Source of the DNA: Gemmatimonadaceae bacterium
GTDB lineage: Bacteria; Gemmatimonadota; Gemmatimonadetes; Gemmatimonadales; Gemmatimonadaceae
Reading direction: 5' to 3'
Assembly: GCA_036003045.1 (NCBI GenBank)
Contig: DASYSS010000007.1
Location: forward strand, 1 to 64,000
DNA length: 64,000 bases
Position 1 is the stretch's first letter, and the number at the start of each line of letters is the position of its first letter. The notes beneath the pieces were generated by a model, which saw only the letters and a program-made list of their open reading frames with translations, was not told the DNA's origin and did not search any database. Below, one piece after another: positions 1-64,000 of the stretch. The position numbers were made by a program, and so were the translations under genes.

Positions 1-1
1 C

Positions 2-631
2 ACGATGACCCGGCTGGTGTCGGCGCTGATCATCCCGGGCGCGTTGTTCGCCTGGGGGCCGCACGACTCGAGCTTCATGGTGCTGTTGAGCGGCGCTATC
101 GGCATCGCGCTGGGTCTCGTCGCGCCGCCCGCGTTGCTGGAGCGTATGCGCCGGCTGCGCCAGGAGCGGATCGTCCGTTCGATTCCGGATACGCTTGACT
201 TGCTGTTGGTTTGCGTTGAAGCGGGGGTGAGCCTCGACGCCGCGTTGTTGCGCGTCGGCCGCGAAATGGTGCTGTTGCATCCCGAATTGGCCAACGAGCT
301 GTTGACGATGAACCGGCGCATGAACGCCGGTATGCGGCGTGAAGAGGCGCTGCACGGTCTCTACGAACGGACCGGCGTCGATGAGTTGCGGTCGCTCGGC
401 TCGAACATGATTCAGAGCGAGCGTTGGGGAACGTCGATCGCGAAGGTGCTGCGCGTGTACTCGGAGTCGCTGCGGCGCAAGCGGCGCCAGGCGGCCGAGA
501 AGAAGGCGGCGGTGGCGGCGACGAAGATGGTGTTCCCCTTGGCGTTGTTCATTCTTCCCGCGTTGTTCGCGGTCATCGGAGGCCCGGCGGTCATCGCGAT
601 CGGCCCGGTCTTCGCGGCGATGGGCCAGTAA
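2..631 (+). CDS. TadC-like pilus assembly inner-membrane protein (5' end outside window)
   Basis: This is the C-terminal part of a type II secretion F-domain protein of the TadC kind, the inner-membrane platform of the Flp/Tad pilus. The open frame runs in from before base 1. An ATG at 5 exists, but 208 residues is short for TadC (about 300), so the real start is probably upstream. A T2SSF-type helical domain occupies about residues 55-165 (motif IPDTLDLLLVCVEAGVSLDA), followed by a hydrophobic segment at about 175-205. A TadG-like gene follows 14 bases later, which supports a tad operon. TadB is the alternative, but the TadC position next to TadG and the lack of an N-terminal domain make TadC more likely. 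Confidence 0.82.
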   Translation, partial: TMTRLVSALIIPGALFAWGPHDSSFMVLLSGAIGIALGLVAPPALLERMRRLRQERIVRSIPDTLDLLLVCVEAGVSLDAALLRVGREMVLLHPELANELLTMNRRMNAGMRREEALHGLYERTGVDELRSLGSNMIQSERWGTSIAKVLRVYSESLRRKRRQAAEKKAAVAATKMVFPLALFILPALFAVIGGPAVIAIGPVFAAMGQ

Positions 632-645
632 GATCGGGGGCGATC

Positions 646-1755
646 ATGCAAAGGCTCAAAATGAAGTTGTCGAATCGGAAGGGATTCACGCTCATCCTGT
701 CGGCGCTGTTGATCTTCGTGTTCATCGGGGCGGCGGCGATGGCTGTCGACGTTGGACACATCCAGATGCGCCGCGCCGAGCTTCACGCGGCGGCCGATGC
801 CGCGGCGTTGGCGGGGATCGAGAAGTTCGCCGCGTCGGACGACGCAGGCCAGGCTCTGGCTGAAGCGCAGCTCTTCGCCGGGAAATTCAAGGCCGACACG
901 ACGACGTTGTCGCTTGCTGCCGCCGATTTTACTCTCGGCCACTGGGACTCAGGCACCGGATTCGCGGCTGGTGGCACCCCGACCAACGCCGCGCAAGCGA
1001 TAGTTCGGTATACGGGACCGCTCACCTTCGCACCGGCGCTTTTCGGACACATCACCCAGCACGCCGGGTTGGCGAGGTCGATCGCGATCGGCGTGCCGAG
1101 CAAGTCGGTGACGCAGTCGACGTGCGTCGCGCCCGTCGTGCTCTCGTTCGGGGACCTGCTTGCTCAGCTCGGGCTTCCGTCGAATACCACGACGCTCACG
1201 CAAGCCGATATCAACAATCTCATGAACGCGACCGCCGCGAATGCGGTCACTTTGGGCATTCCGAACGGCAGCCAGGTCAACTCTCTGAACAACGGGTTGT
1301 TCTACCAGGTACAAATGCCTCCGGTGTTGACTGCGGGGGGGGCGACGCAGAACGGCCAATCGCCAAGCGCTTCGATGTTCAAGAATGCGTTCACGTGCAC
1401 CGGTGGCAATGCCGCGGTGGGCGTCGGCGACTGGCTCGCCATCATCAACGGCCAGGACGCGAACCAAGCCAAGCAGGGAATGGACAACGCGAACGGCGGC
1501 ACCTATCCGACGACGATCGAGGTGGCGCTGACCGGCAACTATTCCAATACCGTGACCCCAGTTTGCGCGTCGGGCGGCTCGGTCAAGGGGTGCCTCCAGG
1601 TCCTGTACCTTGGAGCGTTTACGGTCACCCAGGAACCCGACTCAAAGGGCGTGGTTGGGTATTTCACCACGGCTGATCCCAAGGCGGGCGGCATAACCGG
1701 CACGGGCACATCGCCCGGGCCACTGGCGCTCGTAAAGACTCGATTGGTTTTTTGA
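646..1755 (+). CDS. TadG-like Flp pilus accessory protein
   Basis: A 369-residue protein starting at an ATG preceded by a G-rich ribosome site (gatcggggg). It opens with a short basic segment and one long hydrophobic helix at about 13-35. The motif AVDVGHIQMRRAELHAAADA after it is the hallmark of TadE/TadG-like proteins (Flp pilus-assembly TadG N-terminal family). The remaining 300 or so residues look extracytoplasmic, rich in Thr, Asn and Gly, with four cysteines that could form disulfides. I see no von Willebrand factor A domain, which longer TadG proteins carry. It lies 14 bases after the TadC-like gene and is probably cotranscribed with it. A longer in-frame ORF begins upstream inside the TadC gene, but that extension has no protein-like signal. 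Confidence 0.8.
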   Translation: MQRLKMKLSNRKGFTLILSALLIFVFIGAAAMAVDVGHIQMRRAELHAAADAAALAGIEKFAASDDAGQALAEAQLFAGKFKADTTTLSLAAADFTLGHWDSGTGFAAGGTPTNAAQAIVRYTGPLTFAPALFGHITQHAGLARSIAIGVPSKSVTQSTCVAPVVLSFGDLLAQLGLPSNTTTLTQADINNLMNATAANAVTLGIPNGSQVNSLNNGLFYQVQMPPVLTAGGATQNGQSPSASMFKNAFTCTGGNAAVGVGDWLAIINGQDANQAKQGMDNANGGTYPTTIEVALTGNYSNTVTPVCASGGSVKGCLQVLYLGAFTVTQEPDSKGVVGYFTTADPKAGGITGTGTSPGPLALVKTRLVF

Positions 1756-1790
1756 TCGATATCAGGCGCACGTAGGACAATCGCCGAAGC

Positions 1791-3584
1791 ATGGCGGAGC
1801 TGATTTCTCCGGTTGTAGCCCCTGGAAGGCACGTGACCGAACTCGCTGACACGCAGGACCAAATCGTTTGTCCGTCGTGTGAGAGTCCTGTGGATCCGCG
1901 TGCCGTCGTATGCGGAGTCTGCGGGGCCGTGCTCGCGAGCGGCATCGAGAGCGAGCAGGCCACGGAGCTCCTTCGCAAGCTCCGCGACGCGTTGCAGGGA
2001 AGGTACGTGCTCGGAACCGCGATCGGTCTCGGACGGGCGGGGATCACCATTCGCGCGCGCCGCCAGAGCGGCTCGAATCGCGACGTCGCCATCAAGGTCG
2101 CCTGGGACGATCCGATCGCGCGGCGCGACTTGGCGCGCGAGGCCGACCTCGCCGCGCAGGTCGTGCACCCGAACGTGCTGCCGATGACGCGCATCGACAT
2201 CGCGCCGCCGCTCGTCGCGGTCGAGATGCCGCTTGTCGAAGGCGGAACGCTCGGCGATCTGATCGACTCCGGAACGCAGGTGCCGTATCAGCGCGTCGTC
2301 GAAATCGTCCGCGGCATCGGCAAGGCATTGGACGAGGCGCACGAGCGCGGCATCGTCCACGGCGCGCTGCGTCCGGAGAAGATCCACCTCGACCGCGACG
2401 GCAACGCGATCATCTCGGGCTTCATGCTCGGGCAGTTCCCGAGCGGAGACCGCGACGCACCGCTCCCGAACTCGATCGGTTCGCCGGCATACACGGCGTT
2501 CGAGCAGCGGCACAACCTGCAAACGATCGATGGTCGCGCCGACCAGTTTTCGCTCGCCGTCACCATATACGAGGTGCTGTGCGGACGCCGCACGTGGCGC
2601 CTTCCAGCAGACGGCGTGCTCGAGATCGACGCGATCGAGATCGTCCCACACCGGGCGATCGCGCCGGCCGTGCCGCTGAGCGCGGGCGCCGCGATCAAGC
2701 GCGCGACGTGGAAGGACCCGAGCTACCGCTACGACACCATCAGCGATTTCATCGCCGGTCTTACGGGCACGGCGCTCGAAGGCACGCCGGCGGAGCAGTT
2801 GGCGAAGGTGGACCGCAGTGACATCAAGCGCCGCTCGCCAGTGTGGATTCTCGCGCCGCTCGCGGCGCTGATCATGCTCGCCGTGGGCGTTCGTCCAGAC
2901 GTGAGGAAGACGGCCACCCACTGGTGGCACGTCGCGTTCACGGACAACACGATGTTCTTGCCCGGCGGGAGCATCTCGGGCCCCAGCGTGGACCCGAGCG
3001 CTCCGCCGACAATGCCCAGCCCCGACATGGGCCAGTCAAACCGCAAACAAGGTGAAGGCGCCCCGAGCAACACGCGCGTCGGCGACGAGACGCAGCGAGT
3101 GGGGCCGGCCGCGGGACCCGATCGCACATTCGATCCGTATCCCAAAGGGCCGCTGCCGAGAGGCGAGACGTCGGTCGACTCCAAGCGAATCGACGATCCG
3201 AAGTCGAAGGGCAGCTCCCGATCGCAAGACGGATCTTCGAAGTCGGGCAGCGGACGAACGAGCGGTTCGCCGCGAGTTTCGGTCGACGCCGGCGCCGTGT
3301 CGCGCGACGGTGGGAACGGATCGCCGACGCTCGCGGGCGACCCGATCAACGCCGGCCCCAACGCCGGATTCGTCGCCGTGTCGGCGGCGAATGGAGACGG
3401 CGTGTCGGTGTACATTGACGGAATTCTTCGCGGCAAGGCGCCCTTCATTTTTCGAGCGTCGCCAGGCAAACACGTCGTATCGGTGCGCGGAACCGGAAAC
3501 TTGTCGTTCGGGTCGATGTCCGTGACGATCACGGCACGCGATACCGCGCGCGCCGTCTTCTCGCCCAACGCAGGTCGTCCCTAA
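1791..3584 (+). CDS. Zinc-ribbon / pseudokinase / PEGA-domain membrane protein
   Basis: A 597-residue protein with a PknB-like layout. A zinc ribbon lies at residues 27-44 (CPSC...CGVC), a protein-kinase fold at about 70-330, a transmembrane helix at about 350-367, a Ser/Pro/Gly-rich linker, and a PEGA-like beta domain at about 520-590 (VYIDGILRGKAPFIF). The kinase fold keeps the VAIK lysine (K102), a glycine-loop remnant and the subdomain IX Asp (D251). The catalytic HRD is HGA (190-192) and the metal-binding DFG is SGF (209-211). Both essential aspartates are therefore absent, and I call it a pseudokinase with probable signalling or scaffold function. A TPR protein follows 6 bases later. 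What it senses is unknown. Confidence 0.8.
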   Translation: MAELISPVVAPGRHVTELADTQDQIVCPSCESPVDPRAVVCGVCGAVLASGIESEQATELLRKLRDALQGRYVLGTAIGLGRAGITIRARRQSGSNRDVAIKVAWDDPIARRDLAREADLAAQVVHPNVLPMTRIDIAPPLVAVEMPLVEGGTLGDLIDSGTQVPYQRVVEIVRGIGKALDEAHERGIVHGALRPEKIHLDRDGNAIISGFMLGQFPSGDRDAPLPNSIGSPAYTAFEQRHNLQTIDGRADQFSLAVTIYEVLCGRRTWRLPADGVLEIDAIEIVPHRAIAPAVPLSAGAAIKRATWKDPSYRYDTISDFIAGLTGTALEGTPAEQLAKVDRSDIKRRSPVWILAPLAALIMLAVGVRPDVRKTATHWWHVAFTDNTMFLPGGSISGPSVDPSAPPTMPSPDMGQSNRKQGEGAPSNTRVGDETQRVGPAAGPDRTFDPYPKGPLPRGETSVDSKRIDDPKSKGSSRSQDGSSKSGSGRTSGSPRVSVDAGAVSRDGGNGSPTLAGDPINAGPNAGFVAVSAANGDGVSVYIDGILRGKAPFIFRASPGKHVVSVRGTGNLSFGSMSVTITARDTARAVFSPNAGRP

Positions 3585-3590
3585 CAACCG

Positions 3591-5117
3591 ATGCGGTCCC
3601 CGGCGTTGATGCGTGCGGCATGCGTCGCGGCGCTCGTCGTTGGAGCGTTCGCTCCGACTATCGCCGCGGCGCAGCGCATTGCGCCGCTCCCCAAGCCCTG
3701 CCACGTCGACGGCACCGAGCTCACGCGGCTTCCGCAACGAATGCCCGGTTCGGTCGCCGTATCGATCTTCGCGTCCGATTCCACCGACGCCGCGGGCGAG
3801 CTCGCGGGCGGCCTCGCCGACGTGATCGCGAACCGCATCGGAACGTCGATTCCGCGCATTCTCGTCATCGGCCGACGCGCGCAACGACGGCTGGTCGTCG
3901 TCGACTCGAATACCGCGCGCGCGATGGCCGACAGCCTCGGCGCGACCTATGTGCTCGCCGGGCGCGTGAGCGACGGACTCCGCGGACGCACGGTGTCGTT
4001 CACGCTCTACAACGGCGTGACCGGCCGGGCGCTCATGTATCGCACGCTGCCCCACGACTCCGCCCACGTGATGCTCGTCGAGCAGAACGTGTCGGCGCAG
4101 GTCGCGGCGCAGATCGTCGGCAAGCTGCGGCCGCAGGAGCAACGCGCTCTCGATAAGGTGCCTGACGTCAGCGCAAAGGCGTACGACGCGTACGTGCGTG
4201 GGCAGGGAGCGCGCGACCTATGGGCGTTCGGCCGCGCCGCCGGGTACTTTCGCGAGGCCGCGCGCCAAGCGCATGGCTTCGCCCCCGCGTACGCCGAGCT
4301 CGCGCTCGCCGATGCCGAGGTGCTTCACCGCGGCGTGAACTCGACGCTGGCCGCCGACGTGCTGTTCGAGTTGCGCAGCTCGGCGAGCCACGCCATCGCG
4401 CTCGATTCGACGTCGAGTCTGTCGTGGCGCGCCGAGGCGCAGTCGCGCATCGCGCAGGGGCGCGCGCCGACGCTGTGGCGGCGCGCGTTCGAACGCGCCA
4501 TCGCCGCGGATTCACGCGACCCCGCCGCCTTCGAGGACTACGGGCTCGCGCTGATTCGCACCGGCGACCGCGAGGCGGGCCGTTCGATGCTCGAGCGCGC
4601 ACTCGCGCTGGAGCCTCAGCGCGCACCGCCGATCGCTGCGCTGGCGAGCCTCGCGATCGCTGACCACCGCGACGGCAGCGCGTGCACGCTCCTGAACCAG
4701 GCGATCATTGGCGACGTGTTGTTCGCGCCGGCGTGGGCGCAGCGTGCCGTCGTGCGCGCCCGCCACGGCGACCTGCGCTTCGCGTGGGCCGACGCCGAGA
4801 CCGCGACGCAGCTCGGGGAGGGATACCTGGGCGAGTCCGCGGGGGCGATCGTGGACTTGATAGCGCGTGACACGTCGCGCGCGCGCGACCGCCTCACCAA
4901 CGAGTGGACGCAGGTGAAGGCCGCCGGCGTTGTCGGAGTTCTCGACGGCACGTCGATCGCCCGCGCGCTCGTCGCGGCCGGTCAGGCGAATCGCGCGCTC
5001 GACGTTCTGGAGCTCGCGACGCCGCGCGGACCGTGGCTCCTCGCCGCGCTCCGCGACCCGGGCTTCGACTCGATCCGCGACGACAAACGATTCCGGGCTC
5101 TCACGGCCCGGCAGTGA
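3591..5117 (+). CDS. Exported TPR protein with FlgO/TolB-N-like domain
   Basis: A 508-residue protein with a Sec signal peptide at about 1-27 (hydrophobic AACVAALVVGAF, cleavage near AAAQ). Residues about 50-180 resemble the FlgO/TolB-amino-terminal fold that builds a synthetic score or binding domain in bacterial TPR regulators (VAVSIF..., GATYVLAGRVS). Residues about 190-505 are helical repeats of tetratricopeptide type (for example FREAARQAHGFAPAYAELAL). TPR arrays mediate protein contacts, so a periplasmic adaptor role is plausible. It starts 6 bases after the pseudokinase gene and its stop overlaps the next start (GTGA), so the three genes are very likely one transcript. Confidence 0.7.
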   Translation: MRSPALMRAACVAALVVGAFAPTIAAAQRIAPLPKPCHVDGTELTRLPQRMPGSVAVSIFASDSTDAAGELAGGLADVIANRIGTSIPRILVIGRRAQRRLVVVDSNTARAMADSLGATYVLAGRVSDGLRGRTVSFTLYNGVTGRALMYRTLPHDSAHVMLVEQNVSAQVAAQIVGKLRPQEQRALDKVPDVSAKAYDAYVRGQGARDLWAFGRAAGYFREAARQAHGFAPAYAELALADAEVLHRGVNSTLAADVLFELRSSASHAIALDSTSSLSWRAEAQSRIAQGRAPTLWRRAFERAIAADSRDPAAFEDYGLALIRTGDREAGRSMLERALALEPQRAPPIAALASLAIADHRDGSACTLLNQAIIGDVLFAPAWAQRAVVRARHGDLRFAWADAETATQLGEGYLGESAGAIVDLIARDTSRARDRLTNEWTQVKAAGVVGVLDGTSIARALVAAGQANRALDVLELATPRGPWLLAALRDPGFDSIRDDKRFRALTARQ

Positions 5118-6265
5118 CCGATCTGCGGATCGGAAAGGATCGGGTCCGCCTCTACGGAGTCGGGCTCGCCCTGATCGGTCTGTCGCAGCTGCGTTTCGTC
5201 TCGAGCGTCGGGCACTACTGGGACTGGCCCGATTTCTATGTGGCTGGTGCTACGGCTGGTACGCGGGCTCTGCTCGATCCCGCCGCGCACGCGGCGTGGG
5301 GCACGGCGCACCAACTTCCAGTCACCGCGTTCGCATACGCGCCGGGTTTCGCGTGGTTGCTCGCGCCGGCGGCACACCTGTCGATCCCGTGGGGATTCGC
5401 GCTCAACGCGATTCTCATGTCCGTTGCGGCAGTCTTCGCCGCGTTGTTGGCGTCGCGCGTGTATTCGATCGATCGCGCACAGGCGACGTACATGACCATC
5501 GGCTGGGCCCCGGTCACGGCGGCGGTCGTCACGGGGCAAAACAGTCCGCTCGGGTTGCTCCTGTCGCTCGTCGCCATTGACGGACTGCAAAGTGACGACG
5601 CGCTGCGAGCCGGACTGGCCGTCGGCGCGCTCGGCTACAAGCCGACGTACGTGCTGCCGTTCGGACTGCTGCTTCTTTTGTATAGAAAGTGGAAAGCGCT
5701 TGGGGTCGTGGCGGCGTGCGGCGTGGGGTGGTATGTCCTGAGCGCTTACGCCGCGGGCGGCGACTGGATGTGGCCGAGGCCGTATTTGGAGTCGGTCGCG
5801 AGTTACGTCGGGCCGGATTTCGCGTACAACCGTGCCAAGGCGGTGAGTTTGCCGGGCGTGCTGATGGTCGCCGGTGTCTCGTCGAAGGTCGCATTCCCAC
5901 TCGGAATGGCGCTGCTCATCGGCGCGCTTGTGTGGCTGCGGGTTCGCGGGGCTGACCTGGTGCAGGCGGCTAGTTTCGCGGGAGCCATTGCGGTCGCGAC
6001 GAGTCCGCATGCGTGGCCGTACGACGCGGCGGTGGCGTTACCGGGTTTGTTTTGGATAGCCGCGAAAGGGCAGGAGCCGGCGAGGACGAGGGCGATCGTG
6101 GTGGCGTACGCGGTGGCGCCGACGTGGTTGGCGGCGCATGTCTTGGGATTTGATCTGTTTGCGATCGTGGTAATTGGAGGAGCGGCGTGGGTGGTTGGGG
6201 CGAGTGGGAATCGGCGAAGTGAGGAGGGCCTAGGGCCGAAACTGCCGAACGCCGAAACTTCCTGA
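5114..6265 (+). CDS. GT87-like polyprenol-phosphate-dependent membrane mannosyltransferase
   Basis: A 383-residue polytopic membrane protein with about 9-10 hydrophobic segments. An early WPDFYVAG motif carries the Asp expected of the GT-C fold DUF2029/GT87 family, followed by the segments FAYAPGFAWLLAP and GQNSPLGLLLSL. These enzymes transfer a sugar from a polyprenol phosphate on the outer face of the membrane. The GTG start at 5114 overlaps the TGA of the TPR gene, indicating translational coupling. The last dozen residues (GLGPKLPNAETS) are encoded by the 16-bp repeat array that follows, so the original C-terminus has been overwritten by repeat DNA. Confidence 0.68.
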   Translation: MTDLRIGKDRVRLYGVGLALIGLSQLRFVSSVGHYWDWPDFYVAGATAGTRALLDPAAHAAWGTAHQLPVTAFAYAPGFAWLLAPAAHLSIPWGFALNAILMSVAAVFAALLASRVYSIDRAQATYMTIGWAPVTAAVVTGQNSPLGLLLSLVAIDGLQSDDALRAGLAVGALGYKPTYVLPFGLLLLLYRKWKALGVVAACGVGWYVLSAYAAGGDWMWPRPYLESVASYVGPDFAYNRAKAVSLPGVLMVAGVSSKVAFPLGMALLIGALVWLRVRGADLVQAASFAGAIAVATSPHAWPYDAAVALPGLFWIAAKGQEPARTRAIVVAYAVAPTWLAAHVLGFDLFAIVVIGGAAWVVGASGNRRSEEGLGPKLPNAETS

Positions 6266-6526
6266 AAAGCCGAAACGGCCGAAAGCCGAAGAGGCGAAAC
6301 TTCCGAAAGCCGAAACTGCCGAACGCCGAAACTTCCTGAAAGCCGAAACTGCCGAAGGCCGAAGAGGCGAGGCGGCCGAAAACCGACACTGCCGAACGCC
6401 GAAAACTGCCGGGGGCCGAAGCTAACCTCGCCGCGAATCGGCCGCCGGGAGTTTCGGAGTTTGGCAGTCTTCGGTCCTTGGCAGTCTCGGAGTCTCGGAG
6501 TTCGGCAGTCTCGGAGTTCGGCCATT
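6233..6526. repeat. Family A repeat cluster 1: inverted arrays of a 16-bp unit
   Basis: Degenerate tandem copies of a 16-base unit, consensus TCGGMGTTCGGCAGTC or with TTTC in place of TCTC. About 6233-6420 carries the unit in reverse orientation (GCCGAACGCCGAAACT type). After a short centre, about 6448-6526 carries it in forward orientation, so the two blocks can pair as a long imperfect hairpin. The array includes the 3' end of the GT87 gene and ends 9 bases from the stop of the minus-strand four-helix-bundle gene. There are no unique spacers, so this is not CRISPR. Confidence 0.85.
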
Positions 6527-6534
6527 TCGCTCTC

Positions 6535-6861
6535 CTAGTACCGAAGCCCTCGAATCATCCACACGATCGCAACGCCACGACTCGTGAGTCGACGGTAATC
6601 GCGCGCCGCTAATTGCTCGATGCGGTACGAGAGTCGGATCCAACCGAGTGCTTCCTCGCACTCGGATCGAGCCGTCCGGTAACTCCGCAACCGATCCCGA
6701 CCCGGGCCCCGGCCGTAACCCTCGATGAGGTTCGAATAAACGGAACCGGCAGCGCGACGCACTTGATCGGCATAGAACGGCCGCCCGCCGAAACAACGGT
6801 TCACATCGACCGCGAAATCTTCCGCCGCATCGATCACGCGCAACGTCCCCCGTGGAGGCAT
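6535..6861 (-). CDS. Four-helix-bundle protein (S23/IVP family)
   Basis: A 108-residue protein of the 23S rRNA-intervening-sequence (S23, TIGR02436-like) family: a small helical bundle with the typical segments QVRRAAGSVYSNLIEGYGRG, SYRTARSECEEALGWI and a closing helix near the C-terminus. The family forms homopentamers related to the Avd accessory protein of diversity-generating retroelements. Its function outside that setting is unknown. The start at MPPRGTLRV is chosen because similarity begins there; the longer upstream frame only translates repeat DNA. The gene sits inside the 16-bp repeat field, with forward units on one side and reverse units on the other. It is not inside an rRNA gene. 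Confidence 0.75.
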   Translation of the reverse strand: MPPRGTLRVIDAAEDFAVDVNRCFGGRPFYADQVRRAAGSVYSNLIEGYGRGPGRDRLRSYRTARSECEEALGWIRLSYRIEQLAARDYRRLTSRGVAIVWMIRGLRY

Positions 6862-6928
6862 GGGCCAAGTTTGGGGTCGCCGAGGGCGCCGCGTACCATC
6901 ACTGCATTGCGAGTCGTAGTGAAAATTG

Positions 6929-7240
6929 CCCGACTCCGAAACTGCCCAAGTGCGAGACTTCCCACCTCCGAGACGGCCAAACTCCGAAACTGCTGTAGGT
7001 TCGGAGTTCGGCAACTTCGGAGTCAGACAGTTTCGGAGTTCGGCAGTCTCGCACTCTCGGCGTTCGGCAGTCTCGGAGTTCGGCAGTCTCGGCGTTCGGC
7101 AGTCTCGGCGTTCGGCAGTGTCGGAGTTCGGCAGTCTCGGAGTTCGGCAGTCTCGGCGTTCGGCAGTCTCGGCGTTCGGCAGTCTCGGAGTCCGGCAGTC
7201 TCGATTCCGGCAGTTTCGGAGTTCGGCAGTCTCGCTCCAT
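6929..7240. repeat. Family A repeat cluster 2
   Basis: A second cluster of the same 16-bp family. About 6929-6990 holds reverse-orientation units (for example CTCCGAAACTGC). About 6995-7240 holds some fifteen forward units, the best preserved stretch being TCGGCGTTCGGCAGTC repeated almost perfectly at about 7060-7200. The block ends 8 bases before the ATG of the response-regulator/flavoprotein gene. The promoter of that gene must therefore lie within or before the array. All reading frames through it give low-complexity peptides and are not genes. Confidence 0.87.
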
Positions 7241-7248
7241 GTTTAGCC

Positions 7249-8910
7249 ATGCCCAAACCCGTCATTCTCGCCGTCGACGACGACCCCGAGGTCCTGAACG
7301 CCGTCGACCGTGATCTTCGGGCGCATTTTCGGACCGACTACCGCGTCATAAAGGTCGGCTCGGGGCGTCAGGCGGTCGACACGACGCTCCAGCTCAAGCA
7401 ACGGGGATCTCCGGTCGCGCTCTTTCTCGTCGACGAGCGCATGCCGGAGATGTCGGGCACGCAGTTTCTCGCTGAGGCGAAGAAGCTGTATCCCGAAGCG
7501 CGCAAGGTTCTGCTCACGGCGTACGCCGACACCGAGACCGCGATCCTCGCCATTAATAGGATCGGGCTTGATCATTATTTGCTAAAACCTTGGGAGCCGC
7601 CGACGGAGCGGCTGTATCCGGTGCTGGACGACCTCCTCGCCGATTGGCGGGCGACGGTGCGGCCGTCGCAGGACGGGCTGCGCGTCGCGGGGACGTCGCT
7701 GTCGCCGACGAGCTACGCGCTCAAGGATTTTCTGTCCGGCAACGGTGTGCCGTACCAGTGGATCGACCTGGACTCGGACCCGGCGATGCGGGCGTTGGTC
7801 GAGGCGATGCCGGACGGGTTGCAGAAGCTGCCCGTCGTGCTGTTCCCCGATGGCACGACCATGGTGCAGCCGACGCCGCTCGAGGTCGCCGAGCGGCTGG
7901 GGATGCAGACGCACGCGAAGTCGAAGCAGTACGACTTCATCGTGATCGGGGGCGGGCCGGCGGGTCTCGCGGCGTCGGTGTACGCCGGCTCCGAGGGGCT
8001 GCGCACGATTCTCGTCGAGCGTTACGCCACCGGAGGACAGGCGGGCACGAGCTCGCAGATCGAGAACTACCTCGGGTTCCCGAGCGGCGTGAGCGGCGCC
8101 GACCTCGCGCGCCGTGCGACGACGCAGGCGAAGCGGTTCGGCGTCGAGGTGGTCACGGCGCAGGACGTGGCGTCGATCGAGCGGCGCGATCCGTATCGCG
8201 TCGTGAAGTTGTCCGACGGTTCCGAGGTGCAGGCGAAAGCCATCCTCATCTCGTCGGGAATGGAAGTTCGAAGACTCGACGTTCCAGGCATCGAAGGGCT
8301 CGTCGGAACTGGTGTGTTTTACGGCGCGGCACTCACCGAGGCGGCGACGTATCGCGACCGCGACGTCTACGTCGTGGGCGGCGCGAATTCGGCGGGGCAG
8401 GGCGCGATGTTCTTCTCGCGCTACGCGCGCCGCGTGACGATGCTCGTGCGAGGCGAATCGCTCACGTCGAGCATGTCCCAGTATCTGATCGACCGCATCG
8501 CCGACACGAAGAACGTCGAGGTGCTCACACGGTCGGTCATCACCAGCGTGCGCGGCACAGGCAAGCTCGAGTCGGTCACGATCTCGGATCTCGCGGCAGG
8601 CACGTCGCGCGAGGTGCCGGCCGACGCGCTGTTCATCTTCATTGGCACCTCGCCGCGCACGGATATGGTCGCGGGGCTCGTCGAGCGGGACGCGCAGGGC
8701 TTCATCCTCACGGGGCGCGATCTCATGGTCGACGGGCATCCGCCGCAAGGTTGGCCGCTCACTCGCGATCCATTTTTGTTCGAGACGAGCGTGCCGGGCG
8801 TGTTCGCCGCGGGCGACGCGCGCCGCGGATCGGGTAAGCGCGTCGCGGCGGCGGTGGGCGAAGGATCGGCGACGGTGAGCATGGTCCACGAATATCTGGA
8901 GACGGTCTGA
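7249..8910 (+). CDS. Response regulator fused to thioredoxin-reductase-like flavoprotein (cysteine-free)
   Basis: A 553-residue fusion. A receiver domain at about 5-125 has acidic residues at D10-D12, phospho-acceptor D62 (VDERMPEMSG), T90 and K113. A glutaredoxin-like domain follows at about 140-220, then an FAD/NAD(P) reductase fold at about 228-553 with GGGPAGLAASVYA, GGANSAGQGA and a C-terminal GDARRGSGKRVA. The redox CxxC expected after the first NAD motif is replaced by GAAL, the glutaredoxin-like part also lacks CxxC, and I find no Cys in the whole protein. Flavin chemistry is plausible, but disulfide reduction by the usual route is not. The ATG is used because longer frames run into repeat DNA. 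The stop overlaps the kinase start (TGATG). Confidence 0.85.
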   Translation: MPKPVILAVDDDPEVLNAVDRDLRAHFRTDYRVIKVGSGRQAVDTTLQLKQRGSPVALFLVDERMPEMSGTQFLAEAKKLYPEARKVLLTAYADTETAILAINRIGLDHYLLKPWEPPTERLYPVLDDLLADWRATVRPSQDGLRVAGTSLSPTSYALKDFLSGNGVPYQWIDLDSDPAMRALVEAMPDGLQKLPVVLFPDGTTMVQPTPLEVAERLGMQTHAKSKQYDFIVIGGGPAGLAASVYAGSEGLRTILVERYATGGQAGTSSQIENYLGFPSGVSGADLARRATTQAKRFGVEVVTAQDVASIERRDPYRVVKLSDGSEVQAKAILISSGMEVRRLDVPGIEGLVGTGVFYGAALTEAATYRDRDVYVVGGANSAGQGAMFFSRYARRVTMLVRGESLTSSMSQYLIDRIADTKNVEVLTRSVITSVRGTGKLESVTISDLAAGTSREVPADALFIFIGTSPRTDMVAGLVERDAQGFILTGRDLMVDGHPPQGWPLTRDPFLFETSVPGVFAAGDARRGSGKRVAAAVGEGSATVSMVHEYLETV

Positions 8911-10325
8911 TGCCCAGGACCCATCCCGCCACTCGAGACGAAGTCATTCAACTGCTGCTCGCGCACCGGACGCTCGGCGACGCGCCGCGCGAGGAGCTGG
9001 AGTGGCTCGCCGACCACGGCGAGCTGCGCGACTACGAGATCGGCGACGTCTTCATCCAGCCCGATGCGCTTCCGACGGAGATGATCATCGTCTTTGCCGG
9101 CGACGGGGCGGTCTACGTCGAGCGGGGCGGCGAGAAGAAGAAATTCCTCGAATGGCGCGCCGGCGACGTGACGGGAATGCTCCCGTACTCGAGGATGAAA
9201 AAGGCGCCGGGTGTCTCGAAGACCGAACATCCGCTGCTTGGTCTCGTGATCAACGTCAGTTGTTTTCGCGAGCTGACCGTGCAGTGCCCCGTCGTCACCG
9301 AGCGACTCGTGCACATCATGATCGACCGCGCGCGTCAGTTTTCGGCCACCGATTGGCAGCTCGACAAGCTGGCGTCGCTGGGGCGTCTCTCGGCGGGGCT
9401 GGCCCATGAGCTGAACAATCCGGCGTCGGCTGTCGCGCGGGCGGCGCGCACGCTCGTCGACAAGCTCGCGAAGGCCGAGGCGGCGGCGCGCGAGCTGGGG
9501 GCGTTGAACCTGGGAGAACGCGAGATCACGCTAATCGACAACATGCGGGAGGGGAACGCGTTTCCGCGGATGACGGGAGTTTTTTCGGCGATCGAGCGGG
9601 CGGACCGCGAAGAGGAAGTGGGTGAGTGGCTCGACGCGCACGGCGCCGATCCCGACACCGCGCAGAGCTTGAGCGAGAACGGGGTGCCGGTGTTCGCGCT
9701 CGATGACCTCGCGCGGGCGGTTCCCGACGAGGCGCTCGACACGGCGCTTCGCTCGGTGGCCGCGGGTGTGACGACGCGCTTGCTGGCCGAAGACATCGAG
9801 CGCGCCGCGACGCGGATTCACGACCTGGTCGGTGCGATCAAGCGCTTCACCTACATGGACCGGGCGACCGTCCGCGAGCCGGCCGATATCTCGCAGGGCG
9901 TTTCCGACACGATCGCCGTGCTGGGGTCGAAGGCCAAGGCGAAGTCGGCCTCGGTGCGCATCGACATTCCGAGTGATCTTCCGAAGGTGGGCGCCTACGG
10001 CGGCGAGCTGAATCAGGTGTGGTCGAACCTCATTGACAACGCGCTGGACGCGTTGCCCGAGCAGGGCGGAGAAATCACGGTCAGCGCGCGCCCGGACAAC
10101 AATGCGCGCGTCGTGGTGCGGATCGCGGACAACGGCTCGGGAATTCCCGCGGATGTCCTGCCGCGGATCTTCGATCCTTTCTTTACGACGAAGCCGATGG
10201 GGCAGGGGACGGGGCTTGGGCTTGATATCAGTCGGCGGATCGTGGCCTCGCACGACGGAACTATTGACGTGGATTCCAAGCCGGGGAAGACGGAATTCAG
10301 GGTGTCGCTGCCGGTGTTGAAATGA
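8910..10325 (+). CDS. Histidine kinase with cyclic-nucleotide-binding-like N-terminal domain
   Basis: A 471-residue soluble sensor kinase. A cNMP-binding-type beta-roll lies at about 15-135 (YEIGDVFIQPDALPTEMIIV). The phospho-acceptor His is H166 in GLAHELNNPAS. The ATP-binding domain has NLIDNALDAL, DNGSGIP, FDPFFTTK and GTGLGLDISRRIV. There is no membrane segment. It starts on the last base of the upstream receiver-flavoprotein stop, so the two are translationally coupled and very likely a cognate pair: kinase signal in, flavoprotein activity out. Which ligand the beta-roll binds cannot be told from sequence. Confidence 0.88.
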   Translation: MPRTHPATRDEVIQLLLAHRTLGDAPREELEWLADHGELRDYEIGDVFIQPDALPTEMIIVFAGDGAVYVERGGEKKKFLEWRAGDVTGMLPYSRMKKAPGVSKTEHPLLGLVINVSCFRELTVQCPVVTERLVHIMIDRARQFSATDWQLDKLASLGRLSAGLAHELNNPASAVARAARTLVDKLAKAEAAARELGALNLGEREITLIDNMREGNAFPRMTGVFSAIERADREEEVGEWLDAHGADPDTAQSLSENGVPVFALDDLARAVPDEALDTALRSVAAGVTTRLLAEDIERAATRIHDLVGAIKRFTYMDRATVREPADISQGVSDTIAVLGSKAKAKSASVRIDIPSDLPKVGAYGGELNQVWSNLIDNALDALPEQGGEITVSARPDNNARVVVRIADNGSGIPADVLPRIFDPFFTTKPMGQGTGLGLDISRRIVASHDGTIDVDSKPGKTEFRVSLPVLK

Positions 10326-10335
10326 CGCCCTGGTA

Positions 10336-10590
10336 CCGAAAACTGCCGACGCCGAGACTGCCAAGCTCCGAAACTGCCGGACGCCGAAACTGCCGAGCTC
10401 CGAGACTGCGAGACTGCCGATCCCCGAAACTGCCGAACTCCGAAAACTGCCAGACGCCGAGAGGGACCGAGTTTCGGAGTTGGGGAGTTCGCGGGGGTTG
10501 GAAGTTTCGGAGTTGGGAAGTTTCGCAGTCTCGGAGTTCGGAAGTTTCGGTGTTCGGAAGTCTCGGAGTTTGGTAGTCTCGGAGTCAGGC
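10336..10590. repeat. Family A repeat cluster 3
   Basis: Third cluster of the 16-bp family, filling nearly all of the 289-base gap between the kinase and decarboxylase genes. Reverse units (GCCGAAACTGCCGAGCTCCG type) cover about 10336-10465 and forward units (GAAGTTTCGGAGTT type) about 10471-10590. The layout matches cluster 1: reverse block, short centre, forward block. It ends 24 bases before the next ATG. Confidence 0.85.
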
Positions 10591-10614
10591 CGTTTTCGCC
10601 TTACTGTTTGATTT

Positions 10615-12165
10615 ATGCGTTCTTCTCCCGCTGACCTTTCTCCCGACGAATTCCGCGCAGTCGGCAAAGCTCTCGTCGACCGCGTAGCGGATTTTCTGGC
10701 CACGCTGCGCGATCAACTCGTGGCTCCGGACACGACTCCCGCGGCGGTGCGTGCAAGAGTGGGGGCGGACGCGCCGGTTCCGCGCGTCGGCATTCCGGCT
10801 TCGGAAGTGCTCGAGCGCGCGGCGGATGTGTATCTGTCGGGCTCTACGCTCAACGGGCATCCGCGGTTCTTCGGCTACATCACGTCGTCCGCGTCGCCGA
10901 TCGGCGCGTTGGCCGACATGCTCGCCGCGACGGTCAACGCGAATGTTGGCGCGTGGTCGTTGTCGCCCGTGGCGACCGAAATCGAGCGGCAGACGGTGCG
11001 GTGGATCGCGGAGCTGATCGGATTTCCGACCGACACCGGCGGAATTCTGGTGAGCGGTGGCAACGTCGCGAATCTCGTGTGCTTCATCGCGGCGACGCGC
11101 GACAGGGCAAGGACGGATGTTCGGTCGCACGGCATTGCGAGCGGTGAGCGCCTGGTCGTGTACGCGTCGAGCGAGGTTCACACCTGGCTCGAAAAAGCGG
11201 CCGACATCTGCGGACTGGGTCTCGACGCGGTGCGTGCCGTTCCGGTCGACGCTGGGCGTGCGATGCGCACGGACGCGCTGCGAGAGCAGATCGAGCGCGA
11301 TCGGCGCGAGGGCTTTCGCCCGGCCGTCGTCGTTGGCACCGCCGGCTCGGTCGGCACGGGCGCGATCGATCCGTTGCGCGAGATCGCCGCCATCGCGAAG
11401 GAAAACGATATGTGGTTCCACGTCGACGGCGCGTACGGCGCCCCGGCGGCGGTTCTCGACGACGCACCGCCGGAGCTTCGCGCGATCGCGGTTGCGGATT
11501 CGATTGCCGTCGATCCACACAAATGGCTTTACGCGCCGCTCGAGGCGGGGTGCGCGCTGGTTCGCAGCCCCAGTGCGCTGCACGACGCGTTTTCCTTTCA
11601 CCCGACGTATTTCCGGTTCGAGGGCGACGCCAGTGATCCACCGACGAACTACTACGAGTGGGGCCTGCAAAACTCCCGCGGCTTCCGCGCGCTCAAGGTC
11701 TGGACGACGATCCAGCAAGTTGGACGCGAGGGGTATCAGCGAATGATCGCGGACGACATCGCGTTGTCGCGCGAGATGCATCGCCTCGCGAGCGCGGAGC
11801 CCGAGCTCGAGACGTTCACGCAGGGTCTGAGCATCAGCACGTTTCGCTACGTCCCGAACGGTTTCGATCGGGCGGCCGCCGGTGCGAACGACTATCTCAA
11901 CGCACTGAACGCCGCTCTGCTCGAACGGGTACAGCTCGAGGGGACGACCTATCTCTCCAACGCGGTCCTCGACGGGGCGTTCGCATTGCGCGCGTGCATT
12001 GTAAACTTCCGGACCACGTCGGCCGACGTTCGGGCCGCCATCGACGTGATCCTTCGCCTCGGCAGGGTGGTTGACGCGGACCTGCGCCCGTCAAGTCTTG
12101 GCGGGCGGGGTCCCATGCGTCCCGCCGAAAAGGCTGCTCCGGTTCCTTCAGCGACGTCCCAATAG
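10615..12165 (+). CDS. PLP-dependent group II decarboxylase (aromatic-amino-acid type)
   Basis: A 516-residue fold-type I PLP decarboxylase of the group II family (DDC/GAD/TDC). The Schiff-base lysine is K303 in DPHKWLY, the ring-nitrogen Asp is D271 in HVDGAYG, and the stacking His is H189 in SSEVHTW. The N-terminal motif HPRFFGYITSSASPIGALAD is typical of aromatic-L-amino-acid decarboxylase-like enzymes. Substrate (Tyr, Trp, Phe or another amino acid) is not determined by these motifs. It is flanked upstream by repeat cluster 3 and downstream by an RND adaptor gene. No functional link to efflux is evident. Confidence 0.85.
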   Translation: MRSSPADLSPDEFRAVGKALVDRVADFLATLRDQLVAPDTTPAAVRARVGADAPVPRVGIPASEVLERAADVYLSGSTLNGHPRFFGYITSSASPIGALADMLAATVNANVGAWSLSPVATEIERQTVRWIAELIGFPTDTGGILVSGGNVANLVCFIAATRDRARTDVRSHGIASGERLVVYASSEVHTWLEKAADICGLGLDAVRAVPVDAGRAMRTDALREQIERDRREGFRPAVVVGTAGSVGTGAIDPLREIAAIAKENDMWFHVDGAYGAPAAVLDDAPPELRAIAVADSIAVDPHKWLYAPLEAGCALVRSPSALHDAFSFHPTYFRFEGDASDPPTNYYEWGLQNSRGFRALKVWTTIQQVGREGYQRMIADDIALSREMHRLASAEPELETFTQGLSISTFRYVPNGFDRAAAGANDYLNALNAALLERVQLEGTTYLSNAVLDGAFALRACIVNFRTTSADVRAAIDVILRLGRVVDADLRPSSLGGRGPMRPAEKAAPVPSATSQ

Positions 12166-12169
12166 CGGC

Positions 12170-12183
12170 CGGAAAAGTTTCCG
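12170..12183. promoter_or_regulatory. Short perfect dyad upstream of RND adaptor gene
   Basis: CGGAAA-AG-TTTCCG, two perfect 6-base arms, lying 5 bases after the decarboxylase stop and about 50 bases before the adaptor start. No T-run follows, so a repressor site is more likely than a terminator. The site is small and could be chance. Confidence 0.3.
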
Positions 12184-12235
12184 AACACATTGAAGGGCTT
12201 ACACGTAGTACATTCGTGAAGCCTCGAAAATCTTT

Positions 12236-13810
12236 GTGAACACGATGATCGGATTGCGACACCTCTCCCGTCGCGCACCGTTGCCGGTTTTTGCCGTCGC
12301 GCTGTCGTCGCTGGGCATTTCCGCCTGTGCCAAAAAGCAAGAGCGTGCTCAACGTCCCGTGGCGATGGTTTCCGTCGTCGCCGCGCGCCGAGCCACTGTC
12401 CCCTACATCATCGAATCGAACGGAATCGTGACGCCGGTTCAGACCGTCTCCGTCACGCCGCAGGTCGATGGAATCATCCAATCGGTGGATTTCGCCGAGG
12501 GGCAGGAAGTCCGGACGGGACAGCCGCTCTTCCATATCGACTCGCGGCCGTATCAGAACGCCTACAACCAGGCGGTCGCGGTTCTGGCGCGCGACAGCGC
12601 CACGTGGGCGGCCGCCGACGTAAACGCGAGGAGATACAAAGATCTCCTAGCGGCCAAAGTCATCACGCCGCTCGAGGCGGAGGCGCAGTTCACCTCTGCC
12701 GCGACTGCCGTCGCGACGCTTCAGTCGGATCACGCCGCGGTCGAGCAGGCGAGGTTCAACCTCGACAACGCAGTCGTCCGCGCGCCGATCGGCGGCCGCA
12801 CGGGCAACGTACTGGTCAAGCGCGGCAATCTCGTTCGCTCGGGGGCGGCCACACCGTTGGTTGTGATCAACCAGGTGCGCCCGATCTACGTTCGATTCTC
12901 GATTCCGTCGTCCGAGCTGCCGTTGGTCCAGCAGTACGGTGCGGGCGGCGGCCTTGCGGTCGCGGCAGTACCCAGCGGGGTGGCTCCGGCGACCCCGTCG
13001 ATCGATTCGCTGGCCGCGGCGGCAATGAACCCGGTCAACGACCCGCCAGGTCAAGACGGCGGCGGCTTTTCCGGAAGCCCCGGCGGCAAATCGGGGGGGG
13101 GAGGACGCGGTCGACGCGGTGCCGGCGGCCCATCGTCTGGGCCCGGGCCGTCAGCCGGCGGGTCAGCGACCGACGGCGCGTCCGGCGGGGCCAACGGAAC
13201 AGTCGGCACGCCGCGCGGGGCGCAGCAAGCCGGAAACACGACGCAGCCTGGCGCTCAATCAGCGGCGGGCGCCGGCGTCGCTGGACCGCCCGTCGGCGAA
13301 CGCCTGATGGGCAAGCTTTCGTTCATCGACAACGCGATCGACACGTCGACGCAGACGGTGCAGCTCAAGGCCACCTTCGACAACACAAACGGCCGGCTCT
13401 GGGCGGGGCAGTTCACGGCGACCTCCCTCCATCTGTTCGACGAGGACGGCGCCCTGGTCGTGCCGACGCAGGCCATCGTGAATGGTCAGCGCGGGACCTA
13501 CGTGTACGTCATCGATCAGGCCGACACGGCGAGGCAGCGTGGCGTCGTCGTCGAGCGACAGGAGAGCGGGCTTGCCGTCATCGCCAGCGGAATTCACGAT
13601 GGTGACCGTGTCGTGACGGACGGCCAGTCGCGTCTCACGCCCGACGCGCCGGTTCGCATTCGCGGCGCCAATGATATGGGCGGTGGTGGAGCCTCCGGCA
13701 GCGGCCGGCGCGGCCGAGGAGGAAAGGGCCGTGCGGGTGGTGGCGGCGGCGGGGGCGGCTCGGGGGGCGGACAGCCGAGCGGCAACGGAGGCGGCACGGG
13801 CAGCCGTTAG
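12236..13810 (+). CDS. RND efflux periplasmic adaptor (MdtA-like) with Gly-rich insertion
   Basis: A 524-residue membrane-fusion protein linking an RND pump to its outer-membrane channel. A lipoprotein signal ends at C31 (LGISAC). A lipoyl half-motif (VTPQVDGIIQSVDFAEGQEV) lies at about 73-92, an alpha-hairpin at about 105-175, the second lipoyl half (VRAPIGGRTGNVLVKRGNLV) at 181-200, then the beta-barrel and a proximal domain. Residues about 247-353, inside the beta-barrel region, are a low-complexity Gly/Ser/Pro/Thr insertion, and the last 45 residues are also Gly/Arg-rich. Both are unusual for the family. GTG at 12236 is taken as start; ATG at 12245 is equally possible. Two RND permeases follow. 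Confidence 0.85.
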   Translation: MNTMIGLRHLSRRAPLPVFAVALSSLGISACAKKQERAQRPVAMVSVVAARRATVPYIIESNGIVTPVQTVSVTPQVDGIIQSVDFAEGQEVRTGQPLFHIDSRPYQNAYNQAVAVLARDSATWAAADVNARRYKDLLAAKVITPLEAEAQFTSAATAVATLQSDHAAVEQARFNLDNAVVRAPIGGRTGNVLVKRGNLVRSGAATPLVVINQVRPIYVRFSIPSSELPLVQQYGAGGGLAVAAVPSGVAPATPSIDSLAAAAMNPVNDPPGQDGGGFSGSPGGKSGGGGRGRRGAGGPSSGPGPSAGGSATDGASGGANGTVGTPRGAQQAGNTTQPGAQSAAGAGVAGPPVGERLMGKLSFIDNAIDTSTQTVQLKATFDNTNGRLWAGQFTATSLHLFDEDGALVVPTQAIVNGQRGTYVYVIDQADTARQRGVVVERQESGLAVIASGIHDGDRVVTDGQSRLTPDAPVRIRGANDMGGGGASGSGRRGRGGKGRAGGGGGGGGSGGGQPSGNGGGTGSR

Positions 13811-13818
13811 AGGATCCA

Positions 13819-16800
13819 ATGAGCCTGACGAGTCTGTTTGTTCGACGGCCGGTCATGACGACACTGCTCATGATCGGCATCCTCGTGTTCGGGATCGTTT
13901 CGTACCGGAAGCTGCCGGTGAGCGACCTCCCGACGGTCGACTATCCGACGATCAGCGTCGACGCCAACCTGCCTGGCGCGAGCCCCGAAACGATGGCCGC
14001 TACCGTGGCGACGCCGCTGGAAAAGGCGTTCTCGGCCATCGCCGGGATTGACGAGATCACATCGAGTAGCAGTCTAGGTAGGACGAACATCACGCTGCAG
14101 TTCGCCCTCGACCGAAGCGTCGAGGCCGCGGCGCAGGACGTGAACGCGGCCATCGGGAAGACGCTGCCGTTTCTTCCGTCGACGATCCTGCCGCCCAACT
14201 ACCACAAGCAGAATCCGTCGGCGGCGCCGATCCTGAACATCGCGCTCACGTCCAACGTGCTGCCGATGACGGACGTGGACGAGTACGCGGAGACGACGAT
14301 CGCGCAGCGGCTCTCGATGATCGAGGGTGTGGCCCAGGTGAACGTCTGGGGCTCGGCGAAATACGCCGTGCGCGTGCAGGTGGATCCCGACCAATTGGCG
14401 AGCCGCAACGTCGGCGTATCGCAGGTCGCCAACGCGATCCGCAACAACAACGTGATGCTGCCGACGGGCGTGCTCTACGGAAAGACGCACACCTACACCG
14501 TGCAGGCGACGGGGCAGATGAATGACGCCGACGAGTTCCGGCGCCTCATCGTGTCCTACAAGAACGGCGCGCCGGTGCGACTCGGCGACGTCGCCAACGT
14601 TCTCGACGACATCCAGAACAACAAGTCCGCCAGCTGGTACGAGAACGAGCGCTCGATCAACCTGATGGTGCAGCGGCAGCCGGGGACGAACACCGTCGAA
14701 GTGGCGAGCCGGGTGAAGGAAGCGCTGGGCGACATCGAGCGCGGTCTTCCGCCGACGCTCAAGGTCCACGTGCAGTACGACCGCTCGATCTCCATCCAGA
14801 ACGCCGTCCGCGACGTGAAGTTCTCCCTGCTCGTCGCGCTCGTGCTCGTGGTCGCGGTCATCTTCCTATTCCTGCGCAGCGCGGTCGCGACGCTGATCCC
14901 CAGCCTGACGCTCCCGCTGGCGATCATCGGCACGTTCTCGGTGATGTACGCGCTCGACTTCAGCGTCGACAACCTGTCGCTGATGGCGCTCACGCTCGCC
15001 GTCGGCTTCATCGTGGACGACGCGATCGTGATGCTCGAGAACATCATCCGGCACATCGAGATGGGAAAGCAGCCGATGCAAGCGGCGCTCGACGGCGCGC
15101 ACGAAGTCGGCTTCACCGTGTTGTCGATGTGTCTCTCGCTGTCGGCGGTGTTTTTGCCGCTGATGTTCATGGGCGGCATCATCGGACGGCTGTTCCGAGA
15201 GTTCGCGATCACGATCGCGGTGGCGATTCTCGTCTCCGGACTCGTCGCGCTCACGTTGACGCCCATGCTGTGCAGCCGCCTGCTGCGCGCGCGCGACGAC
15301 GAGCCGCGTCACGGAAGCCTCTTCAATCTGAGCGAGCGCGGCTTCGAGGCGCTGCGCCGCGGCTACGAGCGGAGCCTCGAGTGGGTGATGCGGCATCGGC
15401 CGCTCACGCTCGTGTTCTCGGCGCTCATTCTCGCGCTCACGGGCGTGCTCTGGACGGTGATCCCGAAAGGGTTGTTCCCGCCGGACGACACCGGATCGCT
15501 CAACGCGACCGCCGAGGCGGCCCAGGGCACGACGTTCACGGAAATGCTGCGCTTCGGCAAGCTCGCGAGCACGAAGTTGGCCACCGACTCGAACGTCGCA
15601 TCGTACACGATGAACGTGGGGAGCATGGGGCCGTCGAACCAGGTGCAGTTCAACATCACGCTCAAGCCTGCGGGCACGCGGCCGGCCGCGGATTCGATGG
15701 TGCACGAGCTGACGAAGGTGATGTCCGGGATCCCTGGGCTTCAGATCTTCGTCACGAACCCGCCGTCGATCCGCATCGGCGGCCGCGGCACCAAGACGCT
15801 CTATCAGTACACGCTGCGCGGCCCCGACATCACGCAGCTCTATTCCGAAGGCAACAAGCTGATGGCGCGGTTGCAGGAGATGCCGACGTTGAGCGGCGTG
15901 ACGTCCGATCTCTTGAATCGCAGCCCGATTCTTCGCATCCACATCGACCGCGAGCGCGCGGCGGCTCTTGGAGTCACGCCGACGGGAATCGAGCAGGCGC
16001 TCGCCAACGCGTACAACCAGCAGCAGGTCTCGACGATCTTCATGCCGACGAATCAGTACCTCGTCGTCATGGAGACGGTGCCGAGCGCGCAGCTCGACGC
16101 GAGCGCTTTGGAGCATTTCTTCGTCCCGGCGCCGAACGGAAAGCAGGTTCAGCTCACCGACGTGTCGTGGCTCGAGCAGACGACCGGCCCGCTCAGCGTG
16201 GCGCACTCGGGACAGATGGCGTCGATGACCATCTCGTTCAACCTGGCGCCGGGTGTGTCGCTGGGCGCCGCGACCGACGAGGTGAGTCGTGTCGCGCGTC
16301 AAACGTTGCCGGCGACGATCACAGGGGGCTTCGCCGGGACGGCGGCCGCGTTCCAGGATTCGCAGCAGGGGATGGGACTGCTGCTCCTGATCACGATCTT
16401 CATCATCTACATCATTCTCGGGATCCTGTACGAGAGCTTCATCCATCCCGTGACGATTTTGACGGGACTGCCGTTCGCGGCGTTCGGAGCGCTGCTCGCG
16501 CTCTGGCTCGCGCACGTCGAATTGGGTGTGTACGGATATGTCGGCATCATCATGCTGATCGGCATCGTCGAAAAGAACGCGATCATGATGATCGACTTCG
16601 CGCTCGAGCGTCAGCGGACGGAGCGAATTCCGCCGGCCAAGGCGATCGTCGAGGCGGCGAGCGTTCGCTTCCGTCCGATCATGATGACGACGGTGTCGGC
16701 GATCGTCGGCACGCTCCCGATCGCGATCGGTGTCGGCACCAGCGCCGCCTCGCGTCGCCCGCTCGGCGTCGCGGTGGTGGGCGGGTTGGCATTCTCCCAG

Positions 16801-16932
16801 ATCGTGACGCTCTACGTCACGCCCGTGTTCTATTCGTATTTCGATGAGATTCAGGCGTGGATCGGTCGGCGAGCAAGGCGGGCGGTTGGAGCGGTCGGTA
16901 CGGCGGAGCCCGTGCCGGCGGCTGGAGACTAA
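13819..16932 (+). CDS. RND efflux permease 1 (MdtB/MuxB-like)
   Basis: A 1037-residue proton-driven drug exporter of the HAE-RND family with the usual two repeats of six membrane helices and two large periplasmic loops. The starting motif FVRRPVMTTLLMIGILVFG, the TM4 pair in VGFIVDDAIVMLENI, and the TM10 lysine in IGIVEKNAIMMIDFA are intact proton-relay residues. The gene begins 8 bases after the adaptor gene. A second permease of identical length follows after a repeat element. This arrangement (A, B, C) matches mdtABC/muxABC, in which B and C form a heterotrimer. Confidence 0.9.
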   Translation: MSLTSLFVRRPVMTTLLMIGILVFGIVSYRKLPVSDLPTVDYPTISVDANLPGASPETMAATVATPLEKAFSAIAGIDEITSSSSLGRTNITLQFALDRSVEAAAQDVNAAIGKTLPFLPSTILPPNYHKQNPSAAPILNIALTSNVLPMTDVDEYAETTIAQRLSMIEGVAQVNVWGSAKYAVRVQVDPDQLASRNVGVSQVANAIRNNNVMLPTGVLYGKTHTYTVQATGQMNDADEFRRLIVSYKNGAPVRLGDVANVLDDIQNNKSASWYENERSINLMVQRQPGTNTVEVASRVKEALGDIERGLPPTLKVHVQYDRSISIQNAVRDVKFSLLVALVLVVAVIFLFLRSAVATLIPSLTLPLAIIGTFSVMYALDFSVDNLSLMALTLAVGFIVDDAIVMLENIIRHIEMGKQPMQAALDGAHEVGFTVLSMCLSLSAVFLPLMFMGGIIGRLFREFAITIAVAILVSGLVALTLTPMLCSRLLRARDDEPRHGSLFNLSERGFEALRRGYERSLEWVMRHRPLTLVFSALILALTGVLWTVIPKGLFPPDDTGSLNATAEAAQGTTFTEMLRFGKLASTKLATDSNVASYTMNVGSMGPSNQVQFNITLKPAGTRPAADSMVHELTKVMSGIPGLQIFVTNPPSIRIGGRGTKTLYQYTLRGPDITQLYSEGNKLMARLQEMPTLSGVTSDLLNRSPILRIHIDRERAAALGVTPTGIEQALANAYNQQQVSTIFMPTNQYLVVMETVPSAQLDASALEHFFVPAPNGKQVQLTDVSWLEQTTGPLSVAHSGQMASMTISFNLAPGVSLGAATDEVSRVARQTLPATITGGFAGTAAAFQDSQQGMGLLLLITIFIIYIILGILYESFIHPVTILTGLPFAAFGALLALWLAHVELGVYGYVGIIMLIGIVEKNAIMMIDFALERQRTERIPPAKAIVEAASVRFRPIMMTTVSAIVGTLPIAIGVGTSAASRRPLGVAVVGGLAFSQIVTLYVTPVFYSYFDEIQAWIGRRARRAVGAVGTAEPVPAAGD

Positions 16933-16944
16933 CGAAGGACTACA

Positions 16945-17400
16945 ACGACAAGTACAACTGCAACGACCAACCGCAACGGCAACGACCAACCACAACCGCT
17001 CACCGCAGAGACGCAGAGGACGCAGAGGAACGCAGAGGAGTGCACATCTGGGCGGACCAGTCCGCAACGAGCTGGTTTGTTTGCGACAGCCGCTCGGGGG
17101 GGCTAGGGCGAGCGGAGTGGGGGTCCTCCACGCATAAGCATCCCGAGCGGCAGTCACCAAAACCCCCCGGCGTGGTGGCGAGGGCTGGCGGTCGCCGCGT
17201 GGAGGGCCCTCTGCGTTCCTCCGCGTCCTCTGCGTCTCTGCGGTGAGTCGTTGCAGTTGTTTTTTCAGTTGTTTTTTTAGTTGTTTTTTGTTGATCGTTG
17301 CCATTGGGGTCGTTGCTGTTTGGTCGTTGCTGTTTGGTCGTTGCTGTTTGGTCGTTGCTGTTTGGTCGTTGCAGTCGAGTCGTTGAGCAGTTGCTGTTGC
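16945..17400. repeat. Family B inverted-repeat element between the two RND permease genes
   Basis: The 495-base gap is filled by nested inverted arms. Inner arms: CTCACCGCAGAGACGCAGAG-type units at about 16998-17040 and their complement (TCCTCTGCGTCTCTGCGGTG) at about 17210-17248. Outer arms: GCAACGACCAACCGCAACGG-type units at about 16960-16995, complemented by GGTCGTTGCTGTTT, a 14-base unit repeated about four times at about 17311-17366. The roughly 170-base centre has no convincing gene. It must be read through if the adaptor and both permeases form one operon. Confidence 0.85.
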
Positions 17401-17427
17401 TGTGGACTTTTCCCTATCGAGTAGTCG

Positions 17428-20400
17428 ATGAATTTCACGACGTTGTTCATTAAACGGCCTGTCATGACGACCTTGGTCATGATCGGCATTCTGGTTTTCG
17501 GCATCGTCGCGTACCGGCAGCTTCCGGTGAGCGACCTGCCGAACGTCGATTTCCCCACGGTGACGGTCAGCGCGACGCTGCCGGGGACGAGCCCGCAGAC
17601 GATGGCGGCGACGGTCGCGACGCCGCTCGAGAAGCAGTTCTCGACGATCGCGGGCATCGACAACATGACGTCGACGTCGAGCCTCGGGCAGACGCAGATC
17701 GTCATCCAGTTCGCGCTCGACCGGAACATCGATGCGGCGGCGCAAGACGTTCAGGCGGCGATCGCGCAGACCATCCGCAGCTTACCGCAGGGTATCATCC
17801 CGCCGTCTTATCAGAAAACCAACCCGGCGGACGCGCCTATTCTCACCTTGGCGCTCACGTCGACCGAGGTGCCGCTCTCCACGCTCGACGAGTTCGGCGA
17901 GACTACGCTCGCTCAGCGGCTCTCGATGGTCGGCGGGGTCGCGCAGGTGCTGGTCTACGGCGCGCAGAAATACGCCGTGCGCCTCCAACTCGATCCCGGC
18001 CAGCTCGCGTCGCGCAGCATCGCGCTCGAGGACGTCGCCAACGCGGTCATCGCGCAAAACGTGAACATGCCGACCGGCGTGCTCTACGGGCCGCGGACGG
18101 CGCTCACGGTTCAGGCGACCGGGCAGCTCGAGAACGCCGACCAGTTCAAGGACGTGATCGTGGCGTATCGGAACGGCGCCCCGGTCCACCTCGAGGAAAT
18201 CGGTCGCATCACGGACGACGTGCAGAACAACAAGACGGCGAGCTGGTACAACGGCGACCGTTCGATCGTGCTGGCGATCCAGCGGCAGCCCGGCACCAAC
18301 ACCGTAGACGTCGCGAGCAAGGTCAAGGCGGCGCTGGGGCGATTGTCGGCCGAGATTCCGCCGGCCGTGCACGTCGACACGCTCTACGATCGCTCGGCGA
18401 CGATCAAAGCGTCGGTGGACGACGTCACGTTCACCCTCGAGCTCACGCTCGCGCTCGTCGTGCTCGTGATCTTCTTGTTCCTGCGGAACTGGTCGGCGAC
18501 GATCATTCCGAGTCTCGCCCTGCCGATGTCGATCATCGGCACGTTCTCGGTGATGTATCTGCTGCACTACAGCCTGGACAACCTGTCGCTGATGGCGCTG
18601 ACGCTCGCCGTGGGCTTCGTGGTCGACGACGCGATCGTGATGCTCGAGAACATCGTGCGGCATCTCGAGATGGGAAAAACGAAGATGCAGGCCGCCGTCG
18701 ACGGCGCGGCCGAGGTCGGGTTCACGATCTTGTCGATGACGTTCTCACTGGCCGCGGTCTTCATCCCCTTCCTGTTCATGGGCGGGATCATCGGCAAGTT
18801 GTTCCACGAGTTCGCCGTGACGATCGGCGTCGCGATCCTGGTATCGGGGTTCGTGTCGCTGACGCTGACGCCGATGCTGTCGAGCCGCTTCCTCAAGTCG
18901 GATCACGGCAAAGAGCACGGCCGCCTTTACCAGGCGACCGAGCGCTTCTACGACGCGTGGCTCGGCCTATACGAGCGCACGCTCGCGTGGGTCATGGCGC
19001 GGCGCCCGCTCACGCTCGCGTTCTCCGCGGTGATCCTCATCGCCACGGGCTATCTGTTCTGGTCGACGCCCAAGGGCCTGTTCCCGACCGACGACACGGG
19101 GCAGTTGCTTGCCACCACCGAGGCGGCGGAAGGCGTGTCGTTCGACGCGCTCGTCGAGCACCAGCAGGAAGTGGCGGCGGTCATCACGAAAGATCCGGAC
19201 GTACTGTCAGTCACGTCGTCGGTGGGCACAACCGCCGCGGCCAACCAGGGACAGCTGACGATCGATCTCAAGCCGATCACCGAGCGGAAGCGAAGCGCGG
19301 ATCAGATCGCGCGCGACCTCACGAAGGCAGTGGTCGGCGTTCCCGCGATCAGCGTTTTCATTCAAAACCCGCCGGCCATCTCGATCGGCGGCCTCGCGTC
19401 CAAGAGCCTGTACCAGTACACGCTGCAAAGCGGCGACATCAACAGCCTGAATACGGCGGCGCGCCAGATGGAGACGCGCATGCGGCAGTTGCCCGGACTC
19501 GTGGACGTCACGAGCGACCTGTTGATCGAGAATCCGCAGGTGACCGTCGACATCAACCGGGAACAGGCCGGCCAGCTCGGCGTCTCGGCGAGCGAGATCG
19601 AGAACACGCTGTACGACGCGTTCGGCCAGCGCCAGGTGTCCACCATCTACACGTCCACGAACGAGTACTGGGTCGTCATGGAGCTCCTCCCGGAGTTCCA
19701 ACAGGACGTGGACGCGCTGGGCAAGTTGTGGGTCCGATCGTCGCGGGGCCCGCTCGTTCCGCTCAGCACCGTGGCCGCCTTCCGCTACACCGTTGGACCG
19801 GTGACGGTGAACCACTCCGGCCAGCTTCCGTCGGTCACCGTGTCGTTCAATCTCGCCACAGGTACGTCGCTCGGTACCGCGCTCAAGGCGATCCAGCAAA
19901 CGGCGGCTGACGTGCTGCCGAACACCGTGGCGGCGAACTTCTCCGGCATCGCGCAGGCGTTCGTCACGACGCAGCAGGGACTCGTGCTGCTGATGCTGCT
20001 GGCGATCTTCGTGATTTACGTGATCCTCGGCGTGCTGTACGAGAGTTTTATCCATCCGATCACGATCCTCACGGGACTGCCTTTTGCGGCCTTTGGCGCG
20101 CTGGTCACGCTGATACTCTTCGGTCTCGATCTCGACATCTACGGATTCGTCGGCATCATCATGTTGATCGGGATCGTGGAAAAGAACGCGATCATGATGA
20201 TCGACTTCGCGATCGAGGCGCAGCGCGACAAAAAGCGCACGCCGTCGGAGGCGATCCTCGAAGCGGCGAGCGTGCGTTTTCGCCCGATCATGATGACGAC
20301 GATGGCGGCGCTCATGGGCGCGGTGCCGATCGCGGTCGGCTGGGGCGCCGGCGCGTCGACGCGACGGCCGCTCGGCGTGGCGGTGGTGGGCGGGCTGGCG

Positions 20401-20541
20401 TTCTCGCAGCTGGTGACGCTGTACGTGACGCCGGTGTTCTACACGTACCTCGACGAGTGGCAGCAGTGGTTCTCGAGGCGGAAAGAGCGGAGCGCCGTGA
20501 CGGTGGTGGGGCCAGCGCCGGAGCCGGCTGCGGGCGACTGA
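17428..20541 (+). CDS. RND efflux permease 2 (MdtC/MuxC-like)
   Basis: A 1037-residue HAE-RND transporter, same length as permease 1 and clearly its paralogue. It has the opening motif FIKRPVMTTLVMIGILVFG, the TM4 acidic pair in VGFVVDDAIVMLENIVRH, and TM10 GIVEKNAIMMIDFA. By analogy with MdtBC it probably assembles with permease 1 and the adaptor; no outer-membrane channel gene is directly attached. The repeat element upstream separates it from permease 1 by 495 bases. It needs read-through or its own promoter within that element. Confidence 0.9.
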   Translation: MNFTTLFIKRPVMTTLVMIGILVFGIVAYRQLPVSDLPNVDFPTVTVSATLPGTSPQTMAATVATPLEKQFSTIAGIDNMTSTSSLGQTQIVIQFALDRNIDAAAQDVQAAIAQTIRSLPQGIIPPSYQKTNPADAPILTLALTSTEVPLSTLDEFGETTLAQRLSMVGGVAQVLVYGAQKYAVRLQLDPGQLASRSIALEDVANAVIAQNVNMPTGVLYGPRTALTVQATGQLENADQFKDVIVAYRNGAPVHLEEIGRITDDVQNNKTASWYNGDRSIVLAIQRQPGTNTVDVASKVKAALGRLSAEIPPAVHVDTLYDRSATIKASVDDVTFTLELTLALVVLVIFLFLRNWSATIIPSLALPMSIIGTFSVMYLLHYSLDNLSLMALTLAVGFVVDDAIVMLENIVRHLEMGKTKMQAAVDGAAEVGFTILSMTFSLAAVFIPFLFMGGIIGKLFHEFAVTIGVAILVSGFVSLTLTPMLSSRFLKSDHGKEHGRLYQATERFYDAWLGLYERTLAWVMARRPLTLAFSAVILIATGYLFWSTPKGLFPTDDTGQLLATTEAAEGVSFDALVEHQQEVAAVITKDPDVLSVTSSVGTTAAANQGQLTIDLKPITERKRSADQIARDLTKAVVGVPAISVFIQNPPAISIGGLASKSLYQYTLQSGDINSLNTAARQMETRMRQLPGLVDVTSDLLIENPQVTVDINREQAGQLGVSASEIENTLYDAFGQRQVSTIYTSTNEYWVVMELLPEFQQDVDALGKLWVRSSRGPLVPLSTVAAFRYTVGPVTVNHSGQLPSVTVSFNLATGTSLGTALKAIQQTAADVLPNTVAANFSGIAQAFVTTQQGLVLLMLLAIFVIYVILGVLYESFIHPITILTGLPFAAFGALVTLILFGLDLDIYGFVGIIMLIGIVEKNAIMMIDFAIEAQRDKKRTPSEAILEAASVRFRPIMMTTMAALMGAVPIAVGWGAGASTRRPLGVAVVGGLAFSQLVTLYVTPVFYTYLDEWQQWFSRRKERSAVTVVGPAPEPAAGD

Positions 20542-20543
20542 CG

Positions 20544-20700
20544 GCTGACGGCAGCCGGATCCCGGCCACTCTGAGGTCTGTCGTCGGCCGGTGGGTACGG
20601 CTGAGCGCTTCCGAGGACCGAATCCGGACATCAGACATGTGGTTCGGCGTGACGCGACGAGGAACTTGAACATGGGTCGGAGTGCCTCCGCGCCGGCCCA
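20544..20700 (+). repeat. Family D repeat copy 1 (direct repeat with copy 2)
   Basis: Starts 2 bases after the RND permease stop. Its roughly 155 bases match copy 2 at about 23203-23358 in the same orientation, with shared blocks CACTCTGAGGTCTG, GGTACGGCTGAGCG, AATCCGGACATCAGAC, GTGACGCGACGAGGAACTTG and GGTCGGAGTGCCTCCGCG. The two copies bracket the protease-nuclease gene. The opposite-orientation arm present in copy 2 is largely missing here. Confidence 0.8.
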
Positions 20701-20730
20701 CTGCATCATGCCTCTGTAACGACTAGTCCG

Positions 20731-20748
20731 GATTAGAACGCTCTAATC
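20731..20748. promoter_or_regulatory. Perfect dyad upstream of protease-nuclease gene
   Basis: GATTAGA-ACGC-TCTAATC: perfect 7-base arms with a 4-base centre, 72 bases before the ATG at 20821. It is AT-rich against a GC-rich background and could be a regulator-binding site overlapping a promoter, or a leader hairpin. No T-run follows, so it is unlikely to be a terminator. Confidence 0.4.
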
Positions 20749-20820
20749 TGACCGCCTGCTTCTTGCGCTCCGGCCGGACGTCCGTACCTTGCCGCGGACC
20801 AATCCGCTCGAGAATCGGTC

Positions 20821-23208
20821 ATGGCCACTCGTCGCCGTCGCCCCCCGAAGCGCGCCTCACGCCGCAGTCCGACTGCGCGCGTCCGTGCCGAGCCGCTCAG
20901 CTCGGCTTCGGCGCTCCTCGACACGGAAAAAGACTTCAGCATGCTCTCGCTTCGCGACCTGGTCGCGGCGCGGGACGCGTACCATCTCCACCTGATGGAG
21001 AAGCGGCATGTCGTCGCGACGGCGGTGGGCCGCTACCTGATTCGCAGCGAGGAGAGGTGGCCGCAATACCTCGGCGACGCAGCGGAGCACGATAGAAAGG
21101 TCGCACGACAGCCCAAGAAGGAGCCGCGGACGCTATACAACTCCGAGGTGCGCCCGTACTCGTGGCCGTGCGTGCTCGTGTTCGTGGACAAGTGGTTGAA
21201 TCTCGAGGACGTGCAGTCGGGGAAGGTCGACCCGGCCGATCTCGTGCCTCGTTCGCTCGACATGCCCGACGGCTCGCGCGTGCCGGTGTGCGTCGTCTAC
21301 GCTCAACCGGTGGACGCGCCGCCGTACGCGCCGGTTTCGCCGCGCTTTCCTCGACAGTTCATCGGCGGCGGGTATCCGATCATCGCGCGCGTGCAGCAGG
21401 AAGAACATGTCGCGTCGGTCGGCTGCATGGTGACCGACGGCCACGACGTGTACGCACTCACCAACCGGCATGTCGCGGGGAAACCGGGTGAAGAGCTGTT
21501 CTCGAAGATCGGCGGAGAAGCGGTACGGGTGGGAGTGTCCTCGGACAAGCAGTTGACTCGAAAGAAATTCTCCGAGGTGTATCCGGATTTTCCCGACCGG
21601 CACATGTACGTGAATCTCGACGTCGGTCTGGTGCGGGTGGACGACCTGACGAAGTGGACGGCGCAGATCTACGGGATCGGCGAGATGGGGAAGTTGGCCG
21701 ACCTGTCCGCCGACAACATTTCGTTGCGGCTGATCGACGCGCACGTGAGGGCGTTTGGCGCAGCGTCGGGGCCGATGCGCGGCAAGATCAAGGCGCTGTT
21801 CTATCGCTACAAGTCCGTCGGCGGAATGGAGTACTGCTCCGATTTCCTGATTGGACCGCGAGAGGGAAAGGTCTTGCCGACCCGGCCGGGCGACTCGGGC
21901 ACCGTGTGGCTGCTCGAGGACGGGAAGAAGGCTCCGCGCCCGCTCGCGCTGCAGTGGGGCGGGCACACGTTCGTCGGCGACGGCACCAAGATCGTGGCGC
22001 CGTACGCGTTGGCCACATGCCTCGCGACGGTGTGCAACGAGCTCGAGGTCGACGTCGTGCGGGACTGGAACGCGGGCGTGTTGGACTATTGGGGGGCCGT
22101 CGGCCATTACACGATCGCCGCGCTCGCCATCGACCGCATCGACGGAACGAAGTACCCGAAGCTCAAGAAGCTGATGCAGGCGAACCTGCCGCGCATCACC
22201 TTTGCGGCCGCCTCGATCACGGCCAAGAGCACGACGGGGTTGTCAAAGCACGATTTCGTCGCGCTCGCGGACGTCCCGGATCTCGTCTGGAAGAAGGGGC
22301 ACAGCCCGAAGAATCCGCCGCCGAACCCGACGCTCGCCTGGAAGCGCGCGCACTCGAATCGCGGACCGAACGAGCATCCCAATCATTTCGCCGACATGGA
22401 CGCCCCACGCGCCGGCGGAAACTTGCTGGACTTGTGCTCGAAGAGCCTCGCGAAGAACACGGACGTCGCTGTGTGGCGGAAGTACTACACCGACGTAAAG
22501 GACAAGAGTCGCGGCCTGCTTCCGTTCCGCGTACAGCAGTTCTACGAGGGCATGGTGAAGGACCTCAAGCAAGCGCACCCGGACTTCGCGCGATTCGTCT
22601 GCGCGGCGGGAATCGTGTCGCACTATGTCGGCGACGCGTGCCAGCCGCTGCACGTCTCGAGCTGGTTCAACGGCGACCCCACCACCCTCGTCGACAACCC
22701 CAACAAGGGAAAGCCGCACGAACCCGACAAGATTCCTGCCGGGACCGGGGTACACGGCGCGTACGAAGACGACATGATCAACTTTCACATCGGCGACATC
22801 ACGCCGGTGGTGCAAGCTGATACGACGCCGCTGCGTCCCAATTTCAAGGGCGGCAAGCACGCCGCGATGGCGTGCACGCAACTCATCCTCGACACGTTCG
22901 ACCTGATCAAGCCGAAGGACATCGTCGCCAAGTACATCACGCTGCAGCAGCAGGGAACGACCGGAAAAGCGGCCGCCGACGAGCTTTGGAAGACGTTCGG
23001 AACGCCGACCGAAGGCGTCATCGCGGCTGGAGTGCGCGCACTGGCGAGCGTGTGGCAGAGCGCGTGGGCCGAGGCCAAGGCGGAAGCAAAAGCGCCGGCG
23101 TCGCCGAGCGCGTTCGACGAGCCGGTGCTGGAGGCGTTCTTCGTCGAGCCGGAAACGTTCTATCCGTCGAAGACGATCGATCACGTATGCGAGGTGATTG
23201 ACTGCTGA
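20821..23208 (+). CDS. Trypsin-like protease fused to S1/P1-type nuclease
   Basis: A 795-residue protein. It begins with a very basic segment (MATRRRRPPKRASRR) and no obvious signal peptide. Residues about 185-400 resemble a chymotrypsin-fold serine protease, with candidate triad H217 (ALTNRHVAG), D267 (VNLDVGLV) and S359 (RPGDSGTV). From residue 424 an S1/P1 nuclease begins. WGAVGHYTIAALAI matches the W1...H6 start of nuclease P1, and further zinc ligands fit D484/D487, H522 (HFADMDAP), H601, D605 and H611 (SHYVGDACQPLH), H645 and E649 (HGAYE). In P1 the Trp amino group binds zinc, so activity would require cleavage before W424. Direct repeats flank the gene and the 3' copy contains its stop. 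Targets and localisation are unknown. Confidence 0.72.
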   Translation: MATRRRRPPKRASRRSPTARVRAEPLSSASALLDTEKDFSMLSLRDLVAARDAYHLHLMEKRHVVATAVGRYLIRSEERWPQYLGDAAEHDRKVARQPKKEPRTLYNSEVRPYSWPCVLVFVDKWLNLEDVQSGKVDPADLVPRSLDMPDGSRVPVCVVYAQPVDAPPYAPVSPRFPRQFIGGGYPIIARVQQEEHVASVGCMVTDGHDVYALTNRHVAGKPGEELFSKIGGEAVRVGVSSDKQLTRKKFSEVYPDFPDRHMYVNLDVGLVRVDDLTKWTAQIYGIGEMGKLADLSADNISLRLIDAHVRAFGAASGPMRGKIKALFYRYKSVGGMEYCSDFLIGPREGKVLPTRPGDSGTVWLLEDGKKAPRPLALQWGGHTFVGDGTKIVAPYALATCLATVCNELEVDVVRDWNAGVLDYWGAVGHYTIAALAIDRIDGTKYPKLKKLMQANLPRITFAAASITAKSTTGLSKHDFVALADVPDLVWKKGHSPKNPPPNPTLAWKRAHSNRGPNEHPNHFADMDAPRAGGNLLDLCSKSLAKNTDVAVWRKYYTDVKDKSRGLLPFRVQQFYEGMVKDLKQAHPDFARFVCAAGIVSHYVGDACQPLHVSSWFNGDPTTLVDNPNKGKPHEPDKIPAGTGVHGAYEDDMINFHIGDITPVVQADTTPLRPNFKGGKHAAMACTQLILDTFDLIKPKDIVAKYITLQQQGTTGKAAADELWKTFGTPTEGVIAAGVRALASVWQSAWAEAKAEAKAPASPSAFDEPVLEAFFVEPETFYPSKTIDHVCEVIDC

Positions 23209-23460
23209 CGGCGGCTGGATTCGGGACACTCTGAGGTCTGTGGTCGCGTGGCGGGTACGGCTGAGCGCGCGAAGTCCGAAGACTGAATCCGGACATCAGA
23301 CGTGCGGTTAGGCGTGACGCGACGAGGAACTTGAACGCCGGTCGGAGTGCCTCCGCGCAACGCCGACCCTGATGTCAGTGGTCTGGAGTCAGTTCCCGAC
23401 TTCTAGCGCACAGCCGTACCCAAACAGGCGATCGGACCTAGAGTGGCCGGCCCACTGAGC
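23203..23460. repeat. Family D repeat copy 2 (complete, with inverted arm)
   Basis: The left part (about 23203-23358) is the direct repeat shared with copy 1 and begins inside the stop codon region of the protease-nuclease gene. About 23401-23455 carries the opposite-orientation arm (GCGCACAGCCGTACC and CTAGAGTGGCCGG, complements of the left blocks GGTACGGCTGAGCG and CACTCTGAGG), so this copy is a full inverted element. Together with the regulatory motif that follows it accounts for the 359-base gap before the PepSY-like gene. I see no other gene in the gap. Confidence 0.8.
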
Positions 23461-23510
23461 GTCGCCGGCGCGAGACCGGCTCCAGAATGGCCGCGCGCCC
23501 TTCGCTCTTC

Positions 23511-23542
23511 GTCATCCTCGTGACAGGTTCCGGAGATACCAT
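23511..23542 (+). promoter_or_regulatory. Candidate operator-promoter of PepSY/response-regulator genes
   Basis: GTCATCCTCGTGACAGGTT: a GTCA-N6-TGAC dyad followed 11 bases later by TACCAT, a possible -10. A near-copy (GTCATTCCCGTGACAGGT, then TAGGAT 12 bases on) lies before the TolC gene at 26716. Both end within about 30-45 bases of a start codon. It may be the binding site of the adjacent response regulator. Confidence 0.4.
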
Positions 23543-23567
23543 TCGCTCGAACCTCCTGGGGGGCCGC

Positions 23568-23831
23568 ATGACGACGAAATTCACGCTGGCGCCGGTCATT
23601 GCCCTTCTTTGCGCGGCGCCGTTTGTCCATGCCCAGGGCAACTACAAGTATTCCTACGACATCGCCCCGCCGAACAAACCCGGGATCGACGAGGTCGACG
23701 TCGACGCGCTCACGGGAAAAGTCATCGCCGTCGCGCACGAGACGCCGGAACAGATGAAGAAGGAGGCGGCTGAAGAGGCGAACGACGCGAAGGCGAAGGC
23801 CGCAGCAGCTCCGAAGCCGAAAAAGCCGTGA
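23568..23831 (+). CDS. Small exported PepSY-like protein
   Basis: An 87-residue protein starting at the ATG after a G-rich site (ctgggggg). It has a signal peptide at about 1-23 (cleavage near VHA-QG). The segment EVDVDALTGKVIAVAHET matches the C-terminal strand of PepSY domains. The tail is Lys/Ala/Pro-rich and charged. PepSY proteins often sit beside two-component systems and modulate periplasmic proteases or metal and envelope stress sensing. Here a response regulator follows 13 bases later, so cotranscription is likely. It is shorter than a full PepSY domain (about 60 residues after processing), so the assignment is moderate. Confidence 0.6.
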   Translation: MTTKFTLAPVIALLCAAPFVHAQGNYKYSYDIAPPNKPGIDEVDVDALTGKVIAVAHETPEQMKKEAAEEANDAKAKAAAAPKPKKP

Positions 23832-23844
23832 CCGCGCAGGCCTG

Positions 23845-24513
23845 ATGCGAATTCTGTTGGTCGAGGACGATCCGCAGCTCGCCTCCGTACTCGAGAGCGG
23901 GCTCACGGAGCACGGATTTCACATCGCGCGCGAAAGCTCGGCCGACGCCGGTCGGTCGCGCGCGGTACTCGGCGCATTCGACGTCATCATTCTCGACGTG
24001 ATGCTCCCGGGCGGGAACGGGTTCGACCTCTGCCGCACGCTGCGCGAGCGAGGAGTCGGCACACCGGTTCTCATGCTCACCGCCAAGGACACCGTCGACG
24101 ATCGCGTGCAGGGACTGGAGTCCGGGGCCGACGACTACCTCACGAAGCCCTTCGCATTCCGGGAGCTCGTCGCGCGTCTTCGGGCGCTCGCCCGACGTCC
24201 ACCCACGCCGATCCCCGAGCGCACGTCGATCGCCGATTTGGAGATCGACCTCGGCGCACACCGCGTGCGGCGCGGCGGCCGAGACATCGAGCTCACCGCG
24301 AAGGAGTTTGCGCTACTCGAGTTTCTCGTGCGGCACCACGACCAAGTCGTGGATCGCGCGGCGATCACCGCGCACGTCTGGGACGAGAACCACGATCCGT
24401 TCACCAACGTGCTCGAGGTGCTCGTCAGACGGCTGCGACGCAAAATCGACGACGGATTCGACCTGAAGCTGATTCATACGTTGCGCGGAGCCGGATACCG
24501 GCTGGGCGTCTGA
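23845..24513 (+). CDS. OmpR/PhoB-family response regulator
   Basis: A 222-residue two-domain regulator. The receiver (1-115) has acidic E7-D9, phospho-acceptor D51 (VIILDVMLPGGNG), a Thr in LMLTAKD and a Lys in DYLTKPF. The winged-helix DNA-binding domain (about 125-222) has LTAKEFALLEFLVRH and VRRLRRKIDDGF. The likely partner kinase begins at 25143, but a DJ-1/PfpI gene on the opposite strand lies between them and overlaps the last 40 bases of this gene tail-to-tail. The upstream PepSY-like gene suggests an envelope or metal signal. Confidence 0.92.
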   Translation: MRILLVEDDPQLASVLESGLTEHGFHIARESSADAGRSRAVLGAFDVIILDVMLPGGNGFDLCRTLRERGVGTPVLMLTAKDTVDDRVQGLESGADDYLTKPFAFRELVARLRALARRPPTPIPERTSIADLEIDLGAHRVRRGGRDIELTAKEFALLEFLVRHHDQVVDRAAITAHVWDENHDPFTNVLEVLVRRLRRKIDDGFDLKLIHTLRGAGYRLGV

Positions 24514-25091
24514 GTGTCTTCGGTCGTCAATCGTTGATCGGCGCGGACTCCAATCTCGAACTCCTCGACCACTTTCTTGCTGAATGCCGGGATGTCCGCC
24601 GGCCCGCGGCTGGTCACCAGCCCCATATCCGTCGCGACCTCACGGTCTACCCAGTCGGCGCCCGCGTTGCGGAGATCCGTCTGCAGCGACGGCCAAGACG
24701 TGAGCGTGCGATTTCGAACGACGTTTGCCTCGATCAGCAGCCACGGAGCGTGGCAGATGGCGGCGACGGGTTTGCCGACCTCGAAGAAGCGCCGGACGAA
24801 CTGAATGGCTTGCACGTCGACCCGAAGCTTGTCGGCGTTGATCACCCCGCCCGGGAGGAACAGAGCCTCGAAGTCGTCGGCGCTGCACTTGGAGAGCGGC
24901 AGATCGACCGGGATGTCGTCGCTCCAATTCCCGTGCTCCCAAGTTCGGATCTTGTCTTGAGTCGGCGAAACGAGCAGTGTCTTGGCGCCGGCCTTGTCGA
25001 GTGCGTTGCGTGGATCGATCAGCTCGGAAGCCTCGACGCCGTCGGTCGCCACTATTGCAATGCGTTTGCCGATGAGATCGTTGCGGGGCAT
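24474..25091 (-). CDS. DJ-1/PfpI-family glutamine-amidotransferase-like protein
   Basis: A 205-residue protein of the PfpI/YhbO/YraA type: nucleophile Cys C113 followed by H114 (AAICHAPW), acidic partner E20 (DGVEASE), and the nucleophile-elbow glycine context LFLPGG. Members act as deglycases, chaperones or proteases in stress protection; which applies here is not decided by sequence. The start at 25091 is preferred over 25121 because GGAAGG lies 7 bases before it. It is convergent with the response regulator (40-base overlap) and divergent from the kinase, splitting the two-component pair. Confidence 0.87.
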   Translation of the reverse strand: MPRNDLIGKRIAIVATDGVEASELIDPRNALDKAGAKTLLVSPTQDKIRTWEHGNWSDDIPVDLPLSKCSADDFEALFLPGGVINADKLRVDVQAIQFVRRFFEVGKPVAAICHAPWLLIEANVVRNRTLTSWPSLQTDLRNAGADWVDREVATDMGLVTSRGPADIPAFSKKVVEEFEIGVRADQRLTTEDTQTPSRYPAPRNV

Positions 25092-25098
25092 GAATCGA

Positions 25099-25104
25099 CC
25101 TTCC
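25099..25104 (-). promoter_or_regulatory. Ribosome binding site of DJ-1/PfpI gene
   Basis: On the minus strand this reads GGAAGG, 7 bases before the ATG at 25091. It selects the internal ATG over the upstream in-frame ATG at 25121. Confidence 0.6.
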
Positions 25105-25142
25105 ATGAAAGAGACGCACACGCTGGGGGCAAACCGTAGACC

Positions 25143-26498
25143 GTGAGTCGCGCCGTCTATCGAGCGGTATCAGTGCGGCAATCGCTTCGCCGGCTCCGTC
25201 TTCGGCTCACGATCTGGTACGCCGGAACGTTTCTCGTCATCCTGGCACTGCTCGGTATCGGCATATTCGCGACGATTACCGCCCGATTCGACCGCGACCT
25301 CGACTCGTCGCTGATCGACGCGACGAAACAGCTGTCGCTGCTCGCTCGTGAGCGCGGCGTCGCGGCCGCCGTCGACGCGCTGCGAATTCCCGATCGGCGG
25401 CTCGCGATTGCCGACACGACAGGACGAACGATCGTCGGCGAGGCACTCGAGCCGTGGCTTCAGCGTCTTGTTCAGTCGGCCGCCCACGCCGGAGCGCGAG
25501 GGGAAAATCATCAGGAACGCGATCGCATTCTGCGGGCGCAAGCCGCTCCGTTCCGCCTCGATGACGGTCGCGCGTTCGTCGCGGTGTCCGTCGCCGACGA
25601 GATCGAGCTCGAGGATCGCTACATGGCGCTCATCGCCGAGCTCGCCGCTGCCGGCGTGATCGCGGCGGTCCTCGTGGCGATCGGCGGATGGATCGTCGCC
25701 GGGCAATCCACGGCTCCTGTAGAGCGAGCGATCGATCAAATGCGACGTTTCATGGCGGACGCGGCTCACGAGCTTCGCACGCCGCTCACCGTCGTGCGCA
25801 GTCGCGCCGAGGTCGCGCTCCAGCGCTCGCGCTCGGCGGACGATTACGCGGACGCGCTACGCGGCATCGAACGCGAGACGATTCGCCTCGGACGTATCGT
25901 CGAGGATCTGTTGACGCTGGCCCGCGCCGACGCCGGGCAACGGCCGATCGAGCGGGAGCGGGTTTTCCTGGACGACGCCGCTCTCGACGCGGCCGACGCG
26001 GCGCGCGTGATCGCAGAACGAAAGGGCGTCCGCCTCGAGGTTTCCGACTTCGAGGAGTCGCCGGTCGTCGGAGATGCTGCGCTGCTGCGACAGCTTGGGC
26101 TCATCCTGCTCGACAATGCAGTCAAGTTCACACCGCCCGGCGGAGTCGTTCGCATCGCGGTCCGCGTCGCCAACGGCGCGCCGACGATCGTGGTGTCGGA
26201 TACCGGGGTAGGGATCGGTCCCGACGAGCTTCCGAGGATCTTCGAGCGATTCTATCGAGGCGACCCGTCGCGCACGCGGTCGGACGGAGGAACGACGGAA
26301 GGGGCAGGGCTCGGGCTATCGATCGCCAAGTGGATAGCGGAGGAGCACCGCGCGGAGATACTCGTCTTGTCGAGAATCGGGGTTGGGACAGAAATGAAGG
26401 TGGAGTTTCCGACGACGAACGGCGCTGGGGATCGCGGCCATTCGGCCGGTCGTCTCGAACCGGAGAGTACGGCTGCGCGCTCGAAATCGGACGTCTGA
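25143..26498 (+). CDS. Two-component sensor histidine kinase
   Basis: A 451-residue membrane kinase starting at GTG. The first TM is at about 22-45 (WYAGTFLVILALLGIGIFA), followed by a periplasmic domain at about 46-160 and a second TM at about 165-187. The H-box is MADAAHELRTPLTVVRSRAE, with N-box LLDNAVKFTPPGG and ATP motifs DTGVGIG, FERFYRGD and GAGLGLSIAKWI. It probably phosphorylates the response regulator at 23845, despite the intervening antisense gene. The last residues (AARSKSDV) are read from a family D repeat that contains the stop, so the gene's end has been captured by the repeat. Confidence 0.88.
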   Translation: MSRAVYRAVSVRQSLRRLRLRLTIWYAGTFLVILALLGIGIFATITARFDRDLDSSLIDATKQLSLLARERGVAAAVDALRIPDRRLAIADTTGRTIVGEALEPWLQRLVQSAAHAGARGENHQERDRILRAQAAPFRLDDGRAFVAVSVADEIELEDRYMALIAELAAAGVIAAVLVAIGGWIVAGQSTAPVERAIDQMRRFMADAAHELRTPLTVVRSRAEVALQRSRSADDYADALRGIERETIRLGRIVEDLLTLARADAGQRPIERERVFLDDAALDAADAARVIAERKGVRLEVSDFEESPVVGDAALLRQLGLILLDNAVKFTPPGGVVRIAVRVANGAPTIVVSDTGVGIGPDELPRIFERFYRGDPSRTRSDGGTTEGAGLGLSIAKWIAEEHRAEILVLSRIGVGTEMKVEFPTTNGAGDRGHSAGRLEPESTAARSKSDV

Positions 26499-26668
26499 TA
26501 TCGGATATCTGACGTCAGTCCCGGCGTGACAGGGCGGGGCGCCATGGCGAGCCGGCATCCCACCCGCAAACGCCGGGTCTGATGTCCGACGTCGGATATC
26601 AGACGTCCGATTTCGAGCGGAAAGCCGTACCATCCGAGCCAAGGCAGACCTCAGAATGGCCGCGAAAC
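26431..26668. repeat. Family D repeat copy 3 (empty hairpin)
   Basis: Left arm at about 26437-26530 reads GGCCATTC, TACGGCTGCGCGCTCGAAAT, GACGTCTGATATCGGATATC and CGGCGTGACAGG. Right arm at about 26570-26668 is the complement: GGTCTGATGTCCGACGTCGG, ATTTCGAGCGGAAAGCCGTA and GCAGACCTCAGAATGGCC. The element overlaps the 3' end of the histidine kinase gene. Nothing resembling a gene lies in its centre. Confidence 0.8.
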
Positions 26669-26714
26669 CGGCCTCGAGTCTGGCCTCTTTCCTGCCTGAG
26701 CACTGCTGGCTGGG

Positions 26715-26748
26715 TGTCATTCCCGTGACAGGTCCGGCTCGCTAGGAT
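26715..26748 (+). promoter_or_regulatory. Candidate operator-promoter of TolC-adaptor-RND operon
   Basis: TGTCA-TTCCCG-TGACA, a dyad with 5-base arms and a 6-base centre, followed by GGTCCGG and TAGGAT (possible -10) 30 bases before the TolC start. It is closely similar to the site at 23511 before the PepSY/response-regulator genes. This suggests shared control. Confidence 0.42.
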
Positions 26749-26777
26749 CAAGCGTTCCCGGCCACACGCCAGAGGTC

Positions 26778-27986
26778 ATGCGCCTTCTGATTCCGACCGT
26801 GGCGCTCTGCGCGACCGTGGGTGTGGCCGCGAGTGCGCCCGGACAGCAAACCAGGCTCACACGCGCCCAAGCCGTGCGGACCGCGCTCACGCGTGGGACG
26901 CGGATCGCCGTTGCAGCGGCGGACACGGCTGTGGCGGCGGCGCAGGTTGTGGCCGCCCACGTCTTTCCCGATCCATCGTTCGCGGCGAGCTACAGCAAAG
27001 CCGTTCCGACGCAGCACTATTCGCTCGAAATCCCGCTGGAGTTTCCATGGTTGCGGCGTCCTCGCTCGCAGTCCGCCGCGTTCGAGCTCCAAGCGGCGCG
27101 CGTCAAGTTTTTTCTCGCTCGAGCTACGGTCGGACTCGACGCCGACACCACCTACACGCGCGCGATCGCCGCGCGCGAACACCTCGCGCTTTCGCGTCGC
27201 AACGCGCTGGATGGAGATAGCCTGCTGCACATGGTCGAGCGGCGGCGCGCGGCCGGCGACGCGAGCGACATGGACGTCGAACTGGCGCGGGTGAACGCCG
27301 GCCAGCAGCAGAATACGGCGGCGGGGGATTCGCTCACCTGGATCTCGACGCTGCTCGACCTTCAGGCGACGCTCGGCTACACCAGCGAGGACCTCGAGAT
27401 CACGGCGGTCGACTCGCTGGAGACGCCCCCTGAAGCACTCCCACCCGCTCAAGCGACGCTCAGCGAGACCGCGGCGTCGCTGTCGCTCACGGCCGCCTCG
27501 CTCAACTCGCAGGCACACCGTCACTCCGTGTTCTCCGCGCCGACCGTCTCGTTCGGCTTCGAGCACGGCGATCCTGACCAGCCGGGGATTCTGCCGACGT
27601 TCGGTCTTGGCCTCTCGCTCCCGATCTTCAATCGCCAGCGCGGCGAAATCCTCGTGGCCCAAGCCCAGCGGATCAAAGCGGAGGCCGAGCTGACGCAGGC
27701 ACAAGTCGAGGCGCGCAACGAGATCGCACACGGCAAGCGAGAACGTGAGAACGCGCTCGCGAAAGTCGCCCGCGACCGCCAGCTCATCGTCAGCGCGGAT
27801 CACGTGGCGGCCATGTCGCTCGTGGCGTACCGCGAAGGAGCGGCGTCACTCCCCAACGTTCTCGAGGCGCAGCGGTCCTCGCGCGACGTTCGCGCGCAGT
27901 ACATCGACGACCTCGCTGCGGCATGGATTGCGACGGCGGAGCTTCGCGTGTTTTCGCTCACCCCCAGCTCGCAGCTCCTCCCATGA
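26778..27986 (+). CDS. TolC-family outer-membrane efflux channel
   Basis: A 402-residue exported protein, signal peptide about 1-22 (VAASAPGQQ). It has two long helical repeats of outer-membrane efflux type, with coiled-coil-like stretches such as RIKAEAELTQAQVEARNEIA and the closing repeat around LPNVLEAQRSSRDVRAQYID. Within the trimer it would form the outer-membrane and periplasmic duct for the pump encoded downstream. It is a little shorter than E. coli TolC. Its stop overlaps the adaptor start (ATGA). A dyad motif upstream resembles that before the two-component genes. Confidence 0.85.
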   Translation: MRLLIPTVALCATVGVAASAPGQQTRLTRAQAVRTALTRGTRIAVAAADTAVAAAQVVAAHVFPDPSFAASYSKAVPTQHYSLEIPLEFPWLRRPRSQSAAFELQAARVKFFLARATVGLDADTTYTRAIAAREHLALSRRNALDGDSLLHMVERRRAAGDASDMDVELARVNAGQQQNTAAGDSLTWISTLLDLQATLGYTSEDLEITAVDSLETPPEALPPAQATLSETAASLSLTAASLNSQAHRHSVFSAPTVSFGFEHGDPDQPGILPTFGLGLSLPIFNRQRGEILVAQAQRIKAEAELTQAQVEARNEIAHGKRERENALAKVARDRQLIVSADHVAAMSLVAYREGAASLPNVLEAQRSSRDVRAQYIDDLAAAWIATAELRVFSLTPSSQLLP

Positions 27987-29101
27987 AACGTCGATCTCGC
28001 GAAGCGGCCGTCGTGGGCCGCGCCGCCCTTGCGCTGGCATTCGCGCTGGCCACCAGCTGCAAGTCCAAGGGGGGCGGGGAGGGCGACGCCGAAGGCGAGG
28101 CCAAGCCGGTCGTCGCGGCGCAAACGATCGTCGTGACGCCTCAACCGTTTACCGAAATGCTCGGCGCGATCGGGACAGTCTCGCCACGCCCCGGACACGT
28201 CGCAGCCCCGAGCGCACCGGCGCCAGGACGCGTGGCCAACATAGCGGTCGCAGTCGGGCAGTCGGTTCAAGCGGGCCAGCCGCTCATCGAGCTGGAGCAG
28301 CAGACCTTCGAAGCGGCGCGGCGGAGCGCCGACGCGGCGCTGGCCGCCGCCGAGAAAAACGCCGAGCGTCAGGAGCGCCTCGCGAAAGATGGCATCGTGC
28401 CGCCGAAGGACGCCGAAACCGCGCGCGCCGAAGCGGAGAAGGCGCGGGCAGACGCGATGGCGGCTCGGCGCTCCGAACAGTTGGCGACCATTCGCTCGCC
28501 GATCAAAGGCGTCGTGACCCGGCTCTCGACGACGCTCGGCGCCTCGGTGGATCCGTCGCAGCCGCTCGTCGAGGTCTCGGACCCGCTTGCGGTGGACGTG
28601 CTGCTCAGCGTGACGCCCACCGATGCGGCGCGCGTACGGCAGGGTATGCGGGTCACGCTCAGCGCAGGGCAGGGCGCCGGCGGTGAGGCGCTCGGGTTCG
28701 GATCGGTCGCGGAGATCGCGGGCACCGTCGACACGACCACGCGCAGCGTGGAGATCCGCGTGCGTGCCCCGTCTACGCGGCGGGAGCTGCGAATCGGCGA
28801 GACGGTGTTCGGATCGATTGCCGTGGTCACGCGCGCGCATGCCATCGTCGTCCCGGCGGACGCCGTCGTACCGGAGGGAGACGGCTTCAAGGTTTTCGTC
28901 GTGGACAGCGGTGGCATCGCGCACGAGCAAGCCGTGAAAGTCGGATCGAGGAGTGCCACCGGCGTCGAGATCCTCGAGGGACTTTCGCCGGGGGATCGCG
29001 TCGTGACATTCGGCGCGTACGGCATGGAAGACAGCGCCAAGGTCGTTCCGATGAACGCCGGTAAGACGCCGGGCAAGCCGGATTCGGCGGATAAGCCATG
29101 A
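27983..29101 (+). CDS. RND efflux periplasmic adaptor lipoprotein
   Basis: A 372-residue membrane-fusion protein. The lipoprotein signal ends at a Cys in ALATSCKSK. Lipoyl halves are at about 80-110 (GRVANIAVAVGQSVQAGQPL) and about 165-190 (TIRSPIKGVVTRLSTTLGAS), flanking a short Ala/Glu/Lys-rich helical hairpin. A beta-barrel and a C-terminal proximal domain (GVEILEGLSPGDRVVTFG) follow. The ATG overlaps the TolC stop, and its own stop overlaps the permease start (both ATGA), so all three genes are tightly coupled. Confidence 0.88.
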   Translation: MKRRSREAAVVGRAALALAFALATSCKSKGGGEGDAEGEAKPVVAAQTIVVTPQPFTEMLGAIGTVSPRPGHVAAPSAPAPGRVANIAVAVGQSVQAGQPLIELEQQTFEAARRSADAALAAAEKNAERQERLAKDGIVPPKDAETARAEAEKARADAMAARRSEQLATIRSPIKGVVTRLSTTLGASVDPSQPLVEVSDPLAVDVLLSVTPTDAARVRQGMRVTLSAGQGAGGEALGFGSVAEIAGTVDTTTRSVEIRVRAPSTRRELRIGETVFGSIAVVTRAHAIVVPADAVVPEGDGFKVFVVDSGGIAHEQAVKVGSRSATGVEILEGLSPGDRVVTFGAYGMEDSAKVVPMNAGKTPGKPDSADKP

Positions 29102-32100
29102 CCGACGTCGAGGTCGGCAAGAAGCGATCGCTGTTCGGCGTCCTCGCGCAGCAACGCCGGTTCATCTACATGGCGACGCTGGTGCTCAGTGCCGCCGGAA
29201 TCTGGTACGCGACTCGGCTCCCGTCGGCGATCTACCCGGAGCTGACGTTCTCGCGAATCACGGTCGTGGCCGAGGGCACGTCGCTCGGCGCTCGGCAGAT
29301 TCTCTTCACGGTGACGCGGCCGATCGAAGAGGCGGTGAGCATCGTGCCCGGCGTGACGCGCGTGCAGTCGCGATCGATCAGGTCAGGAAGCGAGACGAAC
29401 ATCACGTTCAGCTCGTCGACCGACATGATCTACGCGCTCCAGCAAGTGCAGGCGCGCGTCAATCAGATTCGCGGCGACCTTCCGGCCGGACTCGACATCG
29501 AGATCGAGCGCCTCACGCCGTCGCTCTTCCCGATTCTCTCGTACAACCTCGAGGGCGGCGATCCAGCACGGCTGTACGACATCGCGCGCTACCAGATCAA
29601 GCCGCTCATCTCGCGCGTGCCGGGGGTCGGGCGCGTCGACGTGATGGGCAGCGACGTGGCCGAGATCGAGGTCATCGCGGATCCGGCGCGCCTGGCGGCG
29701 CAGCAGCTCACGTATCAGGACCTGGCGACGGCAATTCAGTCCGCGACGACGGTCGAAGCGGTCGGCCGAATGCCGCGCGACTATCGGCAATACCTGATCG
29801 TCACCACGACCGAGGCGCACTCGACCGACGACGTGGCGAACATCGTCGTGAGTCGCGGGCTACGGGTGGGCGACCTGGCGACTGTCCGATCGGGCACGGA
29901 AGACCACACCCGCATCATCGCCGGCGACGGACGTCCCGCGGCGCTCATCAACATCACCCGCCAGATCGGCGGCAACACGCTCGAGATCGCCGACAGCGTC
30001 GCGCGCGTCGCGGCGTCGCTGCGCAAAACGCTGCCGGCGGGCACGATTCTCAAGGCCGTCTACGACCAGGCGTCGCTCGTCCGCGAGGCCGTGACGTCGG
30101 TGCGCGACGCGATGATCATCGGCGCGGTCCTCGCCGTGATCATCCTGCTGCTCTTCCTGCGGCATGCGCGCATCACGGCGATCAGCGCGTCGTCGATTCC
30201 AATCACGATGGCGATGACCGTGTTCGTGATGTCGCTCATCGGCCAGACGTTCAACCTGATGACGCTCGGCGCGATGGCGATCGCCATCGGCCTCGTGATC
30301 GACGACGCCGTGGTGATCACCGAGAACATCGTCCGCCACTCGCATCTGACAAAGGACCGGCCGATCGCGATTCGGGACGCGGTGCAGGAGCTGATCTGGC
30401 CCGTGACGTCGTCGACGATCACGACGGTCGTCGTCTTCCTGCCGCTCGGCTTGCTCACCGGCGTCGAGGGACAGTTCTTCCACGCGCTGTCGATCACGCT
30501 CACCATCGCCGTCCTCGTCTCGCTCGTCGTCGCGCTGACGATCATCCCGCTCCTCAGCGAGCAGTTCCTTCGCGAGGAGGACATCGAGGCCGCCGCCGAA
30601 TCCGGACAACCCGACGGGAAGCCCGGCATCACGGCGCGAATGGGCGGCTGGATCGACGCGCTCTCGGACCGATATGAGAGCGCGCTCGGTGCGTCGCTTC
30701 GCCACGCGCGCTGGATGATTCTGATCGCGCTGGTTTTGGTCGGCGCGGGCGTCGTCGTTCACCGATTCGTGCCGACGGGATTTCTCCCGGAGATCGACGA
30801 GGGCGCGTTCGTCTTCGACTACTTCGCGCCGGGCGGAACGGCGCTCGCCGAGACGGATCGGCAGCTCCACATCGTCGAGAAGATCTTCGCCCAGACGCCG
30901 GAGATCACCGGTACATCGCGGCGGCTCGGCGCGGAGCTGGGTCTCTTCGCAACGCAGCAGAATCGCGGCGACATGGTCGTGCGGCTCAAGCCGGAGAGCC
31001 AGCGGGCTCGCTCCACGGCGCAAGTGATCGACGACGTGCGCCCGAAGATTCAGGCCGCCGTGCCGCGGCTCCGCATCGAGTTCGTGCAGATCCTGTCGGA
31101 CGTCATCAACGACCTCGCCGGCGCGGCGCGTCCCGTCGAGATCAAGATGTTCGGCCCGGACCTCAACGCGCTCGAAGCATACGCCAAGTCGCTCGACCCG
31201 AAGCTCGCCAAGGTCGAGGGGCTCGAGGACTTGTTCAACGGCGTGAGCGAGCCCGGCGCGGAGCTCGAGATGACGATCAACCAGGCGGAGGCGAACCGCG
31301 TGGGTCTCACGCCCGCGCAGGTCGCCGACGAGGCGGGCGGTGCGTTGCTGGGGCAGCCCGCCGGGGAAATTCGTTTGGACGACCGGGCGGTCGGCATTCG
31401 CGTTCGCGCGCCCGACTCCGTGCGGTTCGACTCGAGGCTCCTCGGATCGATTCCGATTTTCTCCGCGCAGACCCACGCGTCGGTTCCACTCGGCACCTTG
31501 GCCACATTCGAGCCCACCGAGACCCGCGCCGAGTTGCTGCGCGAGAATCAGCAGCAGCTGATCATCGCCACGTCGGACCTCGGCGAGGTGTCGCTCAGCG
31601 CCGTGATGGCGGACGTGCGCGCGATTCTCGCCGAGAATCCGCCGCCGCAGGGGATTCGCGTGGAGATCGGCGGGCAGTACGCGGGGCAGCAGGCGGCGTT
31701 CAAAGCGCTGCTGCTCGTGCTCGCCTTGGCGGCGGCGAGCGTGATCGCGGTGATGGTGATCCAATTCCAATCGTTCATCGAACCGCTCGTCGTCCTGCTC
31801 GCGGCGCCGCTGTCGTTCGTCGGCGCGATGCTGCTTCTGCTCGTCACCGGAACGCCGCTCAACGTGTCGTCGTTCATGGGATTGATTTTGTTGGTTGGAC
31901 TGATCGTGAAGAACGGGATCATTTTGCTCGACTTCACGAAGCACTTGATGAAAGAGGCTGGCTTGCCGCTCGAGCAAGCGCTTCGCGAGGCGGCGCGAAT
32001 CCGTCTGCGCCCGATCCTCATGACGACGTTGTGCACGTTGTTCGGCCTGCTGCCGTTGGCGCTGGGAATCGGGGCAGGGAGCGACCTGCAGCGCCCACTT

Positions 32101-32250
32101 GCGCTCGCCGTCATCGGCGGGCTCGCGCTGTCGACGCCGATCACGCTGTTCGTCGTGCCGAGTCTCTTGGTCGCGATTCGCGGCCGAGACTACGCGACGG
32201 TGGGAGATCGGTTCAGCGCAGCAGCACCAACGCCCGCACCGAACCCCTAA
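29098..32250 (+). CDS. RND efflux permease 3
   Basis: A 1050-residue RND transporter completing the TolC-adaptor-permease operon. TM4 carries the acidic pair in AIGLVIDDAVVITENIVRH, and TM10 the lysine in VGLIVKNGIILLDFTKH. Two periplasmic porter domains are present. It is more distant from the two MdtBC-like permeases of this window than they are from each other. The DD pair in TM4 is like drug or general exporters rather than the CusA/CzcA metal type, so I do not assign metals. It starts at an ATG overlapping the adaptor stop. A family C repeat follows. Confidence 0.9.
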   Translation: MTDVEVGKKRSLFGVLAQQRRFIYMATLVLSAAGIWYATRLPSAIYPELTFSRITVVAEGTSLGARQILFTVTRPIEEAVSIVPGVTRVQSRSIRSGSETNITFSSSTDMIYALQQVQARVNQIRGDLPAGLDIEIERLTPSLFPILSYNLEGGDPARLYDIARYQIKPLISRVPGVGRVDVMGSDVAEIEVIADPARLAAQQLTYQDLATAIQSATTVEAVGRMPRDYRQYLIVTTTEAHSTDDVANIVVSRGLRVGDLATVRSGTEDHTRIIAGDGRPAALINITRQIGGNTLEIADSVARVAASLRKTLPAGTILKAVYDQASLVREAVTSVRDAMIIGAVLAVIILLLFLRHARITAISASSIPITMAMTVFVMSLIGQTFNLMTLGAMAIAIGLVIDDAVVITENIVRHSHLTKDRPIAIRDAVQELIWPVTSSTITTVVVFLPLGLLTGVEGQFFHALSITLTIAVLVSLVVALTIIPLLSEQFLREEDIEAAAESGQPDGKPGITARMGGWIDALSDRYESALGASLRHARWMILIALVLVGAGVVVHRFVPTGFLPEIDEGAFVFDYFAPGGTALAETDRQLHIVEKIFAQTPEITGTSRRLGAELGLFATQQNRGDMVVRLKPESQRARSTAQVIDDVRPKIQAAVPRLRIEFVQILSDVINDLAGAARPVEIKMFGPDLNALEAYAKSLDPKLAKVEGLEDLFNGVSEPGAELEMTINQAEANRVGLTPAQVADEAGGALLGQPAGEIRLDDRAVGIRVRAPDSVRFDSRLLGSIPIFSAQTHASVPLGTLATFEPTETRAELLRENQQQLIIATSDLGEVSLSAVMADVRAILAENPPPQGIRVEIGGQYAGQQAAFKALLLVLALAAASVIAVMVIQFQSFIEPLVVLLAAPLSFVGAMLLLLVTGTPLNVSSFMGLILLVGLIVKNGIILLDFTKHLMKEAGLPLEQALREAARIRLRPILMTTLCTLFGLLPLALGIGAGSDLQRPLALAVIGGLALSTPITLFVVPSLLVAIRGRDYATVGDRFSAAAPTPAPNP

Positions 32251-32299
32251 CGGCGCGTGTGGGATCGCTCACGCACGCGCGACGATCTCGGATGAGGAA

Positions 32300-32388
32300 G
32301 CGAGCCTAGCCTTGAGCGGCAGCTTTGAGCAGAAGCTGTGAGCTTGGCTCAGCTCATGCTGAGGGCTGATGCTCGCGGCTAGGCTCGC
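32300..32388. repeat. Family C inverted element 1
   Basis: Perfect 11-base outer arms GCGAGCCTAGC (32300-32310) and GCTAGGCTCGC (32378-32388), enclosing AGCT-rich repeats (TGAGCGGCAGCTTTGAGCAG on the left, CTCAGCTCATGCTGAGGGCT on the right). The same arms occur at 37547-37675. It lies in the 222-base gap between the RND operon and the AHSA1-domain gene, and may fold as a transcript-end hairpin. Confidence 0.82.
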
Positions 32389-32472
32389 GTCGCTCGTCGA
32401 GATGCGGGTCTTCGAGAGCTGAATCCGAACGTCCCTCGCTCCATTCTTTGCGCGAAAGCTCCGAGAGGCACG

Positions 32473-32958
32473 ATGACCAAGACCCTACGGAAAGCCGCCG
32501 TCACCACGCCCGCCGATCGGGAGACCCGCATCGAGCGAATCTTCGACGCGCCGCGCGATCGCGTCTGGCGCGCGGTCACCGATCCGACGCTCGTCGCGAA
32601 GTGGTGGGGGCGCGGCAACCCGCTCACCATCGAGCGAATGGAAGTAGAGAAAGGCGGTCATTGGCGCTACGTCGAGCACGCGCCCAACGGCCAGTCCCAC
32701 GGTTTCGAGGGACGCTACGCCGAGGTCACTCCGGAGAGCCGCATCGTTCAAACCTTCGAGTGGGACGGCATGCCGGGACACGTCTCTCTCGATACGATGA
32801 CGCTCGAAGACCTCGGCGACGGCCGGACGAAGCTCGTCATCGTCTCACTCTTCCATACCAACGAGGACCGCGACGGTATGCTGCAGTCGGGAATGGAGAG
32901 CGGCCTCAATGAGAGCTACGCGGCTCTCGACGAAGTGCTCGAGTCGCTTGCCGCTTGA
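32473..32958 (+). CDS. SRPBCC/AHSA1-domain protein
   Basis: A 161-residue START-like protein of the activator-of-Hsp90-ATPase-1 C-terminal family: the opening FDAPRDRVWRAVTDPTLVAKWWG, a central GGHWRYVEHAPNGQSHGFEG and a final amphipathic helix. Such proteins form a hydrophobic cavity and usually bind small ligands; a specific role cannot be given. GAGAGG lies 5 bases before the start. Its 3' end overlaps the ClC channel gene tail-to-tail by 53 bases. Confidence 0.85.
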   Translation: MTKTLRKAAVTTPADRETRIERIFDAPRDRVWRAVTDPTLVAKWWGRGNPLTIERMEVEKGGHWRYVEHAPNGQSHGFEGRYAEVTPESRIVQTFEWDGMPGHVSLDTMTLEDLGDGRTKLVIVSLFHTNEDRDGMLQSGMESGLNESYAALDEVLESLAA

Positions 32959-34828
32959 CCCACGCTCGTCCGATCGGGGGCGCTTCGGTGACCAACGCGG
33001 CATCGATGCGCACCCGATGGGCGTCGAGCAAATCGCTGCGCGAGATGATGCCGACGAGTCTGCGCGGCGCCGAACGTGACACGACCGGCAGCCGTCCGAC
33101 TTTCTCGTTGACCATGTGGTCGGCCGCTTCGCGAAGCGTGTTCTCCTCGAACACCACGACGGGCGCCCGGCGAATCAACGTGCGAACGGGAGCCGTCTCG
33201 TCGGCGTTCGGATCGAGCAGGTCGCGGCGCGTGATCACGCCCAAGAGCGTGCCATCGTCGGTCAGCACGGGAAAGCCTTGGTGGTTCGTGCCAGCGCCGC
33301 GCGTGGACAGCCAGTCGAGAACGTCCGTCAACGCGGTGTTCTCGTTGAGCGTCACGACTTCTCTCGTCGCGGCCTCGGCGACGGATACGTGACCGAGGTG
33401 GTCCGCGCTGTACTCCGTACGCACCGGCGTGCCGCGGCGCGCGAGCTTTTCGGTCATGATCGAGCTGCGCTTGAGGAGCAGCGAAACGAGGTACGCGGTG
33501 CTGCAGCCGGCGAGCAGCGGCAGAAGCCCCATCGGCTGACGGGTCGTCTCGAACGCGAACACGACCGACGCGAGCAGCGCGTGCGACGCGCCGGCGAAGA
33601 TGGACGCCATGCCGACGAGCGCCGCGACGTGCGGGTCCACGCCGAGCGACGGCGCCACCGCCACTGCCGCGGCTCCGAATAGCGCTCCAACACCGCCGCC
33701 GATCGTGAACAACGGTGCAAGCGTTCCCCCCGACGTGCCGCTGCCGAGATACACCGACCAAGACACGAACTTGAGCACGATCAGGACGACGAGCGACATC
33801 CCGACGACCTGACCGCTCAGGATGTGATCGATGTTGACGTAGCCGACGCCGAGCGTCCGCTGGTCGACCAACCCGATCAAACCGACGACGACGGCGCCAA
33901 CCACAGGCCACCACATCCAGTGAATCGGCAGGTCCTCGTACAGATCCTCGAGGCCGTACACGATCTTCGTCGTCAACACGGAGAGCACGCCGATCGTCGC
34001 ACCGAGCAGCACGTACACGCTCAGCGCGGGCAACGAGGGCGGCATCAACGTTGGAATCGAGAACACGGGCGCCGAGCCTGCATGCGCCGCGCGCACTCCG
34101 GTCGCGACGGCCGCGGCGAGAGCCACCGGAACGACGGATCGCGGACGGTACTCGAACAGCAGAAGCTCGACGGCGAGCAGCACCGCGGACACCGGGCTGC
34201 CGAATGTCGCCGCCATGCCCGCCGCCGCGCCGGCCGCCAGAAGAGTTTTTCGCTCGTCGGCGGTGACATGGATCAATTGCCCGACGAGAGACCCGAGCGC
34301 GCCTCCGGTCGCGATGATCGGACCCTCGGCGCCGAACGGCCCGCCCGTTCCGATCGCAACCGCCGCGGAGAGCGGCTTGAGAAACATGATCTTGGGCGAG
34401 ATGCGGCTTCGTGCGGTGAGGATGCGCTCCATGACCTCCGGAATGCCGTGTCCACGAATCGCCGCCGCGCCGTACCGGGCCATGATCCCGACAACGAACG
34501 CGCCGATGATCGGAATGAACACCGAGAGCACGCCCCAACGATCGGTCGACGGCGGACTGAACTCCGTCGACAGACGGCCGTAGTAGGCGAGGTTCGTGAT
34601 GAACCCGATGAGGTGCGTGAGGATCGTCGCGATCAGCGCGCCCGCGGCCCCGACGCCGAGCGCCAACGCGCAGATGACGATGACGCGTCGATCGACAGGG
34701 GAGTATGTGGGTGGTCCCTGAACCTGGGCCAGCGCCAGATCGAGCGATGGCGCGACCGGCAGGCCATCCGTCGAGTTGAGTGAGTTCGCGTCAATCGAAC
34801 CCGGCGGTCTATGTCCGTTCTCTTTCAT
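32906..34828 (-). CDS. ClC-family chloride channel/antiporter with C-terminal CBS pair
   Basis: A 640-residue membrane protein. The ClC core occupies about 40-440, with selectivity-filter motifs GGPFGAEGP (gating Glu present) and GSGTSGG. The first filter motif reads GHGIPE where GSGIPE is usual, so the ion-coordinating Ser is His. Two CBS domains follow at about 490-630 (VLTDDGTLLGVITRRDLLDP; VVSRSAPRRLVGIISRSDLL), which normally bind adenine nucleotides and regulate gating. It would move Cl- or another anion across the inner membrane. It is convergent with the AHSA1 gene. Upstream, a minus-strand TATACT at 34869-34874 could be a -10, but no good -35 is seen. Confidence 0.88.
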   Translation of the reverse strand: MKENGHRPPGSIDANSLNSTDGLPVAPSLDLALAQVQGPPTYSPVDRRVIVICALALGVGAAGALIATILTHLIGFITNLAYYGRLSTEFSPPSTDRWGVLSVFIPIIGAFVVGIMARYGAAAIRGHGIPEVMERILTARSRISPKIMFLKPLSAAVAIGTGGPFGAEGPIIATGGALGSLVGQLIHVTADERKTLLAAGAAAGMAATFGSPVSAVLLAVELLLFEYRPRSVVPVALAAAVATGVRAAHAGSAPVFSIPTLMPPSLPALSVYVLLGATIGVLSVLTTKIVYGLEDLYEDLPIHWMWWPVVGAVVVGLIGLVDQRTLGVGYVNIDHILSGQVVGMSLVVLIVLKFVSWSVYLGSGTSGGTLAPLFTIGGGVGALFGAAAVAVAPSLGVDPHVAALVGMASIFAGASHALLASVVFAFETTRQPMGLLPLLAGCSTAYLVSLLLKRSSIMTEKLARRGTPVRTEYSADHLGHVSVAEAATREVVTLNENTALTDVLDWLSTRGAGTNHQGFPVLTDDGTLLGVITRRDLLDPNADETAPVRTLIRRAPVVVFEENTLREAADHMVNEKVGRLPVVSRSAPRRLVGIISRSDLLDAHRVRIDAALVTEAPPIGRAWVKRQATRALRREPRSSH

Positions 34829-34968
34829 CAGTTTTTGTGAGTCGTCGCATTGGTGCCCAACATATTGAAGTATAGCGGGCGCGACGAGCGAAATGCAGGC
34901 GCATTAAGACTTTCACGAGCCGCGGTTTGGTAGCGCGTCGCGATGAGGCTGCTGACAGCCCTAGCTGA

Positions 34969-36057
34969 TCAGTGCACGATCAAGTCCGCCGTCACATCGG
35001 CGAGCGTGGCACAGCCGGCGAGCGCCATCGACAGATCGATCTCGGCGCGAATGCGCTGAAGGACTGCGCGCACACCGTCTTCGCCGTCGAGTGTGAGACC
35101 CCAGAGAATGGGCCGGCCGATCATGACGGCGCGCGCGCCGAGTGCGAGGGCGCGAAGCACGTCGGTGCCGCGCCGTGCTCCGCCGTCGACGAGGACCTCG
35201 CACGATCCACGACGCGCAACCGCTTCGACGACCGCGGGAAGCATCGTGATGCCCGCAGGCACGCCGTCGAGTTGGCGTCCGCCGTGGTTCGAGACGATGA
35301 TGCCGGCGGCACCATGATCGACGGCGAGCGCCGCATCGTCAGCCGCGAGAATTCCTTTCACGATGACGGGCATCGGCGAGATGGAGCGCAGCCACTCGAC
35401 GTCCTTCCACGTGAGCGCGGGATCCCACTGTGCATGGATGTATTGGGCGAGCGACGATCCCGGGCCGCTGCCCTGGTGATGCATCGCCGTATGCGACTCC
35501 GGGAAATTCGCCAGCTTGAGATGCCCGGGCATTCGCAGATTGTTGCGACGGTCTCGCTCGCGCGGACCGGCCAGCGGCGTGTCCACGGTGAGGCAGAGCG
35601 CCGAATAGCCGGCGGCCGCGGCGCGCTCGACGAGACTTCGCGTGATGCCTTTGTCCTTGTAGACGTAGAGCTGAAACCAGCGCGCACCGCTTCCCGATGC
35701 TTCGGCGATCGCCTCGAGGCTGCAGTTCGAGACCGTGCTCGCGCAGAAGATCGTTTGCTCGGCGGCCGCGGCACGTGCGGTCGCCGTCTCCGCTTCGGCG
35801 TGACAGAGTCCTTGGAACCCCATCGGCGGGACGACGACGGGCATCGCGATCGGGGTGCCGAGGACGGTCGTCGACATCGAACGATCGGCGACGCCGCGCA
35901 GCATTCGGGGAAGGAGACGAAAACGCGACCATGCGGCGCGGTTCTCGACGAGCGTCCATTCATCGGCCGCGCCGCCGGCGATGTAATCGAACAGCATCGG
36001 GTCGAGACGTTCGCGCGCTCGCGCCTCGAGCTCGTCGAGATTGAGGACTTCCAGCAT
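34969..36057 (-). CDS. FMN-dependent alpha-hydroxy-acid oxidase/dehydrogenase
   Basis: A 362-residue (beta/alpha)8 flavoenzyme of the lactate dehydrogenase/glycolate oxidase family. The catalytic base and substrate-binding pair H258 and R261 lie in VSNHGGRQLDG. FMN-binding K234 (VIVKGIL), D160 (LTVDTPLAGPRERDRRNN) and the closing FMN phosphate motif DGGARRGTDVLRALALGA are present. It oxidises an L-2-hydroxy acid such as lactate to the keto acid. Oxidase and quinone-linked dehydrogenase forms cannot be separated, although no membrane-binding insertion is obvious. It is divergent from the DedA-PAP2 gene (78-base gap). Confidence 0.9.
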   Translation of the reverse strand: MLEVLNLDELEARARERLDPMLFDYIAGGAADEWTLVENRAAWSRFRLLPRMLRGVADRSMSTTVLGTPIAMPVVVPPMGFQGLCHAEAETATARAAAAEQTIFCASTVSNCSLEAIAEASGSGARWFQLYVYKDKGITRSLVERAAAAGYSALCLTVDTPLAGPRERDRRNNLRMPGHLKLANFPESHTAMHHQGSGPGSSLAQYIHAQWDPALTWKDVEWLRSISPMPVIVKGILAADDAALAVDHGAAGIIVSNHGGRQLDGVPAGITMLPAVVEAVARRGSCEVLVDGGARRGTDVLRALALGARAVMIGRPILWGLTLDGEDGVRAVLQRIRAEIDLSMALAGCATLADVTADLIVH

Positions 36058-36135
36058 CGATTCTCCGCTAGAGGCTGTCTAAGTTTCGATCCGTTCGCGC
36101 CGTGTGTCCACCCACCCGGACTACGTTCCAGATCG

Positions 36136-37497
36136 ATGCTCGACGTCGTTACGCAGTGGGTCGCGCACTACGGGTTCGTGATCGTCGCGGCGTTTCTCTT
36201 TTTGGAGAGCGCCGGTGTGCCGGCTCCGGGTGAAACGGCACTGGTCACGGCGGCGGCGCTCGCGGGACGCGGAACTCTCTCGATTTTCGCGGTGATCGTC
36301 GCGGGCTGCGTCGGCACGGTCGCCGGCGGCCACGCCGGCTACTGGCTCGGCTCCCGAGAGGGGCGGGCACTCATCGAGCGCTACGGCAAATGGGTGAGGC
36401 TCACGCCGGACCGTATGGCGCGCACCGAAGAGGTGTTCGCGCGTCACGGCGGCAAGACGATCTTTCTCGGCCGATTCGTCGCGTTCATGCGCAGTTTCGC
36501 CGGCATCTTCGCCGGGATCGTCGGCATGCCGCTGCGCACGTTCGCGATCTACAACGCGGCCGGCGGCATCGTATGGGTCGTCACGTTCAGCGCGCTCGGG
36601 TTCGTATTCGGCCGCAATCTGCCGCGACTGGTCCGCTATGTGGGCCGCGCGAGCCTGATCATCGCGATTCTCGTCGCGCTGGTCGTCGGCGTGATCTACG
36701 CGTGGCGCTGGTTCGAGCGAAACCGCACCAAGGTCGTCGCCTCGATGGACGAGTCGTACGCCCGCGTGACGACCACGCCGCGAATGAGCCACTGGCGGCA
36801 GACGCATCCACGCGCCTGGCGCTACATGTCCGGAAACTTCGCGAAGGGCGAGTACCTCGCGATCCATCTGCTCGTCGGGTTCCTCGTGAGCCTCACCGTG
36901 ATCGGCCTGTTCGCGACGATCACGGAGGGTCTGGTCGACACGTCGCCGCTCACGCGCTTCGACGTGACCGTCGCCGGGCGTCTCGAGCAATCGGCGGCGG
37001 CGTCGCTGCTGCGTCTATTCCGCGTACTGAGCACGCTCGGCGGACGCGGCGCTATGACGCTCTTCCTGATCGCCGGTGGGCTCTACTACGCGATGAAGCG
37101 AAAGGGGCTCGAGCTCACCGGTTGGTGCGCGGCGTTCATCGGCGGTTCGATTCTCGACGCATCGCTGCGCTTCGTCGTCCGGCGATCCGAGCTTCCCTTC
37201 GCCGACGTCGTGCTCATCGACTGGGGCACGGGACTGGTGAGCCGCAAAGCGCTTGGAGTTCTCGTCGGATACGGAATGGTCGGATATCTGCTGGCTTCCC
37301 ACGCGCGCGGAGCGTTGCTGCGCACGGCCATATCCGTGCTGGCGATCGCGATGATCGTCGCGATTACGGTGAGCCGACTGTTTCTGGGACAGCAGTACAT
37401 CAGCGATACGACTGCCGGGTTGGCGGCGGGACTGGTGTGGTTGGTGACCTGCGTGACCGGAGTGGAGATCGCGCGGCAGAGGAAATGGGGGCGGTAG
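36136..37497 (+). CDS. DedA-PAP2 fusion membrane protein with degenerate phosphatase motifs
   Basis: A 453-residue protein. The N-terminal half (1-205) is DedA/VTT type: FLESAGVPAPGETALVTAAA, the GGHAGYWLGSREGR loop, and FLGRFVAFMRSFAGIFAGI with the conserved Arg. The C-terminal half (about 225-453) has the helix pattern of PAP2 phosphatases. The catalytic signature is eroded: PSGH is replaced by LVSRK, and the SRxxxGxHxxxD motif reads SRLFLGQQYISD, with Gln for the nucleophile His. DedA proteins flip polyprenyl or phospholipid head groups, so the PAP2 part may be structural or lipid-binding. ATG at 36136 is chosen because the longer frame overlaps the divergent oxidase gene. Confidence 0.8.
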   Translation: MLDVVTQWVAHYGFVIVAAFLFLESAGVPAPGETALVTAAALAGRGTLSIFAVIVAGCVGTVAGGHAGYWLGSREGRALIERYGKWVRLTPDRMARTEEVFARHGGKTIFLGRFVAFMRSFAGIFAGIVGMPLRTFAIYNAAGGIVWVVTFSALGFVFGRNLPRLVRYVGRASLIIAILVALVVGVIYAWRWFERNRTKVVASMDESYARVTTTPRMSHWRQTHPRAWRYMSGNFAKGEYLAIHLLVGFLVSLTVIGLFATITEGLVDTSPLTRFDVTVAGRLEQSAAASLLRLFRVLSTLGGRGAMTLFLIAGGLYYAMKRKGLELTGWCAAFIGGSILDASLRFVVRRSELPFADVVLIDWGTGLVSRKALGVLVGYGMVGYLLASHARGALLRTAISVLAIAMIVAITVSRLFLGQQYISDTTAGLAAGLVWLVTCVTGVEIARQRKWGR

Positions 37498-37546
37498 ATC
37501 GGAATGTTGGGTCCCGTCGTGCCGGTCGCGGATCTCGGACAGCCAC

Positions 37547-37675
37547 GCGAGCCTAGCTGTGAGCAGCAGCTTACAGCTGCAGCTTTGAGCTAAGAAAAAC
37601 GACGGCGCTCAAAGGCGCCGTCGCAGTTTGTGCTCGCAGCTCATACTCGCAGCTGCTGCTCGAGGCTAGGCTCGC
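37547..37675. repeat. Family C inverted element 2
   Basis: The same outer arms as element 1: GCGAGCCTAGC (37547-37557) and GCTAGGCTCGC (37665-37675). The inner arms GAGCAGCAGCT (37561-37571) and AGCTGCTGCTC (37651-37661) are also perfect complements. The centre holds a GC hairpin with a minus-strand T-run (listed separately as a terminator). Confidence 0.85.
37593..37622 (-). terminator. Rho-independent terminator of the minus-strand MarR transcript
   Basis: On the minus strand GACGGCGC-CTTTGA-GCGCCGTC (8-base stem) is followed by GTTTTTCTTAG. It lies 100 bases downstream of the MarR stop, in the centre of family C element 2. Confidence 0.7.
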
Positions 37676-37721
37676 CGTCCATTTCGCGATGCCCGCTTCA
37701 GCGAGACCTCAACGAACGTCT

Positions 37722-38255
37722 CTAATGCCGACCCGGCGCCCCAACCTCGTCTTCGCCGAGCATCGGCGGTGAAGCGAAATCGATCTTGGCTTCGCGGAGC
37801 CACCGCTCGAGAAGATTCGCGAGTGTGTTCTGCTCATCGCGGCTGAGTCGGCGGAGCGCGGTCATCAGCTGGGTCTGGATCGTCGTCGGGGCGTCCTCGA
37901 GCAGCGCGCGACCCGCTGGCGTCACGGCGATCTCGATCCGTCGACGATCGGCGGACGACGACGCGCGCGATACGAACCCGCGCTCGACGAGTCGCCGAAC
38001 CACCACGGACACCGAGCTCTGGTGTGTCGCGGTTCGCTCGGCCAACTCGTTGAGGGAATCCGCCGGCCGCTCTGTCAGCTGCTGTAACACGAAGAGCTGA
38101 GCGAGACTGATTCCCATCTTCAACTCGATCGCGCGTGTGTTCACTCGGAACGCGCGAACGATGCTTCGTACGGCGTTCATCGAACGATCGACAGGTCGAT
38201 CGTGATTCAACGCGGCTGCGCTAGGCGTCGGATTGGCACCCATGATGGAGAACAT
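37722..38255 (-). CDS. MarR-family transcriptional regulator
   Basis: A 177-residue winged-helix repressor: LAQLFVLQQLTERPADSLNE (helices 1-2), TATHQSSVSVVVRRLVERGF (recognition helix), then the wing SRASSSADRRRIEIAVTPAG and a dimerising C-terminal helix. MarR proteins repress efflux, catabolic or stress genes in response to phenolic ligands. The target here is unknown. It lies 55 bases after the S9 peptidase gene on the same strand and may be the last gene of that transcript; a terminator follows. The N-terminal 20 or so residues are of uncertain extent; starts at 38243 or 38177 are possible. Confidence 0.88.
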   Translation of the reverse strand: MFSIMGANPTPSAAALNHDRPVDRSMNAVRSIVRAFRVNTRAIELKMGISLAQLFVLQQLTERPADSLNELAERTATHQSSVSVVVRRLVERGFVSRASSSADRRRIEIAVTPAGRALLEDAPTTIQTQLMTALRRLSRDEQNTLANLLERWLREAKIDFASPPMLGEDEVGAPGRH

Positions 38256-38310
38256 GCTGTCCAGCCCGCGCTTCTACAAGGGGGCCATTCGGGTTGATTT
38301 CCGGTCTCGG

Positions 38311-40605
38311 TCAATTTGTCGCCAGCTTCGACTTCTCGCCCTTGAGCTTGGCGTCGTACCAGGCAAGCACTCGGCGCCACATGTCGAGGAAGTCGTCCGC
38401 GGTCGCGGTTCCGGCCCCATGGCCGCCGTTCATGTAGTTCACCCAGACGACTTCTTTCCCGAGTCGCCGCAGCGCGTAGTACATCTCGCGCGTGTTGTCG
38501 GCCGGTACGTTCGAATCCTGCGCGCCGGTGACGAGCATGAGCGGCGTCGTGATTCGATCGGCGAATAGCACGGCGGAGTGCTGCTCGTACTTCTGCGGTT
38601 GCTGCCACATCGTCGCACCGATGCGGTCTTGCGTCTTCTCGGCGGCGTTCACGTTGCGTACGCCGAGTCGCGGGCTGTCGGTATAGAAGCTGATCAGATC
38701 AACCTTGCCGGAGATGTTCACGGCCGCCTTGAATCGGTTCGTCTGCGTGACGAGAAGATTCGTCGCATAGCCGCCGTAGCTCGTGCCCTGAACGGCCATC
38801 TTCGAGGAGTCGGTGATGCCCAGCTCGATCAGCTTGTTCGCCGCCGCGGTGACGCCTTTGAGCCACGCCTCGCCGGGGAACCCGATGTCGAAGTCCACCG
38901 ACGGCTGCACGACGACATAACCGTGCCCCGCCAGCAGCGCGAGCTGCGAGTTGAACGTGTCGTCGAAGAAATCTTCGTAGACGTTGAAGATCGTCGGGTA
39001 CGGTTTTCCCTTCTGATAATCGGGCGGTAAGTAGACGACCGCGTATTTCTGGTGGCCGTCGGCATCGAGGAAGGGAACGAGGTCGGTGGCACCGAGCCGC
39101 TTCGACTGAAGCTGCGGATTGCTTTCGACCAAGCGGCGCGGCGCCGAGAGCGTTTCGTCGGCGACGTAGACGTCGGCCGGGTGGTTGCCGCTGGCGATCG
39201 ACAGCACCACGGTCTTGCCGTCCTTCGAGAGACGGATACCGGAATAGGTGCGTCCATCGCGCACGAGCGTGGCGAGCTGTTTGGTCGCCCTGTCGTAGCG
39301 TAGCACCGCGCGCTCCCATTTCGTGCGCGACGCCGACGTGAGGTACAGGTGTTGGCCGTCGCTCGTCCACGCGGCGAAGCTGACGCGCGGCGACGTCGAC
39401 GATGAATCGTCCGTCGCGACCACCTGGTCGCGTGCCGAGGTCGCGGCGTCGACGAGCCAGAGGCCTTCGCGGTTCGAGACGAGCACCGCGTCGCCCTTGG
39501 GGCTGAAGCGAACGACCGAGAATCGTTCCTTGGCCGCGCGTTCGCGCCCCGCCTTCGTCGTGTCGGGAGGCGTACTATCACCGGGCTTTCGCTCGGCTGG
39601 GCCGGCGACCTGCTTCGCGTCCTTGTCGTCGATCGAACCCACGTAGACGCGCCCGTCCTTGGAGTACGCGTAGTGGCGGCCGTCCTCGGCCCACTGGATC
39701 TGCATGCCTTTCGTCGTCGCGAAGACGACGCGCTCCGCGCCGCCGGCGGTCGTACGAGTGCGCAGCGAGCGTTCGCTGTTGAAGCTGTCGTAATCCGTCT
39801 TCTTCTGGATGTCGACGTCGTAGGCGATCGCGGCATCGTCTTTGGCGAACACGTACTGCCCGATCATCGTCTCGGGCACGACCTCGTGCATCTCGTTCGT
39901 CTTCAAGTCGAATGTGACGATGCTTCGCACGCTGCCCATGCGCCGGACGTCGTCCCAGGCGAGGAACGGGTCGAGGCTCGACTGCACGAACACCGGACCT
40001 ACCGTCATGTTGGTGAACGTGTCGCGCGCCTTCTTGCGCCATTCCGTCGTGTGCACGGTGAACACGAGCGCCTTGCCGTCTGCCGACCACTCCAAGTCGC
40101 TGTTCTCGGCGACGTACCTGCCGGCCGGAAGATGCACGGTGACTACCCGATCCCCTTTGCGGTCCCACACGGCGGGTTCGTAGACGTCGCCGTTGAAGAT
40201 CAGCATCGCGAGGCGATCGCCGTCGGGTGACCAGCGCGGCAAACGGACAGCCCGCTTGTCGGCGAAGACCGGATGTTCCGCGCCAGACTTCGTGTCGATG
40301 ACGACGAGTCGCACGGGAACCGGATGCACGTAGGTCGGGTCGCCGTCGTGACGGTAGTCTTGTCCGTATGCGTCGCGCCGGACGGATTTGGTCAGCGCGA
40401 GCCAACGCCCATCGTCGCTCAAGTCGCCCACCGATGCGCTCACGACCTCGAGAGCGTCGTTCATCGTGAACGCGGCGCTCGACGCGGGCGCCGACGCCGC
40501 GGCCTTTGTCGCCGATCCGGAGGCGTTCTGTGCGACGATCGCGAGGCGGGGAGCCACGACGAGCGCGGCGGCGAACAGCAGAGAAACACCGGGGCTGGAA
40601 CGCAT
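38311..40605 (-). CDS. Exported S9-family prolyl-oligopeptidase-like peptidase
   Basis: A 764-residue secreted peptidase. The signal peptide is about 1-26 (SLLFAAALVVAPRLAIVAQ). A beta-propeller of WD-like blades spans about 50-490 (RWSPDGDRLAML, RFSPKGDAVLVS). The alpha/beta-hydrolase domain spans about 510-764 with the triad S609 (GTSYGGY), D697 (TGAQDSNVP) and H729 (NGGHGAG). It cleaves short peptides, probably in the periplasm. The start at 40605 is chosen for the signal peptide; the longer frame runs into the intergenic region. The upstream gene on the same strand ends 91 bases away. Confidence 0.9.
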   Translation of the reverse strand: MRSSPGVSLLFAAALVVAPRLAIVAQNASGSATKAAASAPASSAAFTMNDALEVVSASVGDLSDDGRWLALTKSVRRDAYGQDYRHDGDPTYVHPVPVRLVVIDTKSGAEHPVFADKRAVRLPRWSPDGDRLAMLIFNGDVYEPAVWDRKGDRVVTVHLPAGRYVAENSDLEWSADGKALVFTVHTTEWRKKARDTFTNMTVGPVFVQSSLDPFLAWDDVRRMGSVRSIVTFDLKTNEMHEVVPETMIGQYVFAKDDAAIAYDVDIQKKTDYDSFNSERSLRTRTTAGGAERVVFATTKGMQIQWAEDGRHYAYSKDGRVYVGSIDDKDAKQVAGPAERKPGDSTPPDTTKAGRERAAKERFSVVRFSPKGDAVLVSNREGLWLVDAATSARDQVVATDDSSSTSPRVSFAAWTSDGQHLYLTSASRTKWERAVLRYDRATKQLATLVRDGRTYSGIRLSKDGKTVVLSIASGNHPADVYVADETLSAPRRLVESNPQLQSKRLGATDLVPFLDADGHQKYAVVYLPPDYQKGKPYPTIFNVYEDFFDDTFNSQLALLAGHGYVVVQPSVDFDIGFPGEAWLKGVTAAANKLIELGITDSSKMAVQGTSYGGYATNLLVTQTNRFKAAVNISGKVDLISFYTDSPRLGVRNVNAAEKTQDRIGATMWQQPQKYEQHSAVLFADRITTPLMLVTGAQDSNVPADNTREMYYALRRLGKEVVWVNYMNGGHGAGTATADDFLDMWRRVLAWYDAKLKGEKSKLATN

Positions 40606-40696
40606 GGCAAATCCGTGAACGGGTGCCGTGCAATGTGCGTGGCCGCCGCGGCCGTCGCCAGCGTCGCGACCCGCGTCGGCCGGCCGACCTGCCGCG

Positions 40697-42409
40697 CTAG
40701 CGGACGACGATCTCGCGCTTGGTTGTCGTGATCCCGCGGTCTGTCTGAGCGGTGACGGCAAGCTCATACGTGCCGGACCGCAAGCGCGAGAGGTCGACGC
40801 GGACGCCGCGCGCCGCAACGCCGTCGTGCTGCTCGGGAACCTCGTCCCACTGCAGGCGAAGGCCGGTGGTCGGATCGGCGAGGTGCGCGTGTTCGATCGC
40901 ACGGCGCAGCCAGCTCACACCCACTTGCTGCACACTCACCGTGTAATGCACCGGTTCGCCCCGTTCGCGAAGCCCGTACGCTTCCCAGTACACGCCGACC
41001 GCGCGCGCCAACGGAATCTCCGTGCTCGCCAGCGCGTTGTCGCGCGCCGTCACGAAGTCGGCATTGGCCGACGCGTCGGCCTTGTACAGCAGCAAGTCGG
41101 ACAGCGCGACGGCGCGACCGTCCAGTGCCGTGAAGCCCTCACGACGTCGGGCGGCGCGGCGGTCGTGATCGGCGAGGAGCTCGAGACTCACGACGCCGGA
41201 GTCGGCCCGGGCGACGCACACGAGGCGTCCCGTCGCGGCCGCCGAGTCCTGTTTCGTCACGGCCATCGGCGAGCCGTCGCCGGCAACGACCAGCGACGCG
41301 AGCAGCGGCCGGCCGATCAACGTCGTATCGCGGCGCGCATCCCAGGCGGCGACGATGAGTGTGGAATCACCCCGCCGGAAGCGAGCGATCTGGCTCGGCA
41401 AGTCGTGCATCGAGCGGGCGTACGCCGGCGCGTAGCCGGTGCGCGCGAGGCGGTTGTCGAGCGTCCAATCTTCGCTCGTGATTTCAGCTTCGTGGTCGAC
41501 CGCGTGTTCACTCGGGATGAAGTCATACGGCATTCCGGCGTCGTGCCCGGTGATCGACATGCGAGTCTCGAGCATCATGCTCGGGAACCCGCGCGAGTAC
41601 CATTGCGGCCAGCCGTACCGCATGACGAGGTGCTTTACATCGTCGCCCCAGGCCTCGCCGTCAGCCGTCGCCGAATGCTCGGCGATCTTCGCCCGCGCGT
41701 AACGCGTGAGATGCTCGGTGAGCAGATCGGTCGTGCTCACCGAATAGAGGGGTGCGCCGAGCGTCAGGATTTGCCGTGCGAGCGAATCACGCGCTTCGCA
41801 CGGCATGTGGTCGAACCGGTCGGCGAGCGGCCCGTCGAGCAGATCGGTGATGTCGAGCCAACGGCATCGCTCGGGCAGCTCCATGGCCGCGAGCGCGACT
41901 CCGAAGGCCGAGTCCGCGACGACGTATCGCTTGTCGGCGTGTGCGGCGAACCCGGCGAGCGCGGCGCACCACGCCCGCCCGGCGCTGCATCTGGTGGTGG
42001 CGAATCGGATTGCGTCATCGGTGCGGTGCGCGTCGACGAAATAGCGAACCAACTGGCCGGCGATCCACGAGTCGCCGGAGAGTCGGCCGGAAGCGCTGTC
42101 GAGCTGCGTGATGAGCGCATCGCGACGCGACTTGATCTCGGGCGGATCCTCGGGCGGAGGCGCTTCGTCCGCGTCATCTCCGCGCCAATAGCAGTAGCGG
42201 CCGACACGCACGTCGCACGGCCCGCCGCCGTCGCCGCCGCGAACGGGGAAACGGCTTCGCCGGAATGACTCGAACGAGCGCTGCGCCGACTCCGCCGAGC
42301 GCCGAAGATGCACGGAGTCGGCGCGCGATACGGACGCCAACTCCACCGGCCCCTGATAGGCCCCGGCGTGCGCGAAGAGCGAGCCGGCGAGCAACGCGTG
42401 AGTCAGCAT
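40697..42409 (-). CDS. Exported protein of unknown function
   Basis: A 570-residue protein I do not assign. It begins with a signal-peptide-like stretch (HALLAGSLFAHAGAYQ). Residues about 85-260 are helical and repeat-like (RRDALITQLDSASGRLSGDS, YVVADSAFGVALAAMELPE), possibly degenerate TPR. A central segment MRYGWPQWYSRGF is reminiscent of the GWxTD motif region of some predicted periplasmic proteins. The C-terminal 150 or so residues look beta-rich (YELAVTAQTDRGITTTKREI). Paired cysteines suggest export. It starts 28 bases after the hydrolase gene at 42438, on the same strand, so probable operon. Confidence 0.6.
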   Translation of the reverse strand: MLTHALLAGSLFAHAGAYQGPVELASVSRADSVHLRRSAESAQRSFESFRRSRFPVRGGDGGGPCDVRVGRYCYWRGDDADEAPPPEDPPEIKSRRDALITQLDSASGRLSGDSWIAGQLVRYFVDAHRTDDAIRFATTRCSAGRAWCAALAGFAAHADKRYVVADSAFGVALAAMELPERCRWLDITDLLDGPLADRFDHMPCEARDSLARQILTLGAPLYSVSTTDLLTEHLTRYARAKIAEHSATADGEAWGDDVKHLVMRYGWPQWYSRGFPSMMLETRMSITGHDAGMPYDFIPSEHAVDHEAEITSEDWTLDNRLARTGYAPAYARSMHDLPSQIARFRRGDSTLIVAAWDARRDTTLIGRPLLASLVVAGDGSPMAVTKQDSAAATGRLVCVARADSGVVSLELLADHDRRAARRREGFTALDGRAVALSDLLLYKADASANADFVTARDNALASTEIPLARAVGVYWEAYGLRERGEPVHYTVSVQQVGVSWLRRAIEHAHLADPTTGLRLQWDEVPEQHDGVAARGVRVDLSRLRSGTYELAVTAQTDRGITTTKREIVVR

Positions 42410-42437
42410 CGCCGGTCCGCTCCGCGCTGTTGCTTGG

Positions 42438-44375
42438 CTACGGCTCTCCGAGCGCCAGGAACGGTCCCGCGGTCGCCGAGACGCCGATGTCGTCCACGAC
42501 CACCGTACCCGCGACGAGTCGGTCGAACACGAGTCGCACCGAGCGTAGCCGAGCCGGATCGAACTGCGGCGACGCCTGCGCGAATTCGGCGAGCGGGAGC
42601 ACGTACGTTTGCAGCACCATCTCGTACTGTGTTGGAAAGCGCTGCTGCTCTTGGTCGTGCCGCCGCAGGATGTGGATCTCCAGCGGTCTCCGCGGCACGC
42701 CGAAATGGCTGAGCAGCAGCCGCGCGACGTGTCCGGACGCGTCGGTCATTTCGACGGTGAGATCGACCGGCGTCGAATCCTTTCCCGCTTTCGGCTCGGG
42801 CTTCTTCGGCGGCGGCTTCTTCTCGTCTTTCTTGGTACTGTCGGCCTTTTTGGTCGTGTCGCGCGCCGGTGCGCGGGGACCCGGTTTGGCGTCCGTCGGC
42901 GCGAGCGAGAGATACACTGCCGCCTCGCGCCCGAGGTGCAGACTGCCGACGAGCGAGTCGCTCAGCGTGATCGTGTACGACGCCGGCTTGCCGAGCTTTG
43001 TGGTGTCGTCGCCGCGGATGTGGTTGTTCCAACCGAGCGTCACCGCGTTGGTGTTGATCGGATCGTTCTGCCCACTGCGCAGATTGATCGGGGCCTCCTT
43101 CCATGTTGCAAGACTGTCGCCCGAAAGGGAAACCCCCGGCACGGATCCGGTCGTCACGTCGACGTCTTCATCAAAAGTTGCCAGCGACTTGAACCCTGAC
43201 TCTTCGAAGCGGGTGATGTACATGGTCTTCGGGAGCCAGGCGCCGATGAGACGGTGGTCGCGGAACATCGGCAAGTACTCGGACTTGCCGTGCAGCGTGG
43301 CCTCGAGGAATCCGCCGATCACGACCTTGCTGAACTGCCTCTGCTCTTCGGGCGTGATGAGCCCGCGCAAATCCAGGAACCGTCCGCTGCGCGGCCCGTT
43401 GTCCTTGTTGCCCCAGACGGTGTTCCACTGCCCGTGGTTCGCTCGGTAGACGTACCACGCCGCCTTGAACCAGGGCTTGCCGTCGGTGAACTGAATCCGC
43501 TGAAAGGCCCGCAGACCGTTGAACGACGACACGTCGCCGTCGTGCGAGCCGTGGATCACCATGTAGTTCACGTTCTTGATCGGCGTGTACACGCCGGCCG
43601 GCTTGTATTGCCCGTCCACGGGCGCGATCGCAAACACCGACTTGATGTCGAAGTTGAAGTTGAACTTGACGTTGGCGTCATCCGGGTAATGACTCAGTCT
43701 ATTGAACGCCGCGGCGATCCCGACCGCCTCGCCGCCGCGCGAGTGGCCCATGATCCCGATGTTGTGCATGTCGACCTTGTGCGAGAACGGGCCGGCCGAG
43801 CTGTCGTTCCAACGCTTCCAGTCCTCGAGGTGCTTGAGGAGGAGCCACGCGCGCCCATCGCTCTCGCCGCGAAGGTTCCCATTAATGAAATTCTCATCGA
43901 CGCTCGCGAGGATGAAACCGCGCGACGCGAGCAGCTCGCCCAGGTAGCCGTAGCCCGGGTCGGAGTAGTCGAGCATGTCGTGGTTGCCGTGGACGATCAG
44001 CACGAGCGGGAAGGGGCCGTTGCCCTCCGGATACCACACGCGCGCGTTGATCGGCACCTTGCTGAACCCGAAGCCCCAGTCTTTTTCGCGGGCTTTCGCA
44101 TTGTCGGGCTCCGTCGACACGAAGGGCGACACGTCGACGGTTTTCGTCTTGATCGTCACGGAATCGCGGTATTCGGCTCGGCGCTTGTCGGTGCCGCTGC
44201 CGTAGTAGAGCGTCTTCACCGCGAACGCCCCCTTTTCGCCCGGGTTCGGCGCGCCGATGAGCTGATGCGAGAGGACGGTCGGCGAATCGTCCTTCGAGAG
44301 TTGGAGCGCCTGCGTGCAGCCGGTGACGAGGAGACCGAGAGCGATGCCGGCGGTGCGCGCGCGAATGGTGAGCAT
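42438..44375 (-). CDS. Alpha/beta-hydrolase lipoprotein
   Basis: A 645-residue lipoprotein (signal ending at C20, LLVTGC). An alpha/beta-hydrolase core at about 105-370 has VHGNHD, nucleophile S212 in GHSRGGEAVG and later candidates for Asp and His (VIHGSHDGDVSSF). A beta-rich region and a Lys/Pro-rich low-complexity linker (about 570-590) precede a final beta domain. It is likely an esterase of the outer or inner membrane; the substrate is unknown. The ATG at 44375 overlaps the stop of the upstream barrel gene by one base (TGATG), indicating translational coupling. The longer frame upstream is not supported. Confidence 0.75.
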   Translation of the reverse strand: MLTIRARTAGIALGLLVTGCTQALQLSKDDSPTVLSHQLIGAPNPGEKGAFAVKTLYYGSGTDKRRAEYRDSVTIKTKTVDVSPFVSTEPDNAKAREKDWGFGFSKVPINARVWYPEGNGPFPLVLIVHGNHDMLDYSDPGYGYLGELLASRGFILASVDENFINGNLRGESDGRAWLLLKHLEDWKRWNDSSAGPFSHKVDMHNIGIMGHSRGGEAVGIAAAFNRLSHYPDDANVKFNFNFDIKSVFAIAPVDGQYKPAGVYTPIKNVNYMVIHGSHDGDVSSFNGLRAFQRIQFTDGKPWFKAAWYVYRANHGQWNTVWGNKDNGPRSGRFLDLRGLITPEEQRQFSKVVIGGFLEATLHGKSEYLPMFRDHRLIGAWLPKTMYITRFEESGFKSLATFDEDVDVTTGSVPGVSLSGDSLATWKEAPINLRSGQNDPINTNAVTLGWNNHIRGDDTTKLGKPASYTITLSDSLVGSLHLGREAAVYLSLAPTDAKPGPRAPARDTTKKADSTKKDEKKPPPKKPEPKAGKDSTPVDLTVEMTDASGHVARLLLSHFGVPRRPLEIHILRRHDQEQQRFPTQYEMVLQTYVLPLAEFAQASPQFDPARLRSVRLVFDRLVAGTVVVDDIGVSATAGPFLALGEP

Positions 44376-45277
44376 CAGCGAATCCTCAATCCAAGACGAT
44401 TGCCAATCCGGCCGCCGGTAAAGGTCTCGAGCGCGTAGTCGATCGACAGGCGGTCCATCGTGAGGCCGGCGCCGGCGGTGAGGGCCTCTTCGCCGATCAG
44501 CGGACGACGCGCGCCGGCCCGCAGCGCGATGTTGTAGCCGCTCAGCCAACTGTAGTTGACCTCGAGACCGCCGGCGGGAACCAAGGTGTTGCTGCGCACC
44601 CAGGACACCGCGGCGGTTCCAAACAGATCGAACTCACCGACAGGCCCGCCGCGAGAAACGCCAAGTGTCGCCTGGCGGGGAAGCTCGGCCTCGAGCGGGC
44701 CGGGCAAATCGGCGTCCTGCCCGAGATTCTGCACCGCCACGCCCACGGTGTAGGCCCCAAAGACCACCTTCGAAGCTCCGACGTCGACGAGGCCGCGCTG
44801 CAGCCGCGAGATTCCCAGATCCTGCTCGGCGTATTTCCCGGCGATGCCGAAGCGAACACCCTTATATGCCTGCGCGATTCCCACGGTCGCTTCGAGCGAC
44901 GAGGACAAGGCCGTCTGCTCGAATGGCGTCGGCGTGACGGGCGCCGAGATGAAGCCGCCGTCGCTGCTCTGCGTGCGGACACCAATCCCGATGCCTCCGC
45001 CATTGAATCTCGTCACTGCCGAGAGAGCGGCCCCGCTCGAGCCGGGGGCGTATCGCTCTCCCGACATACTGAACCCATTGGCGATGACCAGCTGCGCCGG
45101 GTTGAAGAAGATCACCTCGTCGTCGCGACTGGTGATGCCAACGTCGCCGAGTGCCAACGTGCGCGGACCTGACGGCAGCACGAGAACGCTCGGCAAGATC
45201 GGCCGTGGCTGCGCGGCGAGCGCCAGCCACGGCGTCAGGAAGACTGCGAGGCCAGGGACTGCGCAGCGGAGATTCAT
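44375..45277 (-). CDS. Outer-membrane beta-barrel protein, PorV-like
   Basis: A 300-residue exported protein, signal about 1-24 (PGLAVFLTPWLALAAQ). The opening GPRTLALGDVGITSRDDEVIFFNPAQL is typical of PorV/PorQ/UPF0164-type barrels, which begin with a conserved ALGDxG..NPA motif. Alternating hydrophobic strands and a C-terminal aromatic/Arg end (GLRIR) fit a beta-barrel. Its stop overlaps the hydrolase-lipoprotein start. The start at 45277 is chosen for the signal peptide; the upstream spacing is C-rich and no good ribosome site is visible. Confidence 0.65.
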   Translation of the reverse strand: MNLRCAVPGLAVFLTPWLALAAQPRPILPSVLVLPSGPRTLALGDVGITSRDDEVIFFNPAQLVIANGFSMSGERYAPGSSGAALSAVTRFNGGGIGIGVRTQSSDGGFISAPVTPTPFEQTALSSSLEATVGIAQAYKGVRFGIAGKYAEQDLGISRLQRGLVDVGASKVVFGAYTVGVAVQNLGQDADLPGPLEAELPRQATLGVSRGGPVGEFDLFGTAAVSWVRSNTLVPAGGLEVNYSWLSGYNIALRAGARRPLIGEEALTAGAGLTMDRLSIDYALETFTGGRIGNRLGLRIR

Positions 45278-45312
45278 GTCGTTGGGGGGGGGCTGCGAGG
45301 AGTGATTGAGTC

Positions 45313-46401
45313 TCAGTTGTCGCCCGGCAACGTCTTCAGAAAATCGGCGAGGTACGATCCCCACACGGCGGGCAGCGAATGCGTTCCGTGCCCGCGCGTC
45401 TGGTCGGTGATCGGCAGCAACACGAACTTCCCGTTCTTCACGCGGTGAATGAGCGTATCTACGATCCCCAGCTCCGGGGGATTCACGTAGTCGTCCGCTG
45501 AATTGATCGCCAACACTCGTGCAGAGATCTTTTCCAGACGTGGAGACGGGTCGTAATCGCGCGACGCGTTGAACGCGTAAACCACATCATTTGCGTCGTG
45601 CGTCTTCACGTTCTGGTCGAGGTACGCGCGGATCACCGAGTCCGCCTTGTCGCGCGTCGGCGCCTGGCGGTGCTGCACCTTGGGCGCGGACGACATGATG
45701 TACAGCATGCCCATCGCCTGCCGAAGGCCGGGCGGCTGCGCCGTGTAGTCGCCGCCGTGGTAGCCCGGATCCTTGGTGATGAAGTCCATGATCATCCTAC
45801 GCATCATTCGGTTCCTTCCGGCGATCGGGGCGGGCACGCAGGCCAGCGGCACCAACCCGTCCGCGAAGTCCGGATAGCGTTCGCCCCACACCCACGAGTG
45901 CATGCACCCCATCGACGTGCCCATCACCAGTCGGAGATGGTTCACGCCCAGGCCCTTCGTCAGCAACTGGTGTTGCGCGTCGACCATGTCATCGTACGTG
46001 TACTTCGGGAACCTCGCGTGCATCCCGTCGCTTGGTTTGCTCGAGCCGCCGTGGCCGATGCCGTCGGGCAACACCACGAAGTAGTTGCTGGTATCGAGCA
46101 GTTGGCCGGGCCCGAACAGCACGCCGCCGTACGTCTGGCTCATGAATCCGCTCCCCGACCCGGTCGTGCCGTGGAGTATCAGGACCGCGTTTCGTACCAT
46201 TCCCGAAGCGTCGCGACGCGGCTTGCCGAGCGCGATGTAATGGATTCGTAGGTCGGCGAGCGACTCGCCGCTCGCGAACTTGAAGTTGTGAATCGTGTAG
46301 TCCTGGCCCGCGGGAGTCCCACCCCGCTGTGCATGGGCGGGTACCACGGCCAGATTCGAGAGGGCGGCAAACGCAATCAATCGGCGGATGACGGACGGCA
46401 T
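45313..46401 (-). CDS. Exported MetX-like alpha/beta-hydrolase
   Basis: A 362-residue protein with a Sec signal (FAALSNLAVVPAHAQ) followed by an alpha/beta-hydrolase resembling homoserine O-acetyltransferase. Features are HGTTGSG, nucleophile S163 in GTSMGCMH, D303/D304 in NSADDYVNPPE and H341 in RGHGTHSLP. The export signal argues against a role in cytoplasmic methionine synthesis, so a periplasmic acyltransferase or esterase is more likely. It is the first gene of a closely spaced minus-strand series running to the MarR gene. Confidence 0.8.
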   Translation of the reverse strand: MPSVIRRLIAFAALSNLAVVPAHAQRGGTPAGQDYTIHNFKFASGESLADLRIHYIALGKPRRDASGMVRNAVLILHGTTGSGSGFMSQTYGGVLFGPGQLLDTSNYFVVLPDGIGHGGSSKPSDGMHARFPKYTYDDMVDAQHQLLTKGLGVNHLRLVMGTSMGCMHSWVWGERYPDFADGLVPLACVPAPIAGRNRMMRRMIMDFITKDPGYHGGDYTAQPPGLRQAMGMLYIMSSAPKVQHRQAPTRDKADSVIRAYLDQNVKTHDANDVVYAFNASRDYDPSPRLEKISARVLAINSADDYVNPPELGIVDTLIHRVKNGKFVLLPITDQTRGHGTHSLPAVWGSYLADFLKTLPGDN

Positions 46402-46526
46402 GGCCTCACCTGGATGGATTCTCGTGGTGCGACGATAGCCACACAGCCGCCGATTCGACAGTCCAAACAGCCGGATCGTTGGCTAACCTTCCTTGACCGT
46501 TCGCGTGCCGTTCCACCCCGCCTCCG

Positions 46527-46622
46527 TCAGCACCGCGCCATCCACAGGATCAAGCCCATCTCGATCGTCGCCGCGATGATCCCGAACACCAACGCTGCCC
46601 GGAATCCTTTGCTGAGATGCAT
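46527..46622 (-). CDS. Possible 31-residue single-span membrane peptide
   Basis: A short frame MHLSKGFRAALVFGIIAATI... ending WMARC, with a basic start and one hydrophobic helix, as in small membrane proteins. Its ATG overlaps the proposed ATG of the divergent RCC1 gene, so only one of the two starts, or a later RCC1 start, may be right. There is no recognisable family. Low confidence. Confidence 0.3.
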   Translation of the reverse strand: MHLSKGFRAALVFGIIAATIEMGLILWMARC

Positions 46623-47904
46623 GTCGTCGCTTGTTCGTGGCTTGAGACGGCGTGGATGGTGGGGACCGCCGGCGTTCGCTTTCGTCGCGGCCCTCGCGAT
46701 CGCGGCGTGCAGTGAACCTACGACATCGGTGCGCCGTTTTCCCATCCTCGACGACAACGGCACGAGCGACTGGGCGTCCGTGACGGTCGGCGGCGACCAC
46801 ACGTGCGCGCTCAAGATCGACGGCAGTGCGTACTGCTGGGGGAGCAATCAGTACGGCCAGCTCGGGGTCAGCCGCACGGACACGACCTGCGGCGCGGGCA
46901 ACGCGCGCTTCCCGTGCGCGACGACGCCGCAACTCGTCCAAGCGGGTCTCCAGTTCGCGTCCATCAGCGCCGGTCAACGCCACACCTGCGCGATCACTCG
47001 CACGCGCGAGGCGTACTGCTGGGGCTCAAACTCTGACGGCCAGGTTTCCGACTTCGGGCCGGGTGGGCCGGCGCTCACCAAGGTGCAGAGCGCTCTGCCG
47101 TGGACGCAGATCACAGCGGGCTTCAGCCACACCTGTGCGGTGCGCTCCGACGGCCTGCTCGTTTGCTGGGGCTCGAACGACCGCGGCCAACTGGGGAACG
47201 GAAGTCTGCTGTCGGGGACGACGCGCGCGCTGATCACGGCGCCGGTCGCGTCGGCGAGCGCGGGCCAGTCGCGCACCTGCGCGCGCACGACGGTCGGAGT
47301 CGTGTACTGCTGGGGCGCGGTCTGGACGGAGCGTAGCGGGGCGCTCGAGCTCTCGCGGACGCAACTGACGCCGCAGCTCGTGCCTGGCGCGCCCGCCCTC
47401 GCGTGGCTGACCGTCGGTTCGTTCACGACCTGCGGCGCGGACGTCTCGGGTTTCGCCTATTGCTGGGAGGCGAATCCGCGCGGCGAGTTGGGAAATGGCA
47501 CGCAGAACGGAAGCATCGTCCCGGCCCGGGTACTGAGCGATCAGGCGTTTGTGCAGCTCAGCGCCGGGATCGTGCAGACCTGCGGCATCGACATCGAAGG
47601 GACGGGCTACTGCTGGGGCGACGATTCCTTCGGTGAAATCGGCGTCCTGCCGTCGGTGCTCGTCGAGCGATGCGGCGGACAAATCCTTCCATGTTCGACG
47701 AAACCCGTGTCGGTCATCGGGCGGCGGAAATTCGTGGAGATCAGCACGGGATTCGGCAGCCACACCTGTGGCGTCACGACCCGTGGCAACCTCTACTGTT
47801 GGGGGCTGGGCCTGTCCGGGCAACGCGGCGACGGGTCGGAGTTCTCGGCCGTGGCCTCACCCGTTCTCGTCGTCGAACCCGCCCGCATCGCGCCGAGCCA
47901 GTAG
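46621..47904 (+). CDS. RCC1-repeat lipoprotein with paired cysteines
   Basis: A 427-residue protein, lipoprotein signal ending in ALAIAACSEP. It carries seven RCC1-type blades, each built on W..(V/I)..G..HTCA.......YCWG.N..GQLG (for example HTCALKIDGSAYCWGSNQYG). Every blade carries a Cys pair, which suggests one disulfide per blade in an extracytoplasmic propeller. RCC1-like propellers mediate binding; no enzymatic role is expected. Such proteins are common at the surface of Gemmatimonadota and Myxococcota. A start at 46621 is used because it just precedes the signal sequence. Confidence 0.85.
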   Translation: MSSLVRGLRRRGWWGPPAFAFVAALAIAACSEPTTSVRRFPILDDNGTSDWASVTVGGDHTCALKIDGSAYCWGSNQYGQLGVSRTDTTCGAGNARFPCATTPQLVQAGLQFASISAGQRHTCAITRTREAYCWGSNSDGQVSDFGPGGPALTKVQSALPWTQITAGFSHTCAVRSDGLLVCWGSNDRGQLGNGSLLSGTTRALITAPVASASAGQSRTCARTTVGVVYCWGAVWTERSGALELSRTQLTPQLVPGAPALAWLTVGSFTTCGADVSGFAYCWEANPRGELGNGTQNGSIVPARVLSDQAFVQLSAGIVQTCGIDIEGTGYCWGDDSFGEIGVLPSVLVERCGGQILPCSTKPVSVIGRRKFVEISTGFGSHTCGVTTRGNLYCWGLGLSGQRGDGSEFSAVASPVLVVEPARIAPSQ

Positions 47905-48083
47905 ACGGGTGGACGAGCGGCTCGAATGTGTCGGCGGTCACGCGGGATGACAATATCGCCCGCCGCGAGCCGATACTGAGATTACATTGTCGGTCGCGGC
48001 TCGGGCGTCCCTCCCATCACGACCCGGCGCGGCTCGCGCTTGTAGTTCCTTCCTTCGCCGTCACGCTTCGCCCTCTCCAATCG

Positions 48084-48221
48084 ATGAACCTCGACCGTCG
48101 GTTTATTCAGCGCGCCATTCTCGCGTTCACCACTGGATTGTTCCTCGCCTGCGCCGCGCGCGTGTCGGAGTCGAGCGCCGCGACGATCCCCTCCGTCAGC
48201 TCGAGCGCGATCGTCCGCTAG
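48084..48221 (+). CDS. Possible small exported peptide
   Basis: A 45-residue frame MNLDRRFIQRAILAFTTGLF... containing LFLACAAR, which looks like a lipoprotein-type signal followed by a Ser-rich tail. It lies in the 313-base gap between the RCC1 gene and the kinase gene and just touches the 3' end of the latter. I recognise no family. Apart from this frame I see nothing definite in the gap. Low confidence. Confidence 0.3.
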   Translation: MNLDRRFIQRAILAFTTGLFLACAARVSESSAATIPSVSSSAIVR

Positions 48222-48880
48222 CTGCCCCGATTCGATTTCCAGAGCCGATAGCCGCCGGCGAACGCGTTGGCGTTGGCGCCGCGCTTGACGCCCTTCGGCA
48301 GTCGCTTCATGTGCCGGACGTTTCCGCCTCCCAGCACCACATAGTCGGCGAGAAAGGCGGCTGAAAGCAGCTCGACGACCTCGAGGACGTGGCGCCGCCA
48401 TCGGTGCTTGCCCAGTCGTCGAAAGCCCGCTTCACCAATCCAGTCCTCGTACGTCTTTCCGCGATGGTAGGGCAGATGCCCGACCTCGAGCGGAATCACG
48501 ACGCCGTCGTGGATCAGCGCCGTGCCGAGTCCAGTGCCGAGTCCCAGAAACAGCATTGTTCGGCCCTCGTAGCTGCCGAGGGCTTGCATGACCGCGTCGT
48601 TCACCACGCGAACGGGTTTGCCGAACGCGCGGTGAAAATCGAATGAGACCCAGCCGGGGCCGAGATTCCAAGGGTCCTCGATCGGCTTGCCGTCGTGCAC
48701 CGGTCCGGGATAGCCGATCGAGACGCGATCGTACCTCCAATCGCTCGTCGCAAGGCGAACGGCGCGCACCATCTCGCGCGGCGTCAGCGTGGGACCGGAC
48801 GGGATCTTGATCGGCGTGCGGTGGCCGGACGCGAGCACCTTGACGTTCGTGCCGCCGACGTCGACCACCAGAGTCTTCAT
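48218..48880 (-). CDS. ppgK: ROK-family kinase, polyphosphate-glucokinase-like
   Basis: A 220-residue sugar kinase of the ASKHA fold: phosphate-1 motif VDVGGTNVK (6-14), YPGPVHDGK, catalytic D95 in VVNDAVMQALG, FLGLGTGLGTALI as the second phosphate loop, and ADYVVLGGGN near the end. The short length and motif set are typical of polyphosphate/ATP glucokinases, which make glucose 6-phosphate in the cytoplasm. Whether polyphosphate is used cannot be proven. The start at MKTLVV is preferred over the upstream in-frame Met at 48949, which lies inside the neighbouring gene. That gene's stop is 11 bases before the start. Confidence 0.8.
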   Translation of the reverse strand: MKTLVVDVGGTNVKVLASGHRTPIKIPSGPTLTPREMVRAVRLATSDWRYDRVSIGYPGPVHDGKPIEDPWNLGPGWVSFDFHRAFGKPVRVVNDAVMQALGSYEGRTMLFLGLGTGLGTALIHDGVVIPLEVGHLPYHRGKTYEDWIGEAGFRRLGKHRWRRHVLEVVELLSAAFLADYVVLGGGNVRHMKRLPKGVKRGANANAFAGGYRLWKSNRGS

Positions 48881-48890
48881 CGCCGAGCGA

Positions 48891-49448
48891 TCACGGAGCG
48901 GCAGGGAGCCCCTTTCGCGCGCGGACCGCATCGACGAATCGCTTGGCATCCGCTTCGTTGAACGAGTCCGACACCTTCTGGTGGTTCATGCTCGTCCCGT
49001 TGAACAGCTCGCGATCGCCGCCGTCGGTCCACTTCACGCGGATCTTTCCGGCGTCGTAGCGGATGTCCCGAATCTCCGAGAGCGGGAACACCGCGTGCGT
49101 TCCGATCGCGCCGGCGACCGACGACTTCACGATCTGGCTGATCATTCCCCCGACGCCGCTCGTGTCGCCGGAGCGCGACTCGTCGAGGCCATTCTTGATC
49201 TTGGCGACCGTTTTCGGCGAGAGACCGGCGAAAATCTTGTCGCCCTGTAGAACGACGTCGACCGAGCTGTCGGCGTTGTACAGGCGCATGTCACCCGGGC
49301 CGAGGCTGTCCGGCGGCGCCTGCGCTTCGACCCGCACGTGTGTGTTGTGACTCGAGATTCGCCGCCTGACCCAGCCGACGACGAGCCAGATGGCGAGCAC
49401 GACGAGGCCTACTCGAATCAGGCCTCCGATGACACGGCGAGAGTTCAT
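48891..49448 (-). CDS. Membrane-anchored protein of unknown function
   Basis: A 185-residue protein with one N-terminal membrane helix (about 7-26, IGGLIRVGLVVLAIWLVVGW) and a mostly beta, probably periplasmic domain. The segments VLQGDKIFAGLSPKTVAKIK and FPLSEIRDIRYDAGKIRVKW look like the PH-like or DUF-type beta sandwich of small envelope proteins. I do not recognise the family. It lies 11 bases upstream of the ROK-kinase gene on the same strand and 32 bases after the CocE-like gene, so the three may be cotranscribed. Confidence 0.6.
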   Translation of the reverse strand: MNSRRVIGGLIRVGLVVLAIWLVVGWVRRRISSHNTHVRVEAQAPPDSLGPGDMRLYNADSSVDVVLQGDKIFAGLSPKTVAKIKNGLDESRSGDTSGVGGMISQIVKSSVAGAIGTHAVFPLSEIRDIRYDAGKIRVKWTDGGDRELFNGTSMNHQKVSDSFNEADAKRFVDAVRARKGLPAAP

Positions 49449-49480
49449 GGCGACAACCTGTAATAATGAGCTTGAAGATC

Positions 49481-51397
49481 CTATCGCGGTCCCGACACGA
49501 TCGGCAACTCGATGAAGCTTACGTGTCCGGGTTCGTGGAAGATTCGGTGTTCAGCCTTCTTGTAGTCGCTCGCTTTCGCCCAAAAGATGTTCGGCACGAA
49601 CGTCTGCGGGTTGCGGTCGTAGAGCGGAAACCAGCTCGACTGAATCTGCACCATGATGCGGTGCCCCGGCAGAAACACGTGGTTCGCCGTCGGCAGCGCG
49701 AACGCGTACTCGAGCGGCGTGTTCGACGCGATCGGTTTCGGGGCGTCGAACCCTTCGCGATAGCGTCCTCGAAAGATGTCCATCGCCACCGCGAGTTGAT
49801 AGCCGCCCAGCTTTGCGTCGCCACCGACCTCGTCCGGATACACATCGATCAGCTTGACCACCCAATCCGCGTCGCTGCCGGTCGTCGACGACACGAGGCG
49901 CACCATCGGTTGACCGCTGATCTTCACGGGCTCCGCGAGGACTGCGGTCTCGTACGACAAGACGTCGGTTCGCCCCGACGCTTCGCGCTGGTCGTCGACC
50001 AGCCAGCAGGGCCACGTCGCGCATGTGTCGTAGCCCGTGGGCTTGATCGGCCGTGCGCGGAACGGCACCGGCTTCGCCGGATCAGAGATGTATGAATCGA
50101 ACCCGGCCGCCGTCGGCGCGGCGAAGCCGGCCGAGAAATTCGCGCCCAGGTACAACGGCGTCTTGGTGATCGTGCAGCCGGCCGCGCATCCGCTTGGCCA
50201 CGCGCTCAAGCGCTCCCACTTGTTCGTACCGGTCTCGTAGGCGTTCACCGCCGCGACGTCCATCGGCGGATGCCCGTCCTTGAGATAGTGCGCGAGAAAT
50301 GGCGCGAGAATGTTCTTCTGGAATTCCTTCGAGGTGTTGGCGTCGAAATCGAGCGCGCCGAGGCTGCTGCCGTTCTCGATTTCCTGCCCGTGATGCCACG
50401 GTCCCATGGTGAGGAACACCATGTTGTTGTTCGTGTCCTTCGGTTTGATCGCCTTGTACACCGCGATCGCGCCGTAGATGTCCTCTTGGTCCCAGAGGCT
50501 GTGCACGAGCATCGTCGGGATTTTGAGCGGCTGCGCGGCGAGGATCTTATCCATCGCCTGCAGTTGCCACCACGAGTCGTAGCTCGGATGCTGGAGAATC
50601 TTGTTCCAGAATCCGACCTGCTCGAGCCCGTGGAGCTTTCCGAGCTCGCCCGCCGAGCCGGACTTCAGGTAAACGTCGTAGTCGTCGTAGTGGTCGGTCC
50701 ACCACTTCGCCGAGTTGTCGCGCATCGCTTCCTGCTCGAGGATGTACGGCATGTTCTGCTGGCGAAACGCGCCGTTGTGGAACCAGTCGTCGCCCATCCA
50801 GCCGTCGACCATCGGATTCATCGGCACGGAGACCTTGAGCGCCGGGTGCGGATTGACGAGTCCCATGAGCGGCTCGAATCCGTCGTACGAGATTCCGAGC
50901 TCGCCGACGTTGCCGTTGGTCTCGGGAACGTTCTTCACGAGCCAGTCGATCGTGTCGTACGTGTCGGTGGCCTCGTCGACCTTCGTCGGGTTGAGCGGAC
51001 CGACGAGGGGCCGATTCATGACGTAGTCGCCCTCGGACCCGTACTTCCCGCGCACGTCCTGCACGACGCGGATGTAGCCGCCCGGAACGATCACGTCGAG
51101 CGCGTTGTCGTAGCCGTTCAGCTCGGGGCCGAGGTGCGCACTCTGCGCGTACGACGTCGTGGCCGTGGCGTCATACGGCGTTCGAGTCAACAGAATCGGC
51201 GCTCGGCGGGCGTTCTTCGGGACGAGGATGACCGTGTGGAGCTTGGCGCCGTCGCGCATCGGGATCATGACGTCGCGGCGTTGGTAGTCGAACGTCGCAG
51301 TCGACGGAGTGAACTTCGACGGCGTTTCGGAGGGGAGCTGAGCGCTCAGCCGGGGCGCGAAGAGCGAAAGGGCGAAGAGGAGGCGAGCAGGTCGCAC
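49481..51397 (-). CDS. Exported CocE/NonD-family hydrolase (X-Pro dipeptidyl-peptidase type)
   Basis: A 638-residue protein, signal peptide about 1-20 (FALSLFAPRLSAQ). The alpha/beta-hydrolase domain (about 40-370) has the opening RRDVMIPMRDGAKL, nucleophile S170 in LGISYDGF, acidic residues D303/D306 in HSLWDQEDIYG and His at 335-336 in GPWHHGQ. The C-terminal jelly-roll domain (about 400-638) is typical of CocE/PepX (ADWVVKLIDVYPDE). It hydrolyses esters or amides, or X-Pro peptides, in the periplasm. The upstream region contains the left arm of a family D repeat. Confidence 0.87.
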   Translation of the reverse strand: MRPARLLFALSLFAPRLSAQLPSETPSKFTPSTATFDYQRRDVMIPMRDGAKLHTVILVPKNARRAPILLTRTPYDATATTSYAQSAHLGPELNGYDNALDVIVPGGYIRVVQDVRGKYGSEGDYVMNRPLVGPLNPTKVDEATDTYDTIDWLVKNVPETNGNVGELGISYDGFEPLMGLVNPHPALKVSVPMNPMVDGWMGDDWFHNGAFRQQNMPYILEQEAMRDNSAKWWTDHYDDYDVYLKSGSAGELGKLHGLEQVGFWNKILQHPSYDSWWQLQAMDKILAAQPLKIPTMLVHSLWDQEDIYGAIAVYKAIKPKDTNNNMVFLTMGPWHHGQEIENGSSLGALDFDANTSKEFQKNILAPFLAHYLKDGHPPMDVAAVNAYETGTNKWERLSAWPSGCAAGCTITKTPLYLGANFSAGFAAPTAAGFDSYISDPAKPVPFRARPIKPTGYDTCATWPCWLVDDQREASGRTDVLSYETAVLAEPVKISGQPMVRLVSSTTGSDADWVVKLIDVYPDEVGGDAKLGGYQLAVAMDIFRGRYREGFDAPKPIASNTPLEYAFALPTANHVFLPGHRIMVQIQSSWFPLYDRNPQTFVPNIFWAKASDYKKAEHRIFHEPGHVSFIELPIVSGPR

Positions 51398-51667
51398 GGG
51401 AGGCTCGAGGTAGTGGCGGGGTTAAGGTCGCGTGAGAGGCGGTGAGGCGAAAGGCGGCGGGTGGGCCGGCCTTTCCGATTACGAAATCCGGCCGATGGCT
51501 GGCCATTCTGGTCCCTCGCGCCGCGGTGAGCACGGCCGTGCGCTCGAAATCCGACGTCCGATTTCGGACATCTGACGTCAGTCCCGTCGTGACAGACGGC
51601 AAAACGGGCGTGATCGGAATGAAGTGGTGATGCAGGTGAGAGGAATTTCCCTAACGTGTCGCTCTTC

Positions 51668-51672
51668 AGGAG
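51668..51672 (+). promoter_or_regulatory. Ribosome binding site deciding a GTG start
   Basis: AGGAG, 5 bases before the GTG at 51678. It selects this start over the ATG at 51624, and similarity to the family begins here. Confidence 0.65.
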
Positions 51673-51677
51673 CGACT

Positions 51678-52025
51678 GTGGGCGACTTTCGACGCCTCAA
51701 AGCATGGCAGAAAGCACATGCATACGGCTTGGCGGTGCACGCCGCATTCAAGAACGTCAGGACATGGGTTTCGCCTGGTCTGCGCTCGCAGATACTCCGC
51801 GCCGTCAGTTCGATCGCCGACACTCTCGCCGAGGGCTGCGCCAAACAATCACGCCGAGAGTTGGCCCGCGACGCCGACATGGCCTACTCGTCGTCGAAAG
51901 AAGTCGAAAACGACCTCATTCGCGCGCACGCCCTCGGCATGCTCACGCGAGTGACGTTCGAAGACCTATTACTCCAGGGCGACGAGGTATCTCGGCTCTG
52001 CTACGGTCTGGCGCGCAAACGTTGA
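51678..52025 (+). CDS. Four-helix-bundle protein (S23/IVP family) within family D element
   Basis: A 115-residue protein with the canonical S23/IVP profile: FRRLKAWQKAHAYGLAVHAA as first helix, LRSQILRAVSSIADTLAEGC with the family's R(R/A)A..S...N/T.AEG core, then RDADMAYSSSKEVENDLIRA and a last amphipathic helix. It belongs to the same family as the product of 6535-6861 but is divergent in sequence. The GTG start has a strong AGGAG. It is bracketed by inverted arms of the family D repeat and has no rRNA context. Function is unknown. Avd-like nucleic-acid binding is a possibility from family knowledge only. Confidence 0.85.
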   Translation: MGDFRRLKAWQKAHAYGLAVHAAFKNVRTWVSPGLRSQILRAVSSIADTLAEGCAKQSRRELARDADMAYSSSKEVENDLIRAHALGMLTRVTFEDLLLQGDEVSRLCYGLARKR

Positions 52026-52151
52026 AACGAGCCTCGCCCCTGGCGAGAGCCGGTCTGACATCCGACGTCCGAAAATCAGGCGTCCGACATCCCAAACCAC
52101 GTGGCCCACGAGGCGATCCAAACGCCACTGGCCGCGCGCCGTTTCGGTGTT

Positions 52152-52904
52152 TCAAAAAGGCGGTCTGCCGATATCTCTCAGCCGTCCTCTCGCCTCATTG
52201 TTCGTCGAATCCCGCCTGATCGCCTCGTTGTACGCCGCCGCCGCTCCCGCCGTATCCGCCTTCATCAACAGAACGTTTCCCCGAAAGACGTACATCCCCG
52301 ACGAGTTCGGGTAGAACTCCTCGTTGAGCGTTAGCAGCGCCATCGCCTCGTCGAACTTGTTCGCTCGCCCCAGCCGAAACGCCGCGATGTTCAGTTGGGA
52401 CTCGCCGAAGTCGTAGGCTCCGCTGCCGTAGTAACGCTGCCGCAGCGCGCGGTACGTTTTCACGGCGGAATCGGCGCCACCGCTGGTCCCGGCGGCGATG
52501 ACGACGGCGGACAACGGCATCGGCTTGCCCACCCCGCGGTGGCACGTCGCGCACGTGACCGGCGGGTCGTCCGGCTGGTGGCCGGGCAGCGTGTCGACGC
52601 GTCGGTTCGCTTCCTGCACGAGCAACATCATCTGCCTCGCGACGAGCTTCGTGCGCTTTTCGTCGCTCACGAAGTTGAACTGGGCCAACGGCTGGCCCTC
52701 CTCGCCGACGTGGCAAAACGGACAGCGTACGCCGAGGTCCGACGTGAAGTTCCGCATCGTCCCGATGACCTGAATCACCGGCGTCGATTTGGGAATGACC
52801 TTGGTGTTGACGAGCGAGTCGGGGGGGAACTTCGCGGGTGTCTGCGCGCGAGAATACGTGGTCGTGAGGGCGAGGAGCGAGATCACTGATACCGAGACAC
52901 GCAT
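52152..52904 (-). CDS. Diheme c-type cytochrome, reaction-centre-subunit-like, with TPR tail
   Basis: A 250-residue exported protein, signal about 1-20 (VISLLALTTTYSRAQ). Two heme c motifs, C61-P-F-C-H65 and C118-A-T-C-H122, lie in the context MRNFTSDLGVRCPFCH and VTCATCHRGVGKP. This matches the photosynthetic-reaction-centre cytochrome c subunit family, which is widespread in non-phototrophs. Candidate axial Met residues are M50 and M92/M93. Residues about 150-250 form TPR-like helices. It is a periplasmic electron carrier; the partner is not evident. The start at 52904 is chosen because GAGG lies 6 bases before it and the signal peptide is of normal length. Confidence 0.85.
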   Translation of the reverse strand: MRVSVSVISLLALTTTYSRAQTPAKFPPDSLVNTKVIPKSTPVIQVIGTMRNFTSDLGVRCPFCHVGEEGQPLAQFNFVSDEKRTKLVARQMMLLVQEANRRVDTLPGHQPDDPPVTCATCHRGVGKPMPLSAVVIAAGTSGGADSAVKTYRALRQRYYGSGAYDFGESQLNIAAFRLGRANKFDEAMALLTLNEEFYPNSSGMYVFRGNVLLMKADTAGAAAAYNEAIRRDSTNNEARGRLRDIGRPPF

Positions 52905-52978
52905 CGTCAGCCTCGTGTACGGAGTGCGCAACGATAGTACGCGCAGGCGGATCGGGGTGTAAGAATGTTGTTCGCAAC

Positions 52979-53010
52979 AAAAAGCGCGCGGCCGTTCACG
53001 GCCTGCGCGC
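52979..53010 (-). terminator. Rho-independent terminator of the ybbA-ybbP-like operon
   Basis: Read on the minus strand: GCGCGCAGGCCGTGAACGGC and on to CGCGC (12 paired bases, one bulge, 2-base loop), then TTTTTGTTG. It lies about 200 bases beyond the ABC permease stop. A family D repeat lies in between, so that repeat is transcribed as the operon's 3' untranslated region. Confidence 0.75.
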
Positions 53011-53024
53011 CAACCGCCTTTCGG

Positions 53025-53192
53025 CTGATCACTTGAAATCGGACCTCTGACATCTGACTTCCGAAATCAGACCCGGCGTCACAGAACGAGCCGTCGCCAT
53101 GCGAGGGCTGGTCTGATATCCGACGTCAGACGTCCGACGTCCGACGTCCCCAACCACGTGGCTCCGTTCCGATACGTACTCAGACTGGCCGA
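53025..53192. repeat. Family D repeat copy 5 (empty)
   Basis: Left arm CACTTGAAATCGGACCTCTG, ATCTGACTTCCGAAATCAGA and CCCGGCGTCACAGA. Right arm GGTCTGATATCCGACGTCAG, repeated GACGTCCGAC, CCAACCACGTGG and TACTCAGACTGGCC. This is the same vocabulary as copies 3 and 4. It lies in the 277-base gap between the ABC permease stop and the cytochrome gene, with no gene inside. Confidence 0.78.
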
Positions 53193-53208
53193 GCTCCAAC
53201 CTCACCCA

Positions 53209-55845
53209 TCACGTCTCCCGCAGTGCCGCCATCGGTGTTTCGGCGAACACATCTCTCCCCGTCAGCAACCCGATCGACACCGCCAGCCCGATCATCGCCG
53301 CCGCCACGATGCTCGCCGGCCCGAACGCCGGCATGAACGGCATCCTGAAGATCACGTGCAGCAGCCCCCATGCGGCGAGCGTCGACAACAGGACCCCCGT
53401 GAGTGCGCCGAGCGTGCCAAGCAACGCATACTCGGCGAGCATGATGCGCGCGATCTGCCGGCGCGTCGCGCCGAGCGTCTTGAGCAGCACGCCCTCGCGC
53501 AGCCGGTCGCGGCGCGTGGCTGCCACGGCACTGAACAGGACTGGAACGGCAAGCCCGAGGCTGATGAGCGCGAGAAAGCGAACGGCCATCGTCACCTTTC
53601 CCAGCACGCTCTGCACCGTGCGTTGCACGAGCGTGAGGTCGAGACTCGAGATGCTCGGATAACGAGCGACGACGTCGCGCTGGAGATGCGCAATCGCGGT
53701 GGGCGACGACGCGTGCACGAGAATCGCGTATTGCTTGGGCGCGGCGGACAGCGACTTGGGGTCGAACACCGCGAAGAAGTTGGGCGCGAACGTCTGCCAC
53801 TGGATCGAGCGCAAGCTCGTCACGATCGTCGGAATGAGCACCCCCTGCACGTTCCAGGTGATCGTGTCACGAAGCTTGACGCCCATCTCCACGGCGACGC
53901 CCGAATCCAGCGAGACCTCGCCGAGCGAGCCGACGTCGTTTCCGGGCGCGCCGAACCACTTGCCCGACACGAGCCGCTCCGACGCCGTCAGCGTGTCGCG
54001 GAACGTCGATCTGAACTCTCGGCGAAAGACCCACGGCCCGCGGCGATCGCGCACCACTTCGCCTCCGCGGGCGCCACGCCCGGGTCCTCGTTGGCCGGCG
54101 GCGACGCGCGCCGAATCGCGAGCCCGCCGATTCTTCTCGATTTCGTCGGCGATCGCCGTCGCCGACTTTCCATTGACCGACGCGACGCGCATCGCGACGA
54201 TCGGCGTCTCGTCGATCAGCTCCTCACGCGCCGCGCGGATCACCGAGTCGATTCCCGGCTGCTGATTCTCCTGCACGTCGAAGAACACGACGTTGGCCCG
54301 CGCCTCGCCCAGGCGAAGATCGAGCGAGCGGAGAATGTTGTACTGCACTTGATACAACGTGCCCATCAGGAAAACGCCGAAGCCCAGCGCGAGCACGACG
54401 GCGCGCGTCTGGTTGCCGGGGCGATACAAGCTCGCGATCCCCTGGCGCAGCGGGAACGGCCACGACGGACGGATCAATCGTCGCGCCGCCCATGACAATC
54501 CGGCGGCGCTGAGCCAGAGAATGCCGATGGCGCCGGCGATCGCCAACGTGAAGCCGATCCCGCGGCGTGGCGTATTCGCTCGGCTGAGCCCCAACGCGAG
54601 GACGCTCGCCGCGATCGCCAGGGAAAGCCCGATGCGCAGCGGATCCCAGCGCGCGCGTCGCAGCGCATCGGCGTCCGGCTCGCGACGCAGCGCCTGAAGA
54701 GGCGACACACGTCGCAGCGCGACGAGCGGCCGCAGCGAGAAGAGCAGGGCGACCCAGACGCCAATCCCGAGACCGAGCACGATCGGGCGCGGCGCCAGAT
54801 GGAGCTCGACGTCCACCGGAAGAAAGTCGTGCAGCACGTACGGCATCGCGAATTGGATGCCGAGTCCGAACACCACGCCCGCCGCGGCCCCAACGAGACC
54901 CATCACCGCGGCTTGCATCGAGTAGATGGCCAGCACCTGCCAGCTCGTCGCGCCGACGCAGCGCAGGATCGCCACCGGATCGATTTTGCGCATGACGAAC
55001 GCGTGCACGCCGCTCGCCACGCCGATACCGCCGAGCAACAGCGCGATGAGGCCGACGATCGCCAGGTAGTCGTGCAATTGGTCGATCGCGCTCGCCAGCC
55101 GCGACTCGTTGTACCCCGCGCTCTGCACGGAGCCGTTGCTGGCCGCGAGACGCTTGCCGAACGTCTTCACGAAGGCGTCGCTCGGGAGCGTCGCCGGAAG
55201 CTTGAACAGCGTTTCGTACTCGACGCGGCTGCCGAAGACGACGAGTCCCGTCGCCGGCACGTACCGTTCGGGGATGTAGACTCGCGGCCCGATCGCCGCG
55301 GAGATGCCGACGTCGCCGGGCACGCTTCGCAGCGATCCCGTGATGACGAACTTGGCGGAACCGAGGCTCAGTGTGTCGCCGAGCTGCGCGTCGAGCGACA
55401 CGAGCAGTGCCGGGTCGACGATCGCGTTCGCGCCGCCTTGGATCTGACTCCACGCCGCGACCGGATCGGTGACGATGTTGCCGTAGAACGGATAGCCCGC
55501 GCTCACCGCGTGCACCTGCACGAGCCGCGTCCCGCCGCTCCTCGGCACGAGCGCCATCGACGAGAAACCTGTCGAGGTCACGTTCGAGATGCCGGCGCGC
55601 GCGAGCGAATCCACGAGCGAGTCGATCGCGGGGCCTCGCTGCGCATTGCGGCGCGCCGCGACGTCGCCGCCCATGAGCGCACGCGACTGCTCGTGCACCG
55701 AGCGAATGGTGTTCTCGGAGAACGAGTCGATCGCGACGAGCGCGGCGACGCCGAGCGAGATCGACGACATGTAGAGCAGAAGGCGCCGGCGCGCCGTTCG
55801 GCTCTCACGCCAGGCGAGCGCAAGGAGTTGCCGCGTCGCGGACAT
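53209..55845 (-). CDS. FtsX/MacB-fold ABC transporter permease (YbbP-like)
   Basis: An 878-residue permease with about ten membrane helices in the YbbP pattern: an N-terminal helix (LLLYMSSISLGVAALVAIDS), a large periplasmic MacB-type domain, three helices, a middle group (SLAIAASVLALGLSR...), a second periplasmic domain and a closing trio (TMAVRFLALISLGLAVPVLF). It pairs with the ATPase whose stop overlaps its start (TAATG). YbbAP-type mechanotransmission transporters extract lipids or hydrophobic compounds together with esterase TesA, whose gene is divergent next door. A terminator lies beyond a repeat downstream. Confidence 0.87.
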   Translation of the reverse strand: MSATRQLLALAWRESRTARRRLLLYMSSISLGVAALVAIDSFSENTIRSVHEQSRALMGGDVAARRNAQRGPAIDSLVDSLARAGISNVTSTGFSSMALVPRSGGTRLVQVHAVSAGYPFYGNIVTDPVAAWSQIQGGANAIVDPALLVSLDAQLGDTLSLGSAKFVITGSLRSVPGDVGISAAIGPRVYIPERYVPATGLVVFGSRVEYETLFKLPATLPSDAFVKTFGKRLAASNGSVQSAGYNESRLASAIDQLHDYLAIVGLIALLLGGIGVASGVHAFVMRKIDPVAILRCVGATSWQVLAIYSMQAAVMGLVGAAAGVVFGLGIQFAMPYVLHDFLPVDVELHLAPRPIVLGLGIGVWVALLFSLRPLVALRRVSPLQALRREPDADALRRARWDPLRIGLSLAIAASVLALGLSRANTPRRGIGFTLAIAGAIGILWLSAAGLSWAARRLIRPSWPFPLRQGIASLYRPGNQTRAVVLALGFGVFLMGTLYQVQYNILRSLDLRLGEARANVVFFDVQENQQPGIDSVIRAAREELIDETPIVAMRVASVNGKSATAIADEIEKNRRARDSARVAAGQRGPGRGARGGEVVRDRRGPWVFRREFRSTFRDTLTASERLVSGKWFGAPGNDVGSLGEVSLDSGVAVEMGVKLRDTITWNVQGVLIPTIVTSLRSIQWQTFAPNFFAVFDPKSLSAAPKQYAILVHASSPTAIAHLQRDVVARYPSISSLDLTLVQRTVQSVLGKVTMAVRFLALISLGLAVPVLFSAVAATRRDRLREGVLLKTLGATRRQIARIMLAEYALLGTLGALTGVLLSTLAAWGLLHVIFRMPFMPAFGPASIVAAAMIGLAVSIGLLTGRDVFAETPMAALRET

Positions 55846-56528
55846 TACGCGGCCCGCTCCGCGGCCGAATCCGAGATGACGCGGCCGTCGCTCAAACGGA
55901 TGATTCGTTGCGCGCGCGAGGCGAGCGCGTGGTCGTGCGTTACGAGGACGACGGTCGCGTTGGACTCACGGTTGAGCGCCTCGAGGAGCTCGACGATCCG
56001 TCCGCCCGTATCGCTGTCGAGGTTTCCGGTCGGCTCGTCGGCGAACAGGATGCGTGGTGCGTTCGAAAACGCCCGCGCGATCGCGACGCGCTGCTGCTCG
56101 CCGCCGGAGAGCTGCATCGGAAAATGATGGAGTCGGTCGCCGAGCCCGACGCGGCGCAGGAGCTCGCGAGCGCGGTCGGCCGCGCCGGATTCGCCGCGCA
56201 GCTCGAGCGGCACCTGCACGTTCTCGAGCGCGGTGAGCGTGGAGATCAGCTGAAAGCTCTGAAAGACGAACCCGACCTTTTTCCCGCGGAGCTTGGCGCG
56301 GCCGTCTTCGCTGAGCGCGGTCAGGTCGGCGTCGTCGAGGAGCACCTGCCCGCGCGTCGGTGTATCAAGTCCGGCGAGCAGGCCGAGCAACGTCGTCTTG
56401 CCGCTTCCCGAGGGCCCGACGATCGCGACGAAGGAGCCTTGAGGGATGCTGAACGACACGTCGCGAAGCACGGCCAACTTGTTGTCGCCGCTGCGATATT
56501 CTTTGGTGAGGTCCCGGGCAAGGAGCAT
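55845..56528 (-). CDS. ABC transporter ATP-binding protein (YbbA/LolD-like)
   Basis: A 227-residue nucleotide-binding subunit of the LolD/MacB type: Walker A GPSGSGKTT, Q-loop FVFQSFQL, signature LSGGEQQR, Walker B ILFADEPTGNLD and the H-loop His in VLVTHDHALA. It energises the FtsX-type permease encoded immediately downstream (1-base overlap). It starts only 5 bases from the divergent esterase start, so the two promoters must overlap or lie inside the genes. This divergent layout matches tesA/ybbA-ybbP of E. coli. Confidence 0.92.
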   Translation of the reverse strand: MLLARDLTKEYRSGDNKLAVLRDVSFSIPQGSFVAIVGPSGSGKTTLLGLLAGLDTPTRGQVLLDDADLTALSEDGRAKLRGKKVGFVFQSFQLISTLTALENVQVPLELRGESGAADRARELLRRVGLGDRLHHFPMQLSGGEQQRVAIARAFSNAPRILFADEPTGNLDSDTGGRIVELLEALNRESNATVVLVTHDHALASRAQRIIRLSDGRVISDSAAERAA

Positions 56529-56533
56529 GTCGC

Positions 56534-57355
56534 GTGAGGTCAGACGGATGGGTGCGGGGGAGAGAGTTCTCGTGCAGAGCTCGCCGGCTGTCCTTGGGAA
56601 CGGCGGGTCCCGCCGTACTTGCCTTTCTCGTGGCGTGCGGAAGCGGCCGAACGCAAACCGGCTCAGTCGTGGTCCGATCCGACTCAGCCGCCCCTACGGA
56701 ATCTAGGGCCGCGCAGTTACGCGGCACGCCCAGCGCGCGATCCGACCCGAAGACGGCGACTGCTCGCTCCACGATCGTGTTCGCCGGAACGAGCCTGACC
56801 GCCGGCCTTGGACTCGAGCCGGACAGCGCCTATCCGATGCTCATTCAGCGCAAGATCGATTCGGCGGGGCTTCCGTTTCAGGTCGTCAACGCCGGGGTGA
56901 GTGGCGAGACATCGTCGGGCCTGATCGACCGGCTCGACTGGCTGCTGCGCGGGACGTTCGACGTCTTCGTGATCGAGACTGGCGCCAACGACGGACTTCG
57001 TGGGATTCCGGCGTCGACGCTGAAGACAAACCTCGAGACGGCGTTCGACCGGATCAAATCCAAGCGGCCAGAGTCGACGATCGTGCTCGTCCAGATGGAG
57101 GCGCTTCCGAATCTGGGTGCCAAATACACGTCCGCGTTTCACGCCGTGTTTCCAGCGGTAGCCAAGGAAAAGGGAGCGATCCTCCTCCCGTTTTTGCTGG
57201 ACGGAGTGGCGGGGCGCCGCGGTCTCAACCAGGGCGACGGCGTGCATCCAAACAACGCGGGGGAGCGGATCGTGGCGGCCAATGTTTGGCGCGGCCTGGA
57301 GCCGATTCTCGCGGCTCGCGCCGGGAAACAGGCGGCCGCATCGCCCGGTCGTTGA
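56534..57355 (+). CDS. tesA: SGNH/GDSL arylesterase, TesA-like lipoprotein
   Basis: A 273-residue esterase. A lipoprotein signal ends at C35 (FLVACGS), followed by a Ser/Thr-rich linker. Block I reads AGTSLTAG with nucleophile S87 (Thr replaces the usual Asp of GDSL). Block II has the Gly of NAGVSGETSS, block III N152 in GANDG, and block V D235 and H238 in GDGVHPNN. It hydrolyses esters or thioesters in the periplasm. GTG at 56534 is the only start that keeps the ordinary spacing. The first 20 residues before the hydrophobic stretch make the signal long, so a later start is possible. Confidence 0.82.
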   Translation: MRSDGWVRGREFSCRARRLSLGTAGPAVLAFLVACGSGRTQTGSVVVRSDSAAPTESRAAQLRGTPSARSDPKTATARSTIVFAGTSLTAGLGLEPDSAYPMLIQRKIDSAGLPFQVVNAGVSGETSSGLIDRLDWLLRGTFDVFVIETGANDGLRGIPASTLKTNLETAFDRIKSKRPESTIVLVQMEALPNLGAKYTSAFHAVFPAVAKEKGAILLPFLLDGVAGRRGLNQGDGVHPNNAGERIVAANVWRGLEPILAARAGKQAAASPGR

Positions 57356-57380
57356 CTGTCGTCGACTAAGACGATAAGTT
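57352..57380 (+). promoter_or_regulatory. Candidate sigma-70 promoter of efp
   Basis: TTGACT (57352-57357), 17-base spacer, then TAAGTT (57375-57380), 46 bases before the efp ATG. The -35 is good and the -10 is weak. The first base pairs lie in the stop region of the esterase gene. Confidence 0.4.
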
Positions 57381-57426
57381 TAACGGCTGTCTGCGTTTAG
57401 ACCACAGTTTCCAAGAGTGATTTGAT

Positions 57427-57990
57427 ATGGCAATACCGGCTACGCAAATCCGGCGCGGCATGGTCCTCGTGTTCGACGGCGATCCGTGCCGCGTCATAGA
57501 ATTCCGCCACCACACCCCGGGCAACCTTCGCGCGATGGTGCAGGCGAAGCTCAAGAACCTGCGCACGGGTTCGAGCTTCGAGCATCGCTTCCGCGCGGCG
57601 GACTCGATCGACCCGGCGTCGATGGAGACGCACGACCTGGAGTTCCTCTATCAGGGCGGCGACACGTATCACTTCATGAACGTCGAGAACTACGACCAGC
57701 TGGAGATGGACGAAGAGACGCTAGGCGACAACGCGCAGTGGATGCAGCCGAACATGAAGATCCAGGCCGAGTACTATGATGGACGGCCGGTTGGCATCAA
57801 GCTGCCGAACTCGCTCGTGCTCGAGGTCGTCGACACGGCGCCCGTGATGAAGACGGCGACGAAGACGGCCTCGACGAAGCCGGCCAAGCTGGAGAACGGC
57901 GTCACGATCAACGTGCCCGAGTTCGTCGGCACGGGCGACAGGGTGAAGGTGAATCCGGCCACGGGTGAGTATCAGGAGCGGGCGAAGTAG
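57427..57990 (+). CDS. efp: Translation elongation factor P
   Basis: A 187-residue three-domain protein: KOW-like domain I (1-63), OB domain II (LEFLYQGGDTYHFMNVENYD) and C-terminal OB domain III (INVPEFVGTGDRVKVNPATGEY). It binds between the P and E sites and relieves ribosome stalling at polyproline. The loop that touches the P-site tRNA reads TPGNLRAM, so residue 33, equivalent to modified Lys34 of E. coli, is Asn. It is then neither an EpmA lysylation nor an EarP rhamnosylation substrate. The Arg two positions on could contribute. No epm or ear gene is nearby. Confidence 0.95.
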   Translation: MAIPATQIRRGMVLVFDGDPCRVIEFRHHTPGNLRAMVQAKLKNLRTGSSFEHRFRAADSIDPASMETHDLEFLYQGGDTYHFMNVENYDQLEMDEETLGDNAQWMQPNMKIQAEYYDGRPVGIKLPNSLVLEVVDTAPVMKTATKTASTKPAKLENGVTINVPEFVGTGDRVKVNPATGEYQERAK

Positions 57991-58079
57991 CTCGGCGTCG
58001 TTCGCAGATTGATCGGCCCCGGAGCGCGGATTAAACTGAAGGTTTGCGTTCGGTTGTACCGCCGTGGCAGGACCCGATG

Positions 58080-58153
58080 GTGACTGTAGCTCAATCGGTT
58101 AGAGCACCGGACTGTGGCTCCGGGGGTTGCGGGTTCAATTCCCGTCAGTCACC
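58080..58153 (+). tRNA. tRNA-His (GTG)
   Basis: Acceptor GTGACTG/CAGTCAC, D-arm GCTC...GAGC, anticodon loop CTGTGGC and T-loop TTCAATT. A G immediately 5' (58079) faces discriminator C58153, the G-1:C73 identity pair of histidine tRNA. Confidence 0.95.
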
Positions 58154-58200
58154 CTGCGGCGGCCGCCGAGGTGAGGGGGCGGCTGCGGCAATGATGGTTT

Positions 58201-58273
58201 AGGTCGGTAGCTCAATTGGTAGAGCACTGGTCTCCAAAACCAGCGGTTGGGGGTTCGAGTCCCTCCCGGCCTG
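58201..58273 (+). tRNA. tRNA-Trp (CCA)
   Basis: Acceptor AGGTCGG/CCGGCCT (one G-T pair), anticodon stem CTGGT/ACCAG with loop CTCCAAA, and T-arm GGGGGTTCGAGTCCCTC. Discriminator G as usual for Trp. Confidence 0.95.
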
Positions 58274-58364
58274 TAAGTACGAACGGCACTGGATCAAATG
58301 CGTGAAGTGTGCGGGGGAGACTGTAGGCGGCAGTAGACAGGGAAAGGCGAAAGGTCCCAAATAC

Positions 58365-58437
58365 GGCGGTATCGTCTAGGGGACTAGGACGGGGCCCTCT
58401 CAAGGCCCAAACACGGGTTCGAATCCCGTTACCGCTA
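58365..58437 (+). tRNA. tRNA-Glu (CTC)
   Basis: Acceptor GGCGGTA/TACCGCT, anticodon stem GGGCC/GGCCC with loop CTCTCAA, and T-arm ACGGGTTCGAATCCCGT. It reads GAG. Confidence 0.93.
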
Positions 58438-58498
58438 TTGTTGGTGAGGTGTTGCAGGTGCTCGCGTCGGTTCGATCGGCAAACGTCGTGGTCGACCT

Positions 58499-58570
58499 GG
58501 CCCGTTCGTCTATCGGTTAGGACGGCACCCTTTCACGGTGCAGAGAGGGGTTCGATTCCCCTACGGGCTA
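58499..58570 (+). tRNA. tRNA-Glu (TTC)
   Basis: Acceptor GGCCCGT/ACGGGCT, anticodon stem GCACC/GGTGC with loop CTTTCAC, and T-arm GGGGTTCGATTCCCC. It reads GAA and GAG. Confidence 0.94.
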
Positions 58571-58577
58571 TCGAACA

Positions 58578-58700
58578 GCGGGTGGACAGGTGGACGGTTG
58601 GACAGGTGGACGGCGGTGAAGGGTTCGGTGGGGCGTGTGCGGCGCAAATGAGGCGGGTGGTTCCTGTTCACCTGTCGCGCCGTCCACCCGTCCACCTGCA
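58578..58700. repeat. Family E inverted element between two tRNA genes
   Basis: Left arm (about 58579-58615) is built of GGTGGACAGGTGGACGG-type units. Right arm (about 58663-58699) is the complement (CCTGTTCACCTGTCG, CGTCCACCCGTCCACCTG). The 45-base centre holds no gene. It lies between tRNA-Glu and tRNA-Asp, so it would be part of the tRNA precursor transcript if the cluster is one operon. Confidence 0.8.
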
Positions 58701-58705
58701 GTTCA

Positions 58706-58780
58706 GGGGGCGTAGCTCAGTTTGGTTAGAGCACTCGACTGTCACTCGAGAGGTCGCGGGTTCGAGCCCCGTCGCTCCCG
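58706..58780 (+). tRNA. tRNA-Asp (GTC)
   Basis: Acceptor GGGGGCG/CGCTCCC (one G-T pair), anticodon stem CTCGA/TCGAG with loop CTGTCAC, and T-arm CGCGGGTTCGAGCCCCG. Discriminator G. Confidence 0.94.
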
Positions 58781-58867
58781 TGTTGGACAGCTAAAAGTGA
58801 AGTTTGGAATTGCAATTCCGATTCTCTTATAGCTGATCGTTGCTTGTTGCACGTCGCAGTAGTGCAG

Positions 58868-58949
58868 GCCCTGGTGGTGAAATTGGTAGACACGCCATCT
58901 TGAGGGGGTGGTGCCGCAAGGCGTCACGGTTCGAGTCCGTGCCAGGGCA
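58868..58949 (+). tRNA. tRNA-Leu (GAG)
   Basis: Acceptor GCCCTGG/CCAGGGC, anticodon loop TTGAGGG, long variable arm GTGCCGCAAGGCG typical of leucine tRNA, and T-arm CACGGTTCGAGTCCGTG. Discriminator A. Confidence 0.94.
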
Positions 58950-58982
58950 TGTACCACGGTCGTCAGAAGGGGTGAACGGGTC

Positions 58983-59054
58983 GCCAGCGTAGCTCAGTGG
59001 TAGAGCACTCGATTCGTAATCGAGCGGTCGTCGGTTCAATCCCGACCGCTGGCT
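58983..59054 (+). tRNA. tRNA-Thr (CGT)
   Basis: Acceptor GCCAGCG/CGCTGGC, anticodon stem CTCGA/TCGAG with loop TTCGTAA, and T-arm GTCGGTTCAATCCCGAC. Discriminator T. Its 3' half is duplicated downstream. Confidence 0.94.
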
Positions 59055-59142
59055 CTGAAAGTCAGTACGGCGGCCGGGATTGAACCGACAGTAATCCCGA
59101 CCGCTGGCTCTGAAAGTCAGTACAGCGGCCGGGATTGAACCG
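59038..59142 (+). repeat. Tandem duplication of the tRNA-Thr 3' end
   Basis: Two 50-base copies (59038-59087 and 59093-59142, one mismatch, period 55). Each starts with AATCCCGACCGCTGGCT, the last 17 bases of tRNA-Thr, and ends with GCCGGGATTGAACCG, which is nearly the reverse complement of the tRNA T-arm. It resembles an attachment-site duplication left by integration and loss of an element. No integrase gene is in the window. Confidence 0.8.
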
Positions 59143-59154
59143 CTGGGTCTCAAG

Positions 59155-59186
59155 GCGCCGCGAGGTTCGCGGCGCTTTTGTTTTTT
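59155..59186 (+). terminator. Rho-independent terminator of the tRNA cluster
   Basis: GCGCCGCGA-GGT-TCGCGGCGC (perfect 9-base stem, 3-base loop) followed by TTTTGTTTTTT. This is a strong intrinsic terminator 100 bases after tRNA-Thr. Confidence 0.9.
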
Positions 59187-59229
59187 GCAGGGTCGCGCCT
59201 TGCGGGCTTCGATCGCGGTGGACGAAAAT

Positions 59230-59309
59230 TTCAACGCAGATGCCGCAGATTTTGAAAAGCGATTGCCGCAGATGACACCAATGGTTTGGGTGTTGGCATC
59301 TGCGTTGAA
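59230..59309. repeat. Family H inverted element (CGCAGAT type)
   Basis: Perfect 15-base arms TTCAACGCAGATGCC (59230-59244) and GGCATCTGCGTTGAA (59295-59309), with a further internal GCCGCAGAT repeated at 59242-59250 and about 59266-59274. It lies between the tRNA terminator and the stop of the next minus-strand gene, with no gene inside. Confidence 0.8.
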
Positions 59310-59359
59310 TTCTTCTTGCCCGGAAGCGATGCCACTCGGGCGTCGCGATCGCAGGAATC

Positions 59360-60856
59360 TCAGGACGGCCGCACCTCACGGATCGCCTTCCCCGCGCCAC
59401 CGAGGTTCGCGAGTCTCATCTCCGAGTACTTCCGCGAGAGCAGCACGCCATGCGCTCCGCCCTCGAACGCCGCCTTGACCGCGCGATAGACGTCGTCGGG
59501 GCTGGTCTTCTTGCTCGTCGCCGCCGTCGGGATGTCGATGTCGATGCCGGGCCAGATCTTCATTTCGTTCCCGGCCTGGCTGACGGCGCGGCGAGTCTCG
59601 CGCAGCACGTAGTCCGGCGATAAGCCCGAAATCGCCAACTGGTCGAGCGGCACGTCGTGGTACTGCATCGCCTCGTACGTGAGCTCCAGCACCTGCTCCG
59701 GCGTGAGGTCGGCGAATATCGATCGCTGCACGCTCCGCACGTACTGCGCGAGCCGCTCGCCGCCGCACAGGTTGTAGATCACGACCTTCAAAAAGTCCGA
59801 GTACTTCGCGAACGCCGCGTAGTCCTGCTCGGCGCGGTAGAAAGGCGAGAACGAATTGTTGTGCCACACGTGCCACCCCATTCCCTTGCTCGGCGCGATC
59901 GACTTGGCGAGGTGGTACATGTCGCGGTACGTGTCCTCGAGCGCGTCGTTCCAGAGACGCTCCCATGCCATGATCTCGGGGTAGCGCGTCAGCAGCCGCC
60001 AGAACGTGACGAACGCGCCGTCGGTAGGTCGGTGGCCGTCGCGGCCCGCGGTCACGAACGCCGCCAGTTGGAGGTATCCCTCGCGCGCGCGATCGACGTC
60101 GATGCCGCGCTTCTTCGCCTCGGCGGTGCAGTATTGGCAAAAGCACGCGACTCCGCCGCCGGCGCCGACGCCGCCGTGATTCGCGACGATCGCGTTGCCG
60201 AGTGGACCTTGCCGCTCGCTCCCCCACATGAGGCCATCGACGTCGTATGAGCGGAGATAGTCCTCGACCATGCCGAGCCAGAAATTGCGCGTGTTTGGAT
60301 TACGCGAGCAGGCGAATGTCGACGGGCGGCCGGTGAGCGTGACCTCGCGCGCTTGGTCGAATCCTGGCACCCCGGCACCGATGACATCTTCGAACCAGCA
60401 GATCACCCGCATGCCGCGCTTTTTCGCATCCGGCAGCACGTCGGCGATCACGTCGTAGCCGCCATGATCCGGTGCCTTTTCCGGGGCGATGCTTGTCTTA
60501 CGATAGAATTGCGGATGTGGCGTGGCGAAGTTGCCGCCGTGAAAGTGGTCGTCGTATTCCTGCTTCCCATGATCCGGCAGCGCGCTTCCCCGTGGCTGTC
60601 GCCCGCCGATGCCCCGGCCGTATGTGAACGTTGCCAGGAAGATCGTGTTGACGTCGGCGAGCCGCTGGAAGTTGTCGAGCACCGCGCCGGTCCCTTCGTC
60701 GACGAACGACACCGCGCCGGCCTGAATACCGATCATCCGCGGGTCGGCGAAAACGGGCGCGTTGCGCGCTTCAGCGCCGGCAAGCTCGGGCAGCTTGCCG
60801 AACGCAACACCGCCCGCGGCGAACGCGGACGCTTCGAGGAACGTACGACGATCCAC
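59360..60856 (-). CDS. Tat-exported TIM-barrel-like protein (putative glycosidase family)
   Basis: A 498-residue protein with a twin-arginine signal (MDRRTFLEASAFAAGG). The mature part has TIM-barrel features: NTIFLATFTYGRG, RGMRVICWFEDVIG, YDVDGLMWGSERQG and MGWHVWHNNSFSPF, like bacterial putative glycoside hydrolases or hypothetical sugar-cleaving proteins. A CFCQYC motif at about 240 could bind metal. Acidic residues in CWFED and GSERQG are candidates for catalysis, but no family is certain. The Tat route suggests folding, perhaps with a cofactor, before export. It lies 61 bases after the aminotransferase gene on the same strand, separated by a tandem GGTTCACCG repeat, so the two are probably cotranscribed. 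Confidence 0.65.
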   Translation of the reverse strand: MDRRTFLEASAFAAGGVAFGKLPELAGAEARNAPVFADPRMIGIQAGAVSFVDEGTGAVLDNFQRLADVNTIFLATFTYGRGIGGRQPRGSALPDHGKQEYDDHFHGGNFATPHPQFYRKTSIAPEKAPDHGGYDVIADVLPDAKKRGMRVICWFEDVIGAGVPGFDQAREVTLTGRPSTFACSRNPNTRNFWLGMVEDYLRSYDVDGLMWGSERQGPLGNAIVANHGGVGAGGGVACFCQYCTAEAKKRGIDVDRAREGYLQLAAFVTAGRDGHRPTDGAFVTFWRLLTRYPEIMAWERLWNDALEDTYRDMYHLAKSIAPSKGMGWHVWHNNSFSPFYRAEQDYAAFAKYSDFLKVVIYNLCGGERLAQYVRSVQRSIFADLTPEQVLELTYEAMQYHDVPLDQLAISGLSPDYVLRETRRAVSQAGNEMKIWPGIDIDIPTAATSKKTSPDDVYRAVKAAFEGGAHGVLLSRKYSEMRLANLGGAGKAIREVRPS

Positions 60857-60882
60857 GTTAGGCTCCGCCTCGCTTTCTTATG

Positions 60883-60917
60883 GGTTCACCGGTTCACCGG
60901 TTCACCGGTCCACCGGC
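60883..60917. repeat. Family F tandem repeat (GGTTCACCG)
   Basis: GGTTCACC repeated about four times with period 9 and small changes (last unit GGTCCACC). Because CGGTGAACC is its complement, the tract is nearly self-complementary. It occupies the gap between the two Tat-protein genes. Confidence 0.75.
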
Positions 60918-62213
60918 CTACGCCACTCCCTGCCTGATCGCCTTGATCACCCGATCCGCGAACAGATCGACCTCGTCCACCGTCGTGTAGACATTCGGCG
61001 TGATCCGCATGCCGGAGAACTCGTCGTTCACCATCGGCGTCGTCACGATGTTGTGTTTCGACAGCAGCCATCCGCCGAGCTTGCCCATGTCCATGCCGTC
61101 GATGCCGCAGACGCCGATCGCGCCGCTCTTCGTGGGGCCGATCTCGGTGATCATCTTCACGCGGCCGCTCGCCGCGAGGAGTTGCTTCGCCCACCGGTCT
61201 CGGAGATAGCGCAGCCGCGCGATCTTGCGGTCGATGCCGATCCCGCGGTTGAAGGCGATCGCCACCGCGACCGCGTTGTGGTTCGCCGCCGGATGGGTCC
61301 CGATCTCCTCGTACTTGCGGATGTCGGCGTCCTGCTCGACCGACGCGGCCATGAGGGGCCAGAGCGATTTGATCTTGTCGCGACGCACATACAGAAAACC
61401 GGTGCCGATCGGAGCGTGCAGCCACTTGTGGAGACTCGTGCCGTAGTAGTCGGCGCCGAGCTCGTCGCGCGTGAAGGGGAAGTGCGCGAACGCATGCGCA
61501 CCGTCCACGAAGACTTGGATTCCCTTCGGCCGGGCGAGCTCGATAATCTCCTTGACCGGCGCGATATAGCCGGTCATGAAGCTGATGTGCATCACCTCGA
61601 TCACCTTGGTGCGCGGCGTGATCGCGGCGGCAATCTGGTCGACGTACGACTTCGTGCTCTTGACCGGCGTTTCGATCTTCACCCGCTTGAGAACTATGCC
61701 GTCGCGCCGTTCGCGCTGGCGCCACGACGTCTGCATACGCGGATAGTTCTGCGTCGTGAAGATCACCTCGTCGCCGCGCTGCAGGTCGAGACCGAAGATC
61801 ATGATCTCGTTCGCCTCGGACGCGTTGCGCGTGATCGCCATCTCCTCGGGGTCGCAGCCAAAATCCGCCGCCAGGTCGCGTCGGACCGACTCGATCCTCG
61901 GCTCGAGCACCCGCCACATGTGATCGACGGGCAGCTCATTTGAGAACCTGAGGTCTCGAATCATCTGCTCGAGCACGTGGGTCGGGGCAGGGCTGCACCC
62001 GCCGTTGTTCAAGTTCACCATCGTGCGGTCGAGATCGAACGCGCGCTGGATCTCGCGCCAGTAGGTCTCGTCCTCGGCCACGTTCGCGGCGGGCCGTCCC
62101 GCGGCGATGGGCTCGGCGGTGAACAGCTGGCGGAACGCGGACTGGCGCATGACGGGGAGCGACACGCCGGCGCCGATCATCGAAGAGACGAAGCTGCGGC
62201 GGGATGTAGGCAT
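60918..62213 (-). CDS. Tat-exported class V aminotransferase (isopenicillin-N-epimerase-like)
   Basis: A 431-residue fold-type I PLP enzyme. A twin-arginine signal (TSRRSFVSSMIGAGVSLP) precedes the enzyme. PLP-binding K263 lies in GTSLHKWLHAPIGTGF, D238 in VFVDGAHAFAHF. NNGGCSPAP near the start and TRNASEANEIMIFGL mark the CefD/class V family. It may act as an epimerase, desulfurase or lyase on an amino acid in the periplasm. A PLP enzyme with a Tat signal fits export of a folded, cofactor-loaded protein. It is upstream of the TIM-barrel-like gene on the same strand. Confidence 0.85.
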   Translation of the reverse strand: MPTSRRSFVSSMIGAGVSLPVMRQSAFRQLFTAEPIAAGRPAANVAEDETYWREIQRAFDLDRTMVNLNNGGCSPAPTHVLEQMIRDLRFSNELPVDHMWRVLEPRIESVRRDLAADFGCDPEEMAITRNASEANEIMIFGLDLQRGDEVIFTTQNYPRMQTSWRQRERRDGIVLKRVKIETPVKSTKSYVDQIAAAITPRTKVIEVMHISFMTGYIAPVKEIIELARPKGIQVFVDGAHAFAHFPFTRDELGADYYGTSLHKWLHAPIGTGFLYVRRDKIKSLWPLMAASVEQDADIRKYEEIGTHPAANHNAVAVAIAFNRGIGIDRKIARLRYLRDRWAKQLLAASGRVKMITEIGPTKSGAIGVCGIDGMDMGKLGGWLLSKHNIVTTPMVNDEFSGMRITPNVYTTVDEVDLFADRVIKAIRQGVA

Positions 62214-62294
62214 GGTTGACGATTCAATCCCGGGCCTCCGAGGTCAAGGGCCGCGCATTTAAAGGAGCCCTCGGCGGCCAACGGCCTCTCAGTT

Positions 62295-62348
62295 GTCAGC
62301 GACAGCGTCGGCGACAGCGAACTCCACCCTGGCGCTGACGCCGACGCC
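62295..62348. repeat. Family G short inverted element
   Basis: GTCAGCGACAGCGTCGGCG (62295-62313), then a short centre, then CGCTGACGCCGACGCC (62333-62348). The arms share complementary CGTCGGCG/CGCCGACG and GTCAGCG/CGCTGAC blocks in shuffled order. It lies in the gap between the divergent aminotransferase and PadR genes. Confidence 0.55.
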
Positions 62349-62401
62349 TAGAGTCTCTCATCGCGGTGATCCCCTTTAATCCATTCCGCGCACTTTTGCT
62401 G

Positions 62402-62430
62402 TTGACATTCGACACCAACGGTGCAATGTT
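62402..62430 (+). promoter_or_regulatory. Candidate promoter of the PadR gene
   Basis: TTGACA (62402-62407), 17-base spacer, AATGTT (62425-62430). The -35 is perfect and the -10 moderate, and the -10 lies inside the operator dyad described next. Confidence 0.5.
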
Positions 62431-62452
62431 GTTGGTGTCGACAGCCGACACC
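62409..62452. promoter_or_regulatory. Nested PadR operator dyads
   Basis: TCGACACCAAC (62409-62419) and GTTGGTGTCGA (62431-62441) are perfect 11-base inverted arms 11 bases apart, spanning the spacer and -10. GGTGTCG (62434-62440) also pairs with CGACACC (62446-62452), which abuts the ATG. Three half-sites thus cover promoter and start, as expected for autoregulation. Confidence 0.6.
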
Positions 62453-62782
62453 ATGACCACGCGCCTCGACCTATTGCAAGGCACGCTCGACCTTCTCATC
62501 CTCCGCACGCTCGTCGCCGAACAGCGTCACGGGTGGGCCATTTCCGAGCGGATCCAGGAGCTCTCCAAGGACGTGCTCCGGGTCAATCAGGGCTCATTGT
62601 ATCCCGCGCTCCACCGGCTCGAGCAACAGGGGTGGATCGAGTCCGAGTGGGACGTCTCGGAGCTCGGTCGGCGCGCTCGCTACTACCGGCTCACGCCCGC
62701 CGGACGGAAGCAGCTCGAGCGTGAACGCGACCAGTGGACCCAGTTCTCGGCCGCGGTCGGCCGAGTTTTGCGGCTGGCGTGA
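62453..62782 (+). CDS. PadR-family transcriptional regulator
   Basis: A 109-residue winged-helix regulator: RLDLLQGTLDLLILRTLVAE, HGWAISERIQELSKDVLRVN, the wing SLYPALHRLEQQGWI and the C-terminal dimerisation helix. Starts at the ATG directly after the operator half-site. PadR/ADOP pairs of this kind are common in Acidobacteriota and Gemmatimonadota; the repressor probably controls its own operon in response to a small compound. The stop overlaps the ADOP permease start (TGATG). Confidence 0.92.
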   Translation: MTTRLDLLQGTLDLLILRTLVAEQRHGWAISERIQELSKDVLRVNQGSLYPALHRLEQQGWIESEWDVSELGRRARYYRLTPAGRKQLERERDQWTQFSAAVGRVLRLA

Positions 62783-64000
62783 TGCGCCGCTGGCTCATCC
62801 GGATTCGCGCGCTGTTCACCGGGCGCCGCCTAGAGGGCGAGCTCTCGGAGGAGCTCGTGTTTCACCTCGAGATGCAGGCGAGGAAGCATCGCGACGCGGG
62901 GATGAGCGCGTCGGATGCCGCGGCGCTTGCCCGGCGGCAGTTCGGAAACGTCGAGCTGGTGAAGGAGGATGCGCGCGACGTACGAGGCGTGCGCGCGCTC
63001 GAAGACGCGCTCCAAGACATTCGCTACGCCATCCGATCCTCGGCACGGACCCCGGCGTTTACCGCGTCGCTCGTGATCACGATCGGGCTGGGCGTCGGGA
63101 TCAGTGCCAGCGCCTTCACCGTGTTCAACGCCTACGTGCTGCGACCGTTCGATGTCCGCGATCCCGGCGCGCTCCAGTCGATGAATTGGATGGATCGCTC
63201 CGGCCACTATCATGACTTCAACCGGCGCGAGTTCGAGGCGATACGTCATCCGGCCACCGGATTGGCGGACGCGTTCGCGTTTCGTTCGTTCGCGCTGCGG
63301 CTGGGGCCATCGGTGGCGTCGGGGGATGCCGTCAGCGAGAACTACTTCCAGATGCTCGGCGTACAACCAGGGTTTGGCCGCTTGTTGAGAGGCGACGATG
63401 CGTCGCGGCGCGTCGTAGTCATCAGTTACGCCGCCTGGCTCACGCGGTTCGCCGGCGATTCCACGATCGTCGGCCGCCGGCTCCTCCTACGCGGCACGCC
63501 ATTCGAGGTCATCGGCGTGGCGCAAGCCGGCTTCGCGGGCCTGTTCAAGAAACCGCGCGACTTCTGGGTTCCGCTCGACGCGATGCATCCGGATGCAGCG
63601 GTCGTGCGGTCGGGCGACGAGCGCGATCTGTCGCTCATCGGTCGTTTGGCGACGGGCATGTCGGCGACGCAGGGCCGGGCGGTCGTGGCGTCGCTGCTGC
63701 GATCGACGACGACGGATCGTCCGGACAGCGGCCGTGTGGCGCGCGTGTTTTTCGAGTCGCGCGAGAGCCCGATTCCGCGCACCGTCGGATCGTACGCGGC
63801 GTTCGCTCCGCTGGTGGTGTCGTTCGGTCTCATTCTGCTGCTAGCGTGCGCGAACGTGGCTAACGTGTTGCTCGCCCGCGGTCTCGAGCGGCGTCGCGAG
63901 CTCGGCATCCGGTTGGCGCTCGGCGCGGCGCGAACGCGACTCGTTCGGCAGCTCGTGACGGAGAGCGTCGTTCTCATTTTACCGGCGGCGGCCGTGGGGT
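62782..64000 (+). CDS. ADOP-family ABC permease (3' end outside window)
   Basis: The first 406 codons of an acidobacterial-duplicated-orphan-permease type protein, open to the end of the window. Residues about 1-80 are the family prefix (RRWLIRIRALFTGRRLEGEL, FHLEMQARKHRDAGM). The MacB-type core follows: first helix SLVITIGLGVGISASAFTVF, a periplasmic domain with VSENYFQMLGVQPGFGRLL, and then FGLILLLACANVANVLLARG. Full members are about 800 residues, so roughly half is missing. No ATPase is fused, and its partner is unknown. Coupled to PadR by a 1-base stop/start overlap. Confidence 0.9.
   Translation, partial: MRRWLIRIRALFTGRRLEGELSEELVFHLEMQARKHRDAGMSASDAAALARRQFGNVELVKEDARDVRGVRALEDALQDIRYAIRSSARTPAFTASLVITIGLGVGISASAFTVFNAYVLRPFDVRDPGALQSMNWMDRSGHYHDFNRREFEAIRHPATGLADAFAFRSFALRLGPSVASGDAVSENYFQMLGVQPGFGRLLRGDDASRRVVVISYAAWLTRFAGDSTIVGRRLLLRGTPFEVIGVAQAGFAGLFKKPRDFWVPLDAMHPDAAVVRSGDERDLSLIGRLATGMSATQGRAVVASLLRSTTTDRPDSGRVARVFFESRESPIPRTVGSYAAFAPLVVSFGLILLLACANVANVLLARGLERRRELGIRLALGAARTRLVRQLVTESVVLILPAAAVG

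Follow-up and report, generated by a model that had tools for sequence, protein, structure and literature searches.

In S1 nuclease, zinc is bound by the main chain of the N-terminal Trp (PMC5201275). The same is seen in SmNuc1, where Trp27 is the N-terminus of the mature enzyme and the remaining zinc ligands are His32, Asp71, His88, His141, Asp145, His151, His175 and Asp179 (PMC11705217). The window analysed here is a stretch of 64,000 nucleotides from a Gemmatimonadaceae bacterium (GenBank assembly GCA_036003045.1, contig DASYSS010000007.1), and contains a gene in which a domain apparently of this type follows a protease in the same chain, so that the corresponding Trp (W424) is in the middle of the polypeptide. 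The locus therefore raises the question of how such a domain could complete its zinc site, and whether the adjoining protease is what frees the Trp.

The features of the gene are listed in Table 1. As a first-pass annotation of this DNA had claimed, a single reading frame joins the protease to the nuclease-type domain, giving a protein of 795 amino acids. Conservation among related fusions starts near residue 37, and so the true start codon may differ from the one given. A Pfam search of the protein matched Nal1_C (PF25819), S1-P1_nuclease (PF02265) and Zn_dep_PLPC (PF00882), while a search of NCBIfam gave no match. Two consecutive genes for RND-type transporter permeases, which are ordinary, are located just upstream (window positions 13819–20541).

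Table 1. Features of the fusion gene, with positions in the window and the basis of each assignment.
Feature	Position	Strand	Basis
Protease–nuclease fusion gene	20821..23208	+	single open frame, 795 codons
NAL1-type unit, residues 37–412: N-terminal domain and predicted chymotrypsin-fold (clan PA) serine protease	20929..22056	+	PF25819, NAL1 chains, model
Catalytic His217	21469..21471	+	invariant in 13/13 fusions and 16/16 Nal1-type proteases
Catalytic Asp267	21619..21621	+	invariant in 13/13 fusions and 16/16 Nal1-type proteases
Catalytic Ser359 (GDSG)	21895..21897	+	invariant in 13/13 fusions and 16/16 Nal1-type proteases
Linker, residues 413–423, ending D422-Y423	22057..22089	+	length the same in 12 fusions, central residues variable, low model confidence
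Predicted S1/P1-nuclease/zinc-PLC superfamily domain, residues 424–795	22090..23205	+	PF02265 and PF00882, profile matches
Trp424, expected to become the N-terminus and to bind Zn3 once the chain is cut	22090..22092	+	invariant
Zinc ligand His429 (WGAVGH)	22105..22107	+	conservation, profile
Asp484 and Asp487 (ADVPD), one of them corresponding to the zinc ligand Asp45 of P1	22270..22281	+	both invariant
Zinc ligand His522 and HFAD motif	22384..22395	+	F523 and D525 correspond to the Phe and Asp in the nucleoside site of S1 nuclease
Zinc-ligand motif H601-x3-D605-x5-H611	22621..22653	+	invariant, profile
Zinc-ligand motif H645-x3-E649 (Glu for Asp)	22753..22767	+	invariant

The first-pass annotation had proposed a chymotrypsin-fold protease with H217, D267 and S359 as catalytic residues, to be checked by a search for clan PA domains and by structure prediction of residues 180–410. 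The Nal1_C match is well above the Pfam cut-off (E 2.6e-13, 50.2 bits against 26.1, residues 191–386), and in a phmmer search of the PDB the only significant matches were crystal chains of rice NARROW LEAF 1 (NAL1; E 2e-9, residues 116–384). AlphaFold2 was used to predict the structure of residues 37–445, using a 16-row alignment composed of the fusion, two relatives from bacteria and 13 proteases of the Nal1 type encoded on viral contigs, the last at 17–22% identity. The model (pLDDT 78, pTM 0.81) has a clan PA fold and matches rice NAL1 (7y77) with Z 35.9 (VIA) and 3.1 Å over 331 residues; the next structural group, the alpha-lytic and Streptomyces griseus proteases, is at Z about 18. Given this structural match, and a triad that is invariant in all 16 rows, the N-terminal part is confirmed, at the level of sequence and model, as a clan PA serine protease of the NAL1 type. 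The span first given for it was too short, since the unit takes in the NAL1-type N-terminal domain as well: the fold is common to the whole of the N-terminal 375 residues, with the triad at the same positions, although NAL1 is a plant protein without a nuclease. NAL1 has been reported to be an active serine protease, and the rice and maize proteins cleave TOPLESS-type corepressors (PMC12915138, PMC11647526).

Stand-alone proteases of the Nal1 type are also present in viral contigs, where 14 were found (L085–L098, of which L086 and L091 have an additional C-terminal domain). The viral contigs searched contained neither the fusion nor relatives of the nuclease, and a search of phage records found none.

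The assignment of the C-terminal domain is more distant. The S1-P1 match has an E-value of 3.7e-5 over residues 424–613, but its 24.1 bits are below the Pfam cut-off of 29.5; the zinc-PLC match (E 0.0015) is likewise below (19 bits against 26.8). Related proteins show the same behaviour, being below the S1-P1 cut-off, and the best of them for Zn_dep_PLPC has 25.3 bits. All nine zinc-ligand positions are nevertheless present with S1/P1 spacing (W424, H429, D484/D487, H522, H601, D605, H611, H645 and E649), and the spacings are as in SmNuc1 (W+5=H, H+4=D+6=H, H+4=acid), except that the last ligand is Glu and not Asp. Within the ADVPD motif it is D487 that aligns with the invariant Asp of the stand-alone enzymes. 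A profile made from four fusions was compared with the PDB, where it matched plant endonuclease 2 with E 0.009 and had a weak match to SmNuc1 (E 0.64); it aligns WG-x-x-GH with residue 1 of the mature enzymes, in a stretch which is not significant alone. An AlphaFold2 model of the full-length protein, based on three sequences, predicted helices, but was discarded because its pLDDT was 34. It is concluded that by its sequence the domain is a distant member of the S1/P1-nuclease/zinc-PLC superfamily, and that its activity is likely to be that of a nuclease rather than a phospholipase. The earlier description of an S1/P1 nuclease thus holds for the ligand positions, with a family match that is more remote than the description implied.

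The joint between the two domains is the place where a cut would have to occur. W424 had been singled out as an internal Trp in WGAVGH, and this is borne out across the family: H217, D267, S359, W424, G428 and H429 are kept in 13/13 aligned fusions, and the 12 fusions whose sequence extends over the other zinc ligands retain every one of them. The spacing between the protease and the Trp is fixed, and there are no insertions or deletions in residues 393–442 in 12 sequences. Constant length was considered as proof of a precise cut and rejected as weak on its own, because gapless stretches of 20 residues are common (38% of windows in the fusion alignment). In the same 12 sequences, positions −7 to −3 before the Trp are variable, while position −2 is Glu or Asp in 11 (Gln in the other) and position −1 is Tyr in 10 and Thr in two. 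The linker has pLDDT 42–47, in comparison to the confident NAL1-type part of the same model, and such low predicted confidence would fit an exposed site.

No leader or signal peptide is visible by eye in the fusion protein, in agreement with the first-pass annotation, whereas stand-alone relatives of both halves have leader-like N-termini and look, from their sequences, as if they are secreted. In the phylum of the source bacterium, 18 stand-alone relatives of the nuclease type have W-G-x-x-G-H directly after the leader-like stretch, and the stand-alone Nal1-type proteases end where the linker of the fusion starts. This suggests that the protease of the fusion occupies the place usually taken by a leader.

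The architecture is not a matter of chance, as confirmed by 15 further copies, some intact and others partial or frame-shifted, that are carried by other genomes and by plasmids. Copies in one chain, full or partial, are present in the genus and family of the source bacterium, in one Acidobacteriota MAG and one Planctomycetota MAG and further genomes of their classes, and on plasmids of Sphingobium, Ensifer, Neorhizobium and Sinorhizobium. The fusion is rare (about 4/299 and 3/297 genomes in two classes), and its spread across phyla is patchy. In a phylogenetic tree the fusion in the window is separated with strong support from that of its own genus-mate, and its nearest rows are from other phyla, which implies either horizontal spread or an old duplication. 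Distances between the protease parts and between the nuclease parts correlate across the fusions (r 0.83, Mantel p 0.0002), showing in their sequences that the two halves have been inherited jointly; and given that the triad is invariant in 13/13 and the zinc set in 12/12, both activities appear to be under selection together.

Several copies are irregular. One genome (G976; L045 and L047) has two divergent copies, which the tree places in separate clades. Frame shifts split the copies from Neorhizobium and Sinorhizobium (L035:7983-10279 and L036:7992-10342), which are either pseudogenes or the result of sequencing errors. Three matches in planctomycete-class genomes (L049, L050, L051) were considered as split-gene forms, and rejected as such: they are decayed or masked 3′ pieces of the fusion gene, which suggests repeated loss.

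The first-pass annotation had suggested a self-activating zymogen, possibly a toxin or defence effector. This is supported in part, in that those of its elements which are accessible to sequence and structure all agree with it. On balance, we think it probable that the protein is a one-chain pro-nuclease zymogen, armed by its own NAL1-type protease cutting before W424, in cis or in trans. The fusion would be made in the cytoplasm with W424 behind the protease, where its amino group would not be free to bind Zn3; the tri-zinc site would thus be incomplete and the uncut nuclease inactive. Some signal would then activate or assemble the protease, which would cut the [E/D][Y/T]|W joint of its own chain or of a neighbour's. 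Freed as an N-terminus, W424 would complete the zinc cluster and an active S1/P1-type nuclease would be released, to degrade nucleic acid and most likely to stop the spread of phage or plasmid by killing or halting the cell. What we infer here comprises the site and agent of the cleavage, the inactivity before it, the specificity of the nuclease, the trigger and the biological role. A precedent is a member of the same superfamily, the PC-PLC of Listeria, which is inactive as a pro-form and loses its activity when as little as one residue precedes W1 (PMC10576769), and by analogy the uncut fusion should also be inactive. PC-PLC is a secreted phospholipase with a 26-residue propeptide that is removed by a separate protease, Mpl, whereas the fusion carries a protease within the chain, which would be the obvious cutter of the joint.

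The Mpl example can also be read in another way, namely that the fusion is a zymogen cut by some other protease, with the NAL1-type domain acting on other targets or having a purely regulatory role, much as rice and maize NAL1 cut proteins other than themselves. We regard this as quite unlikely, in view of the fact that every relative found has the two domains in a single chain, that the domains are co-evolving, and that no neighbouring protease is conserved in 14 fusion neighbourhoods. A second reading dispenses with the cut: the domain would work with W424 internal, with the acidic residue at −2, or else the backbone, standing in for the amine, and the protease would serve some other purpose, such as the cleavage of a protein of the host or of a phage. 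The −2 residue is acidic often enough (11/12) to be a ligand, and HET-C type domains are predicted to have this fold and active site. The effect of one extra residue on Listeria PC-PLC speaks against this, and so does the invariance of the Trp, which is expected of an N-terminal ligand but would not be needed if a carboxylate had replaced the amine. We therefore consider it rather unlikely.

The remaining alternative concerns the product and leaves the activation logic unchanged: the C-terminal domain could act on the cell membrane, damaging it as a zinc-dependent phospholipase C. Zn_dep_PLPC does match the protein, and for one relative (P0005) it is the better of the two families (E 1.7e-5, against 6.7e-4 for S1-P1); the Glu as last zinc ligand is also in its favour. 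For the protein in the window, by contrast, S1-P1 is the better Pfam match, the spacing of 5 in W-G-x-x-G-H and the HFxD motif fit the S1/P1 enzymes, and the profile matches in the PDB are, though weak, to S1/P1 enzymes only. A phospholipase is thus unlikely.

The first-pass annotation knew of no described system of this kind. In the literature searched, we too found no pairing of NAL1 and P1-type domains and no activation by a new N-terminus, but the general idea is not new. Protease-activated pro-nucleases are established in Hachiman and AVAST phage defence. The systems of Tuck et al. (Science 2025, PMC12799240), at Hachiman, AVAST, Lamassu, DRT and canu loci, resemble the fusion in combining a trypsin-like or caspase protease with a nuclease that is inactive until cut. 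In these systems the nuclease is of the MBL fold, is encoded by a separate gene and is unblocked when two gating loops are cut, and the protease carries a fused sensor. The fusion is one chain with a predicted S1/P1-type fold and a predicted activation through the creation of a new N-terminus, with no sensor gene seen, and Pfam gave no match to an MBL family in it. Trypsin–NucA fusions are predicted conflict systems, and their "System 3" (Kaur et al., eLife 2020, PMC7159879) is similar in that a trypsin-like peptidase and a nuclease, sometimes in one polypeptide, are proposed to be linked by proteolytic activation; however, the nuclease there is NucA/Endonuclease_NS, which has no requirement for an N-terminal Trp. 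Pfam found this domain in two other proteins (P0008 and P0009) but not in the protein from the window. The secreted enzymes P1, S1 and SmNuc1 have the W-x4-H, H-x3-D-x5-H and H-x3-acid ligands in common with the fusion, but lose a leader on export; in the fusion it is a cytoplasmic-looking protease that precedes the Trp, and the resemblance in sequence to these enzymes is remote.

Among 14 fusion neighbourhoods there is no conserved partner or sensor gene, which could mean that the NAL1-type domain or its assembly is itself the switch. Other cross-matches between the neighbourhoods were dismissed as mirror ORFs, pieces of the same gene, or general regulators or enzymes, and most of the neighbourhoods are not recognisable as defence islands. 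The PADLOC model PDLC03017 ("trypsin-like", without further description) spans the whole protein with E 6.7e-40, its halves giving 2.9e-30 and 1.4e-8, indicating that relatives are already listed as a candidate defence component. In one genome (G587) a Trypsin_2 and Endonuclease_NS fusion (P0009; L056:2874-4871, − strand) is located 268 bp downstream of the NAL1–P1 fusion (L056:5139-7307, − strand), and a Streptomyces canus plasmid (L048:7575-9452) encodes a protein in which a related, Nal1-like protease is joined to an endonuclease of the NucA type. Plasmids of Rhizobium and Tsukamurella carry near full-length relatives of this protein. On the Sphingobium plasmid, the fusion is followed by a CYTH-domain gene (L033:10415-10951), near ParDE, dGTPase and Tn7-like transposition genes.

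More tentatively, and with appreciably less confidence than in the zymogen itself, the fusion may be a widespread one-gene immune effector, in which the NAL1-type protease senses invasion and cleaves itself to make a new N-terminus that is a zinc ligand, without a partner protein. If the zymogen reading is correct, this would be a compact protease-armed nuclease, a single chain holding the sensor or switch, the activating protease and the toxin, and it would be activated by the creation of a metal ligand (the new N-terminal amine) and not by the unblocking of loops. The prediction is a sharp one, involving a single cut site and a single residue. A bacterial relative of NAL1 would gain a testable native substrate in the form of its own joint, and protease-activated immunity would come to include the S1/P1-PLC superfamily.
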